Positions 1 through 64,000 of a stretch of 64,000 nt of DNA are shown here, one piece after another. Position numbers and translations under genes: made by a program. Numbering within the stretch: position 1 is the first letter of the stretch; each line of letters begins with the position of its first letter. The stretch spans positions 1-64,000 of the forward strand of contig JAJRUM010000076.1 of the NCBI GenBank assembly GCA_024277815.1. The letters run 5' to 3'. Source of the stretch: Gammaproteobacteria bacterium (GTDB taxonomy: Bacteria > Pseudomonadota > Gammaproteobacteria > Xanthomonadales > SZUA-36). A model generated the notes under the pieces. The model was not told where the DNA came from. It did not search any database and saw only the letters and a list, made by a program, of their open reading frames with translations.

Positions 1-2
1 CA

Positions 3-170
3 ACCGGTACTGACGGAACTGATGGCACCAACGGCAGCTATATTACCGGTGACAATATGTGTTTCACTGGCTGCACAACCGGTTCATCGGGTGCAGGTGC
101 GTCGACGCCACCACCGGGTGCCAACCGCTGGATTGAAGTTCGACCACAGGTGCCGGCACCACGACCTTAG
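3..170 (+). CDS. C-terminal end of a collagen-like (Gly-X-Y) protein, partial
   Basis: The third forward frame is open from the window edge to a TAG at 168-170 and encodes 55 residues. It starts with Gly-X-Y triplets (TGTDGTDGTNG), then a Cys-containing stretch, a Ser/Gly/Pro-rich linker, and the C-terminus WIEVRPQVPAPRP. This looks like the end of a secreted or surface-anchored collagen-repeat protein, but the upstream part is missing, so localisation and function cannot be judged. A strong hairpin terminator follows 30 bp downstream, which supports a real gene end here. Confidence 0.5.
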   Translation, partial: TGTDGTDGTNGSYITGDNMCFTGCTTGSSGAGASTPPPGANRWIEVRPQVPAPRP

Positions 171-200
171 CTACAAGCACCGTAAGCAGTACTTAAAAAG

Positions 201-225
201 AAGCCCCGGCCGCTGGCCGGGGCTT
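201..225. terminator. bidirectional intrinsic terminator
   Basis: An 11-bp GC-rich stem (201-211 with 215-225) has a 3-nt loop. It is followed by a T-rich tract on the plus strand (TTTTCTTT) and by TTCTTTTT on the minus strand. It can end both the collagen-like gene coming from the left and the tRNA transcript coming from the right. Confidence 0.85.
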
Positions 226-252
226 TTCTTTGAGATACAAAAAGTATAAATT

Positions 253-329
253 TGGTGGGCCCAGTAGGACTTGAACCTACGACCAATCGATTATGAGTCG
301 AGTGCTCTAACCAGCTGAGCTATGGGCCC
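253..329 (-). tRNA. tRNA-Ile2 (anticodon CAT, lysidine type); would be scored as Met by anticodon alone
   Basis: A 77-nt cloverleaf with acceptor stem GGGCCCA/TGGGCCC, D-arm GCTC/GAGC, anticodon loop CTCATAA, T-arm GTAGG/CCTAC and an encoded 3' CCA (253-255). The anticodon is CAT. Around the anticodon stem and variable loop it has CGACTCATAATCG followed by TTGGTC, the arrangement I know from E. coli tRNA-Ile2. The acceptor pairs C4-G69 and C5-G68 are the TilS-favoured ones. I therefore infer the isoleucine tRNA whose C34 is changed to lysidine to read AUA codons. The outermost anticodon-stem pair (27-43) is a C/T mismatch. An elongator Met assignment is the alternative. Confidence 0.9.
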
Positions 330-368
330 GTTTTTGTGCGGGTGCAATTATAGCTTTCCCGTCAGGTC

Positions 369-629
369 TCAGGAAGCAGCTTTTCCGCTTTCCTGCTTTT
401 TACGCTCCTGGATATGTTCCAGGCTGCGGCGGTACATCATGACAACTTTATCAACGCCTGATGGCTCCAGGCCGCCTTCATTGCCAGCGCCAACATAGGT
501 GGCGTAAATTCCGGAGGCTGCCATCAGTGCAGCTGATACCAGTTGCGGGTCGAAGTCCTGGTCTTTCAACTCATTGGCCAGCTCAATAAATTTGTGTGTA
601 CAGTGGTTATGGCCTTCCCTGTCGTCCAT
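369..629 (-). CDS. small DUF3144-like protein
   Basis: An 86-residue soluble, mainly helical protein with no signal or membrane segment. The middle part (FIELANELKDQDFDPQLVSA, then AALMAASGIYATYV) resembles the DUF3144 family, small cytosolic proteins of unknown function common in Gammaproteobacteria. The lysine/glutamate-rich tail is hydrophilic. It stands between the tRNA and the carboxypeptidase gene, all on the same strand, with about 90 bp upstream. The family call rests on remembered consensus only. Confidence 0.6.
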   Translation of the reverse strand: MDDREGHNHCTHKFIELANELKDQDFDPQLVSAALMAASGIYATYVGAGNEGGLEPSGVDKVVMMYRRSLEHIQERKKQESGKAAS

Positions 630-719
630 TGCCTGAATATCCTTGGTTGCAAATGATCGGGCAATTATAAAGGGTTTGTTCGGTTGGGGGCATCCCCGGC
701 ATCGTAAAGGGCCGTTACG

Positions 720-3329
720 CTAAGGGCACTGGAAGCCGTCAATCCTTGTGAAGCGGACAATATTCAATACACCTGAGCCAAAACCATCCTCGTTGCTGGT
801 GTAGGTGGCGGTGCCGGTTTTGCATTCAAGTGCCAGTTCCAGTGTGCCCCAGGATTTAATTTGTACGCTTGCGGGGTCGAAGTCAGGGCCAAAAATACCA
901 CCGCTGGTGGTCAGCATATCATCGAAGACCAGTTTGCCGCCCCGTTGCGCACCCACGCCGAAAAACCAACGCCGGTTACCCTGCTTGTCATAGCTGAACC
1001 AGTAGACTAGCGCGCGACCATCGTGCAGCATTTCCAGGTTGTAGCCTTCTCCGTCGTGTGTCGGGTCATACCATGACCCACTGAGCAGCGCTTCTGCCGG
1101 CGGCGGAGGTGCGGGTGCTCCCAGCACCGGTTGTGGGCTATCTACACAGGAAACGCCCAGTAGCTTGACTATCCGGGACAGTTCCATGCGCCCTTGCCGT
1201 GCGCCAAGGCGGTAGCTCATGTTGCCGTTGTCGCAGTCTGACCAGACAAAACTTGCCGAACCAACGTTCTTAAGCGTGATCTTGTCAGGGTTGAAACCCG
1301 GTCCGAACTCGCCACCGGATGCACGGTACAGTGTCGGAAACTCAAGACGGTTGCCGCGCACCTCGCCCGGGGCGAAAAACCAATCCTGGGCACCCTCCGC
1401 ATCGTAGGTATACCAGTACATCACTGCCCGCTCATTGGGCAGAACCTGAATCAGGAAACCCTCGCCATCATGCGCAGGGTCGTACCAGGATGAACTGATG
1501 CCCGGTTGGATAAGGAAAGGCTCTGCTACTGCCTGATCAGTTATCTGCAAGCTCAGCGTGGTATCAAAGCCTCCAAAATCAGTCTCATCGCCACCCGTGC
1601 CCTCGTAGCGGATCCAGTGTCCGTCCTGCCAGTCAGCGATGGTCCCGGGGTTTGCGTCGATACGCATACCTGTCATATCTGCTACACGCAGTCGCAGCGT
1701 GCCTTCGACGCCGCCGGCAATCAGGTCACGATTGTGCGTGTCATCCGGGAACCTGAAAGTGATTTTGAGAGCGTCGTCCTGATAGTTCACATAGCCATCC
1801 GGCGCGCCGCCGGGTTTGTCCAGCCACGCGGAGCCTTCAATATTGGTGTTCAGCGTGGCGGCGTTAACCAGTACCGAGGCATCAAAAGTCATCTCGCTGG
1901 CTGGTTGGCCCGGGAAGGGTACCACCACACCATCTTTGCGCCAGCGCATGGGTTTATTGAAGGACAGCCACAAGTCATAGCTGTGGCTGATCTGGATGGG
2001 CCGAAACTGGTTTGTGTACAGCTTGCGGGTTTGCTGGTCGACGATATCCCACGCAGCTTCATAAACCACCGCCCCGGTTTCAGTGTCGATCATACGCAGC
2101 GACTGAATAACCGGCGGCCCCGCCTGACGGTAGTAAGCGGCAGCAAATGATTGGGCAAGCTCCTCGCGAACCCTGCGGATTTGCGAGTCGGGCAATATAA
2201 ACCCATCGTGGCCGTTCTCACTGACGCCACCGTAATCTGCCCCGCCACCGGGCAGCGGGTCATGGAAGCTCTGCCCGCCACTGGGCTCTACCTCCAGCGT
2301 CCAGGATGGCACCTGGTAGACCGCCGTAAAGTATTCGTCGGTGGTACCAATACCTTCGTTCTTCGGCACCGCGAAGCGACCAGCAAAGGCATACCATTTG
2401 CCTTCTGGAAAGGCCAGATGGTGGTTGGTAAAAGTTTTTAGCACCTCTTCCGTTTGCCGGGCCAACCGGTCGTTGCCGGTGGTTACCCAGAAGTGGACCT
2501 GGCTGAACGAGTGGACATCGGTGTAGAGTCGCAGCCTGTCGATGGGCCCCAGTCCGGCGGCCACATCCAGTGCCTGCGTTTCGCTTTCTGACTGGATTCC
2601 GATGCCGTGATAGACCAGGGAATCCGGGTCGGCCGAAGACCGGTCCGGGTTGGTGGCCCAGTAGGGCTGGTTGTTGCGGTTCAGGTCTACACCGTTGAGA
2701 TGATCCAGCGTGGTGAGCAGGTCTTCATCGGTGTCGCGCATATTTTTGCGGCGCATGCGCCCGTCCCGGGGCCAGTCGTTGGGGAAGCGCGGGTCAGTAC
2801 CCAGGTAATTCAAAGCAGGCGTGCGCTGGGTCTGCATGAAGCCGTCAATATTCAGCGAAGGAATGACGATCATGTTGACGTTGTCACGCAGATAGTCGTA
2901 AAAATGGTGGTCGTTGTCGTGCAACGCAAACAGTTCAAGGATGCCCGTGACAACTTCGGGTGTTTGCCATTCACGTGCATGGGTCCCGCCGTTGGTCAGG
3001 GTGGCTGGTTCCGGCAAGCCGTCAATTGTTAACCGGTCAGCGTCGCCAAGGCGATAGGCCCAGATGGTCCGGCCGGCAAAGGTGGTGCCGATTGCCTCAG
3101 GATGCACATTGTCCGTACTGGCCGCAAGATCCTGATGGCGCATGTGTAATCCAGCGTAGGTGCGGAATCCGTCGAACGGCAAGGGGGTATCGACCGGTAT
3201 GGGCACGGGGTAGCCGAGCGCAATAACGTTGGTGACGTCAGGCACCCTGGCTTCAACCCACTCGGTTAACACCTGTGCACTTGCTGCAGTGCTGGTGAGC
3301 AGGGTGATGGTGACCAACAGGCGTTTCAT
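720..3329 (-). CDS. secreted zinc carboxypeptidase, M14 family, with two C-terminal WYDP repeats
   Basis: An 869-residue precursor with a signal peptide (residues 1-18, ending ASA). The M14 catalytic domain follows: zinc ligands H117 and E120 in GGTHAREW, substrate-binding DLNRN at 215-219, third zinc ligand H273 in DVHSFS, and the catalytic glutamate in SWTLEVEP near residue 346. It should remove C-terminal residues from peptides in the periplasm or outside the cell. After a linker come two copies of a repeat of about 100 residues, each starting SWYDP-x-HDGEG and containing YW-x-YD and DWFF/RWFF. This repeat is common in secreted gammaproteobacterial proteins and has no assigned function that I know of. 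Its ATG overlaps the stop of the upstream gene (ATGA), so the two are translationally coupled. Confidence 0.9.
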   Translation of the reverse strand: MKRLLVTITLLTSTAASAQVLTEWVEARVPDVTNVIALGYPVPIPVDTPLPFDGFRTYAGLHMRHQDLAASTDNVHPEAIGTTFAGRTIWAYRLGDADRLTIDGLPEPATLTNGGTHAREWQTPEVVTGILELFALHDNDHHFYDYLRDNVNMIVIPSLNIDGFMQTQRTPALNYLGTDPRFPNDWPRDGRMRRKNMRDTDEDLLTTLDHLNGVDLNRNNQPYWATNPDRSSADPDSLVYHGIGIQSESETQALDVAAGLGPIDRLRLYTDVHSFSQVHFWVTTGNDRLARQTEEVLKTFTNHHLAFPEGKWYAFAGRFAVPKNEGIGTTDEYFTAVYQVPSWTLEVEPSGGQSFHDPLPGGGADYGGVSENGHDGFILPDSQIRRVREELAQSFAAAYYRQAGPPVIQSLRMIDTETGAVVYEAAWDIVDQQTRKLYTNQFRPIQISHSYDLWLSFNKPMRWRKDGVVVPFPGQPASEMTFDASVLVNAATLNTNIEGSAWLDKPGGAPDGYVNYQDDALKITFRFPDDTHNRDLIAGGVEGTLRLRVADMTGMRIDANPGTIADWQDGHWIRYEGTGGDETDFGGFDTTLSLQITDQAVAEPFLIQPGISSSWYDPAHDGEGFLIQVLPNERAVMYWYTYDAEGAQDWFFAPGEVRGNRLEFPTLYRASGGEFGPGFNPDKITLKNVGSASFVWSDCDNGNMSYRLGARQGRMELSRIVKLLGVSCVDSPQPVLGAPAPPPPAEALLSGSWYDPTHDGEGYNLEMLHDGRALVYWFSYDKQGNRRWFFGVGAQRGGKLVFDDMLTTSGGIFGPDFDPASVQIKSWGTLELALECKTGTATYTSNEDGFGSGVLNIVRFTRIDGFQCP

Positions 3330-4351
3330 TTGCGCACTCCGCCATGCAGGCTTTCACGGCTGATGTTCAACGCCAATTGCGCACGTTGTGAGGCCATGGA
3401 GTTGCCCGCAGCCGTAAGCTGAAGTTGCCGTATCGTCAGGATATCAGGGTCCTGTGCCAGCGCCAGCGCAGCAGCGGCGCCAAGCGTGGGGTGGCCCAGC
3501 CGGGCCAGCAATAACTGGCGTGTTGATTCATCATGCTTCAGCGCTGGCCACCAGGCAGCGATCGCCAGAGCGGCATTGCGGGCCGGTGCCTGGTTAATCG
3601 CAAACTGCAGCATGTTGGCCGTATCTGCGGTGCTCATATGGTTAGCAAGTGCCACCAATGCCGGGGCCAGGCTCGCTCCGCGGCCGTCAAGCAGCAAGCG
3701 TTTTGTGGCCACTGGTTCAGTCGTTATCACGGCAGTGACGGCGAGTAGCTGCGTTAAGGCGGGCGACCCTTCTGGCCAATCCAGGGCGGTGGATTGAATG
3801 GCCTGTACCTGAACCAGATCAGCGTTTTGCAAGGCATCCAGGTAACCGGACTGTTGATTGGGGTTGGTGGCCTGAAAATACCCGGGCACGAATTGATGCG
3901 GGTCCGTTGTCAGCAAGAGGCGGGCACTGGCGGCACTTTCATCCCGTATCCAGCCGTTTTCTACACCCGTGGCCGCGGCGCGGATATTAAACAAGGGTAA
4001 GGCAGCGCCTGCGTGATCTTCATGCGGCACAAGGACGCGGGATTGGTAGTTGAGTAGATATCGCATGACATCGGGTGCCACGTCATCTCGTGGCCGAACG
4101 GCCAGTGACCGGGTAAATTCGTAGATTGAGGCTTCCCGTGCTGGCAATGGCCAGTCATTGCGCTGCTCAACCGCCTTGAGGCTATCCAGATCGCGGATCT
4201 TGCCAGCTTCCAGACCAACATTTACCGTTTGGATTGCGGCTTGAGCACCGGCCCGATCCCATTGGGCAACGCTTGCCCGCTGCTGTGCGGTAGCGGCGTT
4301 CACAACCCAGACAGCGAGCAGCAGAGTAGTAAAAATGGAGTAACGTTTCAT
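3326..4351 (-). CDS. secreted alanine-rich helical protein of unknown function
   Basis: I chose the internal ATG giving MKRYSIFTTLLLAVW, because it creates a clean signal peptide ending near NAATAQ; a longer frame starts 63 bp upstream but puts a polar stretch in front. The mature part, about 320 residues, is rich in Ala, Leu and Gln and looks like successive helix pairs (possibly HEAT/TPR-like), with no catalytic motif that I recognise. It overlaps the M14 carboxypeptidase start by 4 nt, so the two proteins are probably made in fixed ratio and may act together outside the cytoplasm. Confidence 0.7.
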   Translation of the reverse strand: MKRYSIFTTLLLAVWVVNAATAQQRASVAQWDRAGAQAAIQTVNVGLEAGKIRDLDSLKAVEQRNDWPLPAREASIYEFTRSLAVRPRDDVAPDVMRYLLNYQSRVLVPHEDHAGAALPLFNIRAAATGVENGWIRDESAASARLLLTTDPHQFVPGYFQATNPNQQSGYLDALQNADLVQVQAIQSTALDWPEGSPALTQLLAVTAVITTEPVATKRLLLDGRGASLAPALVALANHMSTADTANMLQFAINQAPARNAALAIAAWWPALKHDESTRQLLLARLGHPTLGAAAALALAQDPDILTIRQLQLTAAGNSMASQRAQLALNISRESLHGGVRK

Positions 4352-4416
4352 CTGGCCAACCTCAACGGAAGTCTGGCACGGGGCAGTTTGGTGCGCGCTC
4401 GTCCTGCCATACAAAA

Positions 4417-4803
4417 TCAGGGTTTGGTCGCTTTCAAAGCTTCGTATCCAGTAGCATTAAAAATGTGGGTATAGCCATTGGCGTCCAGGGCTTTTTTGGA
4501 TTTCCCAGAGCGGTTGCCGCTGCGGCAATAGACGACCACGGGTCGTTGCTTGTCGGCGCCAATGGCATTCATCAGAGCGTTGGTATCTTCATAGGGAATA
4601 TTGAGCGCACCCTCAATATGACCGGCATCAAACTCTTCTTTGGTACGCACATCTATCAACAGCACTCCGTTTTCAATCATTGGCCATGCCTGTCTGGCCT
4701 GCTCGGGGCTGCCGCTGCCTGCCATGGCGGGGCTGATCAGCCACAGCACCAGGATGAATAGCATGACGTAGGCGATTTGTGTGGGTTCGAGATAGTTGCG
4801 CAT
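4417..4803 (-). CDS. membrane-anchored or periplasmic single-domain rhodanese
   Basis: A 128-residue protein: a hydrophobic segment at residues 10-28 (signal peptide or anchor), then one rhodanese domain with LLIDVRTKEEFDAGHIEGA and the active-site loop VVYCRSGNRSG (C93). Size and layout resemble PspE-type periplasmic sulfurtransferases, which pass sulfane sulfur to a thiophilic acceptor such as cyanide or thiols; the physiological acceptor is unknown. It lies 65 bp upstream of the secreted Ala-rich protein on the same strand and could head that operon. Confidence 0.85.
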   Translation of the reverse strand: MRNYLEPTQIAYVMLFILVLWLISPAMAGSGSPEQARQAWPMIENGVLLIDVRTKEEFDAGHIEGALNIPYEDTNALMNAIGADKQRPVVVYCRSGNRSGKSKKALDANGYTHIFNATGYEALKATKP

Positions 4804-4864
4804 TGTGGTTCCTTAACAGAGTTAAAATCGATTGAGCTTATATTACACCGATGCCGCTGGCTTT

Positions 4865-5545
4865 CTAAGGGTGGCTAAAGTCTGTTAAAACCAGTTTTGC
4901 ACCGGACTCGGAAAGCTGCTTTGCCTGGTCCCCGGTAGCAATACCGATGAACCCCCACTGAAGCTGCTGGCTGGCCAGCAGGTCCCAGGTGCCATCACCG
5001 ATATAGCTGATGGTTGAATTTTTGACACCATGTAGTGCCTGCAGTTTCCGGGCAGCAATTTTCATTATTTCTGTGCGTGCGATGGCGTTGTCTGAGCTGG
5101 TCAGTGGTAAGCCAAACCTGTCCAGGCCGGACAACTGCAGCTTCAGACGGGCGCTGTGTCCCCAACCACCAGTAGCAATTGCGGCAAAAGTTTTGGGATG
5201 GTCAGCAACAGCCTGCAACCAGGCTTCAACGCCTGCCAACGGCATGAAATGAGAGGGGTTGCGTTTGGCTGCAGTTTGTAACAATTGCAGGAACCGTTGC
5301 TTAACCCAATCTATTTCTTGGGGTGACGCGCAACGGCCGAGTTTGTCAGTGCACCACTCCTGCAAAATGCCGGTGTCGGTTACATGCTGGAAGCCGTGTA
5401 AATCCGGCAGGTCGTCCTGCTGGCCAAAACGTTCAAATACCGCTTGCCAGAAGCACTGATTGTCGATTTCAGCGCTCGGCATCAATGTCCCGTCCAGGTC
5501 GAGGATAAAGACCTGTGTCGCGTTGTTAGCCCACTGCCATAACAT
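4865..5545 (-). CDS. HAD-superfamily phosphatase (phosphoglycolate phosphatase-like)
   Basis: A 226-residue cytosolic protein with the HAD motifs in order: nucleophile D16 and acid D18 in FILDLDGTLMP, a serine/threonine-type motif II region (AIATGGWGHS), and the terminal Mg-binding motif YIGDGTWDLLA. A helical cap lies between motifs I and II, as in subfamily IA phosphatases. The substrate cannot be told from sequence. It is divergent from the MBL hydrolase with 42 bp between starts, so the two share a promoter region. Confidence 0.85.
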   Translation of the reverse strand: MLWQWANNATQVFILDLDGTLMPSAEIDNQCFWQAVFERFGQQDDLPDLHGFQHVTDTGILQEWCTDKLGRCASPQEIDWVKQRFLQLLQTAAKRNPSHFMPLAGVEAWLQAVADHPKTFAAIATGGWGHSARLKLQLSGLDRFGLPLTSSDNAIARTEIMKIAARKLQALHGVKNSTISYIGDGTWDLLASQQLQWGFIGIATGDQAKQLSESGAKLVLTDFSHP

Positions 5546-5587
5546 TGTGCTATGTTGCCCGACTCAGACTGAATACGGAACCCCGAG

Positions 5588-6547
5588 ATGACGGCAGACG
5601 AGAAAATCAACGTGACTGAATACAGCGGCGGAGTGGTGGCCATCGACGGTGGCTTTGTACGGGAACAAATGGCCGCTTGCTACCTGCTGGAAGCGGCTAG
5701 CGAAGTTGCATTCATTGAAGTTGGAACCAATACCAGCACGCCCCGCCTGATGAATGTTCTGCAGGCCCGTGGCTGGCAGCCGGAACAGGTGCGTTACGTC
5801 ATTGTCACCCATGTACACCTTGATCACGCAGGTGGTGCCGGCAGCCTGATGCAGTTGTTGCCCAATGCCACTTTCCTGGTTCACCCTTACGGCGCGCGCC
5901 ACATGATTGACCCCTCAAGACTGGAAGCTGGCGCACGTGCTGTGTACGGGGATCAATTGTTTGACCAGATCTACGGCAAGCTGATTGCGGTTCCCGAAGG
6001 ACGGGTACAGGTGATGGAAGATGGTGCAGTGGCCCGCCTCGGCACGCGAGAACTTTTTTTCATGGATACTCCGGGGCATGCACGCCATCATTTTTGTGTG
6101 CACGACAGCCTGACCAATAGCTGGTTCAGTGGTGACACCTTCGGTCTTTCTTACCGCGAGTTCGATACTCAAAATGGCGCCTTCGTGTTTCCGACCACCA
6201 CGCCGGTTCAGTTTGACCCGGCAGCTTTGAAAGAATCAGTCAATCGCTTGATGGCCAGGAAGCCGGAATATATGTACCTGACACACTATGGTCGCGTTGG
6301 TGATTTGCCGGGATTGGCAGCAGAAATGCAGCATGGGGTAGATGTATTCGCTTCGTTTGGCGAGCTGCATAAAGACGATGATCAGCGCACCCAGAAAATC
6401 GAGGCGGCCATCCATGACTGGTTAATGACCGGTTTGAGAAAACACGGCGTGAGCCTGTCTGATGAAGAGTGCAGCAGGTTATTGCAGGCTGATGTTGTCT
6501 TGAATACTCAGGGTATTGAGTTCTGGCTTGACCACCGGGACCGGTAA
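5588..6547 (+). CDS. metallo-beta-lactamase fold hydrolase
   Basis: A 319-residue soluble protein. The MBL signature THVHLDHAGG (H75, H77, D79, H80) binds two metals; the later ligands are probably the His in DTPGHARHH and the Asp in SGDTFG, with YLTHYG near the end. The layout is that of the glyoxalase II / N-acyl hydrolase branch rather than true beta-lactamases. A C-terminal helical extension of about 80 residues follows the core. The substrate is unknown. It starts at an ATG with only a weak ribosome site. Confidence 0.85.
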   Translation: MTADEKINVTEYSGGVVAIDGGFVREQMAACYLLEAASEVAFIEVGTNTSTPRLMNVLQARGWQPEQVRYVIVTHVHLDHAGGAGSLMQLLPNATFLVHPYGARHMIDPSRLEAGARAVYGDQLFDQIYGKLIAVPEGRVQVMEDGAVARLGTRELFFMDTPGHARHHFCVHDSLTNSWFSGDTFGLSYREFDTQNGAFVFPTTTPVQFDPAALKESVNRLMARKPEYMYLTHYGRVGDLPGLAAEMQHGVDVFASFGELHKDDDQRTQKIEAAIHDWLMTGLRKHGVSLSDEECSRLLQADVVLNTQGIEFWLDHRDR

Positions 6548-6665
6548 CTGAAAGTTCAGGCCGGAGGGTGCTGGCCCGCAACGCTGTGGTATTTCAGCTC
6601 AAACTGATGGCGGATGGAGTGCGCGATCGGGTATTGATCCCGGTTGCGCTGGGTGAATCACCGCA

Positions 6666-7100
6666 CTAATAGGTGCCGGTTATGTACTGGTTCAACTGTT
6701 CAATTTCAGATTCTTTCTCATCCACGAGGCGTTTGACCAGATCGCCAATCGACACAATTCCAAGAATTTTTCCGTTTTCAACAACGGGTAGATGCCGGCA
6801 ACAGCAAGTTGTCATGGTTTCCATGCATTGCTGAATTGAATCACCCGGTTCCGCCGTGATAACCGGTGATGTCATCACCTCAGCAACTTTCGTTTCCCGC
6901 GAGGACAGGGACTTCAGGGCGATTTTCTGCAGATAATCCCGCTCGGTGAAGATACCCGCAATGGTATCGCCCTTCTGCACAAGGACAGCTCCAATATTGA
7001 CCTCAGCCATTAGGCTGATGGCATCAAAAACGGTTTCATCGACAGCGACGGAAAGTACCATACCACCCTTGCGATCCAGAATATTAGCGATTGAAGACAT
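6666..7100 (-). CDS. tandem CBS-domain protein
   Basis: A 144-residue protein made of two CBS domains (about residues 8-62 and 70-132), with typical pieces such as GIFTERDY and GIVSIGDLV. Stand-alone CBS pairs bind adenine nucleotides or SAM and act as energy or ligand sensors; the partner here is unknown. An unusual CCC run lies in the second domain (MTTCCCRHLP). The stop is 119 bp from the MBL gene on the opposite strand. Confidence 0.88.
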   Translation of the reverse strand: MSSIANILDRKGGMVLSVAVDETVFDAISLMAEVNIGAVLVQKGDTIAGIFTERDYLQKIALKSLSSRETKVAEVMTSPVITAEPGDSIQQCMETMTTCCCRHLPVVENGKILGIVSIGDLVKRLVDEKESEIEQLNQYITGTY

Positions 7101-7172
7101 AAAATTTTACCGTGTGACCAATACTATTAAGTCTAGACCAGATTGGTTTTTTTTCAACTTTCTATTGCGGTT

Positions 7173-7475
7173 TTATTCTTTGCGCTTGGAAATAACCGTA
7201 TATTCAGCTTCGATCACCTGGCCCTTGACCGTGTTTGAATCAACTTCCGGGAAGGGGGATTTTGCAGCCGGGGCCGGGCCATTTTTGCGCAGACTGCGTC
7301 TGAGCAAGGCAATGCGTATCCAGATGGTGAGAGCTGCTACGAGGCCAACACCAACGACCACAACCAATGCTGCCATGCCAACCATGAAAGCCCCGGCAAG
7401 CGTGAGCACAGCGACGATGCTGGCGATGATCCTGACCACGGGATTCTGTGGCGGTGGGCTGATGTAATACGGCAT
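7173..7475 (-). CDS. small inner-membrane protein of unknown function
   Basis: With the start at the internal ATG (MPYYISPPPQNP) the protein has 100 residues, two adjacent membrane helices (about residues 13-34 and 36-52), and a basic, hydrophilic C-terminal tail of about 45 residues that would face the cytoplasm. A longer reading starts 51 bp upstream, but its extra residues look non-native. No family recognised. It lies 72 bp upstream of the CBS gene on the same strand. Confidence 0.55.
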   Translation of the reverse strand: MPYYISPPPQNPVVRIIASIVAVLTLAGAFMVGMAALVVVVGVGLVAALTIWIRIALLRRSLRKNGPAPAAKSPFPEVDSNTVKGQVIEAEYTVISKRKE

Positions 7476-7650
7476 AGAGAGAAATACCCTGCAAGTTTGA
7501 TGACGTGCCTGTCTATATTGGGCCAAATCGATCAGGAGTCAAATGCAGCCGGTTCACCGCCGGTGTGACAGTGATCTGAATTAAAGGCGGAAGCCTCAGT
7601 GGGTGGTGTAAATGTAGTACCCGCCAGATAGGAACCGGTCGATGTACAGC

Positions 7651-9489
7651 TTAGAAAATCAAGTTGACCATGGTCAGCATCACGGCCAGAAAGATCACCG
7701 ACATGCCGCTGCCCACACGCACAAAGTCGGCAACACGATACCCGCCGGGGCCAATGATCAAAGCGTTGACCTGATGAGTAGGCAGGATGAAGGCGTTGGA
7801 GGTCGACAGGGCGACAATCAATGCATACATGGTCGGATTGGCGCCGGTATTGAGTGCAATACTGATTGCAATGGGTACCAGGATGGTCGTAGCGCCAACA
7901 TTTGACATCACCAGACTGAATACAGTGGCCAGTATGGCAATAACAAGCTGTACGGCAATGTCAGGCAGCCCTCCCAACAGAACCATGGCTTGCTGGGCAA
8001 TCCAGGCAGCGGTGCCGGTCAGTTCCATTGCCAGACCAATCGGAATCAGACTGGCGACCAGGAAGACCGTTTTCCAACTGACAGAATGATAAGCCTCATC
8101 CATGCTCAACACATTGGTCAGTACCATGCCCAGGGCACCGACCAGCAGAGCAATGGACAGCCTGAAATCAGTAAACATGATCATGCTGATTGACAAGGCA
8201 AAAAATGCCAGTGCATAGCCGACCTTCTGAGGCCGTTGTTCTTCCTTGGGGATGTCGGTTGCAACGATAAACTTACGGTCCCTCTGTAACTCGGAAAGGT
8301 CCCGCCAGGTGCTGTGGCTGACCAGACAGTCACCGACTTCCAGTTGCTGTTCGCGTACGTCTTCCTTGATGATTTTGCCGCGCCGATTGACAGCCAGCAC
8401 ACTGATACCATAGCGCTTCCGCAAGCGGGCCTCACCGATTGACTGGCCGATCATCTCTGAGCCCGGGGGAATGACGACTTCGGCAATACCGGCCCGGCTG
8501 GGGTTGAACAGGCCGCCAAAGGTTTTAACCCGTGGCTGCAGGCGGCAATGGTAATCGAGAGCAAACTGCCCCACGATGTCACGGGTCCCCATGACGCCGA
8601 GGATGGTACCGACCCAGATCATCTCATCGGAGGGTGGTGCCATGCGTGGCGCATCGACGTTGCGGATCGCGAGCAGTCTGGGTGCACCGGGAAGCTGCTC
8701 TGCGTCACCGACCTGCATGCCGACCAGTTGGCTATCCACCGTTACCAGCAGTTCATAGACATCACCTTCAATGCCATAAGTATCAGCAAAGTAGGTCTTG
8801 GTGCGCGCCGGGATTGCAGAGGACTCAATTTTCTTATCCGGCAGCAACCATTTACCAAATGTCAGGAAGTAAATAATGCCGACGGCCAATAACGCCAGGC
8901 CAACGGGTGCCACATCGAACAGTTCAAACTGCCCCAGTGTTTCTGCACCTGGTGGCAGCGAGGCGTTGGACGCGATGATCAAATCGTTCAACAGGATTAG
9001 CGGCGAGGAACCCACCATGGTGATGGTTCCGCCGAGAATGGCGCAAAAGCCCATCGGCATCAGCAGGCGTGACAGTGGAATCTCGGTGCGTGCTGAAATG
9101 CGGGATACCACCGGCAGGAACAATGCGGTGGCACCGACATTCTGCATCAGGCTGGATATGCCACCCACGGTACCGGATATCAGCGGGATAATCCGGCCTG
9201 CGGTATTGCCGCCAATACGCAATATAAAGGCAGCGACAACGGTCATCACCCCGGTACGGTCCAAACCCGCCCCAAGTATCATCACAGCAATGATCGAAAT
9301 GACGGCGTTGGAAGCGAAACCGTTGAATAGCTGGTCTGATGGCACCAGGCCCAGCAGCCCCAGCAGTACCATGACTGACAAGGCTACAACATCAACCCTG
9401 ACGACCTCAAATACAAACAGGGCAATGGTGATGGCCAGTACGCCCAGCACCAATATCATGTCAGTTGTGAGTGTAAGGCCTGATTCCAT
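7651..9489 (-). CDS. SLC13-type permease with two TrkA-C (RCK_C) domains
   Basis: A 612-residue integral membrane protein. The N-terminal half (about residues 10-210) holds helical hairpins with ISSLMQNVGATALFLPVV and GGTITMVGSSPLILLNDL, matching the CitMHS/ArsB-like fold of divalent-anion transporters. Two cytosolic RCK_C domains follow (about residues 220-400; VLAVNRRG and VGDCLVSHS are recognisable), then a second membrane half repeating the motif (VMSNVGATTILVPIAISIAL). Such proteins take up sulfate or carboxylates with Na+ or H+; the substrate cannot be told. It lies 32 bp downstream of trmB and is probably cotranscribed with it. Confidence 0.88.
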   Translation of the reverse strand: MESGLTLTTDMILVLGVLAITIALFVFEVVRVDVVALSVMVLLGLLGLVPSDQLFNGFASNAVISIIAVMILGAGLDRTGVMTVVAAFILRIGGNTAGRIIPLISGTVGGISSLMQNVGATALFLPVVSRISARTEIPLSRLLMPMGFCAILGGTITMVGSSPLILLNDLIIASNASLPPGAETLGQFELFDVAPVGLALLAVGIIYFLTFGKWLLPDKKIESSAIPARTKTYFADTYGIEGDVYELLVTVDSQLVGMQVGDAEQLPGAPRLLAIRNVDAPRMAPPSDEMIWVGTILGVMGTRDIVGQFALDYHCRLQPRVKTFGGLFNPSRAGIAEVVIPPGSEMIGQSIGEARLRKRYGISVLAVNRRGKIIKEDVREQQLEVGDCLVSHSTWRDLSELQRDRKFIVATDIPKEEQRPQKVGYALAFFALSISMIMFTDFRLSIALLVGALGMVLTNVLSMDEAYHSVSWKTVFLVASLIPIGLAMELTGTAAWIAQQAMVLLGGLPDIAVQLVIAILATVFSLVMSNVGATTILVPIAISIALNTGANPTMYALIVALSTSNAFILPTHQVNALIIGPGGYRVADFVRVGSGMSVIFLAVMLTMVNLIF

Positions 9490-9521
9490 TGCTTGTTATC
9501 GTAACGTGGTTGACGGTCAGG

Positions 9522-10208
9522 TCAAGAAAGCTTTTGATACAACAGGTCACGCACTTGATGGCCAAGTCTTTCGCCACGCTGCTCGTACTTGGTATAAGGG
9601 CGCCACTCCGGCCGTTCGCAGTAATCACCTGCGGGTGACAGGTTGACGAAATCCGGACAGGCTTGCAGCACTTCGAGCATGTGATCGGCATAAGGCTGCC
9701 AATCAGTGGCCAGGTGCAGAATACCGCCTTTCCCCAGGTTGCGAGCCAACAGCATAACGAAGCCGGGCTGGATAATACGTCGCTTATGGTGACGCTTTTT
9801 TGGCCACGGGTCGGGGAAATAGATGCGGATGCCGGCGAGGCTGCCAGCAGCGATACGGTGTTGCAAAAATGTCACGGCATCCTCACAGGCGATGCGTACA
9901 TTTTCTACGCCGTTGGCATCCAGCGCCATGAGCAGGTGGCCAACCCCTGGTTCATGTACCTCAATACCGATAAAGTTCTTGTCAGGCTCTTGCTGAGCCA
10001 TTCGCCAGGTTGATTCCCCGTTGCCGAAACCGATTTCCACGATGGTGTCCGCAGGGCGGTCAAAATAGTCCTCAGGATCCAGAACGGACTCACGCTGCTC
10101 AATGCCGAAATGTGGCCACAATTCGTCGAGTGCGTGCTGTTGCGCCACGGTCAGGCGTCCGCCACGCAGCACGAAACTCCGGATGGGTCGTTTTTTCTTA
10201 TCAATCAT
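9522..10208 (-). CDS. trmB: tRNA (guanine-N7-)-methyltransferase TrmB
   Basis: A 228-residue SAM-dependent enzyme that makes m7G46 in the tRNA variable loop. The SAM site EIGFGNGEST and the family hallmark IYFPDPWPKKRHHKRR are both present, as is the C-terminal TKYEQRGERLGH. I chose the ATG giving MIDKKKRPIRSFV because homologs begin a few residues before IRSFV; a GTG 18 bp upstream is possible. The SLC13-type permease gene follows on the same strand. Confidence 0.95.
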   Translation of the reverse strand: MIDKKKRPIRSFVLRGGRLTVAQQHALDELWPHFGIEQRESVLDPEDYFDRPADTIVEIGFGNGESTWRMAQQEPDKNFIGIEVHEPGVGHLLMALDANGVENVRIACEDAVTFLQHRIAAGSLAGIRIYFPDPWPKKRHHKRRIIQPGFVMLLARNLGKGGILHLATDWQPYADHMLEVLQACPDFVNLSPAGDYCERPEWRPYTKYEQRGERLGHQVRDLLYQKLS

Positions 10209-10314
10209 AGTTGTATGTGGCCTCACGCCGGGAGCGTGGGCGGCGCAGGGCGGGCCATGGTGCCCGCCCTTTCAGAGCTGGTTCCTGGTGGACGTAAAAG
10301 GCCCACCCCGTAAC

Positions 10315-11694
10315 TCAGTGTGCCGGAGCAGATACAGCTGTGGTTGCAGTTTTGACGACATTTAATGGCGTGTCGTAGAAGTCGAAGAAAAAGTAGAAAA
10401 TCAGGCTGCACATGACAAGTGTCGCAACCATTGCCGGCGTACCATAACGAAACCACACCCAGGGTGTTATCGCCAGCGATGGATCGTTTTCACGTTTCGC
10501 CAGTCGTTCCGAGATGGTCACGATATAAACATTGGCAGTTGAGCCGATATGTGTTCCGTTGCCGCCCATGCCGACGCCTGCGGCCAGCGCCCACCACAGG
10601 GGTGCAATATGGATGCCCTGGGCTTCCATACCCAGCAGGATGGGAATCATCGCGGCAGTAAACGGGATATTGTCAATTGCGGCAGAGAGGATAGCAGCCA
10701 CCCACAACAGAACCAGCGTTGCGGTAAGCAGGTCTTTTTGCACAAACGGTACGATGAACTGGCCGAGATAGCGCAGAAAACCACTGTGTTCTACACCCCC
10801 GACAACAATAAATAAGGAGATAAAAAAGATCAGCAATGGGATTTCGACATCTTCCATCGCGTGGTCCATTTCTACATGCCGGGCAATGAAAAGCAGCAAG
10901 GTCAGGCCGGCTGCCGAGACCATCCAGGGCTCCCAGCCGATGGCATGGTGGATGGTAAACATGATCACCATCAGGCCAAGGACCATGACTGACTGGTTCC
11001 ACAATTTGCGATCTTTGTACTCGGCTTTTTCGTGGTATTCACCCTGTGGAACGACGGCCAGTTCCTTGCGGAACAGGAAGCGCAGCATAAACAATACCGT
11101 TATCCACGCTGCAAAGGTCATGCCACCCATGTGGAACAGGAAGGTATTGAAGTCGATACCTTTGGCAGAGCCGATCATCAGGTTGGGTGGATCACCGACC
11201 AGGGTGGCGACACCACCGGTGTCTGACAACAGGGCAGCTGCAAGCAGAAAAGGAATGGGCGTAACTTTCATGGCACGTGCGATCAGGATGATCAGCGGGC
11301 CGAAAATAACGACAGTGGTGACATTATCGAGTAACAGTGACAGTACCGTAACTGCTGTTCCCAGCAGGATCATCAGTACAAACTGGCGGCCCTTACTGAT
11401 TCGTGCCATGTAATTGGCCATGGCTTCAAAGCCACCGGTGGGAATCATGATTGAAACAATGGCCATCATGCACCCCAGCAGGAATACGACATTCCAGTCA
11501 ATCGCGTGCACTGCCAGCTGTGAATCATAAAAACCGTAGTACTGCCCCGCTACGATCATCATGATGGCGCCCATCATGGCGAACTTAGCGCGGTGAAAGC
11601 CGTGCAGGGATTCCGTGAAGATACCTATAAAGGTGATGGCAAGAATAATTCCTGAAATCATCATTGAGTCGTTCATGACCAGTGTTTCTGTCAT
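10315..11694 (-). CDS. ArsB/NhaD-like ion transporter (SLC13 family)
   Basis: About 459 residues with some 11 membrane helices. The stretch SLLLDNVTTVVIFGPLI followed by LLSDTGGVATLVGDPPNLM, mirrored by AAIDNIPFTAAMIPILL and GGNGTHIGSTANV in the second half, is typical of the ArsB/P-protein/NhaD group, so anion or Na+/H+ exchange is likely. I chose the ATG giving MTETLVMND because AGGAG stands 8 bp upstream; the longest frame adds 28 unlikely residues. A hairpin (10248-10271) lies in the 106-bp gap downstream. Confidence 0.88.
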   Translation of the reverse strand: MTETLVMNDSMMISGIILAITFIGIFTESLHGFHRAKFAMMGAIMMIVAGQYYGFYDSQLAVHAIDWNVVFLLGCMMAIVSIMIPTGGFEAMANYMARISKGRQFVLMILLGTAVTVLSLLLDNVTTVVIFGPLIILIARAMKVTPIPFLLAAALLSDTGGVATLVGDPPNLMIGSAKGIDFNTFLFHMGGMTFAAWITVLFMLRFLFRKELAVVPQGEYHEKAEYKDRKLWNQSVMVLGLMVIMFTIHHAIGWEPWMVSAAGLTLLLFIARHVEMDHAMEDVEIPLLIFFISLFIVVGGVEHSGFLRYLGQFIVPFVQKDLLTATLVLLWVAAILSAAIDNIPFTAAMIPILLGMEAQGIHIAPLWWALAAGVGMGGNGTHIGSTANVYIVTISERLAKRENDPSLAITPWVWFRYGTPAMVATLVMCSLIFYFFFDFYDTPLNVVKTATTAVSAPAH

Positions 11695-11800
11695 TTTTGT
11701 TATCTCCTGATGGGTTTGCTCAGCTAAGGTCACCGAACGGAAGCGCCTATTATGCACCGAACCACCCATGCTTCTCAATTCAGAAAGGCAGTAATTTTCT

Positions 11801-11870
11801 ATCTAAATAGATGCATTTCAGGAATACTTGTTTTAGAATATATCTCTTAATTCGAATAGAGAGATATATT
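11801..11870 (+). promoter_or_regulatory. metK leader with two palindromes, candidate operator or 5'-UTR hairpin
   Basis: A 34-bp near-perfect inverted repeat (11837-11870) has 11-bp arms, AATATATCTCT pairing with AGAGATATATT. The loop itself contains the palindrome ATTCGAAT. It ends only 4 bp before the metK ribosome site (CTGGAG). A shorter palindrome, ATCTA-AA-TAGAT, lies upstream at 11801-11812. The position suggests a repressor operator or an RNA hairpin hiding the ribosome site for the methyl-cycle operon. I see no SAM or SAH riboswitch consensus here. Confidence 0.5.
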
Positions 11871-11888
11871 TCGCTGGAGTTTATGGAT

Positions 11889-13052
11889 ATGAGTAACTAC
11901 CTGTTTACATCCGAGTCCGTTTCCGAAGGTCATCCGGACAAAGTCGCCGATCAGATTTCTGATGCTGTGCTGGATGCAATTATCAGCAAGGATCCCGCAG
12001 CTCGTGTGGCCTGTGAGACCTTCATCAAGACTGGTGTTGCAATCGTGGGTGGCGAGATAACAACCGACGCCTGGGTGGATCTGGAAGAGATTATCCGCAA
12101 AGTGATTGTGAATATCGGCTATGACTCCTCAGAAGTTGGTTTCGATGGCCACACCTGTGCAGTGGTCAATATCATCGGTAAGCAATCAAGCGACATCGAT
12201 CAGGGTGTCAATCGGGCGGACCCGACCCTGCAGGGTGCAGGCGACCAGGGCCTGATGTTCGGTTATGCGACCAATGAGACGGACGTATTGATGCCGGCAC
12301 CGATTTATTACTCTCATGAACTGGTCAAGAAACAGGCTGAAGTACGCAGGAATTCCAGCGATGGCAAGCTTCACCTGCGGCCTGATGCAAAAAGCCAGGT
12401 AACGTTCCGTTACCAGGATGGCAAGCCGGTGGGTATTGATGCTGTCGTGCTGTCCACCCAGCACCACCGGGATTCAACGCAAGCACAGATCAGGGAGCTG
12501 GTGATGGAAGAAATCATCAAGCCGGTGCTGCCTGCGAACTGGCTTGATGGCAACACCAAGTACCATATTAACCCGACCGGTCGATTTGAGATCGGCGGAC
12601 CGGTGGGCGATGCCGGCCTGACCGGGCGCAAGATTATCGTTGATACATACGGTGGGGTGGCCCGCCATGGTGGCGGTGCTTTCTCCGGCAAAGATCCATC
12701 GAAGGTGGATCGTTCTGCGGCTTATGCCTCGCGTTACGTGGCCAAGAACCTTGTTGCTGCCGGCCTGGCTGACCGCATCGAGATCCAGGTTTCGTACGCC
12801 ATTGGCGTGGCGGAGCCAACTTCTATCGGGGTCGACACATTCGGTACGGAAAAGATACCCGCAGAGAAGATTGAACAACTGGTGCGTGAGCATTTTGATT
12901 TGACGCCTTACGGCATCATCACGTTGCTGGACCTGATTAAACCCATTTACCTGCCGCTGGCCGCATACGGCCACATGGGCAGGGAAGATTTAAATGTCAG
13001 TTGGGAAAAGACTGACAAAGCAGCCGAACTGCGCGCCGCAGCCGGTCTGTAA
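11889..13052 (+). CDS. metK: S-adenosylmethionine synthetase
   Basis: A 387-residue cytosolic enzyme making SAM from methionine and ATP. It has the N-terminal [19 protein letters not shown], the ATP motif [12 protein letters not shown], and the P-loop-like [20 protein letters not shown] start at the second of two nearby ATGs ([10 protein letters not shown]): GGAG is 9 bp upstream of it but only 3 bp from the first. It is the first gene of a methyl-cycle operon, with ahcY 13 bp after its stop. Confidence 0.98.
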
Positions 13053-13065
13053 ACGGAAGGAGATT

Positions 13066-14517
13066 ATGACAGTGAATGCAGTGATTGAAGAAACCGCAAA
13101 GGCGGAAGTTGGCGAGCAGGATTATTTTGTTGCAGATATAGGCCAGGCTGAGTTTGGTCGCAGGGAAATTGCCATTGCCGAGACCGAAATGCCCGGCCTG
13201 ATGGCTGTGCGCAAAGAATATGGGGCTGAGCAGCCTCTCAAGGGTGCACGCATTGCAGGCAGCCTGCATATGACCATCCAGACGGCCGTGCTGATTGAGG
13301 CGCTGAAAGCGCTGGGCGCGGATGTCCGTTGGGCGTCCTGTAATATCTACTCGACTCAGGATCATGCTGCGGCCGCGATTGCGGCAGGTGGCACACCGGT
13401 ATTCGCCTTCAAGGGCGAAAACCTTGATGAATACTGGGAGTTTACCCATCGGATCTTTGACTGGGGCAATGGTGATGGCGATGAAAACTTTTCCAACATG
13501 ATCCTTGATGACGGCGGTGATGCGACTTTGTTGTTGTATCTGGGCGCTCAGGCTGAGCAGGATCCATCAATCCTCGACAATCCGGACAGCGAAGAGCAGG
13601 TTTGCTTGTTTAATGCCATCAAGAAACGGTTGGCAACGCGCCCTGGCTGGTATGCAAAAGCACTGGCGCAGATACATGGTGTTACTGAAGAGACCACCAC
13701 GGGCGTCAAGCGGCTGTATGAAATGGCCAAAGAAGGCACCCTGCCGTTTCCTGCTATCAATGTGAACGATTCAGTAACCAAGTCCAAGTTTGACAACCTC
13801 TACGGTTGCCGCGAGTCGCTGGTGGACGGCATCAAACGCGCCACCGATGTCATGATTGCGGGTAAGACGGCAGTGGTTGCCGGTTATGGTGATGTTGGCA
13901 AGGGTTGCGCGCAGTCCTTGCGTGGCCTTGGGGCAACGGTGTGGGTGACAGAAATTGACCCCATTTGCGCCCTGCAGGCAGCCATGGAAGGTTATCGGGT
14001 AGTGACCATGGAAGATGTGGTCGACAAAGCTGATATTTTCGTTACGGCAACCGGTAACTACCATGTGCTGACCCACGATCATATGCTGGCCATGAGAGAC
14101 CAGGCCATTGTCTGCAATATCGGCCATTTCGACAATGAAATCGATGTTGCCGGCATCAAGCAATATGAGTGGGAGAACATCAAACCACAGGTAGACCACG
14201 TTATCTTTCCCGACGGCAAGCGCATTATCCTGTTGGCTGAAGGCCGCCTGGTTAATCTGGGTTGTGCCACCGGCCACCCCAGCTTTGTCATGTCAAACTC
14301 CTTTACCAACCAGGTTTTGGCGCAGATTGAACTGTGGAAGCATCCGCAGAACTATCAGAATGATGTCTACGTGTTGCCCAAACACCTGGATGAAAAAGTG
14401 GCCCGCCTGCACTTGCAGCGTATTGGCGCCAACCTGACCCGTCTGACCGATGTGCAGTCCAGGTACATCAGCGTGGATGCTGATGGCCCTTACAAACCGG
14501 ATCACTATCGCTACTAA
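13066..14517 (+). CDS. ahcY: adenosylhomocysteinase (S-adenosylhomocysteine hydrolase)
   Basis: A 483-residue NAD-dependent enzyme that splits SAH into adenosine and homocysteine, relieving inhibition of SAM methyltransferases. Visible are the substrate site [17 protein letters not shown], the NAD-binding [27 protein letters not shown] and the conserved C-terminus PYKPDHYRY. An insertion near residues 150-200 is typical of the proteobacterial form. The start ATG has a strong AAGGAG site 4 bp upstream. Its position between metK and metF fits the cycle: MetK uses, AhcY returns, and MetF supplies the methyl group. Confidence 0.98.
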
Positions 14518-14585
14518 TCTTTTGAGCCAGCGCCGCCCGGGACTTTCCGGGGCGGTGACAGCCGAAGAGCAGTGAAGATATCGTT

Positions 14586-15428
14586 ATGGTCAAGCCAGTC
14601 GTCCCCATCTCGTTTGAGTTTTTCCCACCCCGTTCAGGTGAGCAAAAACTGATACTCGAATCCACCTGGCAGAAGTTGTCCAGGCTCAACCCCCGTTATT
14701 TGTCCGTCACGTTCGGCGCGGGTGGTTCGGCGTTGGATGCCACTTTGCAAACGGTGACTGATTTACTGGATAAATCGGGGGTGCCGGTTGCACCACATAT
14801 TTCCTGCATGGCCAAAGATCGTGACATGTTGCTGCGCTTGCTTGAGTCCTATCAGCAGGCAGGCGTCAAGCGCCTGGTGGTGTTGCGTGGAGACCGTCCC
14901 GAAGGGGTCAGCGGCTCAGGGCCATTTCAATATGCCAGTGAGCTGGTGCGGTTTGTTGCCGAGTCTTTCCCGGGCGTGTTTCATATCGAGGTGGCGTGCT
15001 ACCCCGAGTTCCACCCGGAATCCATTTCGCCTGCGACCGAGTTCAAATACTTCAAGGAAAAGATTGATGCGGGTGCGGATGGTGCCACCACGCAGTATTT
15101 CTACAACACCGATTGTTACTTCCAGTTTCTGGACGACTGTGAACGCCACGGTATTGATGTTCCGATTACGCCGGGCATCATGCCGATAACCAACTACACC
15201 AGCCTGGTCAGGTTTTCTGCCATGTGCGGCGCCGAGATACCCCGCTGGATGCACAAACGGCTGGCTTCATACGGCGATGATGGTGCGTCTATTCGCGAGT
15301 TTGGCCTGGATGTAGTGACCAAGCTGTGTGAGCGATTGCTGACCGGTGGTGCCCCGGGGTTGCACATTTATACGCTGAACCGCGCCAACGCAACCATGCG
15401 TTTGTGGCAGCGCTTGAACCACCTGTAA
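14586..15428 (+). CDS. metF: methylenetetrahydrofolate reductase
   Basis: A 280-residue FAD enzyme reducing 5,10-methylene-THF to 5-methyl-THF for methionine synthesis. It begins with SFEFFPPRSGEQ (catalytic Glu in FEFFPP) and has YLSVTFGAGGS, the FAD region LVVLRGDRPEG and PGIMPITNY. The C-terminal regulatory domain of eukaryotic enzymes is absent, as is normal in bacteria. It follows ahcY by 68 bp containing a small GC-rich hairpin and is probably in the same operon. Confidence 0.97.
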   Translation: MVKPVVPISFEFFPPRSGEQKLILESTWQKLSRLNPRYLSVTFGAGGSALDATLQTVTDLLDKSGVPVAPHISCMAKDRDMLLRLLESYQQAGVKRLVVLRGDRPEGVSGSGPFQYASELVRFVAESFPGVFHIEVACYPEFHPESISPATEFKYFKEKIDAGADGATTQYFYNTDCYFQFLDDCERHGIDVPITPGIMPITNYTSLVRFSAMCGAEIPRWMHKRLASYGDDGASIREFGLDVVTKLCERLLTGGAPGLHIYTLNRANATMRLWQRLNHL

Positions 15429-15501
15429 TAGATACTGTTTAGAGCCGCACCAGTCTGTACTCCCTCACCCACCGTTCAGCAAGGACCTCTCCGGCGATTG
15501 C

Positions 15502-16554
15502 TTAGTGTTCCACCCCGCCCAATACAGCAGTTTCTGCGGCGCCATCATCACGGTAGATTGAGATGGTCATGTTGCCGTCAGTATCGATACTGGCGCGATA
15601 CATGCCTTCTGAATTGAACGGTGTGGTGATATTGCCATCGTGATCCATGGCGATCACACCACCTTCGCCACCCGCTTTGACCAGAATGTCATTGATGACC
15701 TTGTCGGCAGCTTCGGCCAGTGGCGTGCCGAGTTCAACCCGGTTGCAAATGTTATAAGCCACGACATAGCGGATAAAAAACTCACCATGGCCAGTGGCAC
15801 TAACAGCACAACTGGCATTGTTAGCATAGGTTCCTGCGCCGATGATCGGCGAGTCGCCGACCCGCCCCCAGCGCTTATTCGAAGTGCCACCGGTAGATGT
15901 GCCTGCGGCCAGATTGCCGTGTTGGTCCAGCACAACGGCGCCTACGGTTGAGAACCACTGGTCCTGTTGATCCTGCTGTGCAGCTTTGCGACTGGCTGCT
16001 TCTCTGGCTTTGATGCGCTGCAACTGTTGCCAACGAAAGTCGGTGTAAAAATAGCCAGGATCCATCATCTCAAAACCCTGTTGGCGGGCGAATTCCTCGG
16101 CACCTTCACCCATCAGCATCACGTGCTCTGAATCTGTCATGACCTTGAGTGCCAGGTCAATCGGGTTTTTAATATGTGAAACTGAAGCCACCGCACCGGC
16201 ATTGAGGCCCGCTCCTTCCATGATGGAGGCATCCATTTCATTTTTTCCTGCGGCATTGAAAACAGCACCGTGGCCAGCATTAAAAAGTGGTGAGTTTTCC
16301 ATCACATTGATCGCCGCGGTGACGGCTGCTGTTCCAGCAGCGCCAGCCTGCAGTTGCTGGTAGCCTGCCTGCAACGAGGCCTTCAGTATCGCGCGTATGG
16401 ACGCCTCTTTTTCAGCGGTCATGCTGGCTCGTGTAATGGTGCCGGCACCGCCATGGATGACGATCGCTACGCGGGTATCTGCTGAGGCATTACTCACACC
16501 GAGGACCGCCATAACAACAATGAGGCTGAGGAAGTTTGATAGCTGTTCATGCAT
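15502..16554 (-). CDS. exported isoaspartyl peptidase / type III (plant-type) asparaginase
   Basis: An Ntn hydrolase precursor of 350 residues. The third possible ATG is used because it gives a signal peptide (about residues 1-25, ending SNASA) behind a GGAAA ribosome site. The mature chain starts RVAIVIHGGAGTI, the family's N-terminal motif. Self-cleavage is expected before the Thr of STVGAVVLD, which becomes the nucleophile; GRVGDSPIIGAGTYA and ATGHGEFFIR follow. It should hydrolyse beta-aspartyl dipeptides or L-asparagine in the periplasm. The linker before the cleavage site is rich in Ala, Lys and Gln. Confidence 0.92.
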   Translation of the reverse strand: MHEQLSNFLSLIVVMAVLGVSNASADTRVAIVIHGGAGTITRASMTAEKEASIRAILKASLQAGYQQLQAGAAGTAAVTAAINVMENSPLFNAGHGAVFNAAGKNEMDASIMEGAGLNAGAVASVSHIKNPIDLALKVMTDSEHVMLMGEGAEEFARQQGFEMMDPGYFYTDFRWQQLQRIKAREAASRKAAQQDQQDQWFSTVGAVVLDQHGNLAAGTSTGGTSNKRWGRVGDSPIIGAGTYANNASCAVSATGHGEFFIRYVVAYNICNRVELGTPLAEAADKVINDILVKAGGEGGVIAMDHDGNITTPFNSEGMYRASIDTDGNMTISIYRDDGAAETAVLGGVEH

Positions 16555-16607
16555 GGTGTTTCCAAATTCAAATATGGTCGTCATGGTGGCGACATTGAAG
16601 GTTCCGG

Positions 16608-17132
16608 TCAAGCGTGTATTTGTGCCCAGAACAGCCCCGCATAAATTTTTGGATCAAGCATGATGCCCTCTTCAATGCGTGATTCCAGCCAGTCAACGGC
16701 TCTGTCGAGTGGCACATGGTGGACGATAATGTCCTCGCTGCCGTCGCCACCACCGGGGCCGATCCGTTTGAGCCCGCTGGCGAAGTATATCGTGATCATC
16801 TCATCTGCCATGCCCGGTGTACTGGGACTGGTTAGCAGCTCCTTCAGGACTGCTGCCTGATAACCTGTCTCTTCGATCAGCTCCCGGTGTGCTGCCGTTT
16901 TGAAGTTTTCCCCGCGATCACCGTGATCGCCCACCAGACCGGCAGGCAATTCCAGCACCCGGCCGTTGACTGGAATCCGGTACTGTTCGACCAGCACCAG
17001 CTCACCCTTGTCGGTGACCGGCACGATGACCACAACGCCACTGGCATTGGTGCGGTAAGCATACTCCCAGCCATCACGCTCCAAAAGCCCCAGGTATCTG
17101 CCGCTATAGTGAATTTTTTCGTTATTTCCCAC
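16608..17132 (-). CDS. NUDIX hydrolase (ADP-ribose pyrophosphatase-like)
   Basis: The NUDIX box is present (AAHRELIEETGY preceded by conserved Gly and Glu), together with VVVIVPVTDKGELVLVEQYR and the ELPAGLVGD turn typical of ADP-ribose/nucleoside-diphosphate-sugar pyrophosphatases. The frame is open up to 17258, but those extra 42 residues overlap the divergent gene and do not resemble the family. The GTG at 17132 gives a start just before the conserved GRYLGLLERDGWEY, so I prefer it (174 residues). It lies 53 bp upstream of the isoaspartyl peptidase gene. Confidence 0.85.
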   Translation of the reverse strand: MGNNEKIHYSGRYLGLLERDGWEYAYRTNASGVVVIVPVTDKGELVLVEQYRIPVNGRVLELPAGLVGDHGDRGENFKTAAHRELIEETGYQAAVLKELLTSPSTPGMADEMITIYFASGLKRIGPGGGDGSEDIIVHHVPLDRAVDWLESRIEEGIMLDPKIYAGLFWAQIHA

Positions 17133-17248
17133 AGGTATGCCCGCCGCTCTGATAAACTTCTGCGATTGTATCGTGCCAGTATAAAACTGGCTAATGAACC
17201 AATTTCTGTTTGGCCGTTCCAATGGGCGGCATATAGAGGAACAGACCC

Positions 17249-18661
17249 TTGAACACACCCGTTAAAAATCACTTCACCACCATCATTTTGGCTGCTGGAC
17301 TATTACTGACCAGCATCGGCGTGCAGGCACAGGATGGCGCTCCGGCGACGAAATCAGCGAGCGCATCCGATAATGTGCCAGCGCTGCTGGTCAAGGCCAA
17401 TGAGGCCTATATAGCCAAGGATTATCCCGCTTTCAGGCAGGCCATGGAGTTGCTTAGTGCCAAACGCCCATACAACAGCGAGTACATGTACCAGCTGGTT
17501 GTTGCCCATGCCCTGCTGGATGAAAAAAGTGCTGCCTATTCTGTCATGTTACGCATGCAACAACAGGGCCTGGCCTATGACTTCACCAGTACGGAGAACA
17601 CACTTAACATCAGGAATACAGAGGTTTTTGATTATGTCAACGACCTGATGCAAATGGCTGGGGATCCTGTGGGTGAGGCGGAAACTGTATTTACGTTGCC
17701 CGATGAGATCATCTTGCCGGAGGCTATCAGTTGGGACGAGAGCCGACAAAAGTTTTTGGTGGGCAGCGTTGCTGAGGGCAGCATTTTTGCTGTGGGTGAA
17801 GACGGTCAGGCAAGCTTGTTGCTCAAGGCCGGTGTAGACAATGGCATGTGGGCCGTTTTCGATATCCTGGTAGACAGTGCGGGTAATCGCTTGTGGGTCA
17901 CCAGTGCTGCATCGCCAAAGTTTCTGGGGTTTGAGCCGGCTGACAAAGGCCGCTCCGCGCTGTTTGAGTTCAATCTTGAAACCCTTGAGTTGGTCCGACG
18001 CTACCCCGTGCCCGTGGATGGTAATCCCCACAGCCTGGGAAATATGGTGATGGGTCCTGAAGGTGATATTTATATTGTGGACCGGGCCTTGCCGCTGGTT
18101 TACAAAAAGCCGGCCAGGGAGCAAAAGCTGAAGGCCTTGCTGGCATCCAGGGAGATGGTCAGTATGCGCGGTATCGCGATGCGGGAAGACGGGCACATGA
18201 TGTATGTCGCAGACCGGGAGCTCGGTATTCTTGCGATTGACCTCGCAGCGGGGCGTGCCGGTAAACTGGCTGTCCCCGACACGCTCAATGTGGGTGGTAT
18301 CGAGGGATTGTACATGTGGAAGAATCATCTGGTTTTGATTCAAAATGGGATCAAGCCGCAACGTGTCATGCGTTTACAGCTGGATGATGCCGGCACCAGT
18401 GTTACCGCCGTCAGGCCACTGGCCGTCGCCCGTCCGGAATTTGATTTCCCCAGCTATGGTGTGGTCAGGGGTGCGGATCTGTACTATTTCGCCAGTAGCC
18501 AATGGACAGGCGACCAGAGCCAGCTGAAACCTGTCACCGTCTTGCGTACCTCAATGAATGCAAGCGGAGATCTTGAGCAACCGGATATGCGGGAGTATCT
18601 GAGGCAGCGCGGCGAGGGCCTCAGGGCTAAAGAAGAAGCGCTGAAAAAAGCTAAACAGTAA
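17249..18661 (+). CDS. secreted beta-propeller (SMP-30/NHL-like) protein
   Basis: A 470-residue precursor with a signal peptide (about residues 1-27, ending GVQAQ). A short helical region (residues 40-130) is followed by a six-bladed propeller-like domain with repeated strand pairs such as EAISWDESRQKFLVGS, GPEGDIYIVDR, REDGHMMYVADRELGI and GIEGLYMWKNHLVLIQNG. Related folds include SMP-30 lactonases and NHL proteins; no metal-binding set is obvious, so activity is unknown. The Lys/Glu-rich C-terminus overlaps the end of the convergent exonuclease gene by 11 bp. Confidence 0.78.
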   Translation: MNTPVKNHFTTIILAAGLLLTSIGVQAQDGAPATKSASASDNVPALLVKANEAYIAKDYPAFRQAMELLSAKRPYNSEYMYQLVVAHALLDEKSAAYSVMLRMQQQGLAYDFTSTENTLNIRNTEVFDYVNDLMQMAGDPVGEAETVFTLPDEIILPEAISWDESRQKFLVGSVAEGSIFAVGEDGQASLLLKAGVDNGMWAVFDILVDSAGNRLWVTSAASPKFLGFEPADKGRSALFEFNLETLELVRRYPVPVDGNPHSLGNMVMGPEGDIYIVDRALPLVYKKPAREQKLKALLASREMVSMRGIAMREDGHMMYVADRELGILAIDLAAGRAGKLAVPDTLNVGGIEGLYMWKNHLVLIQNGIKPQRVMRLQLDDAGTSVTAVRPLAVARPEFDFPSYGVVRGADLYYFASSQWTGDQSQLKPVTVLRTSMNASGDLEQPDMREYLRQRGEGLRAKEEALKKAKQ

Positions 18662-19538
18662 GCACGCACCGCCGCCTCAGCATCTGGCCAAAATCCATCT
18701 CGTCAAACAAGCGGTTGAGACGGGCCTCGTCAAGCTCGCCGCGGGCGATGTCAGGGTTTTGCAAGGCGGAAGGTACCGCCGTCTCGATGATCGTCAGGCG
18801 CCGCGCCAATTCGGCGGCACCGCGGTGCTCATGCAGTTTTTTGGACAGGGACTTGGCGCCCCGGATACTCAAATGCTGCACTTCGTCGGCACGCGCCAGA
18901 ATCGCGTCAAGATCACCAAAGTGACTTAGCAGCGCAGCGGCAGACTTGGGGCCAATGCCGGGTACGCCGGGTATGTTGTCCACGCTATCGCCCGTCAAAG
19001 CAAGAAAATCGGCAATCTGTTCCGGGTAAACGCCGAACTTGTCCTTGATTTTGTCGCGGCCGAGCTTGCGGTTGCGAGTGAAATCCCACCAGGTATCATT
19101 TTTATCAATCAGTTGCGCGAGATCCTTGTCGCTGGTGATGACGCATACCGGGTGGCCGCGTTTGCGCCAGTGGGCGGCAAGCGTTCCTATCAGGTCGTCA
19201 GCTTCATACCGGTCGTCACCAAAGCAACTCAACCCCATGGATTCCGCCACACTTCTGGCCCACTTGAACTGGCGTTTCAACTCTTCCGGGGCAGGATCAC
19301 GATTTGCCTTGTAGTCGGGATAGATCTCATTGCGGTAACTTTCCGTCAGTGACTCATCAAAGGCGATACCGATGTGCTCGGCCCGGGTTTGTTCCAGCAA
19401 ACTGCAGAGGAAGCCGGTAAAACCATAGACGGCATTGGTTGGCTCGCCACGGGTGTTGGCAAATTCATCTGAAATGGAGAACCAGGCACGAAATATGTAA
19501 ATGCTGGCATCGACAAGGTATACAGGTTGCAGGCTCAT
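18651..19538 (-). CDS. stand-alone 5'-3' exonuclease / flap endonuclease (Pol I N-domain or Xni type)
   Basis: A 295-residue nuclease. The FEN/PIN domain has VYLVDASIYIFRAWF, AFDES, the acidic cluster YEADDLIGTLA and ITSDKDLAQLI; the helix-3-turn-helix DNA clamp is DNIPGVPGIGPKSAAALL. It matches the N-terminal nuclease domain of DNA polymerase I without the polymerase, as in Xni/ExoIX-like proteins. Its role would be removal of RNA primers or flaps. It converges with the propeller gene. Confidence 0.9.
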   Translation of the reverse strand: MSLQPVYLVDASIYIFRAWFSISDEFANTRGEPTNAVYGFTGFLCSLLEQTRAEHIGIAFDESLTESYRNEIYPDYKANRDPAPEELKRQFKWARSVAESMGLSCFGDDRYEADDLIGTLAAHWRKRGHPVCVITSDKDLAQLIDKNDTWWDFTRNRKLGRDKIKDKFGVYPEQIADFLALTGDSVDNIPGVPGIGPKSAAALLSHFGDLDAILARADEVQHLSIRGAKSLSKKLHEHRGAAELARRLTIIETAVPSALQNPDIARGELDEARLNRLFDEMDFGQMLRRRCVLTV

Positions 19539-19611
19539 AGGCCGGCTATCATAGCAGTCTGGTGATGGCGTGTGGTGGGCCGGGTTCCCGGTCCCTGCTG
19601 AAAAGCCCGGG

Positions 19612-20220
19612 TTAGATCAGCAGTGCTGCACCTTTTTCAACCCGCCTGCGCAGGATGCTGTTACGCGGAAAATGTGCCAGCAGGAATTCCATTTGGTCAG
19701 CAAGTATCTGGCGGCCCTGTAAATACACGTACTCTGCATGGGTGGGGCAGAATGGAATGGCCAGCAGCTCCATACCAGCCTGTTCGGGTGTGCGGCCAGC
19801 TTTGTGGTTGTTGCAACGTTTGCAGGCTGTTACAACATTGACCCAGCGGTCTTTGCCACCCTGGCTTAGAGGGTGGACATGATCCCTGGAAAGCAGATAG
19901 CCCGGGAAGCGCTGGCCGCAATACAGGCACAGCCCCTGATCCCGCCGAAACAGGGACTTGTTGCTCAGAGGCGGCACATAATTTTTGCCCAGCAGATGTT
20001 TGTGGGGGTGTTGGCCGGTCGTAGCGATGATGGCGTCGACACTGACAATACTTTGGTTGCCGCTGACAGCATTGATGCCGCCATGTACCTGATAGAGGGT
20101 CTTTCCAAGAGAGTAGCAAACCTGATCAAGCGTGATTAGCCTGACTGCTTCCTGGTATCCAACCCATTCCAGTGGCATGCCGGATACATCTGTGCGTAGA
20201 ACCCGTTGTAGTAAATCCAT
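19612..20220 (-). CDS. HNH endonuclease
   Basis: A 202-residue protein, starting at the ATG preceded by GAGAGG (MDLLQRVLRTDV); the frame is open further upstream but looks non-coding there. The HNH core has the zinc pair CLYC, the catalytic region LSRDHVHPLSQGG, and the second pair TACKRCNNHKAGRTPEQAG. This chromosomal HNH type, with an N-terminal region like VSVDAIIATTG, is widespread in Proteobacteria and is not a restriction or phage enzyme by context. Function not established. Confidence 0.88.
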   Translation of the reverse strand: MDLLQRVLRTDVSGMPLEWVGYQEAVRLITLDQVCYSLGKTLYQVHGGINAVSGNQSIVSVDAIIATTGQHPHKHLLGKNYVPPLSNKSLFRRDQGLCLYCGQRFPGYLLSRDHVHPLSQGGKDRWVNVVTACKRCNNHKAGRTPEQAGMELLAIPFCPTHAEYVYLQGRQILADQMEFLLAHFPRNSILRRRVEKGAALLI

Positions 20221-20334
20221 AACCTCTCGTAAAAACCGGTAATAAACACCGCTGGCACAATATGTAGTGTTATTTAGTACCCCAATAACGGTATATCTTG
20301 TTTGTGTATATCGTGTTTTGGCGGGAATCGCAAG

Positions 20335-20361
20335 AAAAAAATCATGCCGGTTTGCCGGCAT
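20335..20361 (-). terminator. orphan minus-strand intrinsic terminator upstream of the HNH gene
   Basis: A 7-bp stem (20344-20350 with 20355-20361) is followed on the minus strand by GA and then seven T. No minus-strand gene is known just upstream of it; the divergent degQ start is 93 bp away. It may stop a short transcript or act as an attenuator before the HNH gene. Confidence 0.6.
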
Positions 20362-20453
20362 CGCGACAGGAAAACTAAAATAGGCACCCGTGCCCGCGAA
20401 CCTGCCCCCACAGCTTGTTGTCACATACGGGTATATTCACTACGGAGCTACAT

Positions 20454-21815
20454 GTGAAATCAGTATCGCAACTTACTCGCAGCCTGTTCATTCTGGCCCT
20501 TGGTCTGTTTTCCAGTACCGCATTTGCAGGATTGCCGGCGGCGGTTGATGGCCAGCCACTACCTTCATTGGCACCCGTACTCAAGGAGGTCACCCCGTCT
20601 GTTGTCAACGTGTACACGCAGACCCGGGTGCGGGTGCGTAGCCCGTTACTGGATGACCCCATTTTCCGGCGTTTCTTCAATGTGCCGGATGTGCCGCGAG
20701 AGCGGGTATCACAAAGCCTGGGTTCGGGTGTCATAGTTGATGCGGCCAGGGGCTATGTGCTGACCAACAACCATGTCATTGCTCGTGCAGACGAAATCCG
20801 GGTGGGCCTTAAAGATGGGCGCAGCCTGCAAGCCAAACTGATTGGCACCGATCCGGATACCGACCTTGCGGTGATTCAGATTCCGGCGGAAGACCTCACC
20901 GCGTTGCCACTGGCCAAAGCCGGTGAACTGCAAGTCGGGGATTTTGTGGTCGCCGTGGGCAATCCCTTTGGCCTGGGACAAACCGTGACTTCGGGTATTG
21001 TCAGCGCCTTGGGGCGTACCGGACTGCGCGGCCTGGAATATCAGAACTTTATTCAGACCGATGCTTCCATCAACCCTGGCAACTCCGGCGGTGCGCTGAT
21101 TAATTTGCGCGGTGAACTGGTGGGTATCAACAGTGCAATTTTTACGCCCAGTGGCGGGAATGTTGGCATCGGCTTTGCCATTCCATCTTCCATGGCAAGT
21201 TATGTGATGGACCAGTTGATACGTTTTGGTGAAGTACGGCGGGGCACGCTGGGTATGTTGGTGCAGGACCTCACCGCTGAACTGGCGGGTGCTTTTTCCA
21301 TGGAAGCCAGCCACGGCGCATTGGTGGCGGAGCTGACTGCAGGTTCTTCGGCCGAGGATGCGGGGTTGCGGCCCGGTGACGTGATTGTGCGCATGGCGGG
21401 CAGGCAAATCAGGGATGCCCAGGATTTCTACAACGCGGAGGGCGGCATTGCGCTCGGTGAGGTATTACAGATCGAGTATTCCAGGGAAGGCAAGATTCGG
21501 CGTGCTTCGCTGGTCATTCAGGCCGTGCCGGAGTTGGCGGGTGGCGAGATTGATCGCCGCCTTGATGGTGCGGTGTTTACCGACCTGAATGTACGGCACA
21601 AGCAGAACAACCTGTCCGGTGTGCTGGTGGATGAACTGGACCCGCGCAGCCGGCTTGCCCGTGAGGGCTTTGCCGAGGGCGATATTATTACCGGCGCGAA
21701 TCGTCAGCGGGTGCGTAACCTGGTCGATTTAACCCGTGCACTGGAGCATGTGCGTGGCAGTATTCTTTTACAGGTTCGGCGCGAAGGGCGGGTTTACATC
21801 GCCCGCATTGACTAG
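20454..21815 (+). CDS. degQ: periplasmic serine protease, DegP/DegQ family (HtrA)
   Basis: A 453-residue precursor with a signal peptide ending AFAG. The trypsin-like domain carries the triad His in LTNNHVIA, Asp in DTDLAVIQI and Ser in NPGNSGGALIN; two PDZ domains follow (residues about 260-355 and 370-450). It degrades or refolds damaged envelope proteins. The start is a GTG with GGAG 6 bp upstream; an ATG 39 bp further up would spoil the signal peptide. The leader loop lacks the long Q-linker of DegP, so DegQ is the better name. Confidence 0.93.
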   Translation: MKSVSQLTRSLFILALGLFSSTAFAGLPAAVDGQPLPSLAPVLKEVTPSVVNVYTQTRVRVRSPLLDDPIFRRFFNVPDVPRERVSQSLGSGVIVDAARGYVLTNNHVIARADEIRVGLKDGRSLQAKLIGTDPDTDLAVIQIPAEDLTALPLAKAGELQVGDFVVAVGNPFGLGQTVTSGIVSALGRTGLRGLEYQNFIQTDASINPGNSGGALINLRGELVGINSAIFTPSGGNVGIGFAIPSSMASYVMDQLIRFGEVRRGTLGMLVQDLTAELAGAFSMEASHGALVAELTAGSSAEDAGLRPGDVIVRMAGRQIRDAQDFYNAEGGIALGEVLQIEYSREGKIRRASLVIQAVPELAGGEIDRRLDGAVFTDLNVRHKQNNLSGVLVDELDPRSRLAREGFAEGDIITGANRQRVRNLVDLTRALEHVRGSILLQVRREGRVYIARID

Positions 21816-21878
21816 CTATCCGCCAGCCACAGATTTCACAGTACAATTGCAGTATTCCCAGCTTCAGAGAATTTAAAC

Positions 21879-23252
21879 ATGAGCAAACCATTCAACACCA
21901 GTGGTGACGGCTTGTCGCTTTATCCGGTGCACACCGGCAACTATGAGCAATGGCTACAGGATGTACCCGGAATTCAGCGAAAATGGCTGCAGGCATCCGG
22001 TTTCCGCGCCCAGCCCGGCGAGCTGTGCAGCTTGCCGGGTGTCAACGGTGAGTTACATGGATATGTCTTTGGCATGCAGGACGACGGGTGGCTGTATCAA
22101 CTGGCAGCACTGCCGGCGAAACTGGCTGCAGGCAGTTACCAACTGGTGGCCGACTAGACGCCGGAGCAGCGTTTGCAAGCCAGCCTTGGCTGGGGCCTGG
22201 GCTGCTACAAATTCAGCCTCTACTGCAAACCACCTGCGGAAACACCAAGCCTGGCATTGGGAGAGGATATTGCTGTGCAGGCGGAACAGCTGCGGGCAGC
22301 CCAATGCCTGGTACGTGACCTGATTAATACACCGACTGAGGATATGGGTCCGTTGCAACTGGCCGATGCGATGCAGACCCAGGCAGATGCACTTGGCGCC
22401 CACATGTCAGTCGTCCACGGTGATGAGCTGCTGAGTGAGAATTTTCCTGCGATACATGCCGTTGGGCGTGCCTCGGAGCGGGAGCCACGGTTGCTGAAAA
22501 TGGAGTGGGGCGACAAGCATGCCCCGTTGTTGGTGCTGTGTGGCAAGGGCGTATGTTTTGATACCGGGGGGCTGAATCTTAAGCCCGCCGCAGGCATGCG
22601 CCTGATGAAAAAGGATATGGGTGGCGCTGCCCATGTAATAGCTCTGGCAAAGCTGGTCATTGAGTATCAATTGCCGGTGAGGTTGCTGGTGTTAATTCCT
22701 GCTGTTGAGAATTCAGTATCTGGTAATTCATATCGCCCCGGTGATGTGATTGCCAGCCGCAAAGGCCTCAGCATTGAAATCGGCAACACGGATGCAGAAG
22801 GCCGCGTTGTGTTGGCCGACGCATTGGCGTATGCCTGCGAACACGAGCCAGACCTGGTGATGGATTTCGCGACACTGACTGGCGCAGCGAGAATAGCTAT
22901 GGGACCTGATTTACCACCGATATTCAGCAATGACATCAGCATCGCCAATGAGCTGGTAGCCATTGGTGAGCGGGCAGAAGACCCGTTGTGGGCATTGCCT
23001 CTCTACCAGCCTTACAACGACCTGATTAAAAGCCGGATAGCTGACCTCAGTAATGTCGGTAAGACCAGCTATGGTGGTTGTATAACGGCTGCGTTGTTTC
23101 TGCAGCATTTCGTTACAGAGGCCACCGACTGGGTCCACATTGACACCTTTGGCTGGAATCAGACCGCAAGGCCGGGCCGGCCGGTGGGTGGGGAAGCGCT
23201 GGGGCTCAGGGCTGCGTTTGACTATCTGAAAAAACGCTATGGCTCTGCCTGA
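21879..23252 (+). pseudogene. M17 leucyl aminopeptidase interrupted by an in-frame TAG
   Basis: One reading frame encodes a full M17 aminopeptidase except for TAG at 22155-22157 (codon 93). The N-terminal domain (SLYPVHTGNYEQWLQDVPGI) precedes it and the catalytic domain follows without frame change. The sequence around the stop reads QLVAD-stop-TPEQRLQASLGWGLG, so a single TGG (Trp) to TAG change is the simplest cause. The catalytic part is intact: GKGVCFDTGGLN, LMKKDMGG and the signature NTDAEGRVVLADAL. A sequencing error, readthrough by a suppressor, or a recent mutation would all explain it. Confidence 0.85.
22173..23252 (+). CDS. catalytic part of the M17 aminopeptidase, possible restart product
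   Basis: A TTG 15 bp after the amber codon has GGAG 6 bp upstream, so ribosomes ending at the TAG could restart here and make a 359-residue protein. It would keep both metal-binding motifs (the Lys/Asp cluster at GLNLKPAAGMRLMKKDMGG and NTDAEGR) and lack only the N-terminal domain that shapes the hexamer. Whether it is stable or active is unknown. The 6-bp gap after its stop leads to the convergent DUF3667-type gene. Confidence 0.6.
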   Translation: MQASLGWGLGCYKFSLYCKPPAETPSLALGEDIAVQAEQLRAAQCLVRDLINTPTEDMGPLQLADAMQTQADALGAHMSVVHGDELLSENFPAIHAVGRASEREPRLLKMEWGDKHAPLLVLCGKGVCFDTGGLNLKPAAGMRLMKKDMGGAAHVIALAKLVIEYQLPVRLLVLIPAVENSVSGNSYRPGDVIASRKGLSIEIGNTDAEGRVVLADALAYACEHEPDLVMDFATLTGAARIAMGPDLPPIFSNDISIANELVAIGERAEDPLWALPLYQPYNDLIKSRIADLSNVGKTSYGGCITAALFLQHFVTEATDWVHIDTFGWNQTARPGRPVGGEALGLRAAFDYLKKRYGSA

Positions 23253-23258
23253 CGGTGC

Positions 23259-24410
23259 CTATAACAGTACAAAACCGGCAATGGCCACGCCGGCGGTAAC
23301 CAGCGACAACAGCAGCATGTAGCTGATGCCGATTGCGAAAAACTTGCCCACAGTCAGCAACCAGTTTTGCTGGTAGACCACGCGCAGGGAAATGAGCAGG
23401 TAGACCGGAATCCATATCCAGATAGCCGTTTGCAACCAGTTGCTGGCGGTTGCCGCGGCGGCAAAGTCGGATGCACTTAGCAAGTCGCTGGCCGTGCTGA
23501 TCAGCAGCAGCAAAATCAGGCAGCAAAAAATGAACGCGTGGTTATGCAGCGAAAAGATCAGGTGTTCGACATAGAAGCGTTTCGCAAACAAATACCAGAA
23601 CTTGAAAATCAGCGCCACAAACGGCAGCAGGACGAACATGGTGGCGGGCAGAATATCCAGCATCTTGTCTACGATCAGGCCGGGGTTTTCATCAAGCAAT
23701 TCAGCTTTTTTTGGGGATTCTTCAATTTCATCATTGATCAGCTCATTGATCCGGTCAGGTAGCCACAGAACGTCTACCGGATTGGTTTCACGATCCCAGG
23801 GCTTGTCATTGAAGGTGAAATCATGCTTGCTGATAATGGGTTCGTCGGTATCTTCCTCGGCCAGAATCGTGGCTATTTCAATTTGCGTGCTTTCGTCAAG
23901 CGGCAGGCTTTGCAGAGCGTCCCCAAGCTTCTTTAACTGTTCTTTTTCGGCCTCTGTCTCCGTTGATATCTGAATAATGGGTCCGCTATCACCTTGACGG
24001 CTGGGGTCATTGATGGAAATGGCATCTCCAGATAGTAACGTTGCCAGCAGGAAAAAAGCGATGCTGGCGAATACATACAGGCGCATCGGCGGCGTGTAGC
24101 GAAAGCGCCGGCCGTTCATATAGTCCCGGGTCAGTCGGCCCGGCTTGAACAACAAGGGCTTGAGCGTGCGCATGAAGCGTGAATCCAGGTCCAGCAGATC
24201 CTCCATCAGATCTCTCAGCAAGGCGGGGAAAAAGCGCATGAAGTTACGGTCTGGCTGGCCACAGTAGTAGCAGAACGGCCCTTTTAGTTCGGTGCCACAA
24301 TTCAGGCATTGAGTGGATCCGGCCAGTTTTCTGGTTGCCAGCGTCAGCGCCGGATCAGGTGTGTTTCTGGTGGCTGGCTGTGGCTGGCTGGTATCGTCAG
24401 AATCAGTCAT
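23259..24410 (-). CDS. DUF3667-like zinc-ribbon membrane protein
   Basis: A 383-residue protein starting at the internal ATG (MTDSDDTSQPQP). The N-terminal zinc ribbon has CLNCGTELKGPFCYYCGQ (four cysteines), then the family-typical DLDSRFMRTLKPLLFKPGRL and YMNGRRFRYTPPMRLY. One membrane helix follows, then a long polar insert (residues about 150-255) and three to four C-terminal helices. DUF3667 proteins are of unknown function. It is divergent from the MATE gene with 50 bp between starts. Confidence 0.8.
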   Translation of the reverse strand: MTDSDDTSQPQPATRNTPDPALTLATRKLAGSTQCLNCGTELKGPFCYYCGQPDRNFMRFFPALLRDLMEDLLDLDSRFMRTLKPLLFKPGRLTRDYMNGRRFRYTPPMRLYVFASIAFFLLATLLSGDAISINDPSRQGDSGPIIQISTETEAEKEQLKKLGDALQSLPLDESTQIEIATILAEEDTDEPIISKHDFTFNDKPWDRETNPVDVLWLPDRINELINDEIEESPKKAELLDENPGLIVDKMLDILPATMFVLLPFVALIFKFWYLFAKRFYVEHLIFSLHNHAFIFCCLILLLLISTASDLLSASDFAAAATASNWLQTAIWIWIPVYLLISLRVVYQQNWLLTVGKFFAIGISYMLLLSLVTAGVAIAGFVLL

Positions 24411-24460
24411 GTTGGCAGGTCCCTGTTGTACTACAATGCGCTCAAGTCTGATTGTAGCCA

Positions 24461-25834
24461 ATGAATACAACAAGCACACACAAGAATCACCTCGCAGAGA
24501 TTTACCGGACACTGCAACTGGCCGCGCCGGTCATCATTGGCATGGTTGCCAGTTTTGGTATGAATTTCGTTGATACAGTGATGGCCGGCAGGTTACCACA
24601 GAAAGAGATTGCGCTGGCGGCCATCGCTACCGGAGGCGCCATCTGGTCTGCCATGCTGATGTTTGTGTTGGGGGTCATGATGGCAATCCAGCCAGTGGTA
24701 GCTCACCTGGATGGTGCTGGAGACCGCCGGCAAGCGGGTGCGATGGTCCGCCAGGGCCTATGGCTGGCGCTGGCTGCCGGGGTGCCATTCCTGGTGGTGT
24801 TGCTGCTCGGCGAAGCGATCCTGCAGGCCATGAGTGTAGACCCAAGTATTATCCCGACCGCAGTTGAGTACCTTGATGCGCTGGCATGGGGTGCGCCAGC
24901 GATGTGCGCGCTTTTGTTGCTGCGTTTTTTCAGTGAAGGCACCGGCCATACGCGGCCAACGATGTACATCGGCGTGTTGGGAATACTGCTGAATATCCCC
25001 CTTAACTATATCCTGATGTTTGGCAAGCTGGGCCTGCCCGCACTGGGTGCGCGCGGCACGGGTTTCGCGACCTCTATCGTTATCTGCCTGCAGTTGCTGG
25101 TGATGTTTGGTTATGTGCGGATGCATAGTCACTTCAGGGATTATGCGCCGTTCACGCGGGTAGCTGGTACGCGCTGGGGACCGCAGTGGTCGCCAGTCTC
25201 ACAGTTGCTTAAGATCGGTTTGCCCATTGGCACCGGTATTTTTGTCGAGGGCAGCCTGTTTGTGGGTGCTGCGTTATTGATCGCACGACTTGGTCCGGTG
25301 CCGGCATCGGCACACCTCGTGGCTATCAACTACTCGGCCATGATGTTCATGGTGCCACTCGGCCTGGCCAGTGCGGTCACTACGCGCGTGGGCAACGCCC
25401 TCGGGCGGGCCGACCCACAGGCCGCACGGTATGCCGGTATGATTGGCTTTTTTATCATGCTTTTTACTCAGACCCTGAGCGCTTCTTCGATGTTGCTGTT
25501 TCCGGAGTTCATCGTCGGAATTTATACGGATGATGTTGAGATCACGTCCATCGCGGTCAGTTTGCTGTTCCTGTCGGCTATTTTTCAATATGCCGATGGC
25601 GTCCAGATTTGCGCTGCGGGGGCACTGCGTGGCTTGAAAGACACTCTGGTACCGATGTTTATCAATATTGTCTCTTACCTGTTGATCGGTTTAAGCGTCG
25701 GGTATTACCTGACCTTCAACAAGGGCATGGGGCCTGCCGGAATGTGGGTTGGCATGATCGTTGGCCTGTCATTTGGTGCCGTGCTGTTGCTGAGCCGCTT
25801 CCTGCACAAAAGCAGGAAGCTGATACAGGCCTGA
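24461..25834 (+). CDS. MATE family multidrug efflux transporter (NorM-like)
   Basis: A 457-residue protein with 12 predicted membrane helices. The N-terminal lobe has RTLQLAAPVIIGMVASFGM and FVDTVMAGRL, the C-terminal lobe SQLLKIGLPIGTGIFVEG and VTTRVGNALGRADPQAARY; both are characteristic of NorM-type MATE exporters, which expel cationic drugs in exchange for Na+ or H+. It ends 14 bp before the convergent pspA gene. Confidence 0.93.
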   Translation: MNTTSTHKNHLAEIYRTLQLAAPVIIGMVASFGMNFVDTVMAGRLPQKEIALAAIATGGAIWSAMLMFVLGVMMAIQPVVAHLDGAGDRRQAGAMVRQGLWLALAAGVPFLVVLLLGEAILQAMSVDPSIIPTAVEYLDALAWGAPAMCALLLLRFFSEGTGHTRPTMYIGVLGILLNIPLNYILMFGKLGLPALGARGTGFATSIVICLQLLVMFGYVRMHSHFRDYAPFTRVAGTRWGPQWSPVSQLLKIGLPIGTGIFVEGSLFVGAALLIARLGPVPASAHLVAINYSAMMFMVPLGLASAVTTRVGNALGRADPQAARYAGMIGFFIMLFTQTLSASSMLLFPEFIVGIYTDDVEITSIAVSLLFLSAIFQYADGVQICAAGALRGLKDTLVPMFINIVSYLLIGLSVGYYLTFNKGMGPAGMWVGMIVGLSFGAVLLLSRFLHKSRKLIQA

Positions 25835-25848
25835 CCCCCTTCTGAGGT

Positions 25849-26571
25849 CTATTCAGCGTCAGGTTGATTATCTGCTGCGCCATTTGTTGTAGGGGTCGGT
25901 TGTGGTGCGATGCGATTCTTCAACTTCGCCAGTTCAGCTTCGATCTCAGGGTCGGAAACCGTATTGTCCGCTGTCCAGGCATTGCCGGCCTCGCCACCGA
26001 ATTCGTATGAACGAACGCGGGCTTCAAGCCGGTCGACCTGCGACTGCAGATGTTCAAACCGGCCCATGGCCCGGCGGACCTTGCGCTCTGCAGGGGAAAG
26101 TGACTGGTGGTTTTCCGGTCTGCGCCGGCCAGCAGGTGAGCCTTGTTGTAATTGGATGTCTTTCAGCCGGGTTTTGGCCTCAAGAAGCTTGTTTTTCAGT
26201 GTCGCGACATCGAACTCCAGTTGCACAATGCGGGTATCCAGGCTGGCGGACTCTTCATTGGCAGATACCAGGGTCTGCTCGAGCTCGGCTTTGGTCTTGA
26301 GCGCGGTGACTGCGAGGTCATCACGATGGGTTGCCACTGCTTGCTCCGCGCGTTCTGCCCACTGCTGTATTTCACGTTCAAGGCGTTCGCTCATGCCATG
26401 CAGGTGAGACTGTTCTGCGAGCAGGTCAGCACTGGCGAGACGGGCATCTTCAGCTGCGTCTTCCATATCGCGGATCAGGGCTCTGAGTAGTTTTTCCGGG
26501 TCTTCCGCTTTCTCAATCAATGAATTTACATTTGCAGCGATAACGTAGCGCAGGCGAGAAAATGTTCCCAT
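25849..26571 (-). CDS. pspA: phage shock protein A (PspA/IM30 family)
   Basis: A 240-residue protein that is almost entirely coiled coil from residue 25 to 190. The N-terminal amphipathic helix MGTFSRLRYVIAANVNSLI is followed by the conserved EDPEKLLRALIRDMEDA. Such proteins assemble into ESCRT-III-like rods that protect the inner membrane. The C-terminus carries an extra short acidic helix and a Thr/Pro/Asn-rich tail. No pspBC or pspF is next to it. AAGGA stands 8 bp before the ATG. The 231-bp gap to sppA holds both divergent promoters, but no clear sigma-54 site. Confidence 0.93.
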   Translation of the reverse strand: MGTFSRLRYVIAANVNSLIEKAEDPEKLLRALIRDMEDAAEDARLASADLLAEQSHLHGMSERLEREIQQWAERAEQAVATHRDDLAVTALKTKAELEQTLVSANEESASLDTRIVQLEFDVATLKNKLLEAKTRLKDIQLQQGSPAGRRRPENHQSLSPAERKVRRAMGRFEHLQSQVDRLEARVRSYEFGGEAGNAWTADNTVSDPEIEAELAKLKNRIAPQPTPTTNGAADNQPDAE

Positions 26572-26802
26572 GGTCAGGATTCCTTCGTGTTAATCATGTG
26601 TATTGACTAATGCAGTATTCATGCCATCGGAAAACTCTCATATAAACCATGTGGTTATAGATTTCACGCGGTGCCTTCAGGGCGGCGGAGTGGTCTTTTT
26701 GGCAAACTGTTGGTTTTTTCGCCAGCAATGTGACCATCGGCGGATTGTGATCAGTCGCCACTGTCCATACAATGGTCGCCAGTTACTTCAACAGGCGGCA
26801 GC

Positions 26803-28653
26803 ATGACCAATCAACGTTCTCTCCCGGCAAAATTTGCATTGGGAGTCTGGCACTTCATTAACGGCAGCAGAAAAGTTTTTCTGAACCTGCTCTTTTTCGG
26901 GCTTATCTACGCAGTTTATGCCGGGCTGTCACAAGCACCGGAGCTGGCTCGCCTGAAAACTGATACCAGCCTGGTTATCCGCCCCTACGGTAATGTGGTT
27001 GAGCAATATTCGAGCACGCCGATGGACCGGGCACTACAGGAAGCGATGGGGCAGGAGCAGTCCGAAACGCGCTTACGTGACATGCTGGAGGCTATCCACC
27101 GGGCGGCAACAGATAACGACATAAGCCGCGTGGTGATTGACCCCAGTTATTTGCAGGGCATCGGCCTTGCCGCACTGAAGGACCTTGGCCATGCTGTAGA
27201 TGCGTTCAGGACCACGGGCAAGCCGGTGATTGCTGTGGCAGAAAACCTTGGCCAGCACCAGTATTACCTGGCTTCTCTGGCAGATGAAATCTGGTTGAAT
27301 CCAAATGGGACGGTCTGGATCGATGGCTACTCCAGTTACCGGCATTATTACCGTGAAGGCCTGGAAAAACTGGCGGTTGAAATCAACCTGTTCAGGGTAG
27401 GAGAGTACAAGTCCGCAATGGAACCATTTATCCGTGATGACATGTCGCCTGCCGCGGAGGAAGCCGGCAGGTACTGGATGAACGACTTGTGGCAACAGTA
27501 TCTTGAGGGTGTTTCTGAACACCGGGGCATACCGCTGGAGACCCTGACCAGGGCGATTGACGACATGCCTGCACGGATCGAGGCCGTGGGTGGTAATTTT
27601 GCGCAGTATGCGCTGGAGCTTGGTCTTGTTGACCGCCTTATGTCTGCACCCGAGTCCCGCCAGGAATTGGCACGCCTGACAACGCCTGATAAGGCGGGTG
27701 ACAGCTATCGTGCGGTCGGTATGCTGGATTACCTTGATCTGACCAACAAGCAAAAGGTCTTAACCGAGGACAAGCAGGTTGCAATTGTGATTGCTGAGGG
27801 CGAGATCGTCAGTGGCCGTCACCCCGCTGGACGTATTGGCTCTATCTCAACGGCTGAACAGCTGCGGCGCGTGGCGCGTGACGACAAGGTAGCGGCGGTG
27901 GTTGTGCGTATCAATAGCCCGGGGGGTGAGGCATTTGCATCCGAGATTCTGCGCCTTGAGTTACAGCAAATACGTGATTCCGGCAAGAAAGTGATCGTAT
28001 CAATGGGCAATGTTGCGGCATCCGGTGGTTATTGGATGGCCATGGCCGCTGATGAGGTCTGGGCGAGTCCGGCGACTATCACAGGCTCCATTGGCGTATT
28101 TGGTATGTTGCCGACGTTTGCAGGCACTCTGGGCAAGATTGGCGTGCATACGGATGGTTTCGGAACGACCGATATTGCCGGCAAGATCAGGCTTGACCGT
28201 TCACTGGATCCTGCCATGGCGCGCCTGCTTCAGGCCAGTACGGAAAGGGTCTACCAGCAGTTCCTTAGCCTGGTCAGAGTGGCTCGCGGGATGTCCACGC
28301 TGGCTGAAGTCGATGCCGTTGCGCAGGGCCGGGTCTGGAGCGGCCAGCAGGCAGCATTAAAAGGTCTGGTCGATAAAACCGGAACATTTCAGGATGCCAT
28401 TGATGCCGCTGCCCGCAGCGCCGGCCTGGGTGAGGATTACCAGGTTGAGTGGGTGGAGCCCAAGCAGTCGGCAATGGATAAATTATTTACAGAACTCATG
28501 GCGGATGCGGTAGCGTCCTTTGATCTGGCTGTCAGTACACCCTTCAACCTGCCCCAATCGTGGCTGCAGGGTATGCTGGATGATTTACAGTTTATTGCCG
28601 AAAAAGAGGGCAAATTCACCGTCGCTGCTTACTGCTTGTGCAGTATTCAATAA
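26803..28653 (+). CDS. sppA: signal peptide peptidase SppA, 67K type
   Basis: A 616-residue inner-membrane protease with one N-terminal anchor (about residues 25-45) and the tandem-repeat layout of the long SppA form. The general-base Lys lies in RVGEYKSAMEPF in the first half and the nucleophile Ser in GNVAASGGYWMA in the second, followed by GSIGVFGMLP. It clears leftover signal peptides from the membrane. It ends 7 bp inside the end of the convergent lipoprotein gene. Confidence 0.95.
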   Translation: MTNQRSLPAKFALGVWHFINGSRKVFLNLLFFGLIYAVYAGLSQAPELARLKTDTSLVIRPYGNVVEQYSSTPMDRALQEAMGQEQSETRLRDMLEAIHRAATDNDISRVVIDPSYLQGIGLAALKDLGHAVDAFRTTGKPVIAVAENLGQHQYYLASLADEIWLNPNGTVWIDGYSSYRHYYREGLEKLAVEINLFRVGEYKSAMEPFIRDDMSPAAEEAGRYWMNDLWQQYLEGVSEHRGIPLETLTRAIDDMPARIEAVGGNFAQYALELGLVDRLMSAPESRQELARLTTPDKAGDSYRAVGMLDYLDLTNKQKVLTEDKQVAIVIAEGEIVSGRHPAGRIGSISTAEQLRRVARDDKVAAVVVRINSPGGEAFASEILRLELQQIRDSGKKVIVSMGNVAASGGYWMAMAADEVWASPATITGSIGVFGMLPTFAGTLGKIGVHTDGFGTTDIAGKIRLDRSLDPAMARLLQASTERVYQQFLSLVRVARGMSTLAEVDAVAQGRVWSGQQAALKGLVDKTGTFQDAIDAAARSAGLGEDYQVEWVEPKQSAMDKLFTELMADAVASFDLAVSTPFNLPQSWLQGMLDDLQFIAEKEGKFTVAAYCLCSIQ

Positions 28654-29069
28654 CTCTTCTGAGTAGGATCAGGAAGCCCTGAATGCAATAACCAGCGCTC
28701 ACGTTGCTGGTCATATTTCCAGTATTGTTCATCGATAATGGTGCGCTCACGGGCCTGGTTTTTATTGAATATGTGTAGCTCAACCACCTGAATCAGGCCG
28801 TCGCCGTTATCGATCGGGGCTGAAGAGCGCAAGATGTATTGTGTCACCCGAAACAATCGCAAACGGTCCATTTCCAATCGCGAAATAGGGTGATCCTTCT
28901 GGTACTCAGGTGAAATAAAGTTGGCTGCAGCATCCCACTGGGCCCAGCGAACGATGGTTTCGTATTGCTTCAATGTTTCAGACAGGTCCTTGTCTTCCTT
29001 GGTTTGCGGGCAACCCATCAGCAGAACAGCGACGCCGAGCAGGGTGATAGTGCGCAGGATGGTTTTCAT
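28647..29069 (-). CDS. small lipoprotein of unknown function
   Basis: A 140-residue precursor with a lipoprotein signal: MKTILRTITLLGVAVLLMGC puts the lipidated Cys at 20. The mature part has a central region (RWAQWDAAANFISPEYQ) and beta-rich C-terminal part (DEQYWKYDQQRERWLLHSG), reminiscent of small NTF2-like folds, without active-site motifs. The start is the ATG giving this signal; the longer frame upstream reads the broken Kazal gene out of frame. It follows that gene by 22 bp and is probably in an operon with dgkA. Confidence 0.8.
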   Translation of the reverse strand: MKTILRTITLLGVAVLLMGCPQTKEDKDLSETLKQYETIVRWAQWDAAANFISPEYQKDHPISRLEMDRLRLFRVTQYILRSSAPIDNGDGLIQVVELHIFNKNQARERTIIDEQYWKYDQQRERWLLHSGLPDPTQKSY

Positions 29070-29091
29070 TTTGTGGGCTTCCTGGTTGCTG

Positions 29092-29418
29092 TTAAAGATT
29101 GGATTTGGCCGGCGTTGCTGAGCCATTGCCGGATTGGTCGCCGCAAGCCCCGGGAGTGCTGTCAGGTACACCTGCGCCACGGGCACTGCAGGCATTACCG
29201 TAGGTTTTCCCATCACAGCCACAAACCGGGTCATACTGCATGGTACACGGGATGGGCCCCGGAGGTGGTGTGACCTGGCACTTCTCCGCTGCGGGCGGTG
29301 TTCCCGTAACAACCGGCTGTTCGGCAGCAGTCCCGGACCCGGCGGGTTCAGCTCAGCCGAATAAGAACAAGCTGGTGAAGGCCAGCATCATTGCGATGGT
29401 CAAATAGTGCTTAGACAT
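29092..29418 (-). pseudogene. Kazal-type protease-inhibitor lipoprotein with TGA at the lipobox cysteine
   Basis: A 108-codon frame begins MSKHYLTIAMMLAFTSLFLFG, hits TGA at 29353-29355, and continues [15 protein letters not shown] to a TAA at 29092. The C-terminal half is a clear Kazal domain with six cysteines ([20 protein letters not shown] plus flanking Cys). The TGA stands exactly where LFG-C would place the lipidated Cys+1, so TGC or TGT to TGA is the likely change. The ATG overlaps the dgkA stop and uses a GGAG site inside dgkA. As written, only a 21-residue signal peptide would be made. Confidence 0.8.
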
Positions 29419-29812
29419 AAAATCTACTCCAGGCGACGCTCAGCCAGACAACGGCAAGAAAAATCAGTGCAAACATCACGGCCGTGGAGGCTATGTCCTT
29501 GGCCCGACCGGAAAGAGTGTGCTGTTCCGCACCGATACGGTCAACCGTATTCTCCACAGCACTGTTCAGTAGTTCCACGATGATCAGTACAAACAGTGGG
29601 GTGATAAGTAATAGCCACTCAATCATCGAACGGGCCAGCCACACCGAGGCCGGCAACAGGATAACAGTCAGGCCAAGTTCCTGCCTGAAGGCAGCCTCAT
29701 ACCTGAAAGCATCGCGGAAACCGCGAAAAGAATTGCCGGTGGCCTTGATGATCCGGTTGATGCCGGTGAGTCCGGGTTTCACCTGTGCGCTCTCTACTCT
29801 GCAGTGTGCCAA
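29411..29812 (-). CDS. dgkA: diacylglycerol kinase DgkA
   Basis: A 133-residue inner-membrane enzyme with three helices and a short N-terminal surface region. The signature VELLNSAVENTVDRIG carries the catalytic Glu and Asn; RAKDIASTAVM precedes the last helix. It phosphorylates diacylglycerol left from osmoregulated glycan synthesis back to phosphatidate. The first few residues (MAHCRVESAQV) are uncertain, since the conserved part begins at KPGLTGINRIIKA. The Kazal gene starts within its last codons. Confidence 0.93.
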   Translation of the reverse strand: MAHCRVESAQVKPGLTGINRIIKATGNSFRGFRDAFRYEAAFRQELGLTVILLPASVWLARSMIEWLLLITPLFVLIIVELLNSAVENTVDRIGAEQHTLSGRAKDIASTAVMFALIFLAVVWLSVAWSRFYV

Positions 29813-29909
29813 CTGGTATTATGCGTAAGTGGGCCGGTGGTGACAATCCGGCTGGCGATTATTTTGACCTGGCACAAGCTTGCCGGAACAACTTTGATGG
29901 GATACCTGA

Positions 29910-30680
29910 ATGCTTAAAGTCGCTTCCTGGAACGTTAATTCTCTGAATGTCCGCCTGCCGCATGTGCTGGCGTGGTGTGATACTGCGCAGCCGGATATCC
30001 TGGCTTTGCAGGAAACCAAAATGACCGATGACCGGTTTCCGACAGAGGCGTTGCAACAGGCGGGTTATCACAGCGTTTATTCAGGCCAGAAAACCTACAA
30101 TGGCGTGGCCATACTCAGCCGTCAGGTGGCGACTGATGTAGTGACCGACATCGATGGACTGGACGATCCGCAACGCCGTATTCTGGCTGCTACGGTCGGG
30201 GATGTGCGGGTCATAGACCTGTATGTCGTAAATGGCAGCGAGGTAGGATCAGAGAAGTTCGCCTACAAGATGCATTGGCTGGAAAAAGTATCCGCCTGGA
30301 TCGCTGGTGAAATGCAGCGGTATGAGAAAGTTATCGTACTGGGTGATTTCAATATTGCTCCCGATGACCGGGACGTCCATGACCCGCAGTCGTGGCACGG
30401 GAAGATTCTTTGCAGCACGCCGGAGCGGGAGGCCCTGCAGCATATTCTGGATCTCGGACTGACGGATACTTTCAGGCAGTTTGAGCAAGCGGAAAAGAGC
30501 TGGAGTTGGTGGGACTATCGCATGGCTGCGTTCCGCCGGAATATGGGTCTTCGGATTGACCTGATACTGGTCTCTGCACCGCTGCAAAAGGCCTGCAGCG
30601 CAGCGTATATTGACAAGGAACCACGTCGCCAGGAAAGGCCATCAGATCACACACCGGTGGTTGCTGAGTTCAGCCTGTAA
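29910..30680 (+). CDS. xthA: exodeoxyribonuclease III
   Basis: A 256-residue AP endonuclease/3'-5' exonuclease of base excision repair. The fold's motifs are in order: ASWNVNSLNVRLPHVL, LQETKMTDDRFP (metal Glu), GDFNIAPDDRDV, WSWWDYR and the C-terminal PSDHTPVVAEF (catalytic Asp-His). Full length for the family. It is divergent from dgkA with 97 bp between them. An 8-bp hairpin without a T tract (30720-30739) lies in the 75 bp before the convergent glutaredoxin gene. Confidence 0.95.
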   Translation: MLKVASWNVNSLNVRLPHVLAWCDTAQPDILALQETKMTDDRFPTEALQQAGYHSVYSGQKTYNGVAILSRQVATDVVTDIDGLDDPQRRILAATVGDVRVIDLYVVNGSEVGSEKFAYKMHWLEKVSAWIAGEMQRYEKVIVLGDFNIAPDDRDVHDPQSWHGKILCSTPEREALQHILDLGLTDTFRQFEQAEKSWSWWDYRMAAFRRNMGLRIDLILVSAPLQKACSAAYIDKEPRRQERPSDHTPVVAEFSL

Positions 30681-30755
30681 CTGACTGGAGTTTATCCGGC
30701 TGCTTCTATTGTGCATGAACCACTCCGCTGTCGGAGTGGAACAGACTACCCGGTT

Positions 30756-31691
30756 TTAGTTGTGCCCGCTGTATTGTGGCACTGATGGGTCGATCTGTTT
30801 GGACCAGGCATCAATGCCGCCGGCGACATTGCTGACATTGCTGAATCCCTGCTTGCGAAAGTGCTCCGCTGCGACCTGGCTGCGGTTACCAACATGGCAA
30901 ATAAATGCCAAGGCGGTGTCTTTGGGCATGGCTTCAATTTCCTGCATCATGCCACCTTCCATTGGTTTTGCTGCAGCCAGTGAAGCGAGTTTCCGCTCTT
31001 CCTTGCCGCGCACATCAACCAGGATCACGCTATCGTCTTCCAGTGCCTGCTTAAGCGCTTCCACGCTCATCTGGTTCACTGGTTTAGGTGCTTGCGGCAG
31101 GTTGATGGTCAGGCCTTCTCCCTGCATGGTTTCTACCCAGTCAATGACCGCACCATTCGCGCGCTGTGCTGAGGCCAGGTCAAACAGAAATGTGATGCCA
31201 TTGGCTTCGACCTTGATCTCATGTCCTTCAGCGGGTGCTACGTTGAACTGAGATTGCCAGCCGGCATCAACAGCAAAATGCAGACCGACATTGTCATGGC
31301 CAGCCATGGCTTCACGAATTTTTTCTGCGGCGGCATCCGTAATGGTCACCTCCGGCGGTGTGCGGTCCGGCGCTTCAATGCCCAGCATGTCATGTAATTC
31401 GCAGCTGTTGTACATGGCGCTGACGATGTCGCAGCCACCAACCAGCTCACCATTGATATACAGCTGTGGAATGGTCGGCCAGTTACCATAAGCCTTGATG
31501 CCTTCCCGGATCTCCTGGTCTTGCAGGACATCGACAGTGGCGTAGTCGTTGAGGATGGAGTCCAGTAAGCCTGCTGTCTTGGATGAAAAACCACACATCG
31601 GTGCCTGCGGGGTTCCTTTCATGAAAAGAACGACCTGGTCCTGTTGGATGATTTTTTCAATTTGTTCGCGGGTGCTTTCAGTTAAGCTCAT
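30756..31691 (-). CDS. three-domain fusion: Grx4-type monothiol glutaredoxin, degenerate IscA-like domain, rhodanese
   Basis: A 311-residue cytosolic protein. Residues 1-105 are a monothiol glutaredoxin with the CGFS site (33-36) that holds a 2Fe-2S cluster with glutathione. Residues about 112-200 look like an A-type carrier (ITDAAAEKIREAM, IDWVETMQGEGLTINLP), but the three cluster-binding cysteines are gone: the first is replaced around GWQSQF and the C-terminal CGC is absent. Residues about 205-305 are a rhodanese with active Cys265 in FICHVGNRS. The whole suggests iron-sulfur or sulfur-transfer work. Monocistronic by spacing. Confidence 0.9.
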   Translation of the reverse strand: MSLTESTREQIEKIIQQDQVVLFMKGTPQAPMCGFSSKTAGLLDSILNDYATVDVLQDQEIREGIKAYGNWPTIPQLYINGELVGGCDIVSAMYNSCELHDMLGIEAPDRTPPEVTITDAAAEKIREAMAGHDNVGLHFAVDAGWQSQFNVAPAEGHEIKVEANGITFLFDLASAQRANGAVIDWVETMQGEGLTINLPQAPKPVNQMSVEALKQALEDDSVILVDVRGKEERKLASLAAAKPMEGGMMQEIEAMPKDTALAFICHVGNRSQVAAEHFRKQGFSNVSNVAGGIDAWSKQIDPSVPQYSGHN

Positions 31692-31762
31692 AGTACTGGA
31701 TTCCGATATTTTTTCAGATGAAGGATTACATTGGGGGTACTGCTGGTAACATCCAGTCTGTC

Positions 31763-32098
31763 TTATCGCGAGGCGTTGAATTCCTCGCCGTAGTCGATGG
31801 TTATCTCCTGTAAGGCCTTGATATCACACAAGGTATATAATTCCAGCCCGTCCATCTCTCCGTTCGCTGGCCGGGCGTGGTTCAGAAAGCGTAACTCACC
31901 GATACCGTCATAGCCAACCCATTCATCTTTCCCGGTGTTGTCAACCCACAAAACATGCATACCGTTTTGCTGTGTTTCAGTGCTTTCATAATGGCCTATC
32001 CAGGTGCCAGCCGGGATATCCTGCCGGGCAAACAGGCCCTGGCCATGAACGGCCGAATCGGCAACAAAACACAAGGGGTTGGTATCGTATTCCTGCAT
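31763..32098 (-). CDS. small SET-domain protein (putative lysine methyltransferase)
   Basis: A 111-residue protein that is just a SET core. It starts with the SAM-binding stretch SAVHGQGLFARQDIPAGTWI, contains ELRFLNHARPANGEM (the RFxNH knot motif) and ends TIDYGEEF with the conserved Tyr. No pre- or post-SET cysteines. It should methylate lysine on a protein, by family. Its ATG directly follows the TGA of the upstream gene (TGAATG), so the two are tightly coupled, which makes the unknown 384-residue product a candidate substrate. Confidence 0.85.
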   Translation of the reverse strand: MQEYDTNPLCFVADSAVHGQGLFARQDIPAGTWIGHYESTETQQNGMHVLWVDNTGKDEWVGYDGIGELRFLNHARPANGEMDGLELYTLCDIKALQEITIDYGEEFNASR

Positions 32099-33253
32099 TC
32101 AGTGCTTCAGCGTATCTGCCATCAGCTGACGGCTGGCCGGGTTGTATACGATGTTGCCCGGGTACGCAGTATCACCACTGAGCCCCTCCTGCCGGATGAA
32201 CCGGTGCAAATCGTTTAAGCCGTCCGGCTGTATTGGATAGAAATTTATTTGCCGCTTGCCACTGACAACCGAGACAGCCACTATGCCCAGGTCGTCAGCG
32301 TGGTGTTCGGTTACCAGCGCGGCACCCTGCTGTGGTTCATGGGTGGATTCTTCCAGGAAAAATGTATCGGTCAGTTCTGCATCCTGCAAGCCAGGCAGGT
32401 GCTGTCTGACCGTAATCCCATGGGCGGTGAGCATGGCCAGATATCGTCTGTACTCCCTGGTCCAGTCAGAATATGCGGGCTGGAGCTGTTGGTCCGAAGC
32501 AGGAATGTCTGTGCCGCCACCGTAGCTGGACCACCAGTCAAAGGACTCGAAGAAGCAATGCACAGCACCCTCACGCCACTCGAAGTGCGAGCCCTGTGTG
32601 GTGGTCACTTTCAGAATCTGCTCTGAGGAGCGCATGGCCGCGTCAAGCAACTCCCACAAGGGCAGAAAGCCGTAGTGTTCCAACTGTAGTCTGAGCATTG
32701 CGTTCAAGTCGGTGGTGGTCATGAACCGTGCATGGCTAACCGCAATCCCGAACTGTGATTCAAGGCCCTGGGCAGAATGTGCCGACAATTGCCCCTGTTC
32801 AATAAAGCGGTGTTCCATTTGGTCCGCCAGGTCGGGCATGTTGTCGGCGGGGCCGCAAACCAGTATTGGCAATATCTGCAACAGGCCCAGCGGAATATGT
32901 GCACGTGGTTGCAGTTCATCCAGGGGCATTCGTCCTTTTTTAGCGCCGATACTCAACAGGTGGGGTCGAAAATCAGCCCCCGGGTTGCTGGTTTGTTGAA
33001 GGCTCTCCAGGGCGTTGTAAACCAACATATCGGGGCACAGTATCTGGGTTTGGTCATAGAGGGCGCCGGGCATAACCAGCGTGTACCGGTTGATGTCCGG
33101 AACCATGCTGGTCAGGTCGGTAGCCAGGTGTGCCAGTACCTGCTCAGCAGCTGCCCGGTCCAGTAAAGCCGGGCGCGCGGGTTTGTTGCTGATCTGGCGC
33201 CGGGGGTCAATCTCGATGCCAACAAGAATGTTCTGCTGCTGAAGTCTGGCCAT
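32099..33253 (-). CDS. cytosolic protein of unknown function coupled to the SET-domain gene
   Basis: A 384-residue protein from the ATG giving MARLQQQNILVGIEIDP; the longer frame upstream runs through the lipoprotein gene on the same strand and is not coding. No signal peptide or membrane helix. Composition is rich in Gln, His and Asp. It contains segments such as ILPILVCGPADNMPDLADQ, HCFFESFDWWSSYGGG and TEHHADDLGIVAVSVVSG, none of which I can tie to a family. The gene sits 10 bp after the LEA14-like lipoprotein gene and ends with TGAATG into the SET gene. Confidence 0.7.
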   Translation of the reverse strand: MARLQQQNILVGIEIDPRRQISNKPARPALLDRAAAEQVLAHLATDLTSMVPDINRYTLVMPGALYDQTQILCPDMLVYNALESLQQTSNPGADFRPHLLSIGAKKGRMPLDELQPRAHIPLGLLQILPILVCGPADNMPDLADQMEHRFIEQGQLSAHSAQGLESQFGIAVSHARFMTTTDLNAMLRLQLEHYGFLPLWELLDAAMRSSEQILKVTTTQGSHFEWREGAVHCFFESFDWWSSYGGGTDIPASDQQLQPAYSDWTREYRRYLAMLTAHGITVRQHLPGLQDAELTDTFFLEESTHEPQQGAALVTEHHADDLGIVAVSVVSGKRQINFYPIQPDGLNDLHRFIRQEGLSGDTAYPGNIVYNPASRQLMADTLKH

Positions 33254-33263
33254 GGAACTGAGT

Positions 33264-33746
33264 TTAGCGGAACTGTCCCGGCCTTCCCGGAACGGGGTAG
33301 AGGTGCCCATCATGGCTGAAATGCAATTTGTCATCTTCGGCAGAGATAATTGAGCCCTCAAGAGAATAGGGCAGACTCTTGACTTCGCCAGCTTCAAGCT
33401 TGTCAAGCAGTTGCTTGCTTTCACCTGACTCTTCAGCGCTGATAGTCCATGTTTCGGTGCCATTGGCAGCGATGCTGGTGGTGGCCGGGCCCGAGTGGGA
33501 AAACAGCTCACTACCTTCGACAGACAAACTGAAATCAATGGCCCGGATATCCAGGGTTTCACCATTCAGATTGCGCATACTCAGCTGCAGTTCAATGCCG
33601 TTGCCCGTATGACTCAGCTCGTTCAGGCGCACAATGGGTGCGGCCCCGCGAATAATTTTGGTGCCGCAAGCCGCAAGCAGAAAAACCGCTGTGAGCAGCA
33701 GCAACAAGATAGAAAATTTGTGTGTGAGTCTAGGCATGGTGTTCAT
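33264..33746 (-). CDS. LEA14-like (WHy domain) lipoprotein
   Basis: A 160-residue precursor starting at MNTMPRLTHKF behind a TGAGG site, with a lipobox LLAAC. The mature protein is a single beta-sandwich: GIELQLSMRNLNGETLDIRAIDFSLSV is the characteristic strand pair of LEA type 2 proteins. Members are thought to help envelopes withstand stress; function unproven. Its start overlaps the end of the oppF-like gene by 17 bp, so it is likely translated from the same message. Confidence 0.85.
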   Translation of the reverse strand: MNTMPRLTHKFSILLLLLTAVFLLAACGTKIIRGAAPIVRLNELSHTGNGIELQLSMRNLNGETLDIRAIDFSLSVEGSELFSHSGPATTSIAANGTETWTISAEESGESKQLLDKLEAGEVKSLPYSLEGSIISAEDDKLHFSHDGHLYPVPGRPGQFR

Positions 33747-34725
33747 TGGCAAGTACCTCAGCATAAAGATGGCATTTTACGCAAAGCGGGCCATCTTTGT
33801 GGTCAATTTTATGGGATTCCGGCTCACGCTGCTCACAAACCGGTATTTTCTCTGTGCATGTTCCCGCGTAGGTGCAGGCTGATGAGCGAGTGGTTAGCTC
33901 TTCAGCAGATTGAAGCCAGCCGATGTTGGCCTGGGTTGGTGATTCAGCTTCAAACTGAGCCGAAGCCAGCAATGCTTTACTGCAGGGGTGACCTGGCTGG
34001 CTGAAAAACGTGTCAGCAGGTGCGTACTCGAGCAATTGCCCACGGTACATAACAGCAACATCATCTGCAATCTGGCGGATGACCGCCAGGTCGTGCGAAA
34101 TGAACAGGAACGATATGCCATGCTTCTTTTGCAGAGTTTGTATTAACTGCAATATCTGTGCCTGGATTGAAACATCCAGTGCGGAAACGGCCTCGTCGGC
34201 GATCAACAACTCAGGATCGGTTACCAGTGCCCTGGCGATTGCGATGCGCTGTTGTTGTCCGCTGGAAAACTGGTGCGGGTAACGTTGCAGGATACTTTCG
34301 TCCAGTCCGACGGTGTGCAGGGTCTGTCTGATTTTTTGCTGCCGGGAGTCGGCGTCATGAATGGCAAAGTGCCGGAGCGGTTCCAGCAATGTCTGGGCTA
34401 TTGTTCGTCGCGGACTCAATGAAGCAGACGGGTCCTGGAAGATGAGCTGAATACGCTTGCGAGCCTCTTTGAGTTGGGCAGCGCCCATGCTCAGGATATC
34501 TTCATTGCGGAATATTATTTGACCCGCATCCGGTTTTATCAACCGCAGAATCGCGCGCGCTACGCTGCTCTTGCCGGCACCTGATGTTCCGACCAGTCCC
34601 AGTGTTTTGCCTGCGGCCAGGCTGAAACTCACTTGATCGACAGCGTGTTGATGGTTGCTGAAACTCAATGACAGTTCACGGACCTGGAGCAGGGCAGTTT
34701 CAGCTTGTGGGTTCTGTGTGTGCAT
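33730..34725 (-). CDS. oligopeptide/dipeptide ABC transporter ATPase (OppF-like)
   Basis: A 331-residue ATPase. Walker A GTSGAGKSS, Q-loop IFQDPSASLSPRRT, signature FSSGQQQRIAIARAL, Walker B LLIADEAVSALD, H-loop FISHDL. Two deviations are visible: the signature is SSGQQ rather than SGGQQ, and Walker B has DEA where this family normally has DEP. The C-terminal Cys-rich extension (SACTYAGTCTEKIPVCEQ) is typical of Opp/Dpp ATPases and can carry an iron-sulfur cluster. Its ATG overlaps the stop of the upstream ATPase (TAATG). Confidence 0.92.
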   Translation of the reverse strand: MHTQNPQAETALLQVRELSLSFSNHQHAVDQVSFSLAAGKTLGLVGTSGAGKSSVARAILRLIKPDAGQIIFRNEDILSMGAAQLKEARKRIQLIFQDPSASLSPRRTIAQTLLEPLRHFAIHDADSRQQKIRQTLHTVGLDESILQRYPHQFSSGQQQRIAIARALVTDPELLIADEAVSALDVSIQAQILQLIQTLQKKHGISFLFISHDLAVIRQIADDVAVMYRGQLLEYAPADTFFSQPGHPCSKALLASAQFEAESPTQANIGWLQSAEELTTRSSACTYAGTCTEKIPVCEQREPESHKIDHKDGPLCVKCHLYAEVLANEHHA

Positions 34726-35705
34726 TACAGCGGCCTGAAGCAGGCAACGATCCCGGCACCGTCGCCGCTGCCCTGATGAACCAGTTGTGGGGTTGAATGT
34801 TCGCATTGTGGTTCAGAATAGCTGCACCTGGGCGCAAAGTGACAGCCGTTCGGGAGTGCCGAAGGGCTTGGTAGCTGGCCGGGTATGGCTTTGATTTCCG
34901 ACGGCCTCGATGGGCCGATTTGCGGGATGCAGGCGACCAGTCCAGCGCTGTAGGGGTGCCTGGCATGCGCGAACAATTTTTTGCAGTTCGTGCTCTCAAG
35001 TACGCGGCCACAGTACATGACCATCACTTTCTGGCAGCTTCGCCGGATCACTGAAAGATCATGGCTGACCATCAGAACTGCAGTTTGGTAGTCTGTGCGC
35101 AGGCGCTCAATTTGTTGCAGGATCAATGCCCGGGTGCTGCTGTCCAGTGCCGTGGTGGGCTCATCAGCGATCACCACAGCGGGCCTGCAGACCGTTGCCA
35201 TCGCGATCATTGCCAGTTGCCGCATGCCGCCGGACAGTTGGTGCGGATAAGCGGAAAAGATCTTTTCAGGTTGGTGAAAGCCTACTTGCCGCAGTGAGTC
35301 GAGTGTTGCATGCCGGGCGGCACGTCTGTTGCCACTGGTATGCCGCCGGTGCACTGCGGTGACCTGCTGGCCAATGGTGAATACCGGGTCAAGGGCTGTA
35401 CCGGGTTGCTGAAAGACCATGGCAATGTCGCGGCCAAGAATACGGCGCCGTTGTGCCGCACTCAGGGTTGATATCTCTTTGCCACAAACCTTGATCGCAG
35501 CACACTGCACGGTGGCCTGTGCTGCTGGCAACAAACCGAGAATGGCATACGCTGTCATGGTTTTGCCGCAGCCGGACTCACCGACCAGGCCGACGGACTC
35601 ACCTGCTTTGATGCTGAAACTGATATTGTCCACGACTTTGATCCGGCCCGATTCGGTTTTCAACCAGACGCTGAGCTTGCTCACTTTCAAAGCCTCGGCA
35701 GTCAA
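34725..35705 (-). CDS. oligopeptide/dipeptide ABC transporter ATPase (OppD-like)
   Basis: A 326-residue ATPase with Walker [10 protein letters not shown]-loop [15 protein letters not shown], signature [16 protein letters not shown], Walker [18 protein letters not shown] and MVSHDLSVI. The C-terminal oligopeptide-specific domain has the cysteines of [17 protein letters not shown]. It forms the heterodimeric motor with the OppF-like protein. Start and stop both overlap neighbours by 1 to 4 bp, so the five transport genes form one coupled operon. Confidence 0.93.
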
Positions 35706-36541
35706 CTGCTATTCCTCCGTGTATCCCACGCATCCTGTAAAGCATCTGCCAACAGGTTGAATCCCAGCAACATAAGGAAAATGGCAGTACTCGCTGCTAC
35801 AAAATTGCCGAAGTGCCCGGCCAGTACCTCCTGTGAGCTCTCAGCCAGCATCAAGCCCCAACTGACGCCATCCTGTATCCCGAGGCCCAGGAAGCTGAGT
35901 ATGACCTCTGTCTTGATAGCTGTGACGAATACTATGGTTGCCTGCACCAGCAGAATATGTACGGTATTCGGCAGTACATGACGTGCCAGCACGGTGACTC
36001 CAGGCAGGCCGATGGCGCGTGCCGCTTCGACAAATTCGCGCTGCTTTATACGCATGACCTCACCGCGCACAATTCGTGCTGTGGTCGTCCAGAAAGTGAT
36101 CACCATCGCCACGTGCATTGCCCAGCGATTACCCGCCAACGCAAAGGCGACCGCAGCGGCAAAAAGATAAATGGGTATCGAGTCGAGCACGCCCTCGATC
36201 CACAGGATAATTTCATCCAGCCAGCTATGGCTGTGCCAGCCTGACAGAGCACCCAGAACGGTACCCAGAATGACAGCAGAGGTGGCGACAATCAGACCGA
36301 CTTCAAAGGCAGTTGCCGCACCAAAAAGTGTTCGTTGCAGAATATCCTGACCAAGCAGGTTGGTACCAAACCAATGTGCGGCATTGGCACTTTCCCAGCG
36401 CTCGCCACTGGTGTCCAGCCAGCCCTGACCCAGCCAGCCGCTCCAGACCAGAATGGCCACCAGTGAAAACAAAGTGACAATGAGCAGACCGCCCATCCCG
36501 TACCGGTCGGTTTTAAGATATTGCCACGTCGACTTCATCAT
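35702..36541 (-). CDS. oligopeptide/dipeptide ABC transporter permease (OppC-like)
   Basis: A 279-residue permease with an N-terminal helix, a periplasmic stretch containing HWFGTNLLGQDILQRTLFG (OppC hallmark), and five further helices. The coupling EAA loop is EFVEAARAIGLPGVTVLARH. It pairs with the OppB-like permease to form the channel. It lies 7 bp after that gene and overlaps the OppD-like start by 4 bp. Confidence 0.93.
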   Translation of the reverse strand: MMKSTWQYLKTDRYGMGGLLIVTLFSLVAILVWSGWLGQGWLDTSGERWESANAAHWFGTNLLGQDILQRTLFGAATAFEVGLIVATSAVILGTVLGALSGWHSHSWLDEIILWIEGVLDSIPIYLFAAAVAFALAGNRWAMHVAMVITFWTTTARIVRGEVMRIKQREFVEAARAIGLPGVTVLARHVLPNTVHILLVQATIVFVTAIKTEVILSFLGLGIQDGVSWGLMLAESSQEVLAGHFGNFVAASTAIFLMLLGFNLLADALQDAWDTRRNSS

Positions 36542-36548
36542 AAAGTAC

Positions 36549-37502
36549 TCACTGGCGCTTGACCCTGGGATCTACCACGTTGTAGAGCATATCGTTGATC
36601 ATCAGGGCCAGCACAAACAGCACACCGGTGAGGCCGATGACAGCTTTGAGTATGGGTTGGTCACCACTGGTGATGGCGTTGAACGTCACCAGTCCGATGC
36701 CGGGAATGCCAAAATAACTCTCCAGCAGCAAGCTGCCGGATACCAGCACGAATGGCACAGAAAACATGATTCGCGTCAGTATGGGTATCAGGCTGTTTTT
36801 AAGCACATGTCTGAACAGCAGTTCCGGTGGTGAGGTGCCAAATGCGCGTAAAGTGCGAATATGGTCACGTTCCAGTTCTTCAACCATAACTGCCCGGTAG
36901 AAGCGCGTGTTGTACCCCAGCGTCACCATCAGGATGGCCAGCGTGGGGACGGTAACATAGTAGAAATAGGAGGACAGGTCATGTACCTGCCAGCCACGCA
37001 CCGGGAAGAGGTTGAGGCCATACGGTGTGCACAGCAGGATTTGCAGGCCAATTATGATCACCAGGAAGCTGACGCTCATCCCCACGACTGAAGCAGACAT
37101 AATTAGCTTGTCCAGCCATCGGCCACGGTACCAGGCAGATAGCATTGCCAGTGCCAGACCGGCCATATTGCCAATAATGAAACCTGGTAACACCAGCGAC
37201 ACCGATACGGGCAAAGTGCGGGTGATTATGGAAGCCACTGCCTCGCCGGTGGAGTCAGAAAGCCCCAGGTCGAGGGTGATAAGTTCTTTCAGGTAGTCGC
37301 CGTAGCGCACCAGGAACGGGCGGTCATAGCCCAACGCATGGCGGACTTCACTGATCTGTTCCAGGTCCGGGTTCTTCCCCAGCAACTCGTAGGTTTTATC
37401 CGGGCCAAAATAGACCATCAGGACAAAACTGATAAACGTTACCCCCAGCAACAGCGGAATGCCGTGCGCCAGCCTGCGGGCGATAAATGGCAGTTTTGTC
37501 AT
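36549..37502 (-). CDS. oligopeptide/dipeptide ABC transporter permease (OppB-like)
   Basis: A 317-residue permease with six helices and the OppB start pattern IARRLAHGIPLLLGVTFISF. The EAA loop reads DHIRTLRAFGTSPPELLFRH, followed by the LLESYFGIPGIGLVTFNAI stretch. Its start overlaps the stop of the binding-protein gene (4 bp). Confidence 0.93.
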   Translation of the reverse strand: MTKLPFIARRLAHGIPLLLGVTFISFVLMVYFGPDKTYELLGKNPDLEQISEVRHALGYDRPFLVRYGDYLKELITLDLGLSDSTGEAVASIITRTLPVSVSLVLPGFIIGNMAGLALAMLSAWYRGRWLDKLIMSASVVGMSVSFLVIIIGLQILLCTPYGLNLFPVRGWQVHDLSSYFYYVTVPTLAILMVTLGYNTRFYRAVMVEELERDHIRTLRAFGTSPPELLFRHVLKNSLIPILTRIMFSVPFVLVSGSLLLESYFGIPGIGLVTFNAITSGDQPILKAVIGLTGVLFVLALMINDMLYNVVDPRVKRQ

Positions 37503-39295
37503 GGCTCGACGGGCGACTCCACCAGGTCAACAAAGCGCATGAAATAACCACCCACAAAAGACCGGTCCGGCTTCATGATGACCTTTCTGTCCCACAGAAA
37601 CAGCAAAGTGCGGGATATACCGGTAATACTGGTGCAGTCATCCATCAGCAGTTGGTTCATTTGACGGTAAATTCGGGTGCGTTGTGGCGATTCGCCCATG
37701 GCCGAGCTGGATTCATAGAGTTGGTTATATTCAGGGTTATTGTAGTTGGATGAGTTTGAGCCGGGTGCCCCGTTCGGGCCGTAATACAATTGCATGACGT
37801 TCTCGGCGTCAGGGTAATCCATTGTCCAACTGCTGTTGATCAGTGTCACCTTACCCTGTGAATAAGCGCGGTGATAGTCGCCATAAGTAGCGAAAATCAT
37901 TGGCCGGATTTTTTTTGCGGGATAGCCCATCTCAACCATAAAGTTCCGAAACTGCTCAAAAATTTGCCTTTCGGTCACACTGTTAGGAAAGCCATAGTCA
38001 AGCACCGGCAGGTTCTTCGCATTCCAGCCATTCGCTTGCAGTAACTCAATGGCAGCCTGCAGGTTGCGCTGTATATATGTCTTATCCCCGCGTGGGTCGT
38101 ACTCCGGTACTGCTGGTGGAATAATGCCCGGAAAGACCTCGCCGATGCCATAGAAAAATATTTCGTTGCGTTTCTTCCAGTTGAAAGCTTTGACCATGGC
38201 GCAGCGCAGTGCGCGGTTGCGCCTGTTCCTCTCTGGGTCAGGGTTATAGCCGATGCGGTCGTCAGCCATGTTGAAGTTAGTGTAGATAAAACCGGCTTCG
38301 GGAGATGCCTCGAAGTGATAGGCGCCGGCGAACTGTGGACTCAGAGTAAGCGGTCTGCGTTGGCTGAGAACGGTATCGAACTGGCTGACCGGAACTTTCA
38401 TAAAGTGAAGTTCATTGGCTGAAAAAGCATTCCAGCGAGCGGCATCCTCGGTGATAAATTCCAGTTCCAGACGATCAACAAAAGGCGGAATCTTGTCCTG
38501 TAAGGCTTCAAAGCCTGCATCACCCTGGGTAGCCGGGTCGTAGCCTTCATCCTCCAGCCTGAACGGTTCTGCCCGGAAGTGCGGGTTTTTTGTCAGCACC
38601 GCGCGAATACTGTTTCGGCTATCGAGTTGGAATGGCCCTGAACCCACCGGGTGGTTAGATAATTCCTGACCGTACTTTTCCACTGCCTCCCTGGCAACTA
38701 TCGCGGCATAACCCTGGGTCAGGGTGTGTACGAACTGTGGAAAAGGGCGAGTGAGCGTGATCTGTATCGTGTAGTCATCCACTGCCCGCAGGCCCGGTAC
38801 TTCCCGGTCATACTCAGAGCCCTCTGTCTTCCACTGGTCCAGCCCCTTGATACGCCGTTGCCAGAGCCACGCGCCCTGGGCACGTGTACCGGGGTCAAAA
38901 TGTCGTTTGATGGAGTACACAAAGTCCTCAGCTTTAAGCTCCCGGCCAAGGCCGTTCTTAAAAGCAGGATCATCATTGAAGTACACGCCCTGCTTGATGC
39001 GGATGGTGAGTTGCAAGCCATCGTCAGATACTTCCGGCATCGCCGTTGCAAGGTTGGGCTGCAGCTTGTAAGGGCGCGCCAGATACTTGTAGCGGTACAG
39101 GGTGTCGTAAAGGTTAACCACCAGAAAATTGGCGTACAGAGATGCGGCCTGGGCAGGATCGAGGGAGCCCGGTGCGCCATCCAGTGCATGCCTGTAGATT
39201 TTGGCTGGCGCTGAGTTGGTGGTGGCTGGAGGTTCTCCGCAGCCACCTGTTGTCAGCAGTACCAGCAGAATTGCAGTTTGGATTATTTTCAGCAT
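37499..39295 (-). CDS. oligopeptide ABC transporter substrate-binding lipoprotein (SBP_5 family)
   Basis: A 598-residue lipoprotein precursor with lipobox TTGGC (Cys at 19). It has the extracytoplasmic solute-binding family 5 pattern: IYRHALDGAPGSLDPAQAAS, LTIRIKQGVYFNDDPAF, SNHPVGSGPFQL and NRALRCAMVKAFNWKKR. It captures peptides (or another family 5 ligand) and delivers them to the OppBC-like permeases. First gene of the five-gene operon. In the absence of peptidases next to it, the exact ligand is open. Confidence 0.92.
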   Translation of the reverse strand: MLKIIQTAILLVLLTTGGCGEPPATTNSAPAKIYRHALDGAPGSLDPAQAASLYANFLVVNLYDTLYRYKYLARPYKLQPNLATAMPEVSDDGLQLTIRIKQGVYFNDDPAFKNGLGRELKAEDFVYSIKRHFDPGTRAQGAWLWQRRIKGLDQWKTEGSEYDREVPGLRAVDDYTIQITLTRPFPQFVHTLTQGYAAIVAREAVEKYGQELSNHPVGSGPFQLDSRNSIRAVLTKNPHFRAEPFRLEDEGYDPATQGDAGFEALQDKIPPFVDRLELEFITEDAARWNAFSANELHFMKVPVSQFDTVLSQRRPLTLSPQFAGAYHFEASPEAGFIYTNFNMADDRIGYNPDPERNRRNRALRCAMVKAFNWKKRNEIFFYGIGEVFPGIIPPAVPEYDPRGDKTYIQRNLQAAIELLQANGWNAKNLPVLDYGFPNSVTERQIFEQFRNFMVEMGYPAKKIRPMIFATYGDYHRAYSQGKVTLINSSWTMDYPDAENVMQLYYGPNGAPGSNSSNYNNPEYNQLYESSSAMGESPQRTRIYRQMNQLLMDDCTSITGISRTLLFLWDRKVIMKPDRSFVGGYFMRFVDLVESPVEP

Positions 39296-39366
39296 TCTGC
39301 CCGCCTGTTTGAGAGCAAAGCTTATCTCAGTAAAGCAGCGTACGCCAATTTGACAGCAGCGGGCGA

Positions 39367-40122
39367 TTATTCTCCAGGGCCAGCGTCGGGTTCAGCATAG
39401 TCTTCTTCGAGGTAGAGGTCATAATCTGCCAGTGGTGGATCACCATCGTATATCTGGTACTGGCGATTTTGTAGCCATACATCGCGCAGCAATATATAGG
39501 GGTCGTAGGCCTGCTCAATTTCAGCATCCTGAATGAGGAATCGTGCCCGTTGATCTATACCACGAAAAATCCAGTAACCATATTCACTGCGGTTATGGAT
39601 AGCACGACCTACCGGGTGGTAGTAACTATCGGCCAGACGGCCAACACCATCCCTGAAAGTGGATGGGCCGAGTATTGGCAGCATCAGGTAACGGCTGTCC
39701 TGATACCCCCATGCGGCGAGCGTTTGCCCAAGGTCCTCATTGTAATATGGAATCCCCATTTTCATGGCAACATCCACAAACCCCAATAAACCAACGGTTG
39801 AATTGACCAGAAAACGGCCGAGGGTTTCAGCGCCGTGCGTGAATTTTCCCTGCAGCAGCAGGTTGACAAAAGTTACCGGAGCATCGAGGTTTCTGAAGAA
39901 ATTGCCAACCCCCCGTTGGAATTCATCGGGCATGACTTTGTCATAGCCGACAGCGATCGGGCGCACGACCTTGTCCATACCGGTATTGAATGCGTAGACC
40001 TTACGGTTGAAACCTTCCCATGGGTCTATTTCCGAGTCACTTTGCTGGCTTTGCATACCAGCGCATGCTGACAATAACAGCCCAAGCAGAGCGGCAGTGA
40101 TAAGTGACAAGCTGTTGCGCAT
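39367..40122 (-). CDS. mlaA: outer-membrane lipoprotein MlaA (VacJ)
   Basis: A 251-residue lipoprotein precursor with lipobox LLSAC. Core motifs DPWEGFNRKVYAFN, VRPIAVGYDKVMPDEFQRGV and GPSTFRDGVGRLAD are those of MlaA, the ring in the outer membrane that removes mislocalised phospholipids. The acidic C-terminal tail (DLYLEEDYAEPDAG) is normal for the family. It follows mlaC by 20 bp and closes the operon. Confidence 0.95.
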   Translation of the reverse strand: MRNSLSLITAALLGLLLSACAGMQSQQSDSEIDPWEGFNRKVYAFNTGMDKVVRPIAVGYDKVMPDEFQRGVGNFFRNLDAPVTFVNLLLQGKFTHGAETLGRFLVNSTVGLLGFVDVAMKMGIPYYNEDLGQTLAAWGYQDSRYLMLPILGPSTFRDGVGRLADSYYHPVGRAIHNRSEYGYWIFRGIDQRARFLIQDAEIEQAYDPYILLRDVWLQNRQYQIYDGDPPLADYDLYLEEDYAEPDAGPGE

Positions 40123-40141
40123 TGTGGGGTCGCGTACGTCT

Positions 40142-40768
40142 TTAGTCGGTCAGTTCCAGATCGCCAGCGTTCAGGCGGGCTATCACGCTGTCGATTCCAT
40201 TGGCCTGGACTTCCGGCATGATCTGGTTGCGGAAGGTGGTAACGTAGGATATTCCTTCTACAATGACATCAAAAGCTTGCCAGCCATTTGCGGTCTTATG
40301 GAACGCATAGTCAATCGGGGCTTCACCGCCTTTGGGGAGTGAAACGCGTGTGCGAACGCGCGTGAGTTTTTCGTTCAATGCCCCCCTTTGTGGTAACACT
40401 GTGACTTTGACCGATTCGGATTCACTGAAATGCAATAATCCTTGCGAATAGCGGTCAATCAGCAGGTTGACCACGGCCTCCGCAAAGGCATCAACTTTCT
40501 CTCTGGGTATCCCCCGGCCGGCCCGGCCGAGTATCAAGCGTGCGGAATAGGGTACGTCCAGCAGTGGAATCAGGTCTGTACGCACCAGTGTCTGTAGTGC
40601 GGCAGGATCTGATTTGTAGTGCTCATAATTTTCAATGACCTGTGTAAAAATGTTGCTGATGGAGCCTTCGATCAGTGAGGCCGGGTCTTTTGCAGCGGTA
40701 TCAGCCTGCAGATTAAAACTCAATATGCAGACCGGCACCGACAGCAGGGCTTTGCTGAGTAAGTTCAT
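40142..40768 (-). CDS. mlaC: phospholipid-binding periplasmic protein MlaC
   Basis: A 208-residue precursor with a signal peptide (about residues 1-22, ending LQADT). It has the Tol-Tol-Ttg2 family layout with VIENYEHYKSDPAALQTLVR, SARLILGRAGRGIPREK and FDVIVEGISYVTTFRNQ. It shuttles phospholipid between MlaA and the MlaFED complex. The start overlaps the mlaD stop by 4 bp. No mlaB (STAS) gene lies between mlaC and mlaA. Confidence 0.95.
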   Translation of the reverse strand: MNLLSKALLSVPVCILSFNLQADTAAKDPASLIEGSISNIFTQVIENYEHYKSDPAALQTLVRTDLIPLLDVPYSARLILGRAGRGIPREKVDAFAEAVVNLLIDRYSQGLLHFSESESVKVTVLPQRGALNEKLTRVRTRVSLPKGGEAPIDYAFHKTANGWQAFDVIVEGISYVTTFRNQIMPEVQANGIDSVIARLNAGDLELTD

Positions 40769-41238
40769 TCGTTACTGCCTTTGCTGCTGGTGTTGAACAG
40801 AAATTTGCTGATCAGATTCTCCAGTACGATGGCGGACTGGGTAATCAGTATCTGGTCGCCATCTGTAAGGGCATCCATTGCACCACCCGGTTCGAGGCCG
40901 ATATAGCGGTCGCCCAATACACCGCTGGTCAGGATGGAGGCGCTGCTGTCACTCGGTATATCTGCAAATTGCTGGTCAATTTTCAGGGTAACCACGGCTT
41001 CGAATGTAACGGCATCCAAAACGATCTGGTCCACCAGGCCAACCGTTACTCCCCCGATTTTTACCGGTGCACGGATTTTCAGATCTGCGACGTTAGAGAA
41101 TCGGGCGCTGACCAGATAAGTGTCGTCACCGATTTGTAAGCCGTAGTCAGTGGCCTCGGTTGCCAGCCAGAGCAGGGCGGCAACGCCCATTAACAGGAAA
41201 ATTCCCGAAGTCAGTTCTACTTTGTAATTTGCACGCAT
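40765..41238 (-). CDS. mlaD: MCE-domain protein MlaD
   Basis: A 157-residue inner-membrane protein with one N-terminal helix and a single MCE domain (VSARFSNVADLKIRAPVKIG, then LGDRYIGLEPGG). Six copies form the ring on top of the MlaE dimer. The C-terminal hydrophobic helix (QSAIVLENLISKFLF) lines the pore in known MlaD. Normal length for the family. Confidence 0.95.
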   Translation of the reverse strand: MRANYKVELTSGIFLLMGVAALLWLATEATDYGLQIGDDTYLVSARFSNVADLKIRAPVKIGGVTVGLVDQIVLDAVTFEAVVTLKIDQQFADIPSDSSASILTSGVLGDRYIGLEPGGAMDALTDGDQILITQSAIVLENLISKFLFNTSSKGSNE

Positions 41239-41274
41239 GTTAATTCCCGTTACAGCTCTTACAACCGTCGCCGG

Positions 41275-42045
41275 CTAAATAAGCAAAGAAGTCATAATAA
41301 AATCAAATATAAGCACCAGCACTGAACTCAATACAACAGTACGGGTTGTCGCTGTGCCAACGCCTTCACCGGTTGGCTTGGCATAGTAGCCAAAATAGAC
41401 TGCGATCAGGCTGACAATTCCGCCGAACACCACGCTTTTCCAGACACCACCCATAAAGTCCTTACTAAACAGGATGCCTGACTGCAGCTTGCTCCAGAAA
41501 ATGCCTGGGTCCAGGCCCATGACACCGATGGAAAACACAACCGCGCCGATGACGGCGAAGGCATTGAACATTGCGGTCAGCAAGGGTAGCGACACCACGC
41601 CTGCCAGGAAGCGCGGCAGCGCAATGCGCTGCACCGGGTCTATGGCCATCAGCTCCATGGCTTCAATTTGGCTGGTGGCTTTCATCAGGCCGATTTCGGC
41701 AGCCACCGAGGTCCCGGCGCGACCAGCGAACAGCAAAGCTGTCAGTACCGGTCCCAATTCCCTGAACAGAGTTTTTCCGACCAGAAGACTGACCTGGTCT
41801 GAGGCCCCGAAAAGTTGTAACGCGTTGATCGCTTGCAAGGACAGAACCATGCCAACAAAAAAACCACAGATCATAATAATGACCAGGGAGCGTGCGCCGA
41901 TCAGGTAGATTTGCTGCAGTGTGCTGATCAATAGCTCGCGCTCCAGCCTGATGCTGCCAAGCATGCGGATCAGAAAAACACCGCAATGCCCGGTTTCGGC
42001 AATCGGGGCAAGAAATGCGTTTCTTTTGCTGCGGTCTTTAGGCAT
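41275..42045 (-). CDS. mlaE: phospholipid ABC transporter permease MlaE
   Basis: I start at the ATG giving MPKDRSKRNAF, one base after the mlaF stop; the longer frame overlaps mlaF by 47 bp. The 256-residue protein has the MlaE permease helices with LTALLFAGRAGTSVAAEIGL and QIEAMELMAIDPVQRIALPR, the family's coupling region. It forms the dimeric membrane core of the transporter. Confidence 0.95.
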   Translation of the reverse strand: MPKDRSKRNAFLAPIAETGHCGVFLIRMLGSIRLERELLISTLQQIYLIGARSLVIIMICGFFVGMVLSLQAINALQLFGASDQVSLLVGKTLFRELGPVLTALLFAGRAGTSVAAEIGLMKATSQIEAMELMAIDPVQRIALPRFLAGVVSLPLLTAMFNAFAVIGAVVFSIGVMGLDPGIFWSKLQSGILFSKDFMGGVWKSVVFGGIVSLIAVYFGYYAKPTGEGVGTATTRTVVLSSVLVLIFDFIMTSLLI

Positions 42046-42046
42046 T

Positions 42047-42826
42047 TCAGGTTTGATAGCTTGCAGCAACGTTGAAAGATATTGGACCTTCAACGCGGCC
42101 GTTCATGAACTGATCGACAGCAGGCTCGTCACAGTGCATCAATACTTGTGGGCTGCCCTCGGCTATCAGCTTTGCACCGGCAAGAATGAAACAATAGTCG
42201 ACCAGTTTATTCATCTGATCCACATTATGGGTAACAATCACGCTGGTTAGTCCCAGTTCATCATTGGTCACCCTTATCAACCGGCTGATGGTGGACATGG
42301 CGATTGGATCCAGTCCCGTCATGGGCTCGTCGAAGAGTACGATCCTGGGGTTCATAATGACGGCCCGTGCGAGCGCAACCCGCCGTGCCATGCCTCCGGA
42401 TAAGCTGTATGGCATCAGTTTGGCGGTATCAGCCAGGCCAACGGATTTCAGCTTATCCATCACCCGGTCGTGTATTTCCTCTTCGCTGAGATCTGTGTGT
42501 TCACGCAGTGGTGTGGCGACGTTCTCGAACACCGTCAGGTCGGTAAACAGGGCCCCATCCTGAAGTAATACGCCAATTTCTTTCCTGCATGTATACAGGT
42601 CACGTCTTGAGAGGCTGGAGATCAGCTTGCCATTGACCTCTACAGAGCCCTTATTCGGGTGTAACTGACCTGAAATTAAACGCAGAATGGTCGTTTTTCC
42701 AACCCCGCTGGGGCCCATAATGGCCACGATGCTGCCGCGCTTGATGTCCATGCTGACATCATTGAGGATGACTTTGCTGCCACGCCTGTAGACCAGGTTG
42801 CTGAGTCGGATGATCGGATCTTTCAA
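42047..42826 (-). CDS. mlaF: phospholipid ABC transporter ATPase MlaF
   Basis: A 259-residue ATPase: Walker A GPSGVGKTT, signature YSLSGGMARRVALARA, Walker B IVLFDEPMTGLDP, H-loop VIVTHNVDQM. The first codon is TTG with a GGGGGG stretch 6 bp upstream; no ATG or GTG gives a better family start. It is the first gene of mlaFEDC-mlaA. A candidate promoter (TTGAAA-N17-TACTCT) lies in the 85 bp between it and the upstream RNA gene's terminator. Confidence 0.95.
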   Translation of the reverse strand: MKDPIIRLSNLVYRRGSKVILNDVSMDIKRGSIVAIMGPSGVGKTTILRLISGQLHPNKGSVEVNGKLISSLSRRDLYTCRKEIGVLLQDGALFTDLTVFENVATPLREHTDLSEEEIHDRVMDKLKSVGLADTAKLMPYSLSGGMARRVALARAVIMNPRIVLFDEPMTGLDPIAMSTISRLIRVTNDELGLTSVIVTHNVDQMNKLVDYCFILAGAKLIAEGSPQVLMHCDEPAVDQFMNGRVEGPISFNVAASYQT

Positions 42827-42910
42827 ACTGTCGCCCCCCGGCGTCCTGCCTTATTGCTTACTGTAGTGACCGCTTGAAGAGTAAGTCTATTTCATCACTT
42901 TTTCAAAGGC

Positions 42911-42943
42911 AAAAAAAACGAGGGAGACTTGCGTCTCCCTCGT
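42911..42943 (-). terminator. intrinsic terminator of the structured RNA
   Basis: An 11-bp perfect stem (42918-42928 with 42933-42943), a GCAA loop on the minus strand and a run of eight T on that strand (complement of 42911-42918). It lies 85 bp upstream of mlaF and separates the RNA from the mla operon. Confidence 0.92.
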
Positions 42944-43251
42944 CGTAGAAGTGTAGGAACTCCGCTTCTGGTGGACTGCAGATCCTCCTAGGCCTTTCCA
43001 ACTTCGTCCAGTTCCGATCTGTTCCGCCCTTCGGTTTCTGGTCGCGAGTCTTCTACCCGCTTTTATTTATCGACGTGTTTCGCGTCTATCTCAAGGAATC
43101 GCGTTTTCCTATCGAGTCACCCTTATGGTACGACCGCTTCTTTTGGCAGAACCCGGTCCGGGTGACGCGTCCTGTACCACCTGGACGCTGTCCGTTTTCT
43201 TCCACCCTCTCCACCTTCAGGCGGGTCGGCCCTCTGGTAGATCCACATTCC

Positions 43252-43335
43252 GATCGTTTCCGGTCTTTCGACCCTCTCCGTCCGTCTCCAGCCTTGCGGC
43301 TTTCTCCGTCCGTTTCCGGCCTCTCGGCCTTCTCC
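43252..43335 (-). repeat. three tandem 28-nt units with covarying GNRA hairpins
   Basis: Three contiguous units of exactly 28 nt (43308-43335, 43280-43307, 43252-43279), each beginning GGAGA. Their hairpins are GGCC-GAGA-GGCC, AGCC-GCAA-GGCT and GGTC-GAAA-GACC: the stems change on both sides together and the loops vary only within GNRA. The linkers (GGAAACGGAC, GGAGACGGAC) keep GGA motifs. This pattern points to selection on RNA structure. Confidence 0.85.
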
Positions 43336-43390
43336 GTTCTTCCTGCGATCCCAACCTTTCGGTTGGTGGGTTTCTTGTAACGGGGGATCT

Positions 43391-43419
43391 AAGTTACTCC
43401 TGGGCAGAGTAATTGTCAA
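43391..43419 (-). promoter_or_regulatory. sigma-70 promoter of the structured RNA
   Basis: TTGACA (43414-43419), a spacer of exactly 17 bp, and TAACTT (43391-43396), read on the minus strand. Expected transcription start near 43384. Upstream, inverted repeats GTCAT-N5-ATGAC (43431-43445) and CATGAG-N14-CTCATG (about 43462-43487) are possible regulator sites. The canonical GacA box is not visible. Confidence 0.7.
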
Positions 43420-43633
43420 AGACCAAATACTGTCATTTAGGATGACTTTCTCAACGTGTGCATGAGTTAAAAATTACAACCTCATGAATAAAAAAACATC
43501 TTAATTTTTCCCCGTTTTATTGTTTGCGATAAAGCGAATAAAATTGATTAAAAATGACACGAAAAATATCTGGAAATAAAAAAACCCGGAGTAAAAACTC
43601 CGGGTTTGATTTTTAGATATCTCTAAAATGGAT
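43420..43633 (-). terminator. AT-rich spacer with a terminator (43582-43607) behind the puuD-like gene
   Basis: The spacer between the RNA promoter and the puuD-like gene is AT-rich and has no gene. An 11-bp stem AAACCCGGAGT/ACTCCGGGTTT with an AAAA loop is followed by a T-rich tract on both strands. It most likely ends the puuD-like transcript coming from the right. Confidence 0.8.
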
Positions 43634-44305
43634 TCAGAGCAACTCGACCAGCAGGTAAAGAACTGCCGTCAAAGCAAAGCCGTTGCCAATGACCCCTTTG
43701 ACAGAAGTCATCGGTCCAGTCTTGCCCATCACACCATTCAATGTTAACAAGCCAATGAGTCCGAAAACCACGACCAGAGAAGTGGCACCCGCACTGTGTA
43801 TCGAAGTCTGTAGTTGGCCCAGATGCACGGAGGATGCCATAAAGAACAGCATCGGGATTGAAAACAGGGTATTGGTGCGGGAAGCCAGGCCAGCTTTGCC
43901 GAGCGCAGCTGCTGCGCCGGGTAAAGCTTCGCCGCCACCGGCAACCTGCTTGGCTGATGCTATGACAGTTTTTTGATTAGGCCAGATGATCAGCCAGACA
44001 TTCAGGAACATGATGGTACCCAGGGTTGCTCCGATGATGATACCCATACCACTCAGATGTTTGAGATAAAGCAGGTAAGTTCCGCTCAGGAATGTGAACA
44101 TAGCCCCCCAGCGGAACCACCAAAGTGCACGCGGCACCATTTTTTGAATAACATCAGATTTAGCCCCGCCATCGGCTTCTTTGAAGTATTCACCCTGAAT
44201 AAAATTAAAATAATAAAGTAGTCCGATCCAGGTCACGCCGGCAAGTAAATGCACCCAGCGCGCCAGAAAGGCTAAGGAATTTCCGCTAAATAAAGCAAGC
44301 TCCAC
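43634..44305 (-). CDS. PuuD-like membrane protein (urate hydroxylase family membrane domain)
   Basis: A 223-residue protein with about six helices and the family pattern LARWVHLLAGVTWIGLLYYF, VPRALWWFRWGAMFTFLSG, VWLIIWPNQKTVI and SIPMLFFMASS. Full PuuD urate oxidases have this membrane domain plus a cytochrome c domain; here only the membrane part exists and no purine genes are nearby, so urate oxidation is uncertain. Conserved His and Trp could bind heme. The start is GTG behind GGGAGG. Confidence 0.75.
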   Translation of the reverse strand: MELALFSGNSLAFLARWVHLLAGVTWIGLLYYFNFIQGEYFKEADGGAKSDVIQKMVPRALWWFRWGAMFTFLSGTYLLYLKHLSGMGIIIGATLGTIMFLNVWLIIWPNQKTVIASAKQVAGGGEALPGAAAALGKAGLASRTNTLFSIPMLFFMASSVHLGQLQTSIHSAGATSLVVVFGLIGLLTLNGVMGKTGPMTSVKGVIGNGFALTAVLYLLVELL

Positions 44306-44477
44306 GATATGTTTCCTCCCTCTTAGGGGTTATTGTGTTGGACGAGAGACGGGTATTGCCGTCAACCATAGAATAACCCAGTTTGCCGGTAAGAAAACAC
44401 TGTTACTGAACTGTTACGCTTTTATGTGGCAGTGCAAGTCTATAAAATCAAAGCGTGGGGAAACAGGCCAACAGCGT

Positions 44478-45488
44478 ATGACGCACTCTGATGTGAATCC
44501 GGAAGTGAGTGAGCCCGGACAGGGGAAAGAGGATGCTTATCCGTTTCCGCTGGATGCCGTGGTGCTTGCTGGTACTCATCGAAATCCCAAACGGCTCATT
44601 GCCGGACGCAATAAGGCTTTTTTGAAAGTTGGCGAGCAGGCTTTGATTCGGTATGTCATCGATGCATTGCTGGCGGCACGACAAGTTGATCAGATATTTG
44701 TGGTTGGTCCGGCTGAAGAGTTACTTGAAGAGCTGGCTGGTTTTCCCACCAGCGTGCGGGTTATTGCCCAGCGCGGAAAAATGCTGACCAATTGCTGGGC
44801 TGGTATTGAGGCATCGGAAGACGCGCACCGAAACGATCCCGGCATGCCGGTGAAAGAAAGGCCGATTTTGATAATTTCCTGTGATCTGCCGCTCGTTACC
44901 GAGCGTGCTGTGGATGACTTCATCACGCGGTGTGCAAGGCTGGATAGTACGTCAGACGAACCTGGCGCAATGCTGGTGGGCGCGGTCGATGAGCCAGGGG
45001 TCAGGCCGTTCTACCCACAGGCAGGTTTGCAGGGTATCAAGCGGCCTTTCGTTGAGTTGGCGGGCGGGCGTTTGCGGTTGGCAAATATTTATGTTGGCCG
45101 GCCGCGCAAGCTGTCTCATCAGGAGATATTGCAAACCGGGTTTTCCTACCGCAAGGCCAAGGACTGGCGGAACGTAGTTGCGTTGGCGTATAACTTTTTC
45201 CGGCGCCCACATGGCTGGCACTCCGCCTGGTTGACGATGCGGGTTCAGTTGACATTGATGCTTTCAAAAGGCAAAGGGCGCTGGTACCGGCGCTTGCGTG
45301 CAGGCAATACCGAGGCCCGGGTTGAAAAATGTCTTTCCGAGGTACTGGGTGGGCCGGTCAGGATTGTAGTGACGCCGTTCGGTGGATTGAGTCTTGACGT
45401 AGATGATCAGGAAGACTACCAGATTCTCGATGCACGCTATCAGGACTGGGCAGCCATTACCGCGGCGGTAGATACCGAACACGATTAG
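44478..45488 (+). CDS. MobA-like nucleotidyltransferase
   Basis: A 336-residue protein starting at MTHSDVNPEV. The N-terminal 180 residues have an NTP-transferase fold: DAVVLAGTHRNPKRLIAGRN with KAFLKVGEQALIRYVI and IISCDLPLVT (metal Asp). The usual GGxGxRM loop is replaced by AGTHRNPKRL, so the nucleotide site is unusual. The C-terminal 150 residues, with RRPHGWHSAWLTMRVQL and a LSLDVDDQEDY element, are not familiar. It overlaps the convergent TRAP gene by 4 bp. Confidence 0.7.
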   Translation: MTHSDVNPEVSEPGQGKEDAYPFPLDAVVLAGTHRNPKRLIAGRNKAFLKVGEQALIRYVIDALLAARQVDQIFVVGPAEELLEELAGFPTSVRVIAQRGKMLTNCWAGIEASEDAHRNDPGMPVKERPILIISCDLPLVTERAVDDFITRCARLDSTSDEPGAMLVGAVDEPGVRPFYPQAGLQGIKRPFVELAGGRLRLANIYVGRPRKLSHQEILQTGFSYRKAKDWRNVVALAYNFFRRPHGWHSAWLTMRVQLTLMLSKGKGRWYRRLRAGNTEARVEKCLSEVLGGPVRIVVTPFGGLSLDVDDQEDYQILDARYQDWAAITAAVDTEHD

Positions 45489-46738
45489 TTCAGCAGCACC
45501 AGTGACAAAGCCGGCCAGAATGCAATCAGCATGACCGACAACATCAGGAATACAAAAAACGGCAAGGTGGATAAATAAATGTCCACAATCGGACGGTCAA
45601 AGCGGTACCCCGCAATAAACAGGTTGAGGCCGACCGGGGGGGTGATATAGCCCAGTTGCATGGTGGCAAGAAAAACAATACCGAGGTGAACCGGGTCTAC
45701 GCCAAACTGGGTAGCCACCGGCAGTATCAGCGGCACCACCAGAACAATCGCTGAAAATATGTCCAGGATCGCGCCGAGTACCAGCAGGAATACCAGCAGC
45801 ATTACCATGAAGGCAAAATGTCCGTTTACATAGCCGCTGATCCACTGCAACAGTTGCTGTGGGACACCGGCATCGATCATAAAGTTGGTGGAGGCACGGG
45901 AAACACCCAATATCATCATGATACCTCCGACCAGGATCATCGCTTCCCGAATGATCGCAGGCAGTTTGCGCAGCGATACTTCCTTGAGAACAACCACATC
46001 GATGATCAGCACATACAGGGCCGTCACGGCAGCCGCCTCGGAAATTGCAAAGTAACCGCTATAGATACCACCGAGCACCACGATGGGCAGAGGGATCTCC
46101 CAAATTGATTCCCGCACAGCTGCCCGCACTTCACGCCAGGAAAAGTCACCCAGCGGTGTACGTATCGCACGGTTTTTCCAGATACTGTAACCCGACAGAA
46201 CCAGCAGCATCAGAAAGCCCGGCAGCAGGCCCGCCAGAAACAGGCGTTCGATCGGTACTTCTGCGATGACGCCATACAGAATCAATGGCAAAGATGGCGC
46301 AAACAGTAAACCCAGGCTGCCTGCAGAGGTGACCAGGCCAAGGTTGAATTTCTCCGGGTAGCCAGCTTGCTGCATGGCAGGGAACAGGATCGCCCCAAGC
46401 GCAATGATGGTTACACCGGAGGCACCGGTGAAAGCAGTGAAAAAAGCACAGGCAACCAGTGATACCACTGCCAGGCCCGCTGGCATCCAGCCCAGCAAAG
46501 CGGTCGTCAGGCGCACCATGCGCTTTGGCGCATTGCTCTCACTTAGCAGGTAACCAGCAAAAGTGAACAATGGAATGGCCAGCAGTATTGGCATTTCGGC
46601 AATACCATAGAATTCAATCGCTATTGCCTGCAGGTCAATGTCAGCTTGATAAAAATTCCACAACGCACCCGCTGCGATGACGGCAAACAATGGTGCCCCC
46701 AACAAGATCAACAAAACCAGCACAAGTGCGATGATCAT
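45485..46738 (-). CDS. TRAP transporter large permease (DctM family)
   Basis: A 417-residue protein with about 12 helices, beginning MIIALVLVLLILLGAPLF. Motifs GASGVTIIALGAILFPAM and SAGSLGLLFAPSLPLILYG, and in the second half GAILDIFSAIVLVVPLILP and LGYITPPVGLNLFIA, are diagnostic of DctM. It imports a solute with Na+ together with the P and Q subunits. The ATG overlaps the DctQ stop (ATGA). Confidence 0.95.
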   Translation of the reverse strand: MIIALVLVLLILLGAPLFAVIAAGALWNFYQADIDLQAIAIEFYGIAEMPILLAIPLFTFAGYLLSESNAPKRMVRLTTALLGWMPAGLAVVSLVACAFFTAFTGASGVTIIALGAILFPAMQQAGYPEKFNLGLVTSAGSLGLLFAPSLPLILYGVIAEVPIERLFLAGLLPGFLMLLVLSGYSIWKNRAIRTPLGDFSWREVRAAVRESIWEIPLPIVVLGGIYSGYFAISEAAAVTALYVLIIDVVVLKEVSLRKLPAIIREAMILVGGIMMILGVSRASTNFMIDAGVPQQLLQWISGYVNGHFAFMVMLLVFLLVLGAILDIFSAIVLVVPLILPVATQFGVDPVHLGIVFLATMQLGYITPPVGLNLFIAGYRFDRPIVDIYLSTLPFFVFLMLSVMLIAFWPALSLVLLN

Positions 46739-47244
46739 TGCTTGCCTCCGACGCCTGTCGGGTTGAATGAATGCCGGATGGCCAAAACCAGGTGACGGTA
46801 AGCCATCAGTCCGAAACCCAATGGCAAGATGATCTGTAACAGCCATGCGGGTGTATTCCTCAGCAAGGTGTCACCAAACTCGTAAGAACCGAGCACAAAG
46901 CGGGCACTGTGCCAGCTAAGCAATCCACATACAGCCGCTGTGAACAGATCGATCAGGACCCGGGTGACCATCTGCAGTCGTTCGGGAAGGAACCGGTCCA
47001 GTACCTGGATGCTGATATGTTTATCCATGCGACTGGCTGCCAGGCCGCCAGCAAGCGTTAGCCATAACACCATCAGGCGGAGCATTTCATCGCCCCAGAA
47101 CAGGCTGTAGTCAAGAAAGTTGCGCAGAAAGATTTGGGTGCCTGCCAGCAGTATCATGCTGATCAGAATGACCAGCAATAAAGCGTCCTCGGCTAAGGCA
47201 CCTGTTTTCTCAAGTTTTTTGAGTACCACAAAGCGACCACTCAT
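46735..47244 (-). CDS. TRAP transporter small permease (DctQ family)
   Basis: A 169-residue protein with four helices; LRNFLDYSLFWGDEMLRLMV and DKHISIQVLDRFLP match DctQ. I start at MSGRFVVLK because its ATG overlaps the TGA of the P gene (ATGA), as at the next junction; an ATG 9 bp upstream is the alternative. Confidence 0.93.
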   Translation of the reverse strand: MSGRFVVLKKLEKTGALAEDALLLVILISMILLAGTQIFLRNFLDYSLFWGDEMLRLMVLWLTLAGGLAASRMDKHISIQVLDRFLPERLQMVTRVLIDLFTAAVCGLLSWHSARFVLGSYEFGDTLLRNTPAWLLQIILPLGFGLMAYRHLVLAIRHSFNPTGVGGKQ

Positions 47245-48293
47245 TGGCTGCAATCTTTCTCCGTATCACCGGCCCGGAAAGCGTCTACGTAGCACTCCAG
47301 TTCGGTTAGCAGAGCGGCACTTACAACACCCTCACTGGCCAGCCTGTGATTGGACTCCTCGACGGCCTGGTGCCAGGCCTGGATTTGCCCCTGGTCGGGG
47401 TTGACGGACTTCATACCATCATCGAGCAAGGCTTTGTACGCGGCTTTGTTGTCAGCGTCACCCTGTGCGTCGAAACCCTGATAGACCCGCTCCATGACCT
47501 CACGCACGATTGCCTGGTCGGCAGGCAAAAGCCGGTTGAAAACCTTTTTATCAACAATCATGATGGCAAAAATATAGGCCAGCGGCAGCTCGGTGATATA
47601 GCTGACAGCCGTGTTCCACTGTAAGACAATAGCGCCGGCAGGTGGTCCCATGATGGTGTCAATCAATTCTGTTTGCAGGCCGGTCAAAACATCGGTTAAC
47701 GGCATTGTGACCGGTGATATACCCAGCGCCGCCACCGCCCCGTATGACATGACATCACCGTCCGGCACCCATACCCTCAGGCCCTGCATGTCATCGAGGT
47801 TCGCGATGGGCTGTTGCGACATTATGTGGGCAAAACCGCTACCGGCAAAGCCGAAGTTGACATAGCCGGCCGCCTCGATAAGTGCCCGCAATTTCTGGTC
47901 CATGCGGCTACGTACGTACCGAACTTCATCAAGGTTGTGGAATACCATGGGTAAGGCATAGAGTTGGGCGTCTTTTTGAAAAGGGCCCAGAGCATTGGAT
48001 GTAAAAGCGCCTCCATGCAACTGGCCGATGCGCATTTTACGTTGTACCTGCTTGTCATTGCCCTGTACACCACCACCGTAAAATTTAAATATAACCCGGC
48101 CATCGGTGCGCTCTTTGATCTCTGCCGCACCGGCCCGCATGGCATTCATCCAGGGCGTTCCTTCGGGTGCCAGTGTGGCAATCTTGATGGTATGGGCACT
48201 GGCAGATGATGCGAATACCATCAGCAACAGGAATACCAAAACATGCCTCGTCGGCAGATTGGACAACAGGCAATTATTGGCTTGAGCTTTCAT
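47241..48293 (-). CDS. TRAP transporter substrate-binding protein (DctP family, TatP-like)
   Basis: A 350-residue precursor with a signal peptide ending SSASA. The mature protein starts HTIKIATLAPEGTPWMNAM and has GQLHGGAFTSNALGP and LRVWVPDGDVMSYGAVAALG, all of the DctP fold. The TLAPEGTPWM start and the adjacent TPR protein are features of the TPR-associated TRAP systems (TatPT, known from Treponema pallidum TP0957/TP0956). The ligand is not known; hydrophobic ligands have been proposed for that group. Confidence 0.92.
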   Translation of the reverse strand: MKAQANNCLLSNLPTRHVLVFLLLMVFASSASAHTIKIATLAPEGTPWMNAMRAGAAEIKERTDGRVIFKFYGGGVQGNDKQVQRKMRIGQLHGGAFTSNALGPFQKDAQLYALPMVFHNLDEVRYVRSRMDQKLRALIEAAGYVNFGFAGSGFAHIMSQQPIANLDDMQGLRVWVPDGDVMSYGAVAALGISPVTMPLTDVLTGLQTELIDTIMGPPAGAIVLQWNTAVSYITELPLAYIFAIMIVDKKVFNRLLPADQAIVREVMERVYQGFDAQGDADNKAAYKALLDDGMKSVNPDQGQIQAWHQAVEESNHRLASEGVVSAALLTELECYVDAFRAGDTEKDCSQ

Positions 48294-48335
48294 GAATCCT
48301 TTCCCATAGACAAAAAGTCCTTACTGAATGTGGTC

Positions 48336-49196
48336 TCAAAAATAGTCGTCAGCACTACTGAGAAGTTTCTGGGCATCATTTTGTGCCATGACGTTAAACA
48401 ATGTGTATCCGTCCTGCTCAGGCTCTGCTGCGATAACATCATTTAACAACTGGTCATGAAGCTTGCGATCATACAAAGTTCGCGCATAGTAGCGCGCATA
48501 ATCAACATTGACAGAAAGATCCCGGCCGCCAGAAAGGGCCACTGCACGTTCAAAGTGCGCTTTGCCGGCTTCAAAATCACCACCCAGTGCCGGTGGCCTT
48601 ATGGTCTTTAATACGGCCAGAAAGTGCTCAACCTGTACCGCTTCATAGTGTTCATCCAGAGCCTGCACCCGTGTCAGTACCGCGTCAACCCGTGGCAGCT
48701 TGGCCAGTGCACCCCAGTCACTGCTGTGTACTTTGATATATGCAATCCAGCTTAACCCCAGAGTAAAAAGGCTGGCGGTGTCCTTTCTGTTCAATTGCGC
48801 CAGTGCGCCCTCAAATGCTTTGAAAGAAAGTTCTTCAATTCCGCAGGCTGCCTGGTTGCTCGCACATAGAGACCGCTGGCCGTAGGTAAGGGCCCGCATC
48901 GTCAGTCGGTCTGCCCGTTGCTGATCTTGCACGAACAGAACACCGTAGGCGGCATACAATTCCGCTGCTGCACTCAACATTGCCGCATCGTTCGGTGAGC
49001 CTTCGACAAAGCTATCCAGCATCAGCAGGTAAGCGGGTGCGCCGTCGCGAACAATAGCCGGATCACTTTGGTTCATGATTGCAGCACTGAGGTTCGCTGC
49101 CATACCAGTTGTTGCCGACTTCATCAGTGAGGAACATGCGGATGCCAACAGCAGAGACAGCAAAAGTATGGTGGTTGTTATTCTATTTGGCTTCAA
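48336..49196 (-). CDS. TatT-like TPR lipoprotein associated with the TRAP transporter
   Basis: A 286-residue lipoprotein precursor (lipobox LLASAC). The mature part is all-helical, with AMLSAAAELYAAYGVLFVQ, RALTYGQRSLCASNQAACG and AKAHFERAVALSGGRDLSVN, matching the TatT family of TPR-like trimers that bind the P subunit of TRAP systems. It lies 42 bp upstream of the P gene, the usual order, and completes a four-part T-P-Q-M transporter. Confidence 0.85.
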   Translation of the reverse strand: MKPNRITTTILLLSLLLASACSSLMKSATTGMAANLSAAIMNQSDPAIVRDGAPAYLLMLDSFVEGSPNDAAMLSAAAELYAAYGVLFVQDQQRADRLTMRALTYGQRSLCASNQAACGIEELSFKAFEGALAQLNRKDTASLFTLGLSWIAYIKVHSSDWGALAKLPRVDAVLTRVQALDEHYEAVQVEHFLAVLKTIRPPALGGDFEAGKAHFERAVALSGGRDLSVNVDYARYYARTLYDRKLHDQLLNDVIAAEPEQDGYTLFNVMAQNDAQKLLSSADDYF

Positions 49197-49280
49197 GGTT
49201 ACGTGGGTTGGTCAATTACAGAAGGGGAGATTATAAACTTATATACAGGTCAGGGCGCGACCGGGTGCAGAAAAAACACG

Positions 49281-49402
49281 GAGGGGTTTAAAACCCCCGA
49301 CTCCCTGGAGTACCAGCCAGTTTAGGGGGGGGTCTAACCGGAAAAAGGGAGCCGGGGGTCACGATTTAAACTGGGATAGCTACAGTTTCATGTAGCTATC
49401 CC
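49281..49402. repeat. cluster of inverted repeats, possible REP/MITE-like element
   Basis: The 412-bp gap between the TatT gene and the divergent regulator holds no convincing gene. It contains GGGGTTT-A-AAACCCC (49283-49297), CTCC-CT-GGAG (49301-49310), 8-bp arms CCAGTTTA/TAAACTGG 43 bp apart (49317-49324, 49367-49374), and a 12-bp stem GGGATAGCTACA/TGTAGCTATCCC (49373-49402) followed by a T-rich stretch. GGGGGTCACGATTTAA nearly mirrors the left TTTAAAACCCCC block. It resembles REP-type repeats; the last hairpin could also be a terminator. Confidence 0.5.
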
Positions 49403-49608
49403 ATCTCTTCTTATTATTATGTAACGCGTATAACCTTAATGAATGTCAGTACAGCGTCTTTGACGCAAAGGCACTATAGGTTATGCAGCCATTTATTAAA
49501 AACGTACCACATGGAAGATTGGCGGAAGATTTACGGAACGTTTGCAGATGGGTTAGGATTGGCTGGCAAGGATGAAATTTTAATACGATCAGCGGGGAAT
49601 AGATTCCA

Positions 49609-51579
49609 GTGGGCTTTGAGTGCTACCGCATCGGAGATCTGTTGTTAGATGCGGGTACGCAGGAGTTGACACGTAAAGGGTCAGCGGTGCCAGTGCCACG
49701 GCTGTCTTTCAAACTGTTGCTTTCCCTGGCACGCAATGCGCCCAATGTTGTTTCAACTGCACAACTCGAAGAAGAGGTCTGGAGTGGCCTGGTCGTTGAC
49801 AAGGGCACGATCAACAAACGTGTCCTGTTACTACGCAAAGCGCTGGGGGAGGACCAGGGTGAAGGGCCGTACATTGCTGTTATTCGTGGCAGTGGCTACC
49901 GCCTTGATGTTCCGGTCGTTCGTATCGATGTTGAGCCGGAAAAGCGGGAGGCCCTGTCACCCGGTTGGTCGGGATTCTATCAGCGGAGCTCGGGTGTCAT
50001 CCGCACGGTTTCCTACTGGCTGCTGGGCACCGTCGCTGTGCTGGCCCTGTTCAAGGGCTTTCAGAACGAAGCTGAAGAGTCCGCAGCCGTGGGCCAGGCT
50101 GAGCGCCTGGCAAGTACCACTGAAGTGCCTGCTATTTATGACCGGCAGTCCATTGCTATTTTGCCGTTTGTTGATTTGAGCGAGGGTCATGGCTATCAGT
50201 TTCTTGGCGATGGTATTGCCGAAGAGGTCATTAACCTTCTGGCGGGTATGGAGGGCCTGAAAGTAGCAGCCCGCACATCCTCATTTGCATTTCGGGATAC
50301 GACCCTGACGGCAACGGAAATTGCTGATGACCTCCGGGTAGGTAACATCCTTGAGGGTAGTATCAGGTATGACGGAGCGCAGATACGCGTCACTGCCCAG
50401 CTGATAGATACACAGAATGGATATCATGTCTGGTCACAAAACTATGACCGTACCTTTGACCAGGTATTTGCGGTACAGGATGACATTGCTGTCAATATTG
50501 CGCAGGCACTTAAGCTGGCCCTGAGTGAGAGTGAGAAGCCGGATTCAAGTAAAGACAGTACCGCAGATATTGAAGCATTTACGCTTTATCTTAAAGGCCG
50601 TGAGTTGCTGAACAATCGCATCCAGCTACGTGCCGCGGGTTTGAAGGAGGCGGTGGGTTATTTCTGGAAGGCAGTAAAGATTGACCCGAAGTTTGCCCGG
50701 GCCCACGCCGGAATTGCCGCAGCATACTGGCTGCTTACGACCTATGACCCGTCACTTGACCAGAAAGCTTACTTTGAGCAGGCTGAGGCAAGTGCCCAGT
50801 TCGCTATTGAGCTGGACCCTGAGTCAACAGACGCCATGGGCGTGCTGGCGTCTGTTTATGCTGCTCGCGGGGAGATTGAGCAGGCGGTGGCCCAGTTTCA
50901 GAAAATCCAATCGATTGGCAGTAACGATTCAAACATAGTGCACTGGCAGGCTGTGCTGCACATGCGGCTGGGGTATTTCAGGCAGCTTATTGATGAGCTG
51001 AAAGTGGCCTACAATCGTGACCCGCTGAACCAGCACCTTGGCTGGTCATTGGCGGCAGCCCTTAACTTCTCAGGCCGTCCCGTCGAGGCGGCAACGATTT
51101 TGCAAACACTCGAAGATTTTTCTCTGCGCGACTACAACCTTGGCCTGACCGCCGTTTACACCGGGGACTTTGAGCAGGCACGCATCCTGTTACGCGGTGC
51201 CCGTATGCGTTCGGGCTTGCTACCAGCGGCCTATGCGGATATGGTCATCGATGCTCTTGAGAGCCCGGAAAAGTCCAGCGCCATTGCAGCGGAGATTGTC
51301 ACTGCAACCCGGCGGGGGGAACTGGATAAACTGGTGGGTTTCGAGGCGCTGTTAATCCTTGGCTCAGCACGCGCTTTTGATTTGGGTATTGATCCACTGG
51401 TTGACTTTGACAGGACACAGATTTTTACCCAGGTGTGGAACAACTGGGCGGTAGAATATCGGCAGGATCCGCGCTTCAAAGAGTGGGTGGAGAAGCTTGG
51501 TTATGTCGATTTCTGGCGAAAACACAGCTGGCCTGACCGTTGCAGGCCTACCAGCCTGACAGAATTCGAGTGCAATTGA
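49609..51579 (+). CDS. CadC-type transcriptional regulator with TolB-like and TPR regions
   Basis: A 656-residue membrane regulator with a GTG start (GGGGA 11 bp upstream; a stop lies just before). Residues 1-105 are an OmpR-type winged helix ending YIAVIRGSGYRLDVPV. One helix (about 135-152) crosses the membrane. The periplasmic part has a TolB-like domain (SIAILPFVDLSEGHGYQFLG, then IAEEVINLLAGMEGLKVAAR) and several TPRs. It is divergent from the TRAP operon and upstream of nhaD, so either may be its target. The ligand is unknown. Confidence 0.9.
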   Translation: MGFECYRIGDLLLDAGTQELTRKGSAVPVPRLSFKLLLSLARNAPNVVSTAQLEEEVWSGLVVDKGTINKRVLLLRKALGEDQGEGPYIAVIRGSGYRLDVPVVRIDVEPEKREALSPGWSGFYQRSSGVIRTVSYWLLGTVAVLALFKGFQNEAEESAAVGQAERLASTTEVPAIYDRQSIAILPFVDLSEGHGYQFLGDGIAEEVINLLAGMEGLKVAARTSSFAFRDTTLTATEIADDLRVGNILEGSIRYDGAQIRVTAQLIDTQNGYHVWSQNYDRTFDQVFAVQDDIAVNIAQALKLALSESEKPDSSKDSTADIEAFTLYLKGRELLNNRIQLRAAGLKEAVGYFWKAVKIDPKFARAHAGIAAAYWLLTTYDPSLDQKAYFEQAEASAQFAIELDPESTDAMGVLASVYAARGEIEQAVAQFQKIQSIGSNDSNIVHWQAVLHMRLGYFRQLIDELKVAYNRDPLNQHLGWSLAAALNFSGRPVEAATILQTLEDFSLRDYNLGLTAVYTGDFEQARILLRGARMRSGLLPAAYADMVIDALESPEKSSAIAAEIVTATRRGELDKLVGFEALLILGSARAFDLGIDPLVDFDRTQIFTQVWNNWAVEYRQDPRFKEWVEKLGYVDFWRKHSWPDRCRPTSLTEFECN

Positions 51580-51611
51580 GTACTCATCGAATCCAATAGA
51601 GAGAAAATAAC

Positions 51612-52970
51612 ATGGACCTGACCACACACTGGGCCGGTATCGTCGCTATCGCCATATTTATTGGCGCATACATCCTGGTCATTCTCGAAGAGAATATTCA
51701 CCTGCGAAAATCGAAGCCGGTCATCGTGGCCGCCGGGTTTATCTGGATGCTGGTGGCTTTTGCATACGCTGCTGCTGGCGATACCCACACCGCGCAAGAA
51801 CTGGTGCGCCACAACTTACTTGAATTTACCGAGCTGTTCCTGTTTTTGCTGGCTGCCATGACCTTCATCAACACGATGGAGGAGCGCGGCATATTCAACG
51901 TGCTGAGAGCCTGGCTGGTCAACCAGGGCTTTTCGTTGCGCAAGATATTCTGGATCACGGGTAGCATTGCTTTTCTGATGTCGCCGGTGGCGGATAATCT
52001 GGCTACGGCCTTGTTGATGGCTACAGTGGTGATTTCCGTCGGTGGCAGCAACACCCGTTTTGTAGCCCTCGCGTGTATCAATATCGTAGTGGCAGCCAAT
52101 GCAGGTGGCGCTTTCAGTCCGTTCGGTGATATCACTACGCTGATGGTCTGGCAAAAAGGGCATGTGCAGTTCAGCGAATTCTTTGCCCTGTTTTTGCCTT
52201 CGGTGGTGAACTGGCTGGTGACCGCCAGTATTCTGTCTTTTGGCCTGCCGGCAGGAAAGCCGGACCCCATGCACGAAGAAGCCTATCTGAAGCATGGCGC
52301 ATTGATGGTGGTGGCATTGTTTATTCTGACCATTACGATGGCTGTTTCGATGCACAACTACCTGCATATGCCGCCCGTCATCGGCATGATGACCGGCCTG
52401 GGTTTCCTGAAGTTGTTTGGTTACTACCTCAAGCGCCGCAAGCACGAAAAAGTACCTTATGGCCCCCGCGAAGACTCGGCGCTTGGCAGCGAGGCTATAC
52501 ACACCAGCGCCGATGGGCAGGCTGCCGGCCCCTATGACATTTATGCAAGCTTGCAGAAGGCCGAATGGGACACATTGATGTTTTTCTATGGTGTCATTCT
52601 GTGCGTTGGTGGTCTGGGTGCATTCGGCTATCTGGCGCTGGGTTCAGAGTTGTTGTATAACGGTTTGGGGCCGACCACCTCTAACATATTGGTCGGTGTT
52701 GCCTCGGCACTGGTAGATAATATACCGGTGATGTTCGCAGTGTTGGCCATGGACCCGGACATGAGCCAGGGCCAATGGTTGCTGGTGACGCTGACCGCGG
52801 GTGTAGGCGGCTCAATGCTATCTATTGGTTCAGCGGCCGGTGTGGCGGTGATGGGACAGGCGCGCGGCATCTACACTTTCTTCGCCCACCTTAAGTGGAC
52901 CTGGGCCGTTGTGCTCGGCTATGTTGCGAGCATAGCCGTACATTTCATGGTCAATGGCAGCACCTTCTGA
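51612..52970 (+). CDS. nhaD: Na+/H+ antiporter NhaD
   Basis: A 452-residue protein with about 12 helices. FITGS-like and SPVADNLATALLMATVV in the first half, NAGGAFSPFGDITTLMVWQ, and LVDNIPVMFAVLAMDPD with GVGGSMLSIGSAAGVAVMG in the second half are NhaD hallmarks. It exports Na+ (or Li+) in exchange for protons, as expected in a salt-water organism. It follows the regulator by 32 bp on the same strand. Confidence 0.93.
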   Translation: MDLTTHWAGIVAIAIFIGAYILVILEENIHLRKSKPVIVAAGFIWMLVAFAYAAAGDTHTAQELVRHNLLEFTELFLFLLAAMTFINTMEERGIFNVLRAWLVNQGFSLRKIFWITGSIAFLMSPVADNLATALLMATVVISVGGSNTRFVALACINIVVAANAGGAFSPFGDITTLMVWQKGHVQFSEFFALFLPSVVNWLVTASILSFGLPAGKPDPMHEEAYLKHGALMVVALFILTITMAVSMHNYLHMPPVIGMMTGLGFLKLFGYYLKRRKHEKVPYGPREDSALGSEAIHTSADGQAAGPYDIYASLQKAEWDTLMFFYGVILCVGGLGAFGYLALGSELLYNGLGPTTSNILVGVASALVDNIPVMFAVLAMDPDMSQGQWLLVTLTAGVGGSMLSIGSAAGVAVMGQARGIYTFFAHLKWTWAVVLGYVASIAVHFMVNGSTF

Positions 52971-52994
52971 CGGCCCGGGCCGCCTGAGGTTAAT

Positions 52995-53684
52995 TTAACG
53001 CTTGCTGACGGTGGTTCGCGCTTCGTCCAGAGCCAGTCTTAACAACTCAGCCCATTCTCCAAGCATGGCTCTGGCGGCGACCTCATTGCGTACACTATTG
53101 GGGGCTTGTATGCGAGTCCGGGTGAGGTCAACTTTATTGTCAATCGCCTTGACCAGAGTGTCGCCGGTGACCGAATCGATCAGGTCCATATACAAGGTCA
53201 TGCTACCGGTAGAATCAATCGCACCACGCTGGCCCCGGGTCCGGGGTGTGTTCGGAGAAATCACAAATAAATCAATAATGGCCGGGCGAAGGATCAGCAC
53301 ATCTGCGGCAACACCCTCAACAAGCACATAGCCACCATTGTTTTGCAGTTCTGTTTTGAATACCTCGGTGAATAATGTTGCCAACTCAGACTTAATGCGT
53401 TGCATGTCTTCCACGGTTATCGTCTGGTTGGGTATGCTGTTTTGTGTTTTCAGCCAGTTTTTCCTAAAAGCGACCTTTGGCTCCAGAAGGTAGATGCGGT
53501 TGTACTGCGAAAGGTCTGCACCCGGCTTCGCATAGACCAATGACATCTGTGTGTTGTGCACCCTGTGTAAGCCATCCGCAGTTATTTCGGGCGGATTGTC
53601 TGCGCTGGCGTTGGCCGCCCCCAAGACAAGATATAAGAACAGCAAGGCGATCGGGGTGGTAACAATTTTATTCCAGGGGTGCAT
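52995..53684 (-). CDS. DUF3313-like secreted protein
   Basis: A 229-residue precursor from MHPWNKIVTTPIALL with a signal peptide ending NASA. The pattern YAKPGADLSQYNRIYLLEPK, FKTELQNNGGYVLVEGVAAD, DVLILRPAIIDLFV and GSMTLYMDLIDSVTGDTLVK resembles DUF3313, envelope proteins of unknown function. It converges with nhaD (24-bp gap). Confidence 0.7.
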   Translation of the reverse strand: MHPWNKIVTTPIALLFLYLVLGAANASADNPPEITADGLHRVHNTQMSLVYAKPGADLSQYNRIYLLEPKVAFRKNWLKTQNSIPNQTITVEDMQRIKSELATLFTEVFKTELQNNGGYVLVEGVAADVLILRPAIIDLFVISPNTPRTRGQRGAIDSTGSMTLYMDLIDSVTGDTLVKAIDNKVDLTRTRIQAPNSVRNEVAARAMLGEWAELLRLALDEARTTVSKR

Positions 53685-53724
53685 ATACTTATTGTCCAGT
53701 TGGTGGTGGTGTGATTGTACAGGC

Positions 53725-53753
53725 AAAAAAAACCCGGCGCGGGGGGCCGGGTT
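53725..53753 (-). terminator. intrinsic terminator of the porin (nirS) transcript
   Basis: An 8-bp stem AACCCGGC/GCCGGGTT (53731-53738, 53746-53753) with a G-rich loop, followed on the minus strand by eight T. It lies 40 bp downstream of the porin stop. Confidence 0.85.
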
Positions 53754-53792
53754 AATACTAATCAGCCTGTGGAGAGACTGATGAATAGGTAT

Positions 53793-55025
53793 TCAGTAGT
53801 CAGCGGTAAGCTGAATCCAGAACTTGGTGGTATCGGTGTACGCCGGGTTGTCAGTACTGAAGCTGGCTGCCTTCAGCAAAATGCCGAAGTTGCCCTTGAA
53901 TTTCCGTTTGATGAAGCCATCAAACTCAGTACCAAAATCTGCAATACCGGATTGTGCTGAGAAGTCGTGATACAGCACGTTCCATTTCCATTTACCCCAG
54001 TCTCCTTTGAGGCCGACAAACGCATCTGTCAGGCCTGCTTGAGGGGTAGCGAGAAACTTGTCTGCCCAGCCGTTAAAGGCGTGCAAGGTGGCCAGGGGTG
54101 TACGAAAAGCCTGACCGGGTATTGTATTGTCACCGCTGAGAGATTCGTAACCGACGTACATGGTTGCCCAGTTAAACGCCAGTGACAGATCAGCGCGCCA
54201 GTATTCTGCGCTGTAATCTACCAGGCTGTCAGTGTTCTCCTTTTGGCCGGCGTATTCGAGAATGTATCCAAGTTTGGGGCCGTCATTGCGGGTTTTACCG
54301 TTCAGGCGTAAACCCCAGGTTATGTTCGAGAGTGCTGCAACATCCTGATTTTCGATGTTGTAGTAGTAACCCGTCAGTTTAGTCGCGTTTTCGAACTTGT
54401 AAGTCAGGTTAAGCAAGTGGGTATTCTGGTCATGGTCACCAGCAGGGACGTCGGCACCAAAGATGCGGTTAACGTTGTCCACATAGGCATATTTAAACTC
54501 AAAATCACTGCCTGCTTTCTGGCTGAATGAGAACGCGTCATAGGTCTGCTCATTCAGCCGCCACCCTACATTGCCCACAAACCGGGCATTGTCATAGATG
54601 ATGCGTTGACGTCCGGCACGGAACGTTCCGAAGCCAGCTTTGTACTGCAGGAATGCCTGGTTCAGGTCTTCACCACCCGGGTCAGCGATGACCGGGTAAC
54701 CCGGTGGGTTGGGTTTGTTGCCGGCACCTGCGTTGAATGTATCGACGCCAAAGTGAAAAATATAGTCAAACTCGGCTTTAAATGAGAAGCCGTTCAAATC
54801 TGCCGAGTGATAGTTGATTCGTGCCCGTAACGGTATGGCCGTGGCATTGTTCGGAAGTGGATCCTGGTCAACGTTCTCCAGTCTCCAGAGGAAGCTGTAG
54901 CCAAACTTTCCTTCAGTAATAGATTCTTTAAAGCTGTCTACAGCCAGCACTGGCGAGCTGGCAGCACCGAGTAGCGTTACCAACAGGGCAGCGGGCACAG
55001 CGACTGCAAAGTGTCTCTTTTTCAT
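53793..55025 (-). CDS. outer-membrane beta-barrel porin (alginate-export-like)
   Basis: A 410-residue precursor starting MKKRHFAVAV behind AGGAG, with a signal peptide ending VLAV. The mature protein alternates amphipathic strands (RARINYHSADLNGFSFKAEF, LNLTYKFENATKLTGYYYN) and ends in an aromatic residue (WIQLTADY), as outer-membrane barrels do. FRAGRQRIIYDNARFVGNVG is typical of the alginate-export/nitrite-associated porin families. It follows nirS by 68 bp, so it may help nitrite or solute entry. Confidence 0.82.
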   Translation of the reverse strand: MKKRHFAVAVPAALLVTLLGAASSPVLAVDSFKESITEGKFGYSFLWRLENVDQDPLPNNATAIPLRARINYHSADLNGFSFKAEFDYIFHFGVDTFNAGAGNKPNPPGYPVIADPGGEDLNQAFLQYKAGFGTFRAGRQRIIYDNARFVGNVGWRLNEQTYDAFSFSQKAGSDFEFKYAYVDNVNRIFGADVPAGDHDQNTHLLNLTYKFENATKLTGYYYNIENQDVAALSNITWGLRLNGKTRNDGPKLGYILEYAGQKENTDSLVDYSAEYWRADLSLAFNWATMYVGYESLSGDNTIPGQAFRTPLATLHAFNGWADKFLATPQAGLTDAFVGLKGDWGKWKWNVLYHDFSAQSGIADFGTEFDGFIKRKFKGNFGILLKAASFSTDNPAYTDTTKFWIQLTADY

Positions 55026-55056
55026 AACGGCACTCCTTTGAAGAGTAGGTGCAAAT

Positions 55057-55084
55057 GGCAGGCTGTGAGATTCCACAGCCTGCC
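55057..55084 (-). other. strong hairpin between nirS and the porin gene
   Basis: An 11-bp perfect stem GGCAGGCTGTG/CACAGCCTGCC with a 6-nt loop in the 68-bp gap. There is no T tract on either side, so it is more likely an mRNA stability or processing element that lets the two genes be expressed at different levels than a full terminator. Confidence 0.55.
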
Positions 55085-55093
55085 TTCCGTTGC

Positions 55094-57214
<2,121 letters not shown>

Positions 57215-57302
57215 TCATCTCCACATGAGTGATTTAAGAAAACTCTGGTCTAGTTGTTTAGTAACCCACAGTGCAACTTACCTGTGTTGGTTGCAGGCGT
57301 CC

Positions 57303-57316
57303 TTGACCTGCGTCAA
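57303..57316 (-). promoter_or_regulatory. FNR/Dnr-type box upstream of nirS
   Basis: TTGAC-CTGC-GTCAA, a perfect dyad of the FNR/Dnr class, centred about 98 bp before the nirS start codon. It fits activation of nirS at low oxygen by the FNR protein encoded 4 kb away. Confidence 0.8.
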
Positions 57317-57384
57317 GTAACGGAAAGTTTGTTGCGCCGGCTGCTGTCAGGATGACTGCACACACAGGTTGTGACGGCATGGAA

Positions 57385-59586
57385 CTACCATTGGAAACGC
57401 ATGGAAAGCGAGTAATTCCGGCCTGGGCGGGTAAGCAGTTCCAGCATGGGGTTATCCGGCTTGAACAGGCTTACATCTGCCCAGCGCCAGTAGCGTTTAT
57501 CGGTAAGGTTGTAGATACCTGCGCGCAGATCCAGGTGTGAATTGATGCTCCAGCCCACGGTCAGGTCGGCAGTTGCCCAACCGGGTGTCTGAAAACGCGG
57601 CCCCGACGTCTGGTCAATTTGATCCTGGGATGCAGTGAAAGTGCCTGTGAGGCTGGCATCCCATGCACCGTTCGTTGACACCCATGTTGTGCCGAGGATC
57701 ATCTGTGGTGGAGAAACACTGTTCAGGGCTTCACCGTTCTCCTGGTTTTCACCTCTCGACCAGTAGGCGGCGCCGTTCAAAGACCAGCCTTCAAGCGATG
57801 GGCTCCATGCAGCCATGTTCTGCTCGAGCCGGATGTCCAGCCCGTAGATACGTGCCTGGTCAATGTTGCGTGACTGGAATAGCAGTACACCGCTTTCAGG
57901 GTCGATTCCGATACGTGCTTTGGTTTCGATAAAGTCATTGTAGTCGGTATCAAAGATGGCCATTGTCAGGCGGGTATTGTCAGATATGTACCTGAACCCT
58001 GCCTCGAATCCCCGGGATGTTTCCGACTTGAGATCCGGGTTCGGAACTGCGCGGATGTTGAACAGTGGAATGTCGAGGCCAATGTTTGCATCTTCGAACG
58101 GGGGTGCGCGGAAGCCGTTGACAAACTGTGCGTAAACACCCCATTCATCGTTGATGTGGTACAAGGCACCAATTCGCGGGCTGAATTCATCTTCATTGAC
58201 CGTAACGATAGTCGTTTCGGGGTTGTCTTCAATGTATATTTGGTCCGGGCGGGGCTCGAGGTCATAGCGGTCATAGCGAATGGCCGGAACGATTTCCCAG
58301 CGCCCATCAGCCAGGCTGATCTCATCCTGCAGGAAGATACCGAGTTCATCGGTGCGGGAAATCGGGAAGTCGCGTACCGGTAGTGTCTCCCCAAGGATGG
58401 TTTTACTGATTGAACCGTCGACCAGGCTTTGTTGGAAGCCATCACGAAACTCGCTGGAATCGGTGCGCTGCAGTTCAATGCCGGCGCCGAAACGATGGTC
58501 GCTGTTGCGGGTGGAAACTTCGCGAAACAGGTTCACCTCCACACCGCTGAAGTCCTGGTCGTACTGGAAGTAGCGCTGCATGCGGACTGGCCGGGTTGAA
58601 GCTGCTCTTTCTTCGTGCGTCAGTTGGCGCGTGGTTGAGTCTACATTGAAAGCACGAATTACACCGCTGGCCCATGAACTGTCGAATTCATAGGCAATAT
58701 TTATCTGCTGGTTTCTATCACTGTCGTCGCCGCGCAGGGATGTGGTGCGGCGAAATCGCCCATTCCCCGGCAGCGACTCAATTTCTGTTTTCGCGTCCCG
58801 CTGGAAGTCGTTCAGGGTAACCCTGAGCAGGTTATCTCCCGGCGTGTTGTAGGTGTAACGCAGAAAGTAGTCCTGGCTGTTCCAGTTCTGCTTGTCACGC
58901 GGTGTGCCCGCGACGGCCATGTTTTCAGCCTCCTGGCCATCACGCAGGGTGGCGGCAAACAACAAGCCGTGGTTGCCGCTGCCCCAGGCTGCGACGCCGG
59001 ACCCGACTACACTGGCATTCACACTCTGATAGCCTCCGCGTAAGGCGTACCAGCTTTTGCCGTCGCCATTGGCCAGTAAATCATCCGGGTCCCAGGTCGT
59101 GATCGCCATCACGCCACCGATCGCATCTGAGCCATAGAGCGTCGAAGCAGGCCCATACAGTACTTCCAGGCGTTTGATGCGATCGGTTTCCGTGAGGATG
59201 CGTCCGCCATCTGAAAAACTGCCGATGGCAAACCGGTCGCGGGTCGGAACGCCATCGATTTCTATGGCCACACGGTTGCCGCCAATGCCGCGTATGTTAA
59301 TGGCGTTGGAGCCGAACCGGGTGCCGGAGCTTTCAATATTCAGGCCGGGCTCATAACGCAGCAGGTCATCCATATTTTCGATGCCATAACGCTCTATAAA
59401 ACCGGCACCAATAACGCTGACTTGCCCCAGCACATTGGAAAGTGGCCGTGGCGATTTGCTGGCGACCACAATGATGGGATCCATCACCATTGGTTCCGGG
59501 GCGGTGTCATCCCCGGCTTCGTTTGCGGCTGCTGACGCTGCCATGAGCGTTGGGATCAATAGCATTGACCAGCATAATTTTTGCAT
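57385..59586 (-). CDS. TonB-dependent receptor, heme/hemoglobin type
   Basis: A 733-residue outer-membrane precursor with a signal peptide ending AAAN and a TonB box region (MDPIIVVASK). The plug domain has NMDDLLRYEPGLNIE, INIRGIGGNRVAIEIDGVPT and LYGPASTLYGSDAIGGVMAI; the barrel ends with SLSMRFQW (terminal aromatic). VNGFRAPPFEDANIGL is a strand region typical of the hemoglobin/heme receptor family. Placement beside hemN, nirS and FNR boxes supports heme or iron uptake under low oxygen; other ligands are possible. Confidence 0.88.
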   Translation of the reverse strand: MQKLCWSMLLIPTLMAASAAANEAGDDTAPEPMVMDPIIVVASKSPRPLSNVLGQVSVIGAGFIERYGIENMDDLLRYEPGLNIESSGTRFGSNAINIRGIGGNRVAIEIDGVPTRDRFAIGSFSDGGRILTETDRIKRLEVLYGPASTLYGSDAIGGVMAITTWDPDDLLANGDGKSWYALRGGYQSVNASVVGSGVAAWGSGNHGLLFAATLRDGQEAENMAVAGTPRDKQNWNSQDYFLRYTYNTPGDNLLRVTLNDFQRDAKTEIESLPGNGRFRRTTSLRGDDSDRNQQINIAYEFDSSWASGVIRAFNVDSTTRQLTHEERAASTRPVRMQRYFQYDQDFSGVEVNLFREVSTRNSDHRFGAGIELQRTDSSEFRDGFQQSLVDGSISKTILGETLPVRDFPISRTDELGIFLQDEISLADGRWEIVPAIRYDRYDLEPRPDQIYIEDNPETTIVTVNEDEFSPRIGALYHINDEWGVYAQFVNGFRAPPFEDANIGLDIPLFNIRAVPNPDLKSETSRGFEAGFRYISDNTRLTMAIFDTDYNDFIETKARIGIDPESGVLLFQSRNIDQARIYGLDIRLEQNMAAWSPSLEGWSLNGAAYWSRGENQENGEALNSVSPPQMILGTTWVSTNGAWDASLTGTFTASQDQIDQTSGPRFQTPGWATADLTVGWSINSHLDLRAGIYNLTDKRYWRWADVSLFKPDNPMLELLTRPGRNYSLSMRFQW

Positions 59587-59642
59587 GGGTTATTCCAGTG
59601 GTAAAAAGATGTACAGCATAGCGAAGCGGTCTTGGTATACTG

Positions 59643-59656
59643 TTGATGCAGGTCAA
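59643..59656. promoter_or_regulatory. FNR/Dnr-type box near the TonB receptor gene
   Basis: TTGAT-GCAG-GTCAA, centred about 63 bp upstream of the receptor's start codon in the divergent region. It is the classical FNR half-site on the left and the Dnr-like half on the right. Confidence 0.75.
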
Positions 59657-59698
59657 ATGAGACGCATTATCAGAAAAATCAGTGTTCCTAACCAGTTA

Positions 59699-59712
59699 TT
59701 GACCTGTGTCAA
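59699..59712. promoter_or_regulatory. FNR/Dnr-type box between the TonB receptor gene and hemN
   Basis: TTGAC-CTGT-GTCAA, a perfect dyad almost identical to the nirS box, centred about 166 bp upstream of hemN. With the second box 56 bp away it can serve both divergent genes. Confidence 0.75.
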
Positions 59713-59871
59713 TGGTCCTTAGCTTCTGTGGTGTTACTGTGCGCTGCGCAAGATTAAAAAAATGCAGGTGGATTTTACATGATAATGGTCGTACAGACTC
59801 AACAATTTAAGCAGGTTACGGCCATAGAGGAAACATCCCTGTCCGCCTGATGTGGAAAGGGATATACGCCA

Positions 59872-61263
59872 ATGAGTAGTAGTGAATCTTTTCCGAGTGA
59901 ACTGATTACAAAGTATGGTCTTGCGGGGCCGCGCTATACATCCTACCCGACTGCTTTGCAGTTTCACGAGGGTTTTGACGCGGAAGCCTATCGCCGCCAT
60001 GTGCAGCGCAGCAATGATGATTTGATTCCACTGCCACTGTCACTGTACGTGCACCTGCCTTTCTGCGAAACGCTCTGTTACTACTGCGCCTGCAACAAAA
60101 AGGTAACCCGCAACAACACACTGACGGATTCTTATCTGCAATCGCTCAATCGTGAGATTGAGATGCAGGGCGAGTTATTTGATCGGGACCGGCAGGTCAT
60201 TCAGTTACATTTTGGCGGTGGAACACCCACTTATTACGATGATCTGCAACTTAAGCACATCATTGAGAAATTATCGGAGCACTTCTTTCTCAGTCGCTCA
60301 TCCACCCGTGAATTTTCTATCGAGATTGATCCACGCACCGTCAGTGAAGAGAGAATTGGCTACCTCGCAGATATCGGCCTGAACCGGGTCAGCATGGGCA
60401 TCCAGGATTTTGATCCGGCGGTACAGAAAGCGGTCAACAGAATTCAGGATGAAGGCAAGACGCTCGGCTTGATTCATGCAGCGCGTAGAGCTGGTTTTAA
60501 TTCGGTGTCAGTAGATCTGATTTATGGTTTGCCGTTACAAACAGCAAAGTCCTTTGAAACGACAATTGATTCAGTGTTAACCGCACGCCCCGATCGTATT
60601 TCTGTCTACAACTATGCCCATTTGCCCCATCTGTTCCGGGCTCAGCGCATGATCAATACAGATGAAGTGCCGTCGCCTGAGGTGCGTCTGGAGCTGCTGT
60701 CGTCCACGACCACGAAACTGGTTGATGCAGGCTATGTTTATATCGGCATGGATCACTTCGCATTACCCGATGATGAATTGTCCGTGGCCATGCGCGAAGG
60801 CACGTTGCAGCGTAATTTTCAGGGTTATTCGACCTGTCGCGCAACTGACCTGGTGGGCCTTGGCGTCAGTGCGATAGGTAAGGTCGGGAACAGTTTTGTA
60901 CAGAACCAGAAGGATATCCGGGATTGGCAGGCATTCATCGATGCCGGCAAACTTCCGGTCTGGCGCGGCATTGGCCTCAGCGGGGAAGATCGCCTGAGGC
61001 GGGAAATCATCTCGGCCATTATGTGCCAGGGAGAGCTGAAATTCAGCGAGATTGAGGCTGCGTTTGGAATTGATTTCAGCGATCATTTTGCTCTGGAACT
61101 GGATTCGTTGAAACCGCTTCAGGATGATGGCCTTATCAAAATTAGCGAGGGAGATCTGGAGGTTACGCCAGTTGGCCTGCTATTGCTGCGTGTTATTGCA
61201 ATGAAATTCGATGAATACCTGATTAAGGATCAGACCGCAAAAGCCTATTCAAAAGTCATTTAG
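59872..61263 (+). CDS. hemN: oxygen-independent coproporphyrinogen III oxidase HemN
   Basis: A 463-residue radical SAM enzyme converting coproporphyrinogen III to protoporphyrinogen IX without oxygen. The cluster site is HLPFCETLCYYCACNKK (C65, C69, C72, plus the HemN-specific C74); FGGGTPTYYDDLQL, ISVYNYAHLPHLF and MDHFALPDDELSVAM follow. C74 separates true HemN from HemW-like proteins. GGGA stands before the ATG. It supplies heme for anaerobic cytochromes such as NirS and is probably cotranscribed with the downstream fnr. Confidence 0.95.
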   Translation: MSSSESFPSELITKYGLAGPRYTSYPTALQFHEGFDAEAYRRHVQRSNDDLIPLPLSLYVHLPFCETLCYYCACNKKVTRNNTLTDSYLQSLNREIEMQGELFDRDRQVIQLHFGGGTPTYYDDLQLKHIIEKLSEHFFLSRSSTREFSIEIDPRTVSEERIGYLADIGLNRVSMGIQDFDPAVQKAVNRIQDEGKTLGLIHAARRAGFNSVSVDLIYGLPLQTAKSFETTIDSVLTARPDRISVYNYAHLPHLFRAQRMINTDEVPSPEVRLELLSSTTTKLVDAGYVYIGMDHFALPDDELSVAMREGTLQRNFQGYSTCRATDLVGLGVSAIGKVGNSFVQNQKDIRDWQAFIDAGKLPVWRGIGLSGEDRLRREIISAIMCQGELKFSEIEAAFGIDFSDHFALELDSLKPLQDDGLIKISEGDLEVTPVGLLLLRVIAMKFDEYLIKDQTAKAYSKVI

Positions 61264-61323
61264 CCCTAAGGTTGGGCTATAATCTGCCGTTGACCCAAAA
61301 ACTATACTTGGATTTAACGGTCT

Positions 61324-62058
61324 ATGAGCTCAGATAGCCATCAAAAGCCCTATTTCCCGGAACGTTCTCAGGTTGCATGCAGCCAATGTACGTTGGGTAA
61401 CCTGTGTCTGCCCCGCAGTCTCGATGCTGATGGCAAAGAGCAGTTCGAAAACATCGTCAATAAATCACGTGCTATCCAGCCTGGAGAGCATATATTTCGT
61501 GCAGGTGACAAGCTGAATTGTATAGCCGCAGTACGGGCAGGGTGCTTTAAAAGCTATGTTATCGACCAAAACGGTGAGGAGCAGGTGCTGGGGTTTTATC
61601 TCCCCGGTGAGATTATAGGTTTTGACGCCATTCACGAAAAAACCCACCACGCCAATGTTGTTGCCCTTGATACCAGTTCTGTTTGCGGACTCAGTTTTGA
61701 CTCCGTTGCCGAGATGGCGCGGCAGTTACCTGATTTGCAGGATGAGTTATTTCGCGTCATGAGTTCACAGATATCCGAACTCGAGGCCAATGCAGCTGAC
61801 CTGAGTGCCGAGGAGAGAATAGCCCGTTTATTGTGTTCGCTGTCCTCCCGCTTCGCCAACCGGGGTTATTCCCATACCGAGTTTAACCTCAGCATGTCCC
61901 GCCGCGATATCGCCAGCCACCTGCGTCTTGCCACCGAAACAATCAGCCGTGTACTTGCCCGCTTTCAGAGTGCGGGCATCATTAATGTTAACCGTAAAAA
62001 AGTGTCAATCCTTGATGTCGAAAAACTGTGCAAACTGGCCCGCAGGGACACCTGCTAA
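61324..62058 (+). CDS. fnr: FNR-type oxygen-sensing transcriptional regulator
   Basis: A 244-residue CRP-family protein. The four cluster cysteines of FNR are all present: C19, C22, C28 (ACSQCTLGNLC) and C121 (SSVCGLSF), so it should carry an oxygen-labile 4Fe-4S cluster. The recognition helix LRLATETISRVLARFQ keeps E205, S208 and R209, which read TTGAT-type half-sites. It is the obvious candidate for binding the three boxes in this window. A TATAAT at 61278-61283 may allow its own promoter. Confidence 0.95.
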   Translation: MSSDSHQKPYFPERSQVACSQCTLGNLCLPRSLDADGKEQFENIVNKSRAIQPGEHIFRAGDKLNCIAAVRAGCFKSYVIDQNGEEQVLGFYLPGEIIGFDAIHEKTHHANVVALDTSSVCGLSFDSVAEMARQLPDLQDELFRVMSSQISELEANAADLSAEERIARLLCSLSSRFANRGYSHTEFNLSMSRRDIASHLRLATETISRVLARFQSAGIINVNRKKVSILDVEKLCKLARRDTC

Positions 62059-62141
62059 GCTCACTTCAGCATGATTATTGGCAGTTTTCCGGTCATGCTT
62101 GAAGCCGTGACCACACCCATAGCCTGCCTCGGCCTGTCAAA

Positions 62142-63080
62142 ATGAACAGGCTGCTGGTGCTGGCAGAGGATGCCGACAGGTATGCCCCCCTGGTAAAAGC
62201 AGCGGACTTGCCAAAATTGGAAATTGTCACAGCAGCCAGTGCGGAAGAAGCGCTTCCACTGGTATCAGGCTGCAATATTTTTCTCGGTGAACCGCCTTTG
62301 ATTGCAGAAGTCATTGCCTCAGCCAGTGGTTTGCAGTGGGTTCAATCGAGCTGGGCAGGCGTTGACCGGCTGTGCAGGCCGGGATTGCGTCACGATTACC
62401 TTCTTACGGGTGTTAAGGATATATTCGGGCCACTGATTTCAGAGTATGTCATTACCTACCTGTTTGCGCTCGAACGACAAATTTTTGCATTACTGGACAG
62501 CCAGTCACAAAAGCAATGGTGCCCCAGGCCCTATCGGCTTGCCGGGGACATTACCCTTGGGATTATCGGTCTGGGCTCCATCGGCAGGTATCTGGCCCGC
62601 ACAGCAGGTTGTTTCGGCCTGCGCGTGACCGGCCTGAGTCGTAGCGGTAAGTCGTGTGACGGGGTCGAGAAGGTCTTTACCAGGGATGACTTTGCCGGTT
62701 TTCTCGCCGAGCCTGACTACCTGGTGCTTACACTGCCGGATACGCCGGCAACCCGGCACTTTGTCAATGCCGAATTTCTTGGTTTAATGAAACCATCGGC
62801 CGTTCTGATCAATGTTGGACGGGGCAGTATTGTTAACGAGACAGATCTTATCCAGGCCTTACGGCAGGGTGAAATTGGCGCGGCTGTGCTGGATGTTTTC
62901 GAGACTGAGCCCCTGCCAGGTGACAGTCCCTTATGGGAACTTCCAAACGTATTTGTCACGCCGCATTTTGCGGCTGCCAGTTTCCCCCAGGATGTCGTGT
63001 CGATATTCGTCGATAACTATGCGCGTTTTATCCAGGGCCGGACTATGTTGCACCTTATTGATTTTGAGCGTGGCTATTAG
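62142..63080 (+). CDS. NAD(P)-dependent D-2-hydroxyacid dehydrogenase (GhrA-like)
   Basis: A 312-residue enzyme. The nucleotide fold has LGIIGLGSIGRYLARTAG; the catalytic Arg is in NVGRGSIVNE, Glu in VLDVFETEPLP, His in VTPHFAA. The N-terminal half is shorter and more divergent than in PGDH-like members, resembling glyoxylate/hydroxypyruvate reductase A. The substrate cannot be fixed. It follows fnr by 83 bp. Confidence 0.9.
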   Translation: MNRLLVLAEDADRYAPLVKAADLPKLEIVTAASAEEALPLVSGCNIFLGEPPLIAEVIASASGLQWVQSSWAGVDRLCRPGLRHDYLLTGVKDIFGPLISEYVITYLFALERQIFALLDSQSQKQWCPRPYRLAGDITLGIIGLGSIGRYLARTAGCFGLRVTGLSRSGKSCDGVEKVFTRDDFAGFLAEPDYLVLTLPDTPATRHFVNAEFLGLMKPSAVLINVGRGSIVNETDLIQALRQGEIGAAVLDVFETEPLPGDSPLWELPNVFVTPHFAAASFPQDVVSIFVDNYARFIQGRTMLHLIDFERGY

Positions 63081-63131
63081 TCTTTCTGTTAATCTGTACC
63101 AAATAGTCAGCGAGGTTCTGAGGAGACGCAC

Positions 63132-64000
63132 TTGAGTATTAATCGCTATAAATTCATCCCCGTGGTTTTTGTTGGCCTACTGCAGTTGCTTTACGCTGGC
63201 CAGAATAGTGCGCTGGCCGATGGCCGGCAGCTTGAAGCAGAGTCCGCTGTCGTAACCCAGCATTCCACCACGGTCCGGGGCAAGAAGTTTTCCTACACCG
63301 CGACGGCAGGAACGCAACCGGTGTGGGATAAAAAAGGCAAGGTTATCGCCTCGCTGTTTTATACCTATTACCAGCGTGACAACATCAAGAGCGGGGAGCA
63401 CCGGCCTCTGGTCATCTCGTTTAATGGTGGGCCGGGTTCAGCTTCGGTGTGGATGCACATTGCCTACACCGGGCCACGGATACTGAATGTGGATGACGAG
63501 GGCTATCCGGTACAGCCTTACGGCGTCAGGGAAAACCCATATTCCATCCTTGATGTAGCCGATATTGTTTACGTCAATCCGGTTAACACGGGTTATTCGC
63601 GCATGCTTGATGCGCCGGATGAAGGCGGCGACAAGAAAGACAAGATGTCGGAAAAAGACAAACGCGCCCTGTTTTTTGGTGTCAATGCTGATATCGAATA
63701 CCTGGCCGAGTGGCTGAATACATTTGTAACACGTCATAACCGCTGGCTGTCGCCGAAATACCTGATCGGCGAAAGTTATGGCACCACCCGGGTTGCCGGG
63801 CTCGCTTTGAAATTGCAGAACGCCCAGTGGATGTATTTGAACGGCGTTATCCTTGTCTCCCCGACGGGACTCGGCATCGGCCGGGAAGGGCCAGTGCAGG
63901 CAGCCAACCGCTTGCCATACTTTACCGCTGCTGCGTGGTACCAAAATTCACTGGATGCATCTTTACAGGCACAATACCTGGAAGAAATCCTTCCGGGGGC
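63132..64000 (+). CDS. S10-type serine carboxypeptidase-like protein, 3' end beyond the window
   Basis: An open frame of 289 codons runs off the window. The start is TTG with AGGAG 6 bp upstream. A signal peptide (about residues 1-30, ending SALAD) is followed by the S10 pattern: PLVISFNGGPGSASVWMHIA (oxyanion region), YVNPVNTGYSRML and the nucleophile in LIGESYGTTRVAG, where most S10 enzymes have GESYGG. The catalytic Asp and His should lie past the window end. It would act on peptides in the periplasm or outside. Confidence 0.88.
   Translation, partial: MSINRYKFIPVVFVGLLQLLYAGQNSALADGRQLEAESAVVTQHSTTVRGKKFSYTATAGTQPVWDKKGKVIASLFYTYYQRDNIKSGEHRPLVISFNGGPGSASVWMHIAYTGPRILNVDDEGYPVQPYGVRENPYSILDVADIVYVNPVNTGYSRMLDAPDEGGDKKDKMSEKDKRALFFGVNADIEYLAEWLNTFVTRHNRWLSPKYLIGESYGTTRVAGLALKLQNAQWMYLNGVILVSPTGLGIGREGPVQAANRLPYFTAAAWYQNSLDASLQAQYLEEILPG

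Follow-up and report, generated by a model that had tools for sequence, protein, structure and literature searches.

What is the stretch of several hundred nucleotides that lies just upstream of the mla operon in this gammaproteobacterial DNA, with signals for its own transcription and no evident protein product? The earlier note offered two answers, a lineage-specific sponge for the regulator CsrA or a new class of structured RNA. The second of these is now strongly supported, in that homologues are found across a whole bacterial family, their core helices covary, two pseudoknots are present and Rfam holds no match; for the locus as a whole, the best explanation, and one that we regard as fairly probable, is a large noncoding RNA of a new class, stand-alone and highly structured, that acts in trans. 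By "new class" is meant an RNA family without a detectable relative, the genre of large structured RNAs being itself already known. Throughout, "the window" denotes the whole stretch of DNA analysed, 64,000 nucleotides in length.

The gene and its upstream DNA

The elements of the gene and its immediate surroundings are as follows:

43523..43539, minus strand: upstream box 1, ATTCGCTTYRTCGCAAA, preceding the -35 element by about 104-120 bp; putative activator site
43477..43490, minus strand: upstream box 2, consensus TTCANNNACTTG, preceding the -35 element by 58-69 bp
43391..43419, minus strand: promoter, TTGACA (43419-43414), 17-nt spacer, TAACTT (43396-43391), read from the sequence
42911..43385, minus strand: RNA gene, about 475 nt (43385-42911), with a 5' end predicted from promoter spacing at about 43384-43385 and a 3' end at the T run
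42911..42944, minus strand: intrinsic terminator, perfect 11-bp stem, GCAA loop, T7-8
42047..42826, minus strand: mlaF, the gene that opens the mla operon; a downstream neighbour, outside the RNA

Most of what the earlier note had described here holds good: the TTGACA-N17-TAACTT promoter is present, the perfect 11-bp terminator lies on the same strand with its run of T7-8 (42944-42911), GNRA-capped stems do occur, and credible coding is indeed absent, as none of the six frames stays open across the 29 homologues, all six being broken by stops and frame shifts. A protein-coding gene is thereby ruled out, since every frame carries stops in some of these members. In the same 29 members the TTGACA of the -35 element is nearly invariant and the -10 element, as TANNTT, is near invariant, while the terminator varies in sequence among relatives but retains its pairing. 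The RNA strand folds with an energy of -170.4 kcal/mol, against -146.3 +/- 5.0 kcal/mol for shuffled sequences (z = -4.8). On this comparative evidence the independent RNA gene is real, and we infer that it is transcribed.

The feature drawn in the earlier note was right as to the RNA gene but too small in extent, for conserved regulatory DNA continues to about 43539. Box 1 is kept in nearly all of the 29 members, its distance from TTGACA being fixed in most of them, and has a single match in the window when up to 3 mismatches are allowed; in the divergent copy of genome G018 a version of it adjoins the -35 element. Box 2 shows a position-specific information content of 1.2-2.0 bits over the 29 members, and for the most part it likewise keeps its spacing from the -35 element. 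Box 1 is a probable activator-binding site. Further upstream (window 43582-43607) lies an inverted repeat with a perfect match over 11 bp, flanked by T runs on one side and by A runs on the opposite side; it is the terminator of the upstream gene, which encodes a PuuD-like membrane protein of 223 aa.

Distribution, core fold and hairpin arrays

Among 41 relatives, a blastn search picked up the RNA in 21, and with a covariance model for the 3' core block it was detected in 29 of the 39 genomes of one uncultured gammaproteobacterial family. A 30th, very divergent copy, in G018, scores 48 and 24 bits with the two covariance models (filters off) and has the two core blocks adjacent and in order, which brings the family total to 30 of 39; homologues, which the earlier note had suggested collecting from upstream of mlaF, thus exist in most of the family, and lie there wherever the flank could be read. 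A DNA pattern that recognises the homologues already retrieved gave 30 contigs among 84,980 species genomes, many of them, by contig name and length, from the genomes that blastn and the covariance model had picked out; these pattern-matched hosts are all metagenome-assembled genomes, labelled as Lysobacterales, Xanthomonadales, Oceanospirillales or Chromatiales, or simply as Proteobacteria/Gammaproteobacteria. Indeed, every known host of the RNA is a metagenome-assembled genome, mostly of aquatic bacteria.

Outside the family, no credible homologue was found in more than 700 sampled genomes. A covariance-model search of 369 genomes of the class matched only the window's own genome. When 398 genomes of the order were searched, there were two marginal matches, in G334 and G369 (E about 9e-4 for that set), neither of them credible: by eye, the genes they fall in were identified as an H1-like gene and thrS, and both matches were rejected as chance. 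Pattern and similarity searches of viral contigs, plasmids and phages returned nothing, nor did the mlaF-upstream regions of ten genomes of other families contain a homologue with filters off. The RNA thus appears confined to one uncultured family, a restriction that would explain its absence from Rfam.

Two matters concerning individual genomes may be recorded here. The G018 copy (L133:1412-1770) keeps the promoter, P5, PK1, P8 and GAGATAGACG and has a degenerate 3' block, so that it may be a decaying or a re-specialised version; and two pairs of contigs (C14 and C31 of G005, C152 and C261 of G004) end or start in or near the RNA, which could reflect either one locus broken at repeats or two copies.

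The 29 members have in common a core some 330 nt long; it comprises 17 helices, including two pseudoknots (PK1 and PK2), and its blocks are nearly constant in length. Its parts, with the two sites at which arrays of hairpins are inserted, are listed below in 5' to 3' order of the RNA:

43192..43383, minus strand: P1-P4 domain, in which P1 encloses P2, P3 and P4
43383-43379 with 43196-43192, minus strand: P1, CCGUU/AACGG, nearly invariant
43371-43368 with 43207-43204, minus strand: P2, ACCC/GGGU, covarying (7 both-side cells)
43253..43367, minus strand: array site 1, the variable 5' hairpin array, built of 28-nt units that contain purine linkers and hairpins capped by GNRA tetraloops
43239-43236 with 43215-43212, minus strand: P3, covarying (25 both-side cells)
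43231-43229 with 43222-43220, minus strand: P4, nearly invariant
43167..43188, minus strand: P5 hairpin, GCGUCC/GGACGC, with the PK1 5' strand UGGUAC (43179-43174) in its loop
43116..43166, minus strand: P6, GUCACCC/GGGUGAC, enclosing P7 (GACCG/CGGUC) and the PK1 3' strand GUACCA (43131-43126)
43021..43152, minus strand: PK2, a long-range pseudoknot of GUUCUGCC (43152-43145, P7 loop) with GGCGGAAC (43028-43021, P11/P12 loop)
43072..43116, minus strand: P8/P8a hairpin, invariant GAGAUAGACG and P9 (GACG/CGUC), from the core alignment
43082-43076, minus strand: array site 2, at the P9 tip, up to about 560 nt in relatives
42956..43071, minus strand: 3' core, comprising the GAUAAA linker, P10, P11, P12, P13 (loop UCUGCAG) and P14

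Over the whole core, 94.1% of 2364 cells are paired, compared with 34.9-43.3% after one side has been shifted against the other by 1-3 columns, and 32 pairs show changes on both sides in the core alignment of 29 distinct members. Covariation, which the earlier note had named as a check, is also found when changes are counted along a tree: 131 of them preserve pairing, 53 being double, these counts coming from the author's own script, with simple parsimony and a tree built from the same RNA alignment. Among individual helices the clearest case is P5, where all 6 pairs show both-side changes and 16 double changes fall on the tree; P6, P10, P11 and P13 also covary, and 97-99% of cells are paired in the P6/P7 region. 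Most of the same local helices were predicted by RNAalifold when applied to the two core blocks.

Both pseudoknots cross other helices. For PK1, in which the P5 loop pairs with GUACCA, 99% of cells are paired, and it has no independent support from covariation because it is nearly invariant. In the case of PK2, where the P11/P12-loop strand that pairs with GUUCUGCC can also be written GGCAGAAC, 93% of cells are paired, 2 of the 8 pairs show both-side changes in 12 cells (for example UA16/CG11), UUC/GAA swaps with CUC/GAG between clades, and none of 500 shuffles did as well. A further thirty columns outside the helices are invariant, including parts of GAGAUAGACG and of GAUAAA, which on sequence grounds would be typical of a binding or active core.

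Variation in length is concentrated at the two array sites. The segment from the 5' end to the 5' core block ranges from 28 to 435 nt among members and the P9 tip from 7 to 559 nt, giving total lengths of 362-902 nt. One clade, to which the window belongs, carries the 5' array (with a tandem repeat at 43275-43337 in the window), and the other carries the P9 array; two members, L014 and L015, have neither and measure only 362-363 nt. The arrays contain 164 four-bp hairpins closed by tetraloops where 29.5 would be expected, with 65 distinct stems and a preference for GNRA (62) and UUCG (22) loops, implying that the hairpins are maintained while their stem sequences change.

What the RNA may be

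Rfam searches gave no match to a known family, a result consistent with the reading as a new class. Over the window there was no match at the locus at gathering score, only a distant tRNA being detected, and at the locus itself no family scored beyond chance level with E allowed up to 5. Two families seen in that search, sraA and STnc290 (E of 2.7 and 4.8), match only the terminator hairpin and are at chance level. Six divergent members likewise gave no Rfam match; in particular, neither the CsrB/RsmX-Z models nor those for OLE, GOLLD, ROOL, raiA and HEARO matched in the window, at the locus or in these six members. As far as sequence comparison goes, the identity as a new class is well founded.

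Under the preferred reading, a stand-alone RNA of a new class, the sigma-70-type promoter and terminator would yield a separate transcript whose output would be set transcriptionally through the conserved boxes lying 85-155 bp upstream of the start. The core would form a compact fold that binds one or several proteins as a ribonucleoprotein and the RNA would act in trans, while the arrays, on the evidence of their anatomy alone, would be surface extensions in which hairpins and purine linkers add docking or binding sites. The RNA is thus probably the scaffold of a ribonucleoprotein, with arrays that serve for docking and can expand, and it would be controlled through the conserved activator-like site upstream; judging by its conservation, it probably does an important job. 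A more ambitious version, which we put forward only tentatively and consider less likely than not to be right in full, sees in the compact core of this ornate RNA a machine that is catalytic or oligomeric or that organises proteins; each lineage would attach its expandable set of docking hairpins to the core at one or the other array site, with valency tuned by tandem duplication.

Of the other explanations, the one that survives best, unlikely as we consider it, is that the RNA is a sponge whose GGA-bearing purine linkers titrate CsrA/RsmA as CsrB/RsmZ do, the number of array units setting its capacity. CsrA is encoded in the host (G000) and in 31 of the 39 family genomes, and a search of the host genome with the CsrB model found nothing, so that a sponge would make sense; there is an activator-like box upstream, and Xanthomonas provides a precedent, as at least one RsmA-binding RNA there, RsmU, lies outside the known families (PMC7694677). 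The earlier note counted 26 GGA motifs, correctly, and relatives have up to 45, but its chance expectation of 8-10 was too low: mononucleotide shuffles give 15.8 and dinucleotide shuffles 20.8 +/- 2.8, so that z is only 1.9, and in L011, L058 and L059 it is negative (-0.4 to -1.7, dinucleotide shuffles). It also placed many of the GGA motifs outside hairpin loops, and hairpins with GGA in the loop do indeed show no excess, numbering 2 against 2.9 in shuffles for the window RNA and being no commoner than in shuffles when averaged over ten members. This bears on the matter because the high-affinity sites preferred by the related protein RsmE are ANGGA hexaloops, though single-stranded GGA linkers can also bind (PMC4005645); since they can do so, more weakly, array-bearing members may still bind CsrA. 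The minimal members L014 and L015 lack an array, however, the 330-nt core with its two pseudoknots is left unexplained, and CsrA is also encoded in G012, G016 and G053, in which the RNA was not found, so that presence and absence do not discriminate. The lineage-specific sponge of the earlier note therefore keeps its CsrA but not its GGA excess, which is below 2 sd, and is weakly supported at best; CsrA binding, if it occurs, would be an added property rather than the reason for the conserved core.

Somewhat less likely again is a cis-acting leader or riboswitch of the mla operon, in which the terminator would be conditional and readthrough would control mlaFED. A cis role is possible because the position is constant: in every homologous locus with a readable flank mlaF lies directly downstream on the same strand, while the neighbours upstream of the RNA differ. 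However, the terminator is strong and perfect, and 25 of 29 members have between it and mlaF a -10-like site with the sequence TACAAT (TACAGT in a single instance), so that mla most likely has a promoter of its own; an aptamer would require nothing like so large a core; the RNA of G018 is several hundred nt distant from mlaF; and both genus g8 and genome G045 have mlaF without the RNA there. From genus g8, where the RNA was not found at the mlaF locus, it follows that the RNA is not essential to the whole family. In G045 (L136) the mlaF -10 site TACTACAATTGG is present with no RNA upstream, whereas sister genomes have the RNA; as this genome is incomplete, the absence could be a loss or an assembly error.

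The possibility of a ribozyme, or of a homo-oligomeric RNA particle like those of OLE, ROOL and GOLLD with the palindrome CUGCAG of the P13 loop as a kissing loop, we regard as slightly more doubtful still. Its size, its ornate fold and the thirty invariant unpaired columns are all in keeping with such a role, the palindromic loop is retained in nearly all members, and the known ornate RNAs do form complexes through kissing loops (PMC12286853). On the other hand the segment around the palindrome is conserved in any case, L057 (GCGUAACAG) has lost the palindrome, and no cleavage or ligation motif was recognised. Catalysis or homo-oligomerisation by the core is a possible activity as far as the sequence goes, and oligomerisation through the P13 loop is best treated as a lead only. 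Finally, size and single copy might suggest one of the universal RNAs (6S, RNase P or tmRNA) in divergent form, but this can be dismissed: each of the three is clearly present at another place in the host genome, above cut-off, by which these identities are refuted.

Comparison with known systems

The RNA resembles CsrB/CsrC and RsmX/Y/Z in being encoded by an independent gene that has a promoter and a terminator to itself and a distant activator-like site upstream, and in its repeated hairpins and numerous GGA motifs; it differs from them in that its GGA motifs lie outside loops, are not clearly enriched and are not conserved, and in having a rigid conserved core with pseudoknots. The upstream box of the CsrB/RsmX-Z genes has the consensus TGTAAG-N6-CTTACA, from which that of the window RNA also differs. 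RsmU of Xanthomonas (PMC7694677) is comparable in standing outside the known RsmA-binding RNA families, in a possibly related order, but is small, derives from a processed mRNA 3' end and has four GGA motifs, and the searches made revealed no homology between the two. The raiA motif/ModT RNA is similar in being large and structured, in acting in trans and in forming a separate transcript (the last two being presumed in the present case), but it gives no Rfam match here and belongs to unrelated hosts.

Few bacterial RNAs are as large, conserved and complex as this one (OLE, GOLLD, ROOL, raiA and some others), and most of the known large ones have proved unusual in structure or function. Like OLE, GOLLD and ROOL (PMC12286853), the present RNA is large, stand-alone and noncoding, with many helices, pseudoknots and highly conserved unpaired nucleotides, and with a function that for such RNAs is unknown or only partly known. 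Unlike them, it shows no match to their sequences or covariance models, occurs in other hosts and is not found beside tRNA islands or phage genes; its core is shorter, and its length varies through hairpin arrays at two alternative sites. This last is an unusual architectural principle, in which a rigid core is combined with tandem hairpin arrays that grow at one or the other of two peripheral positions.
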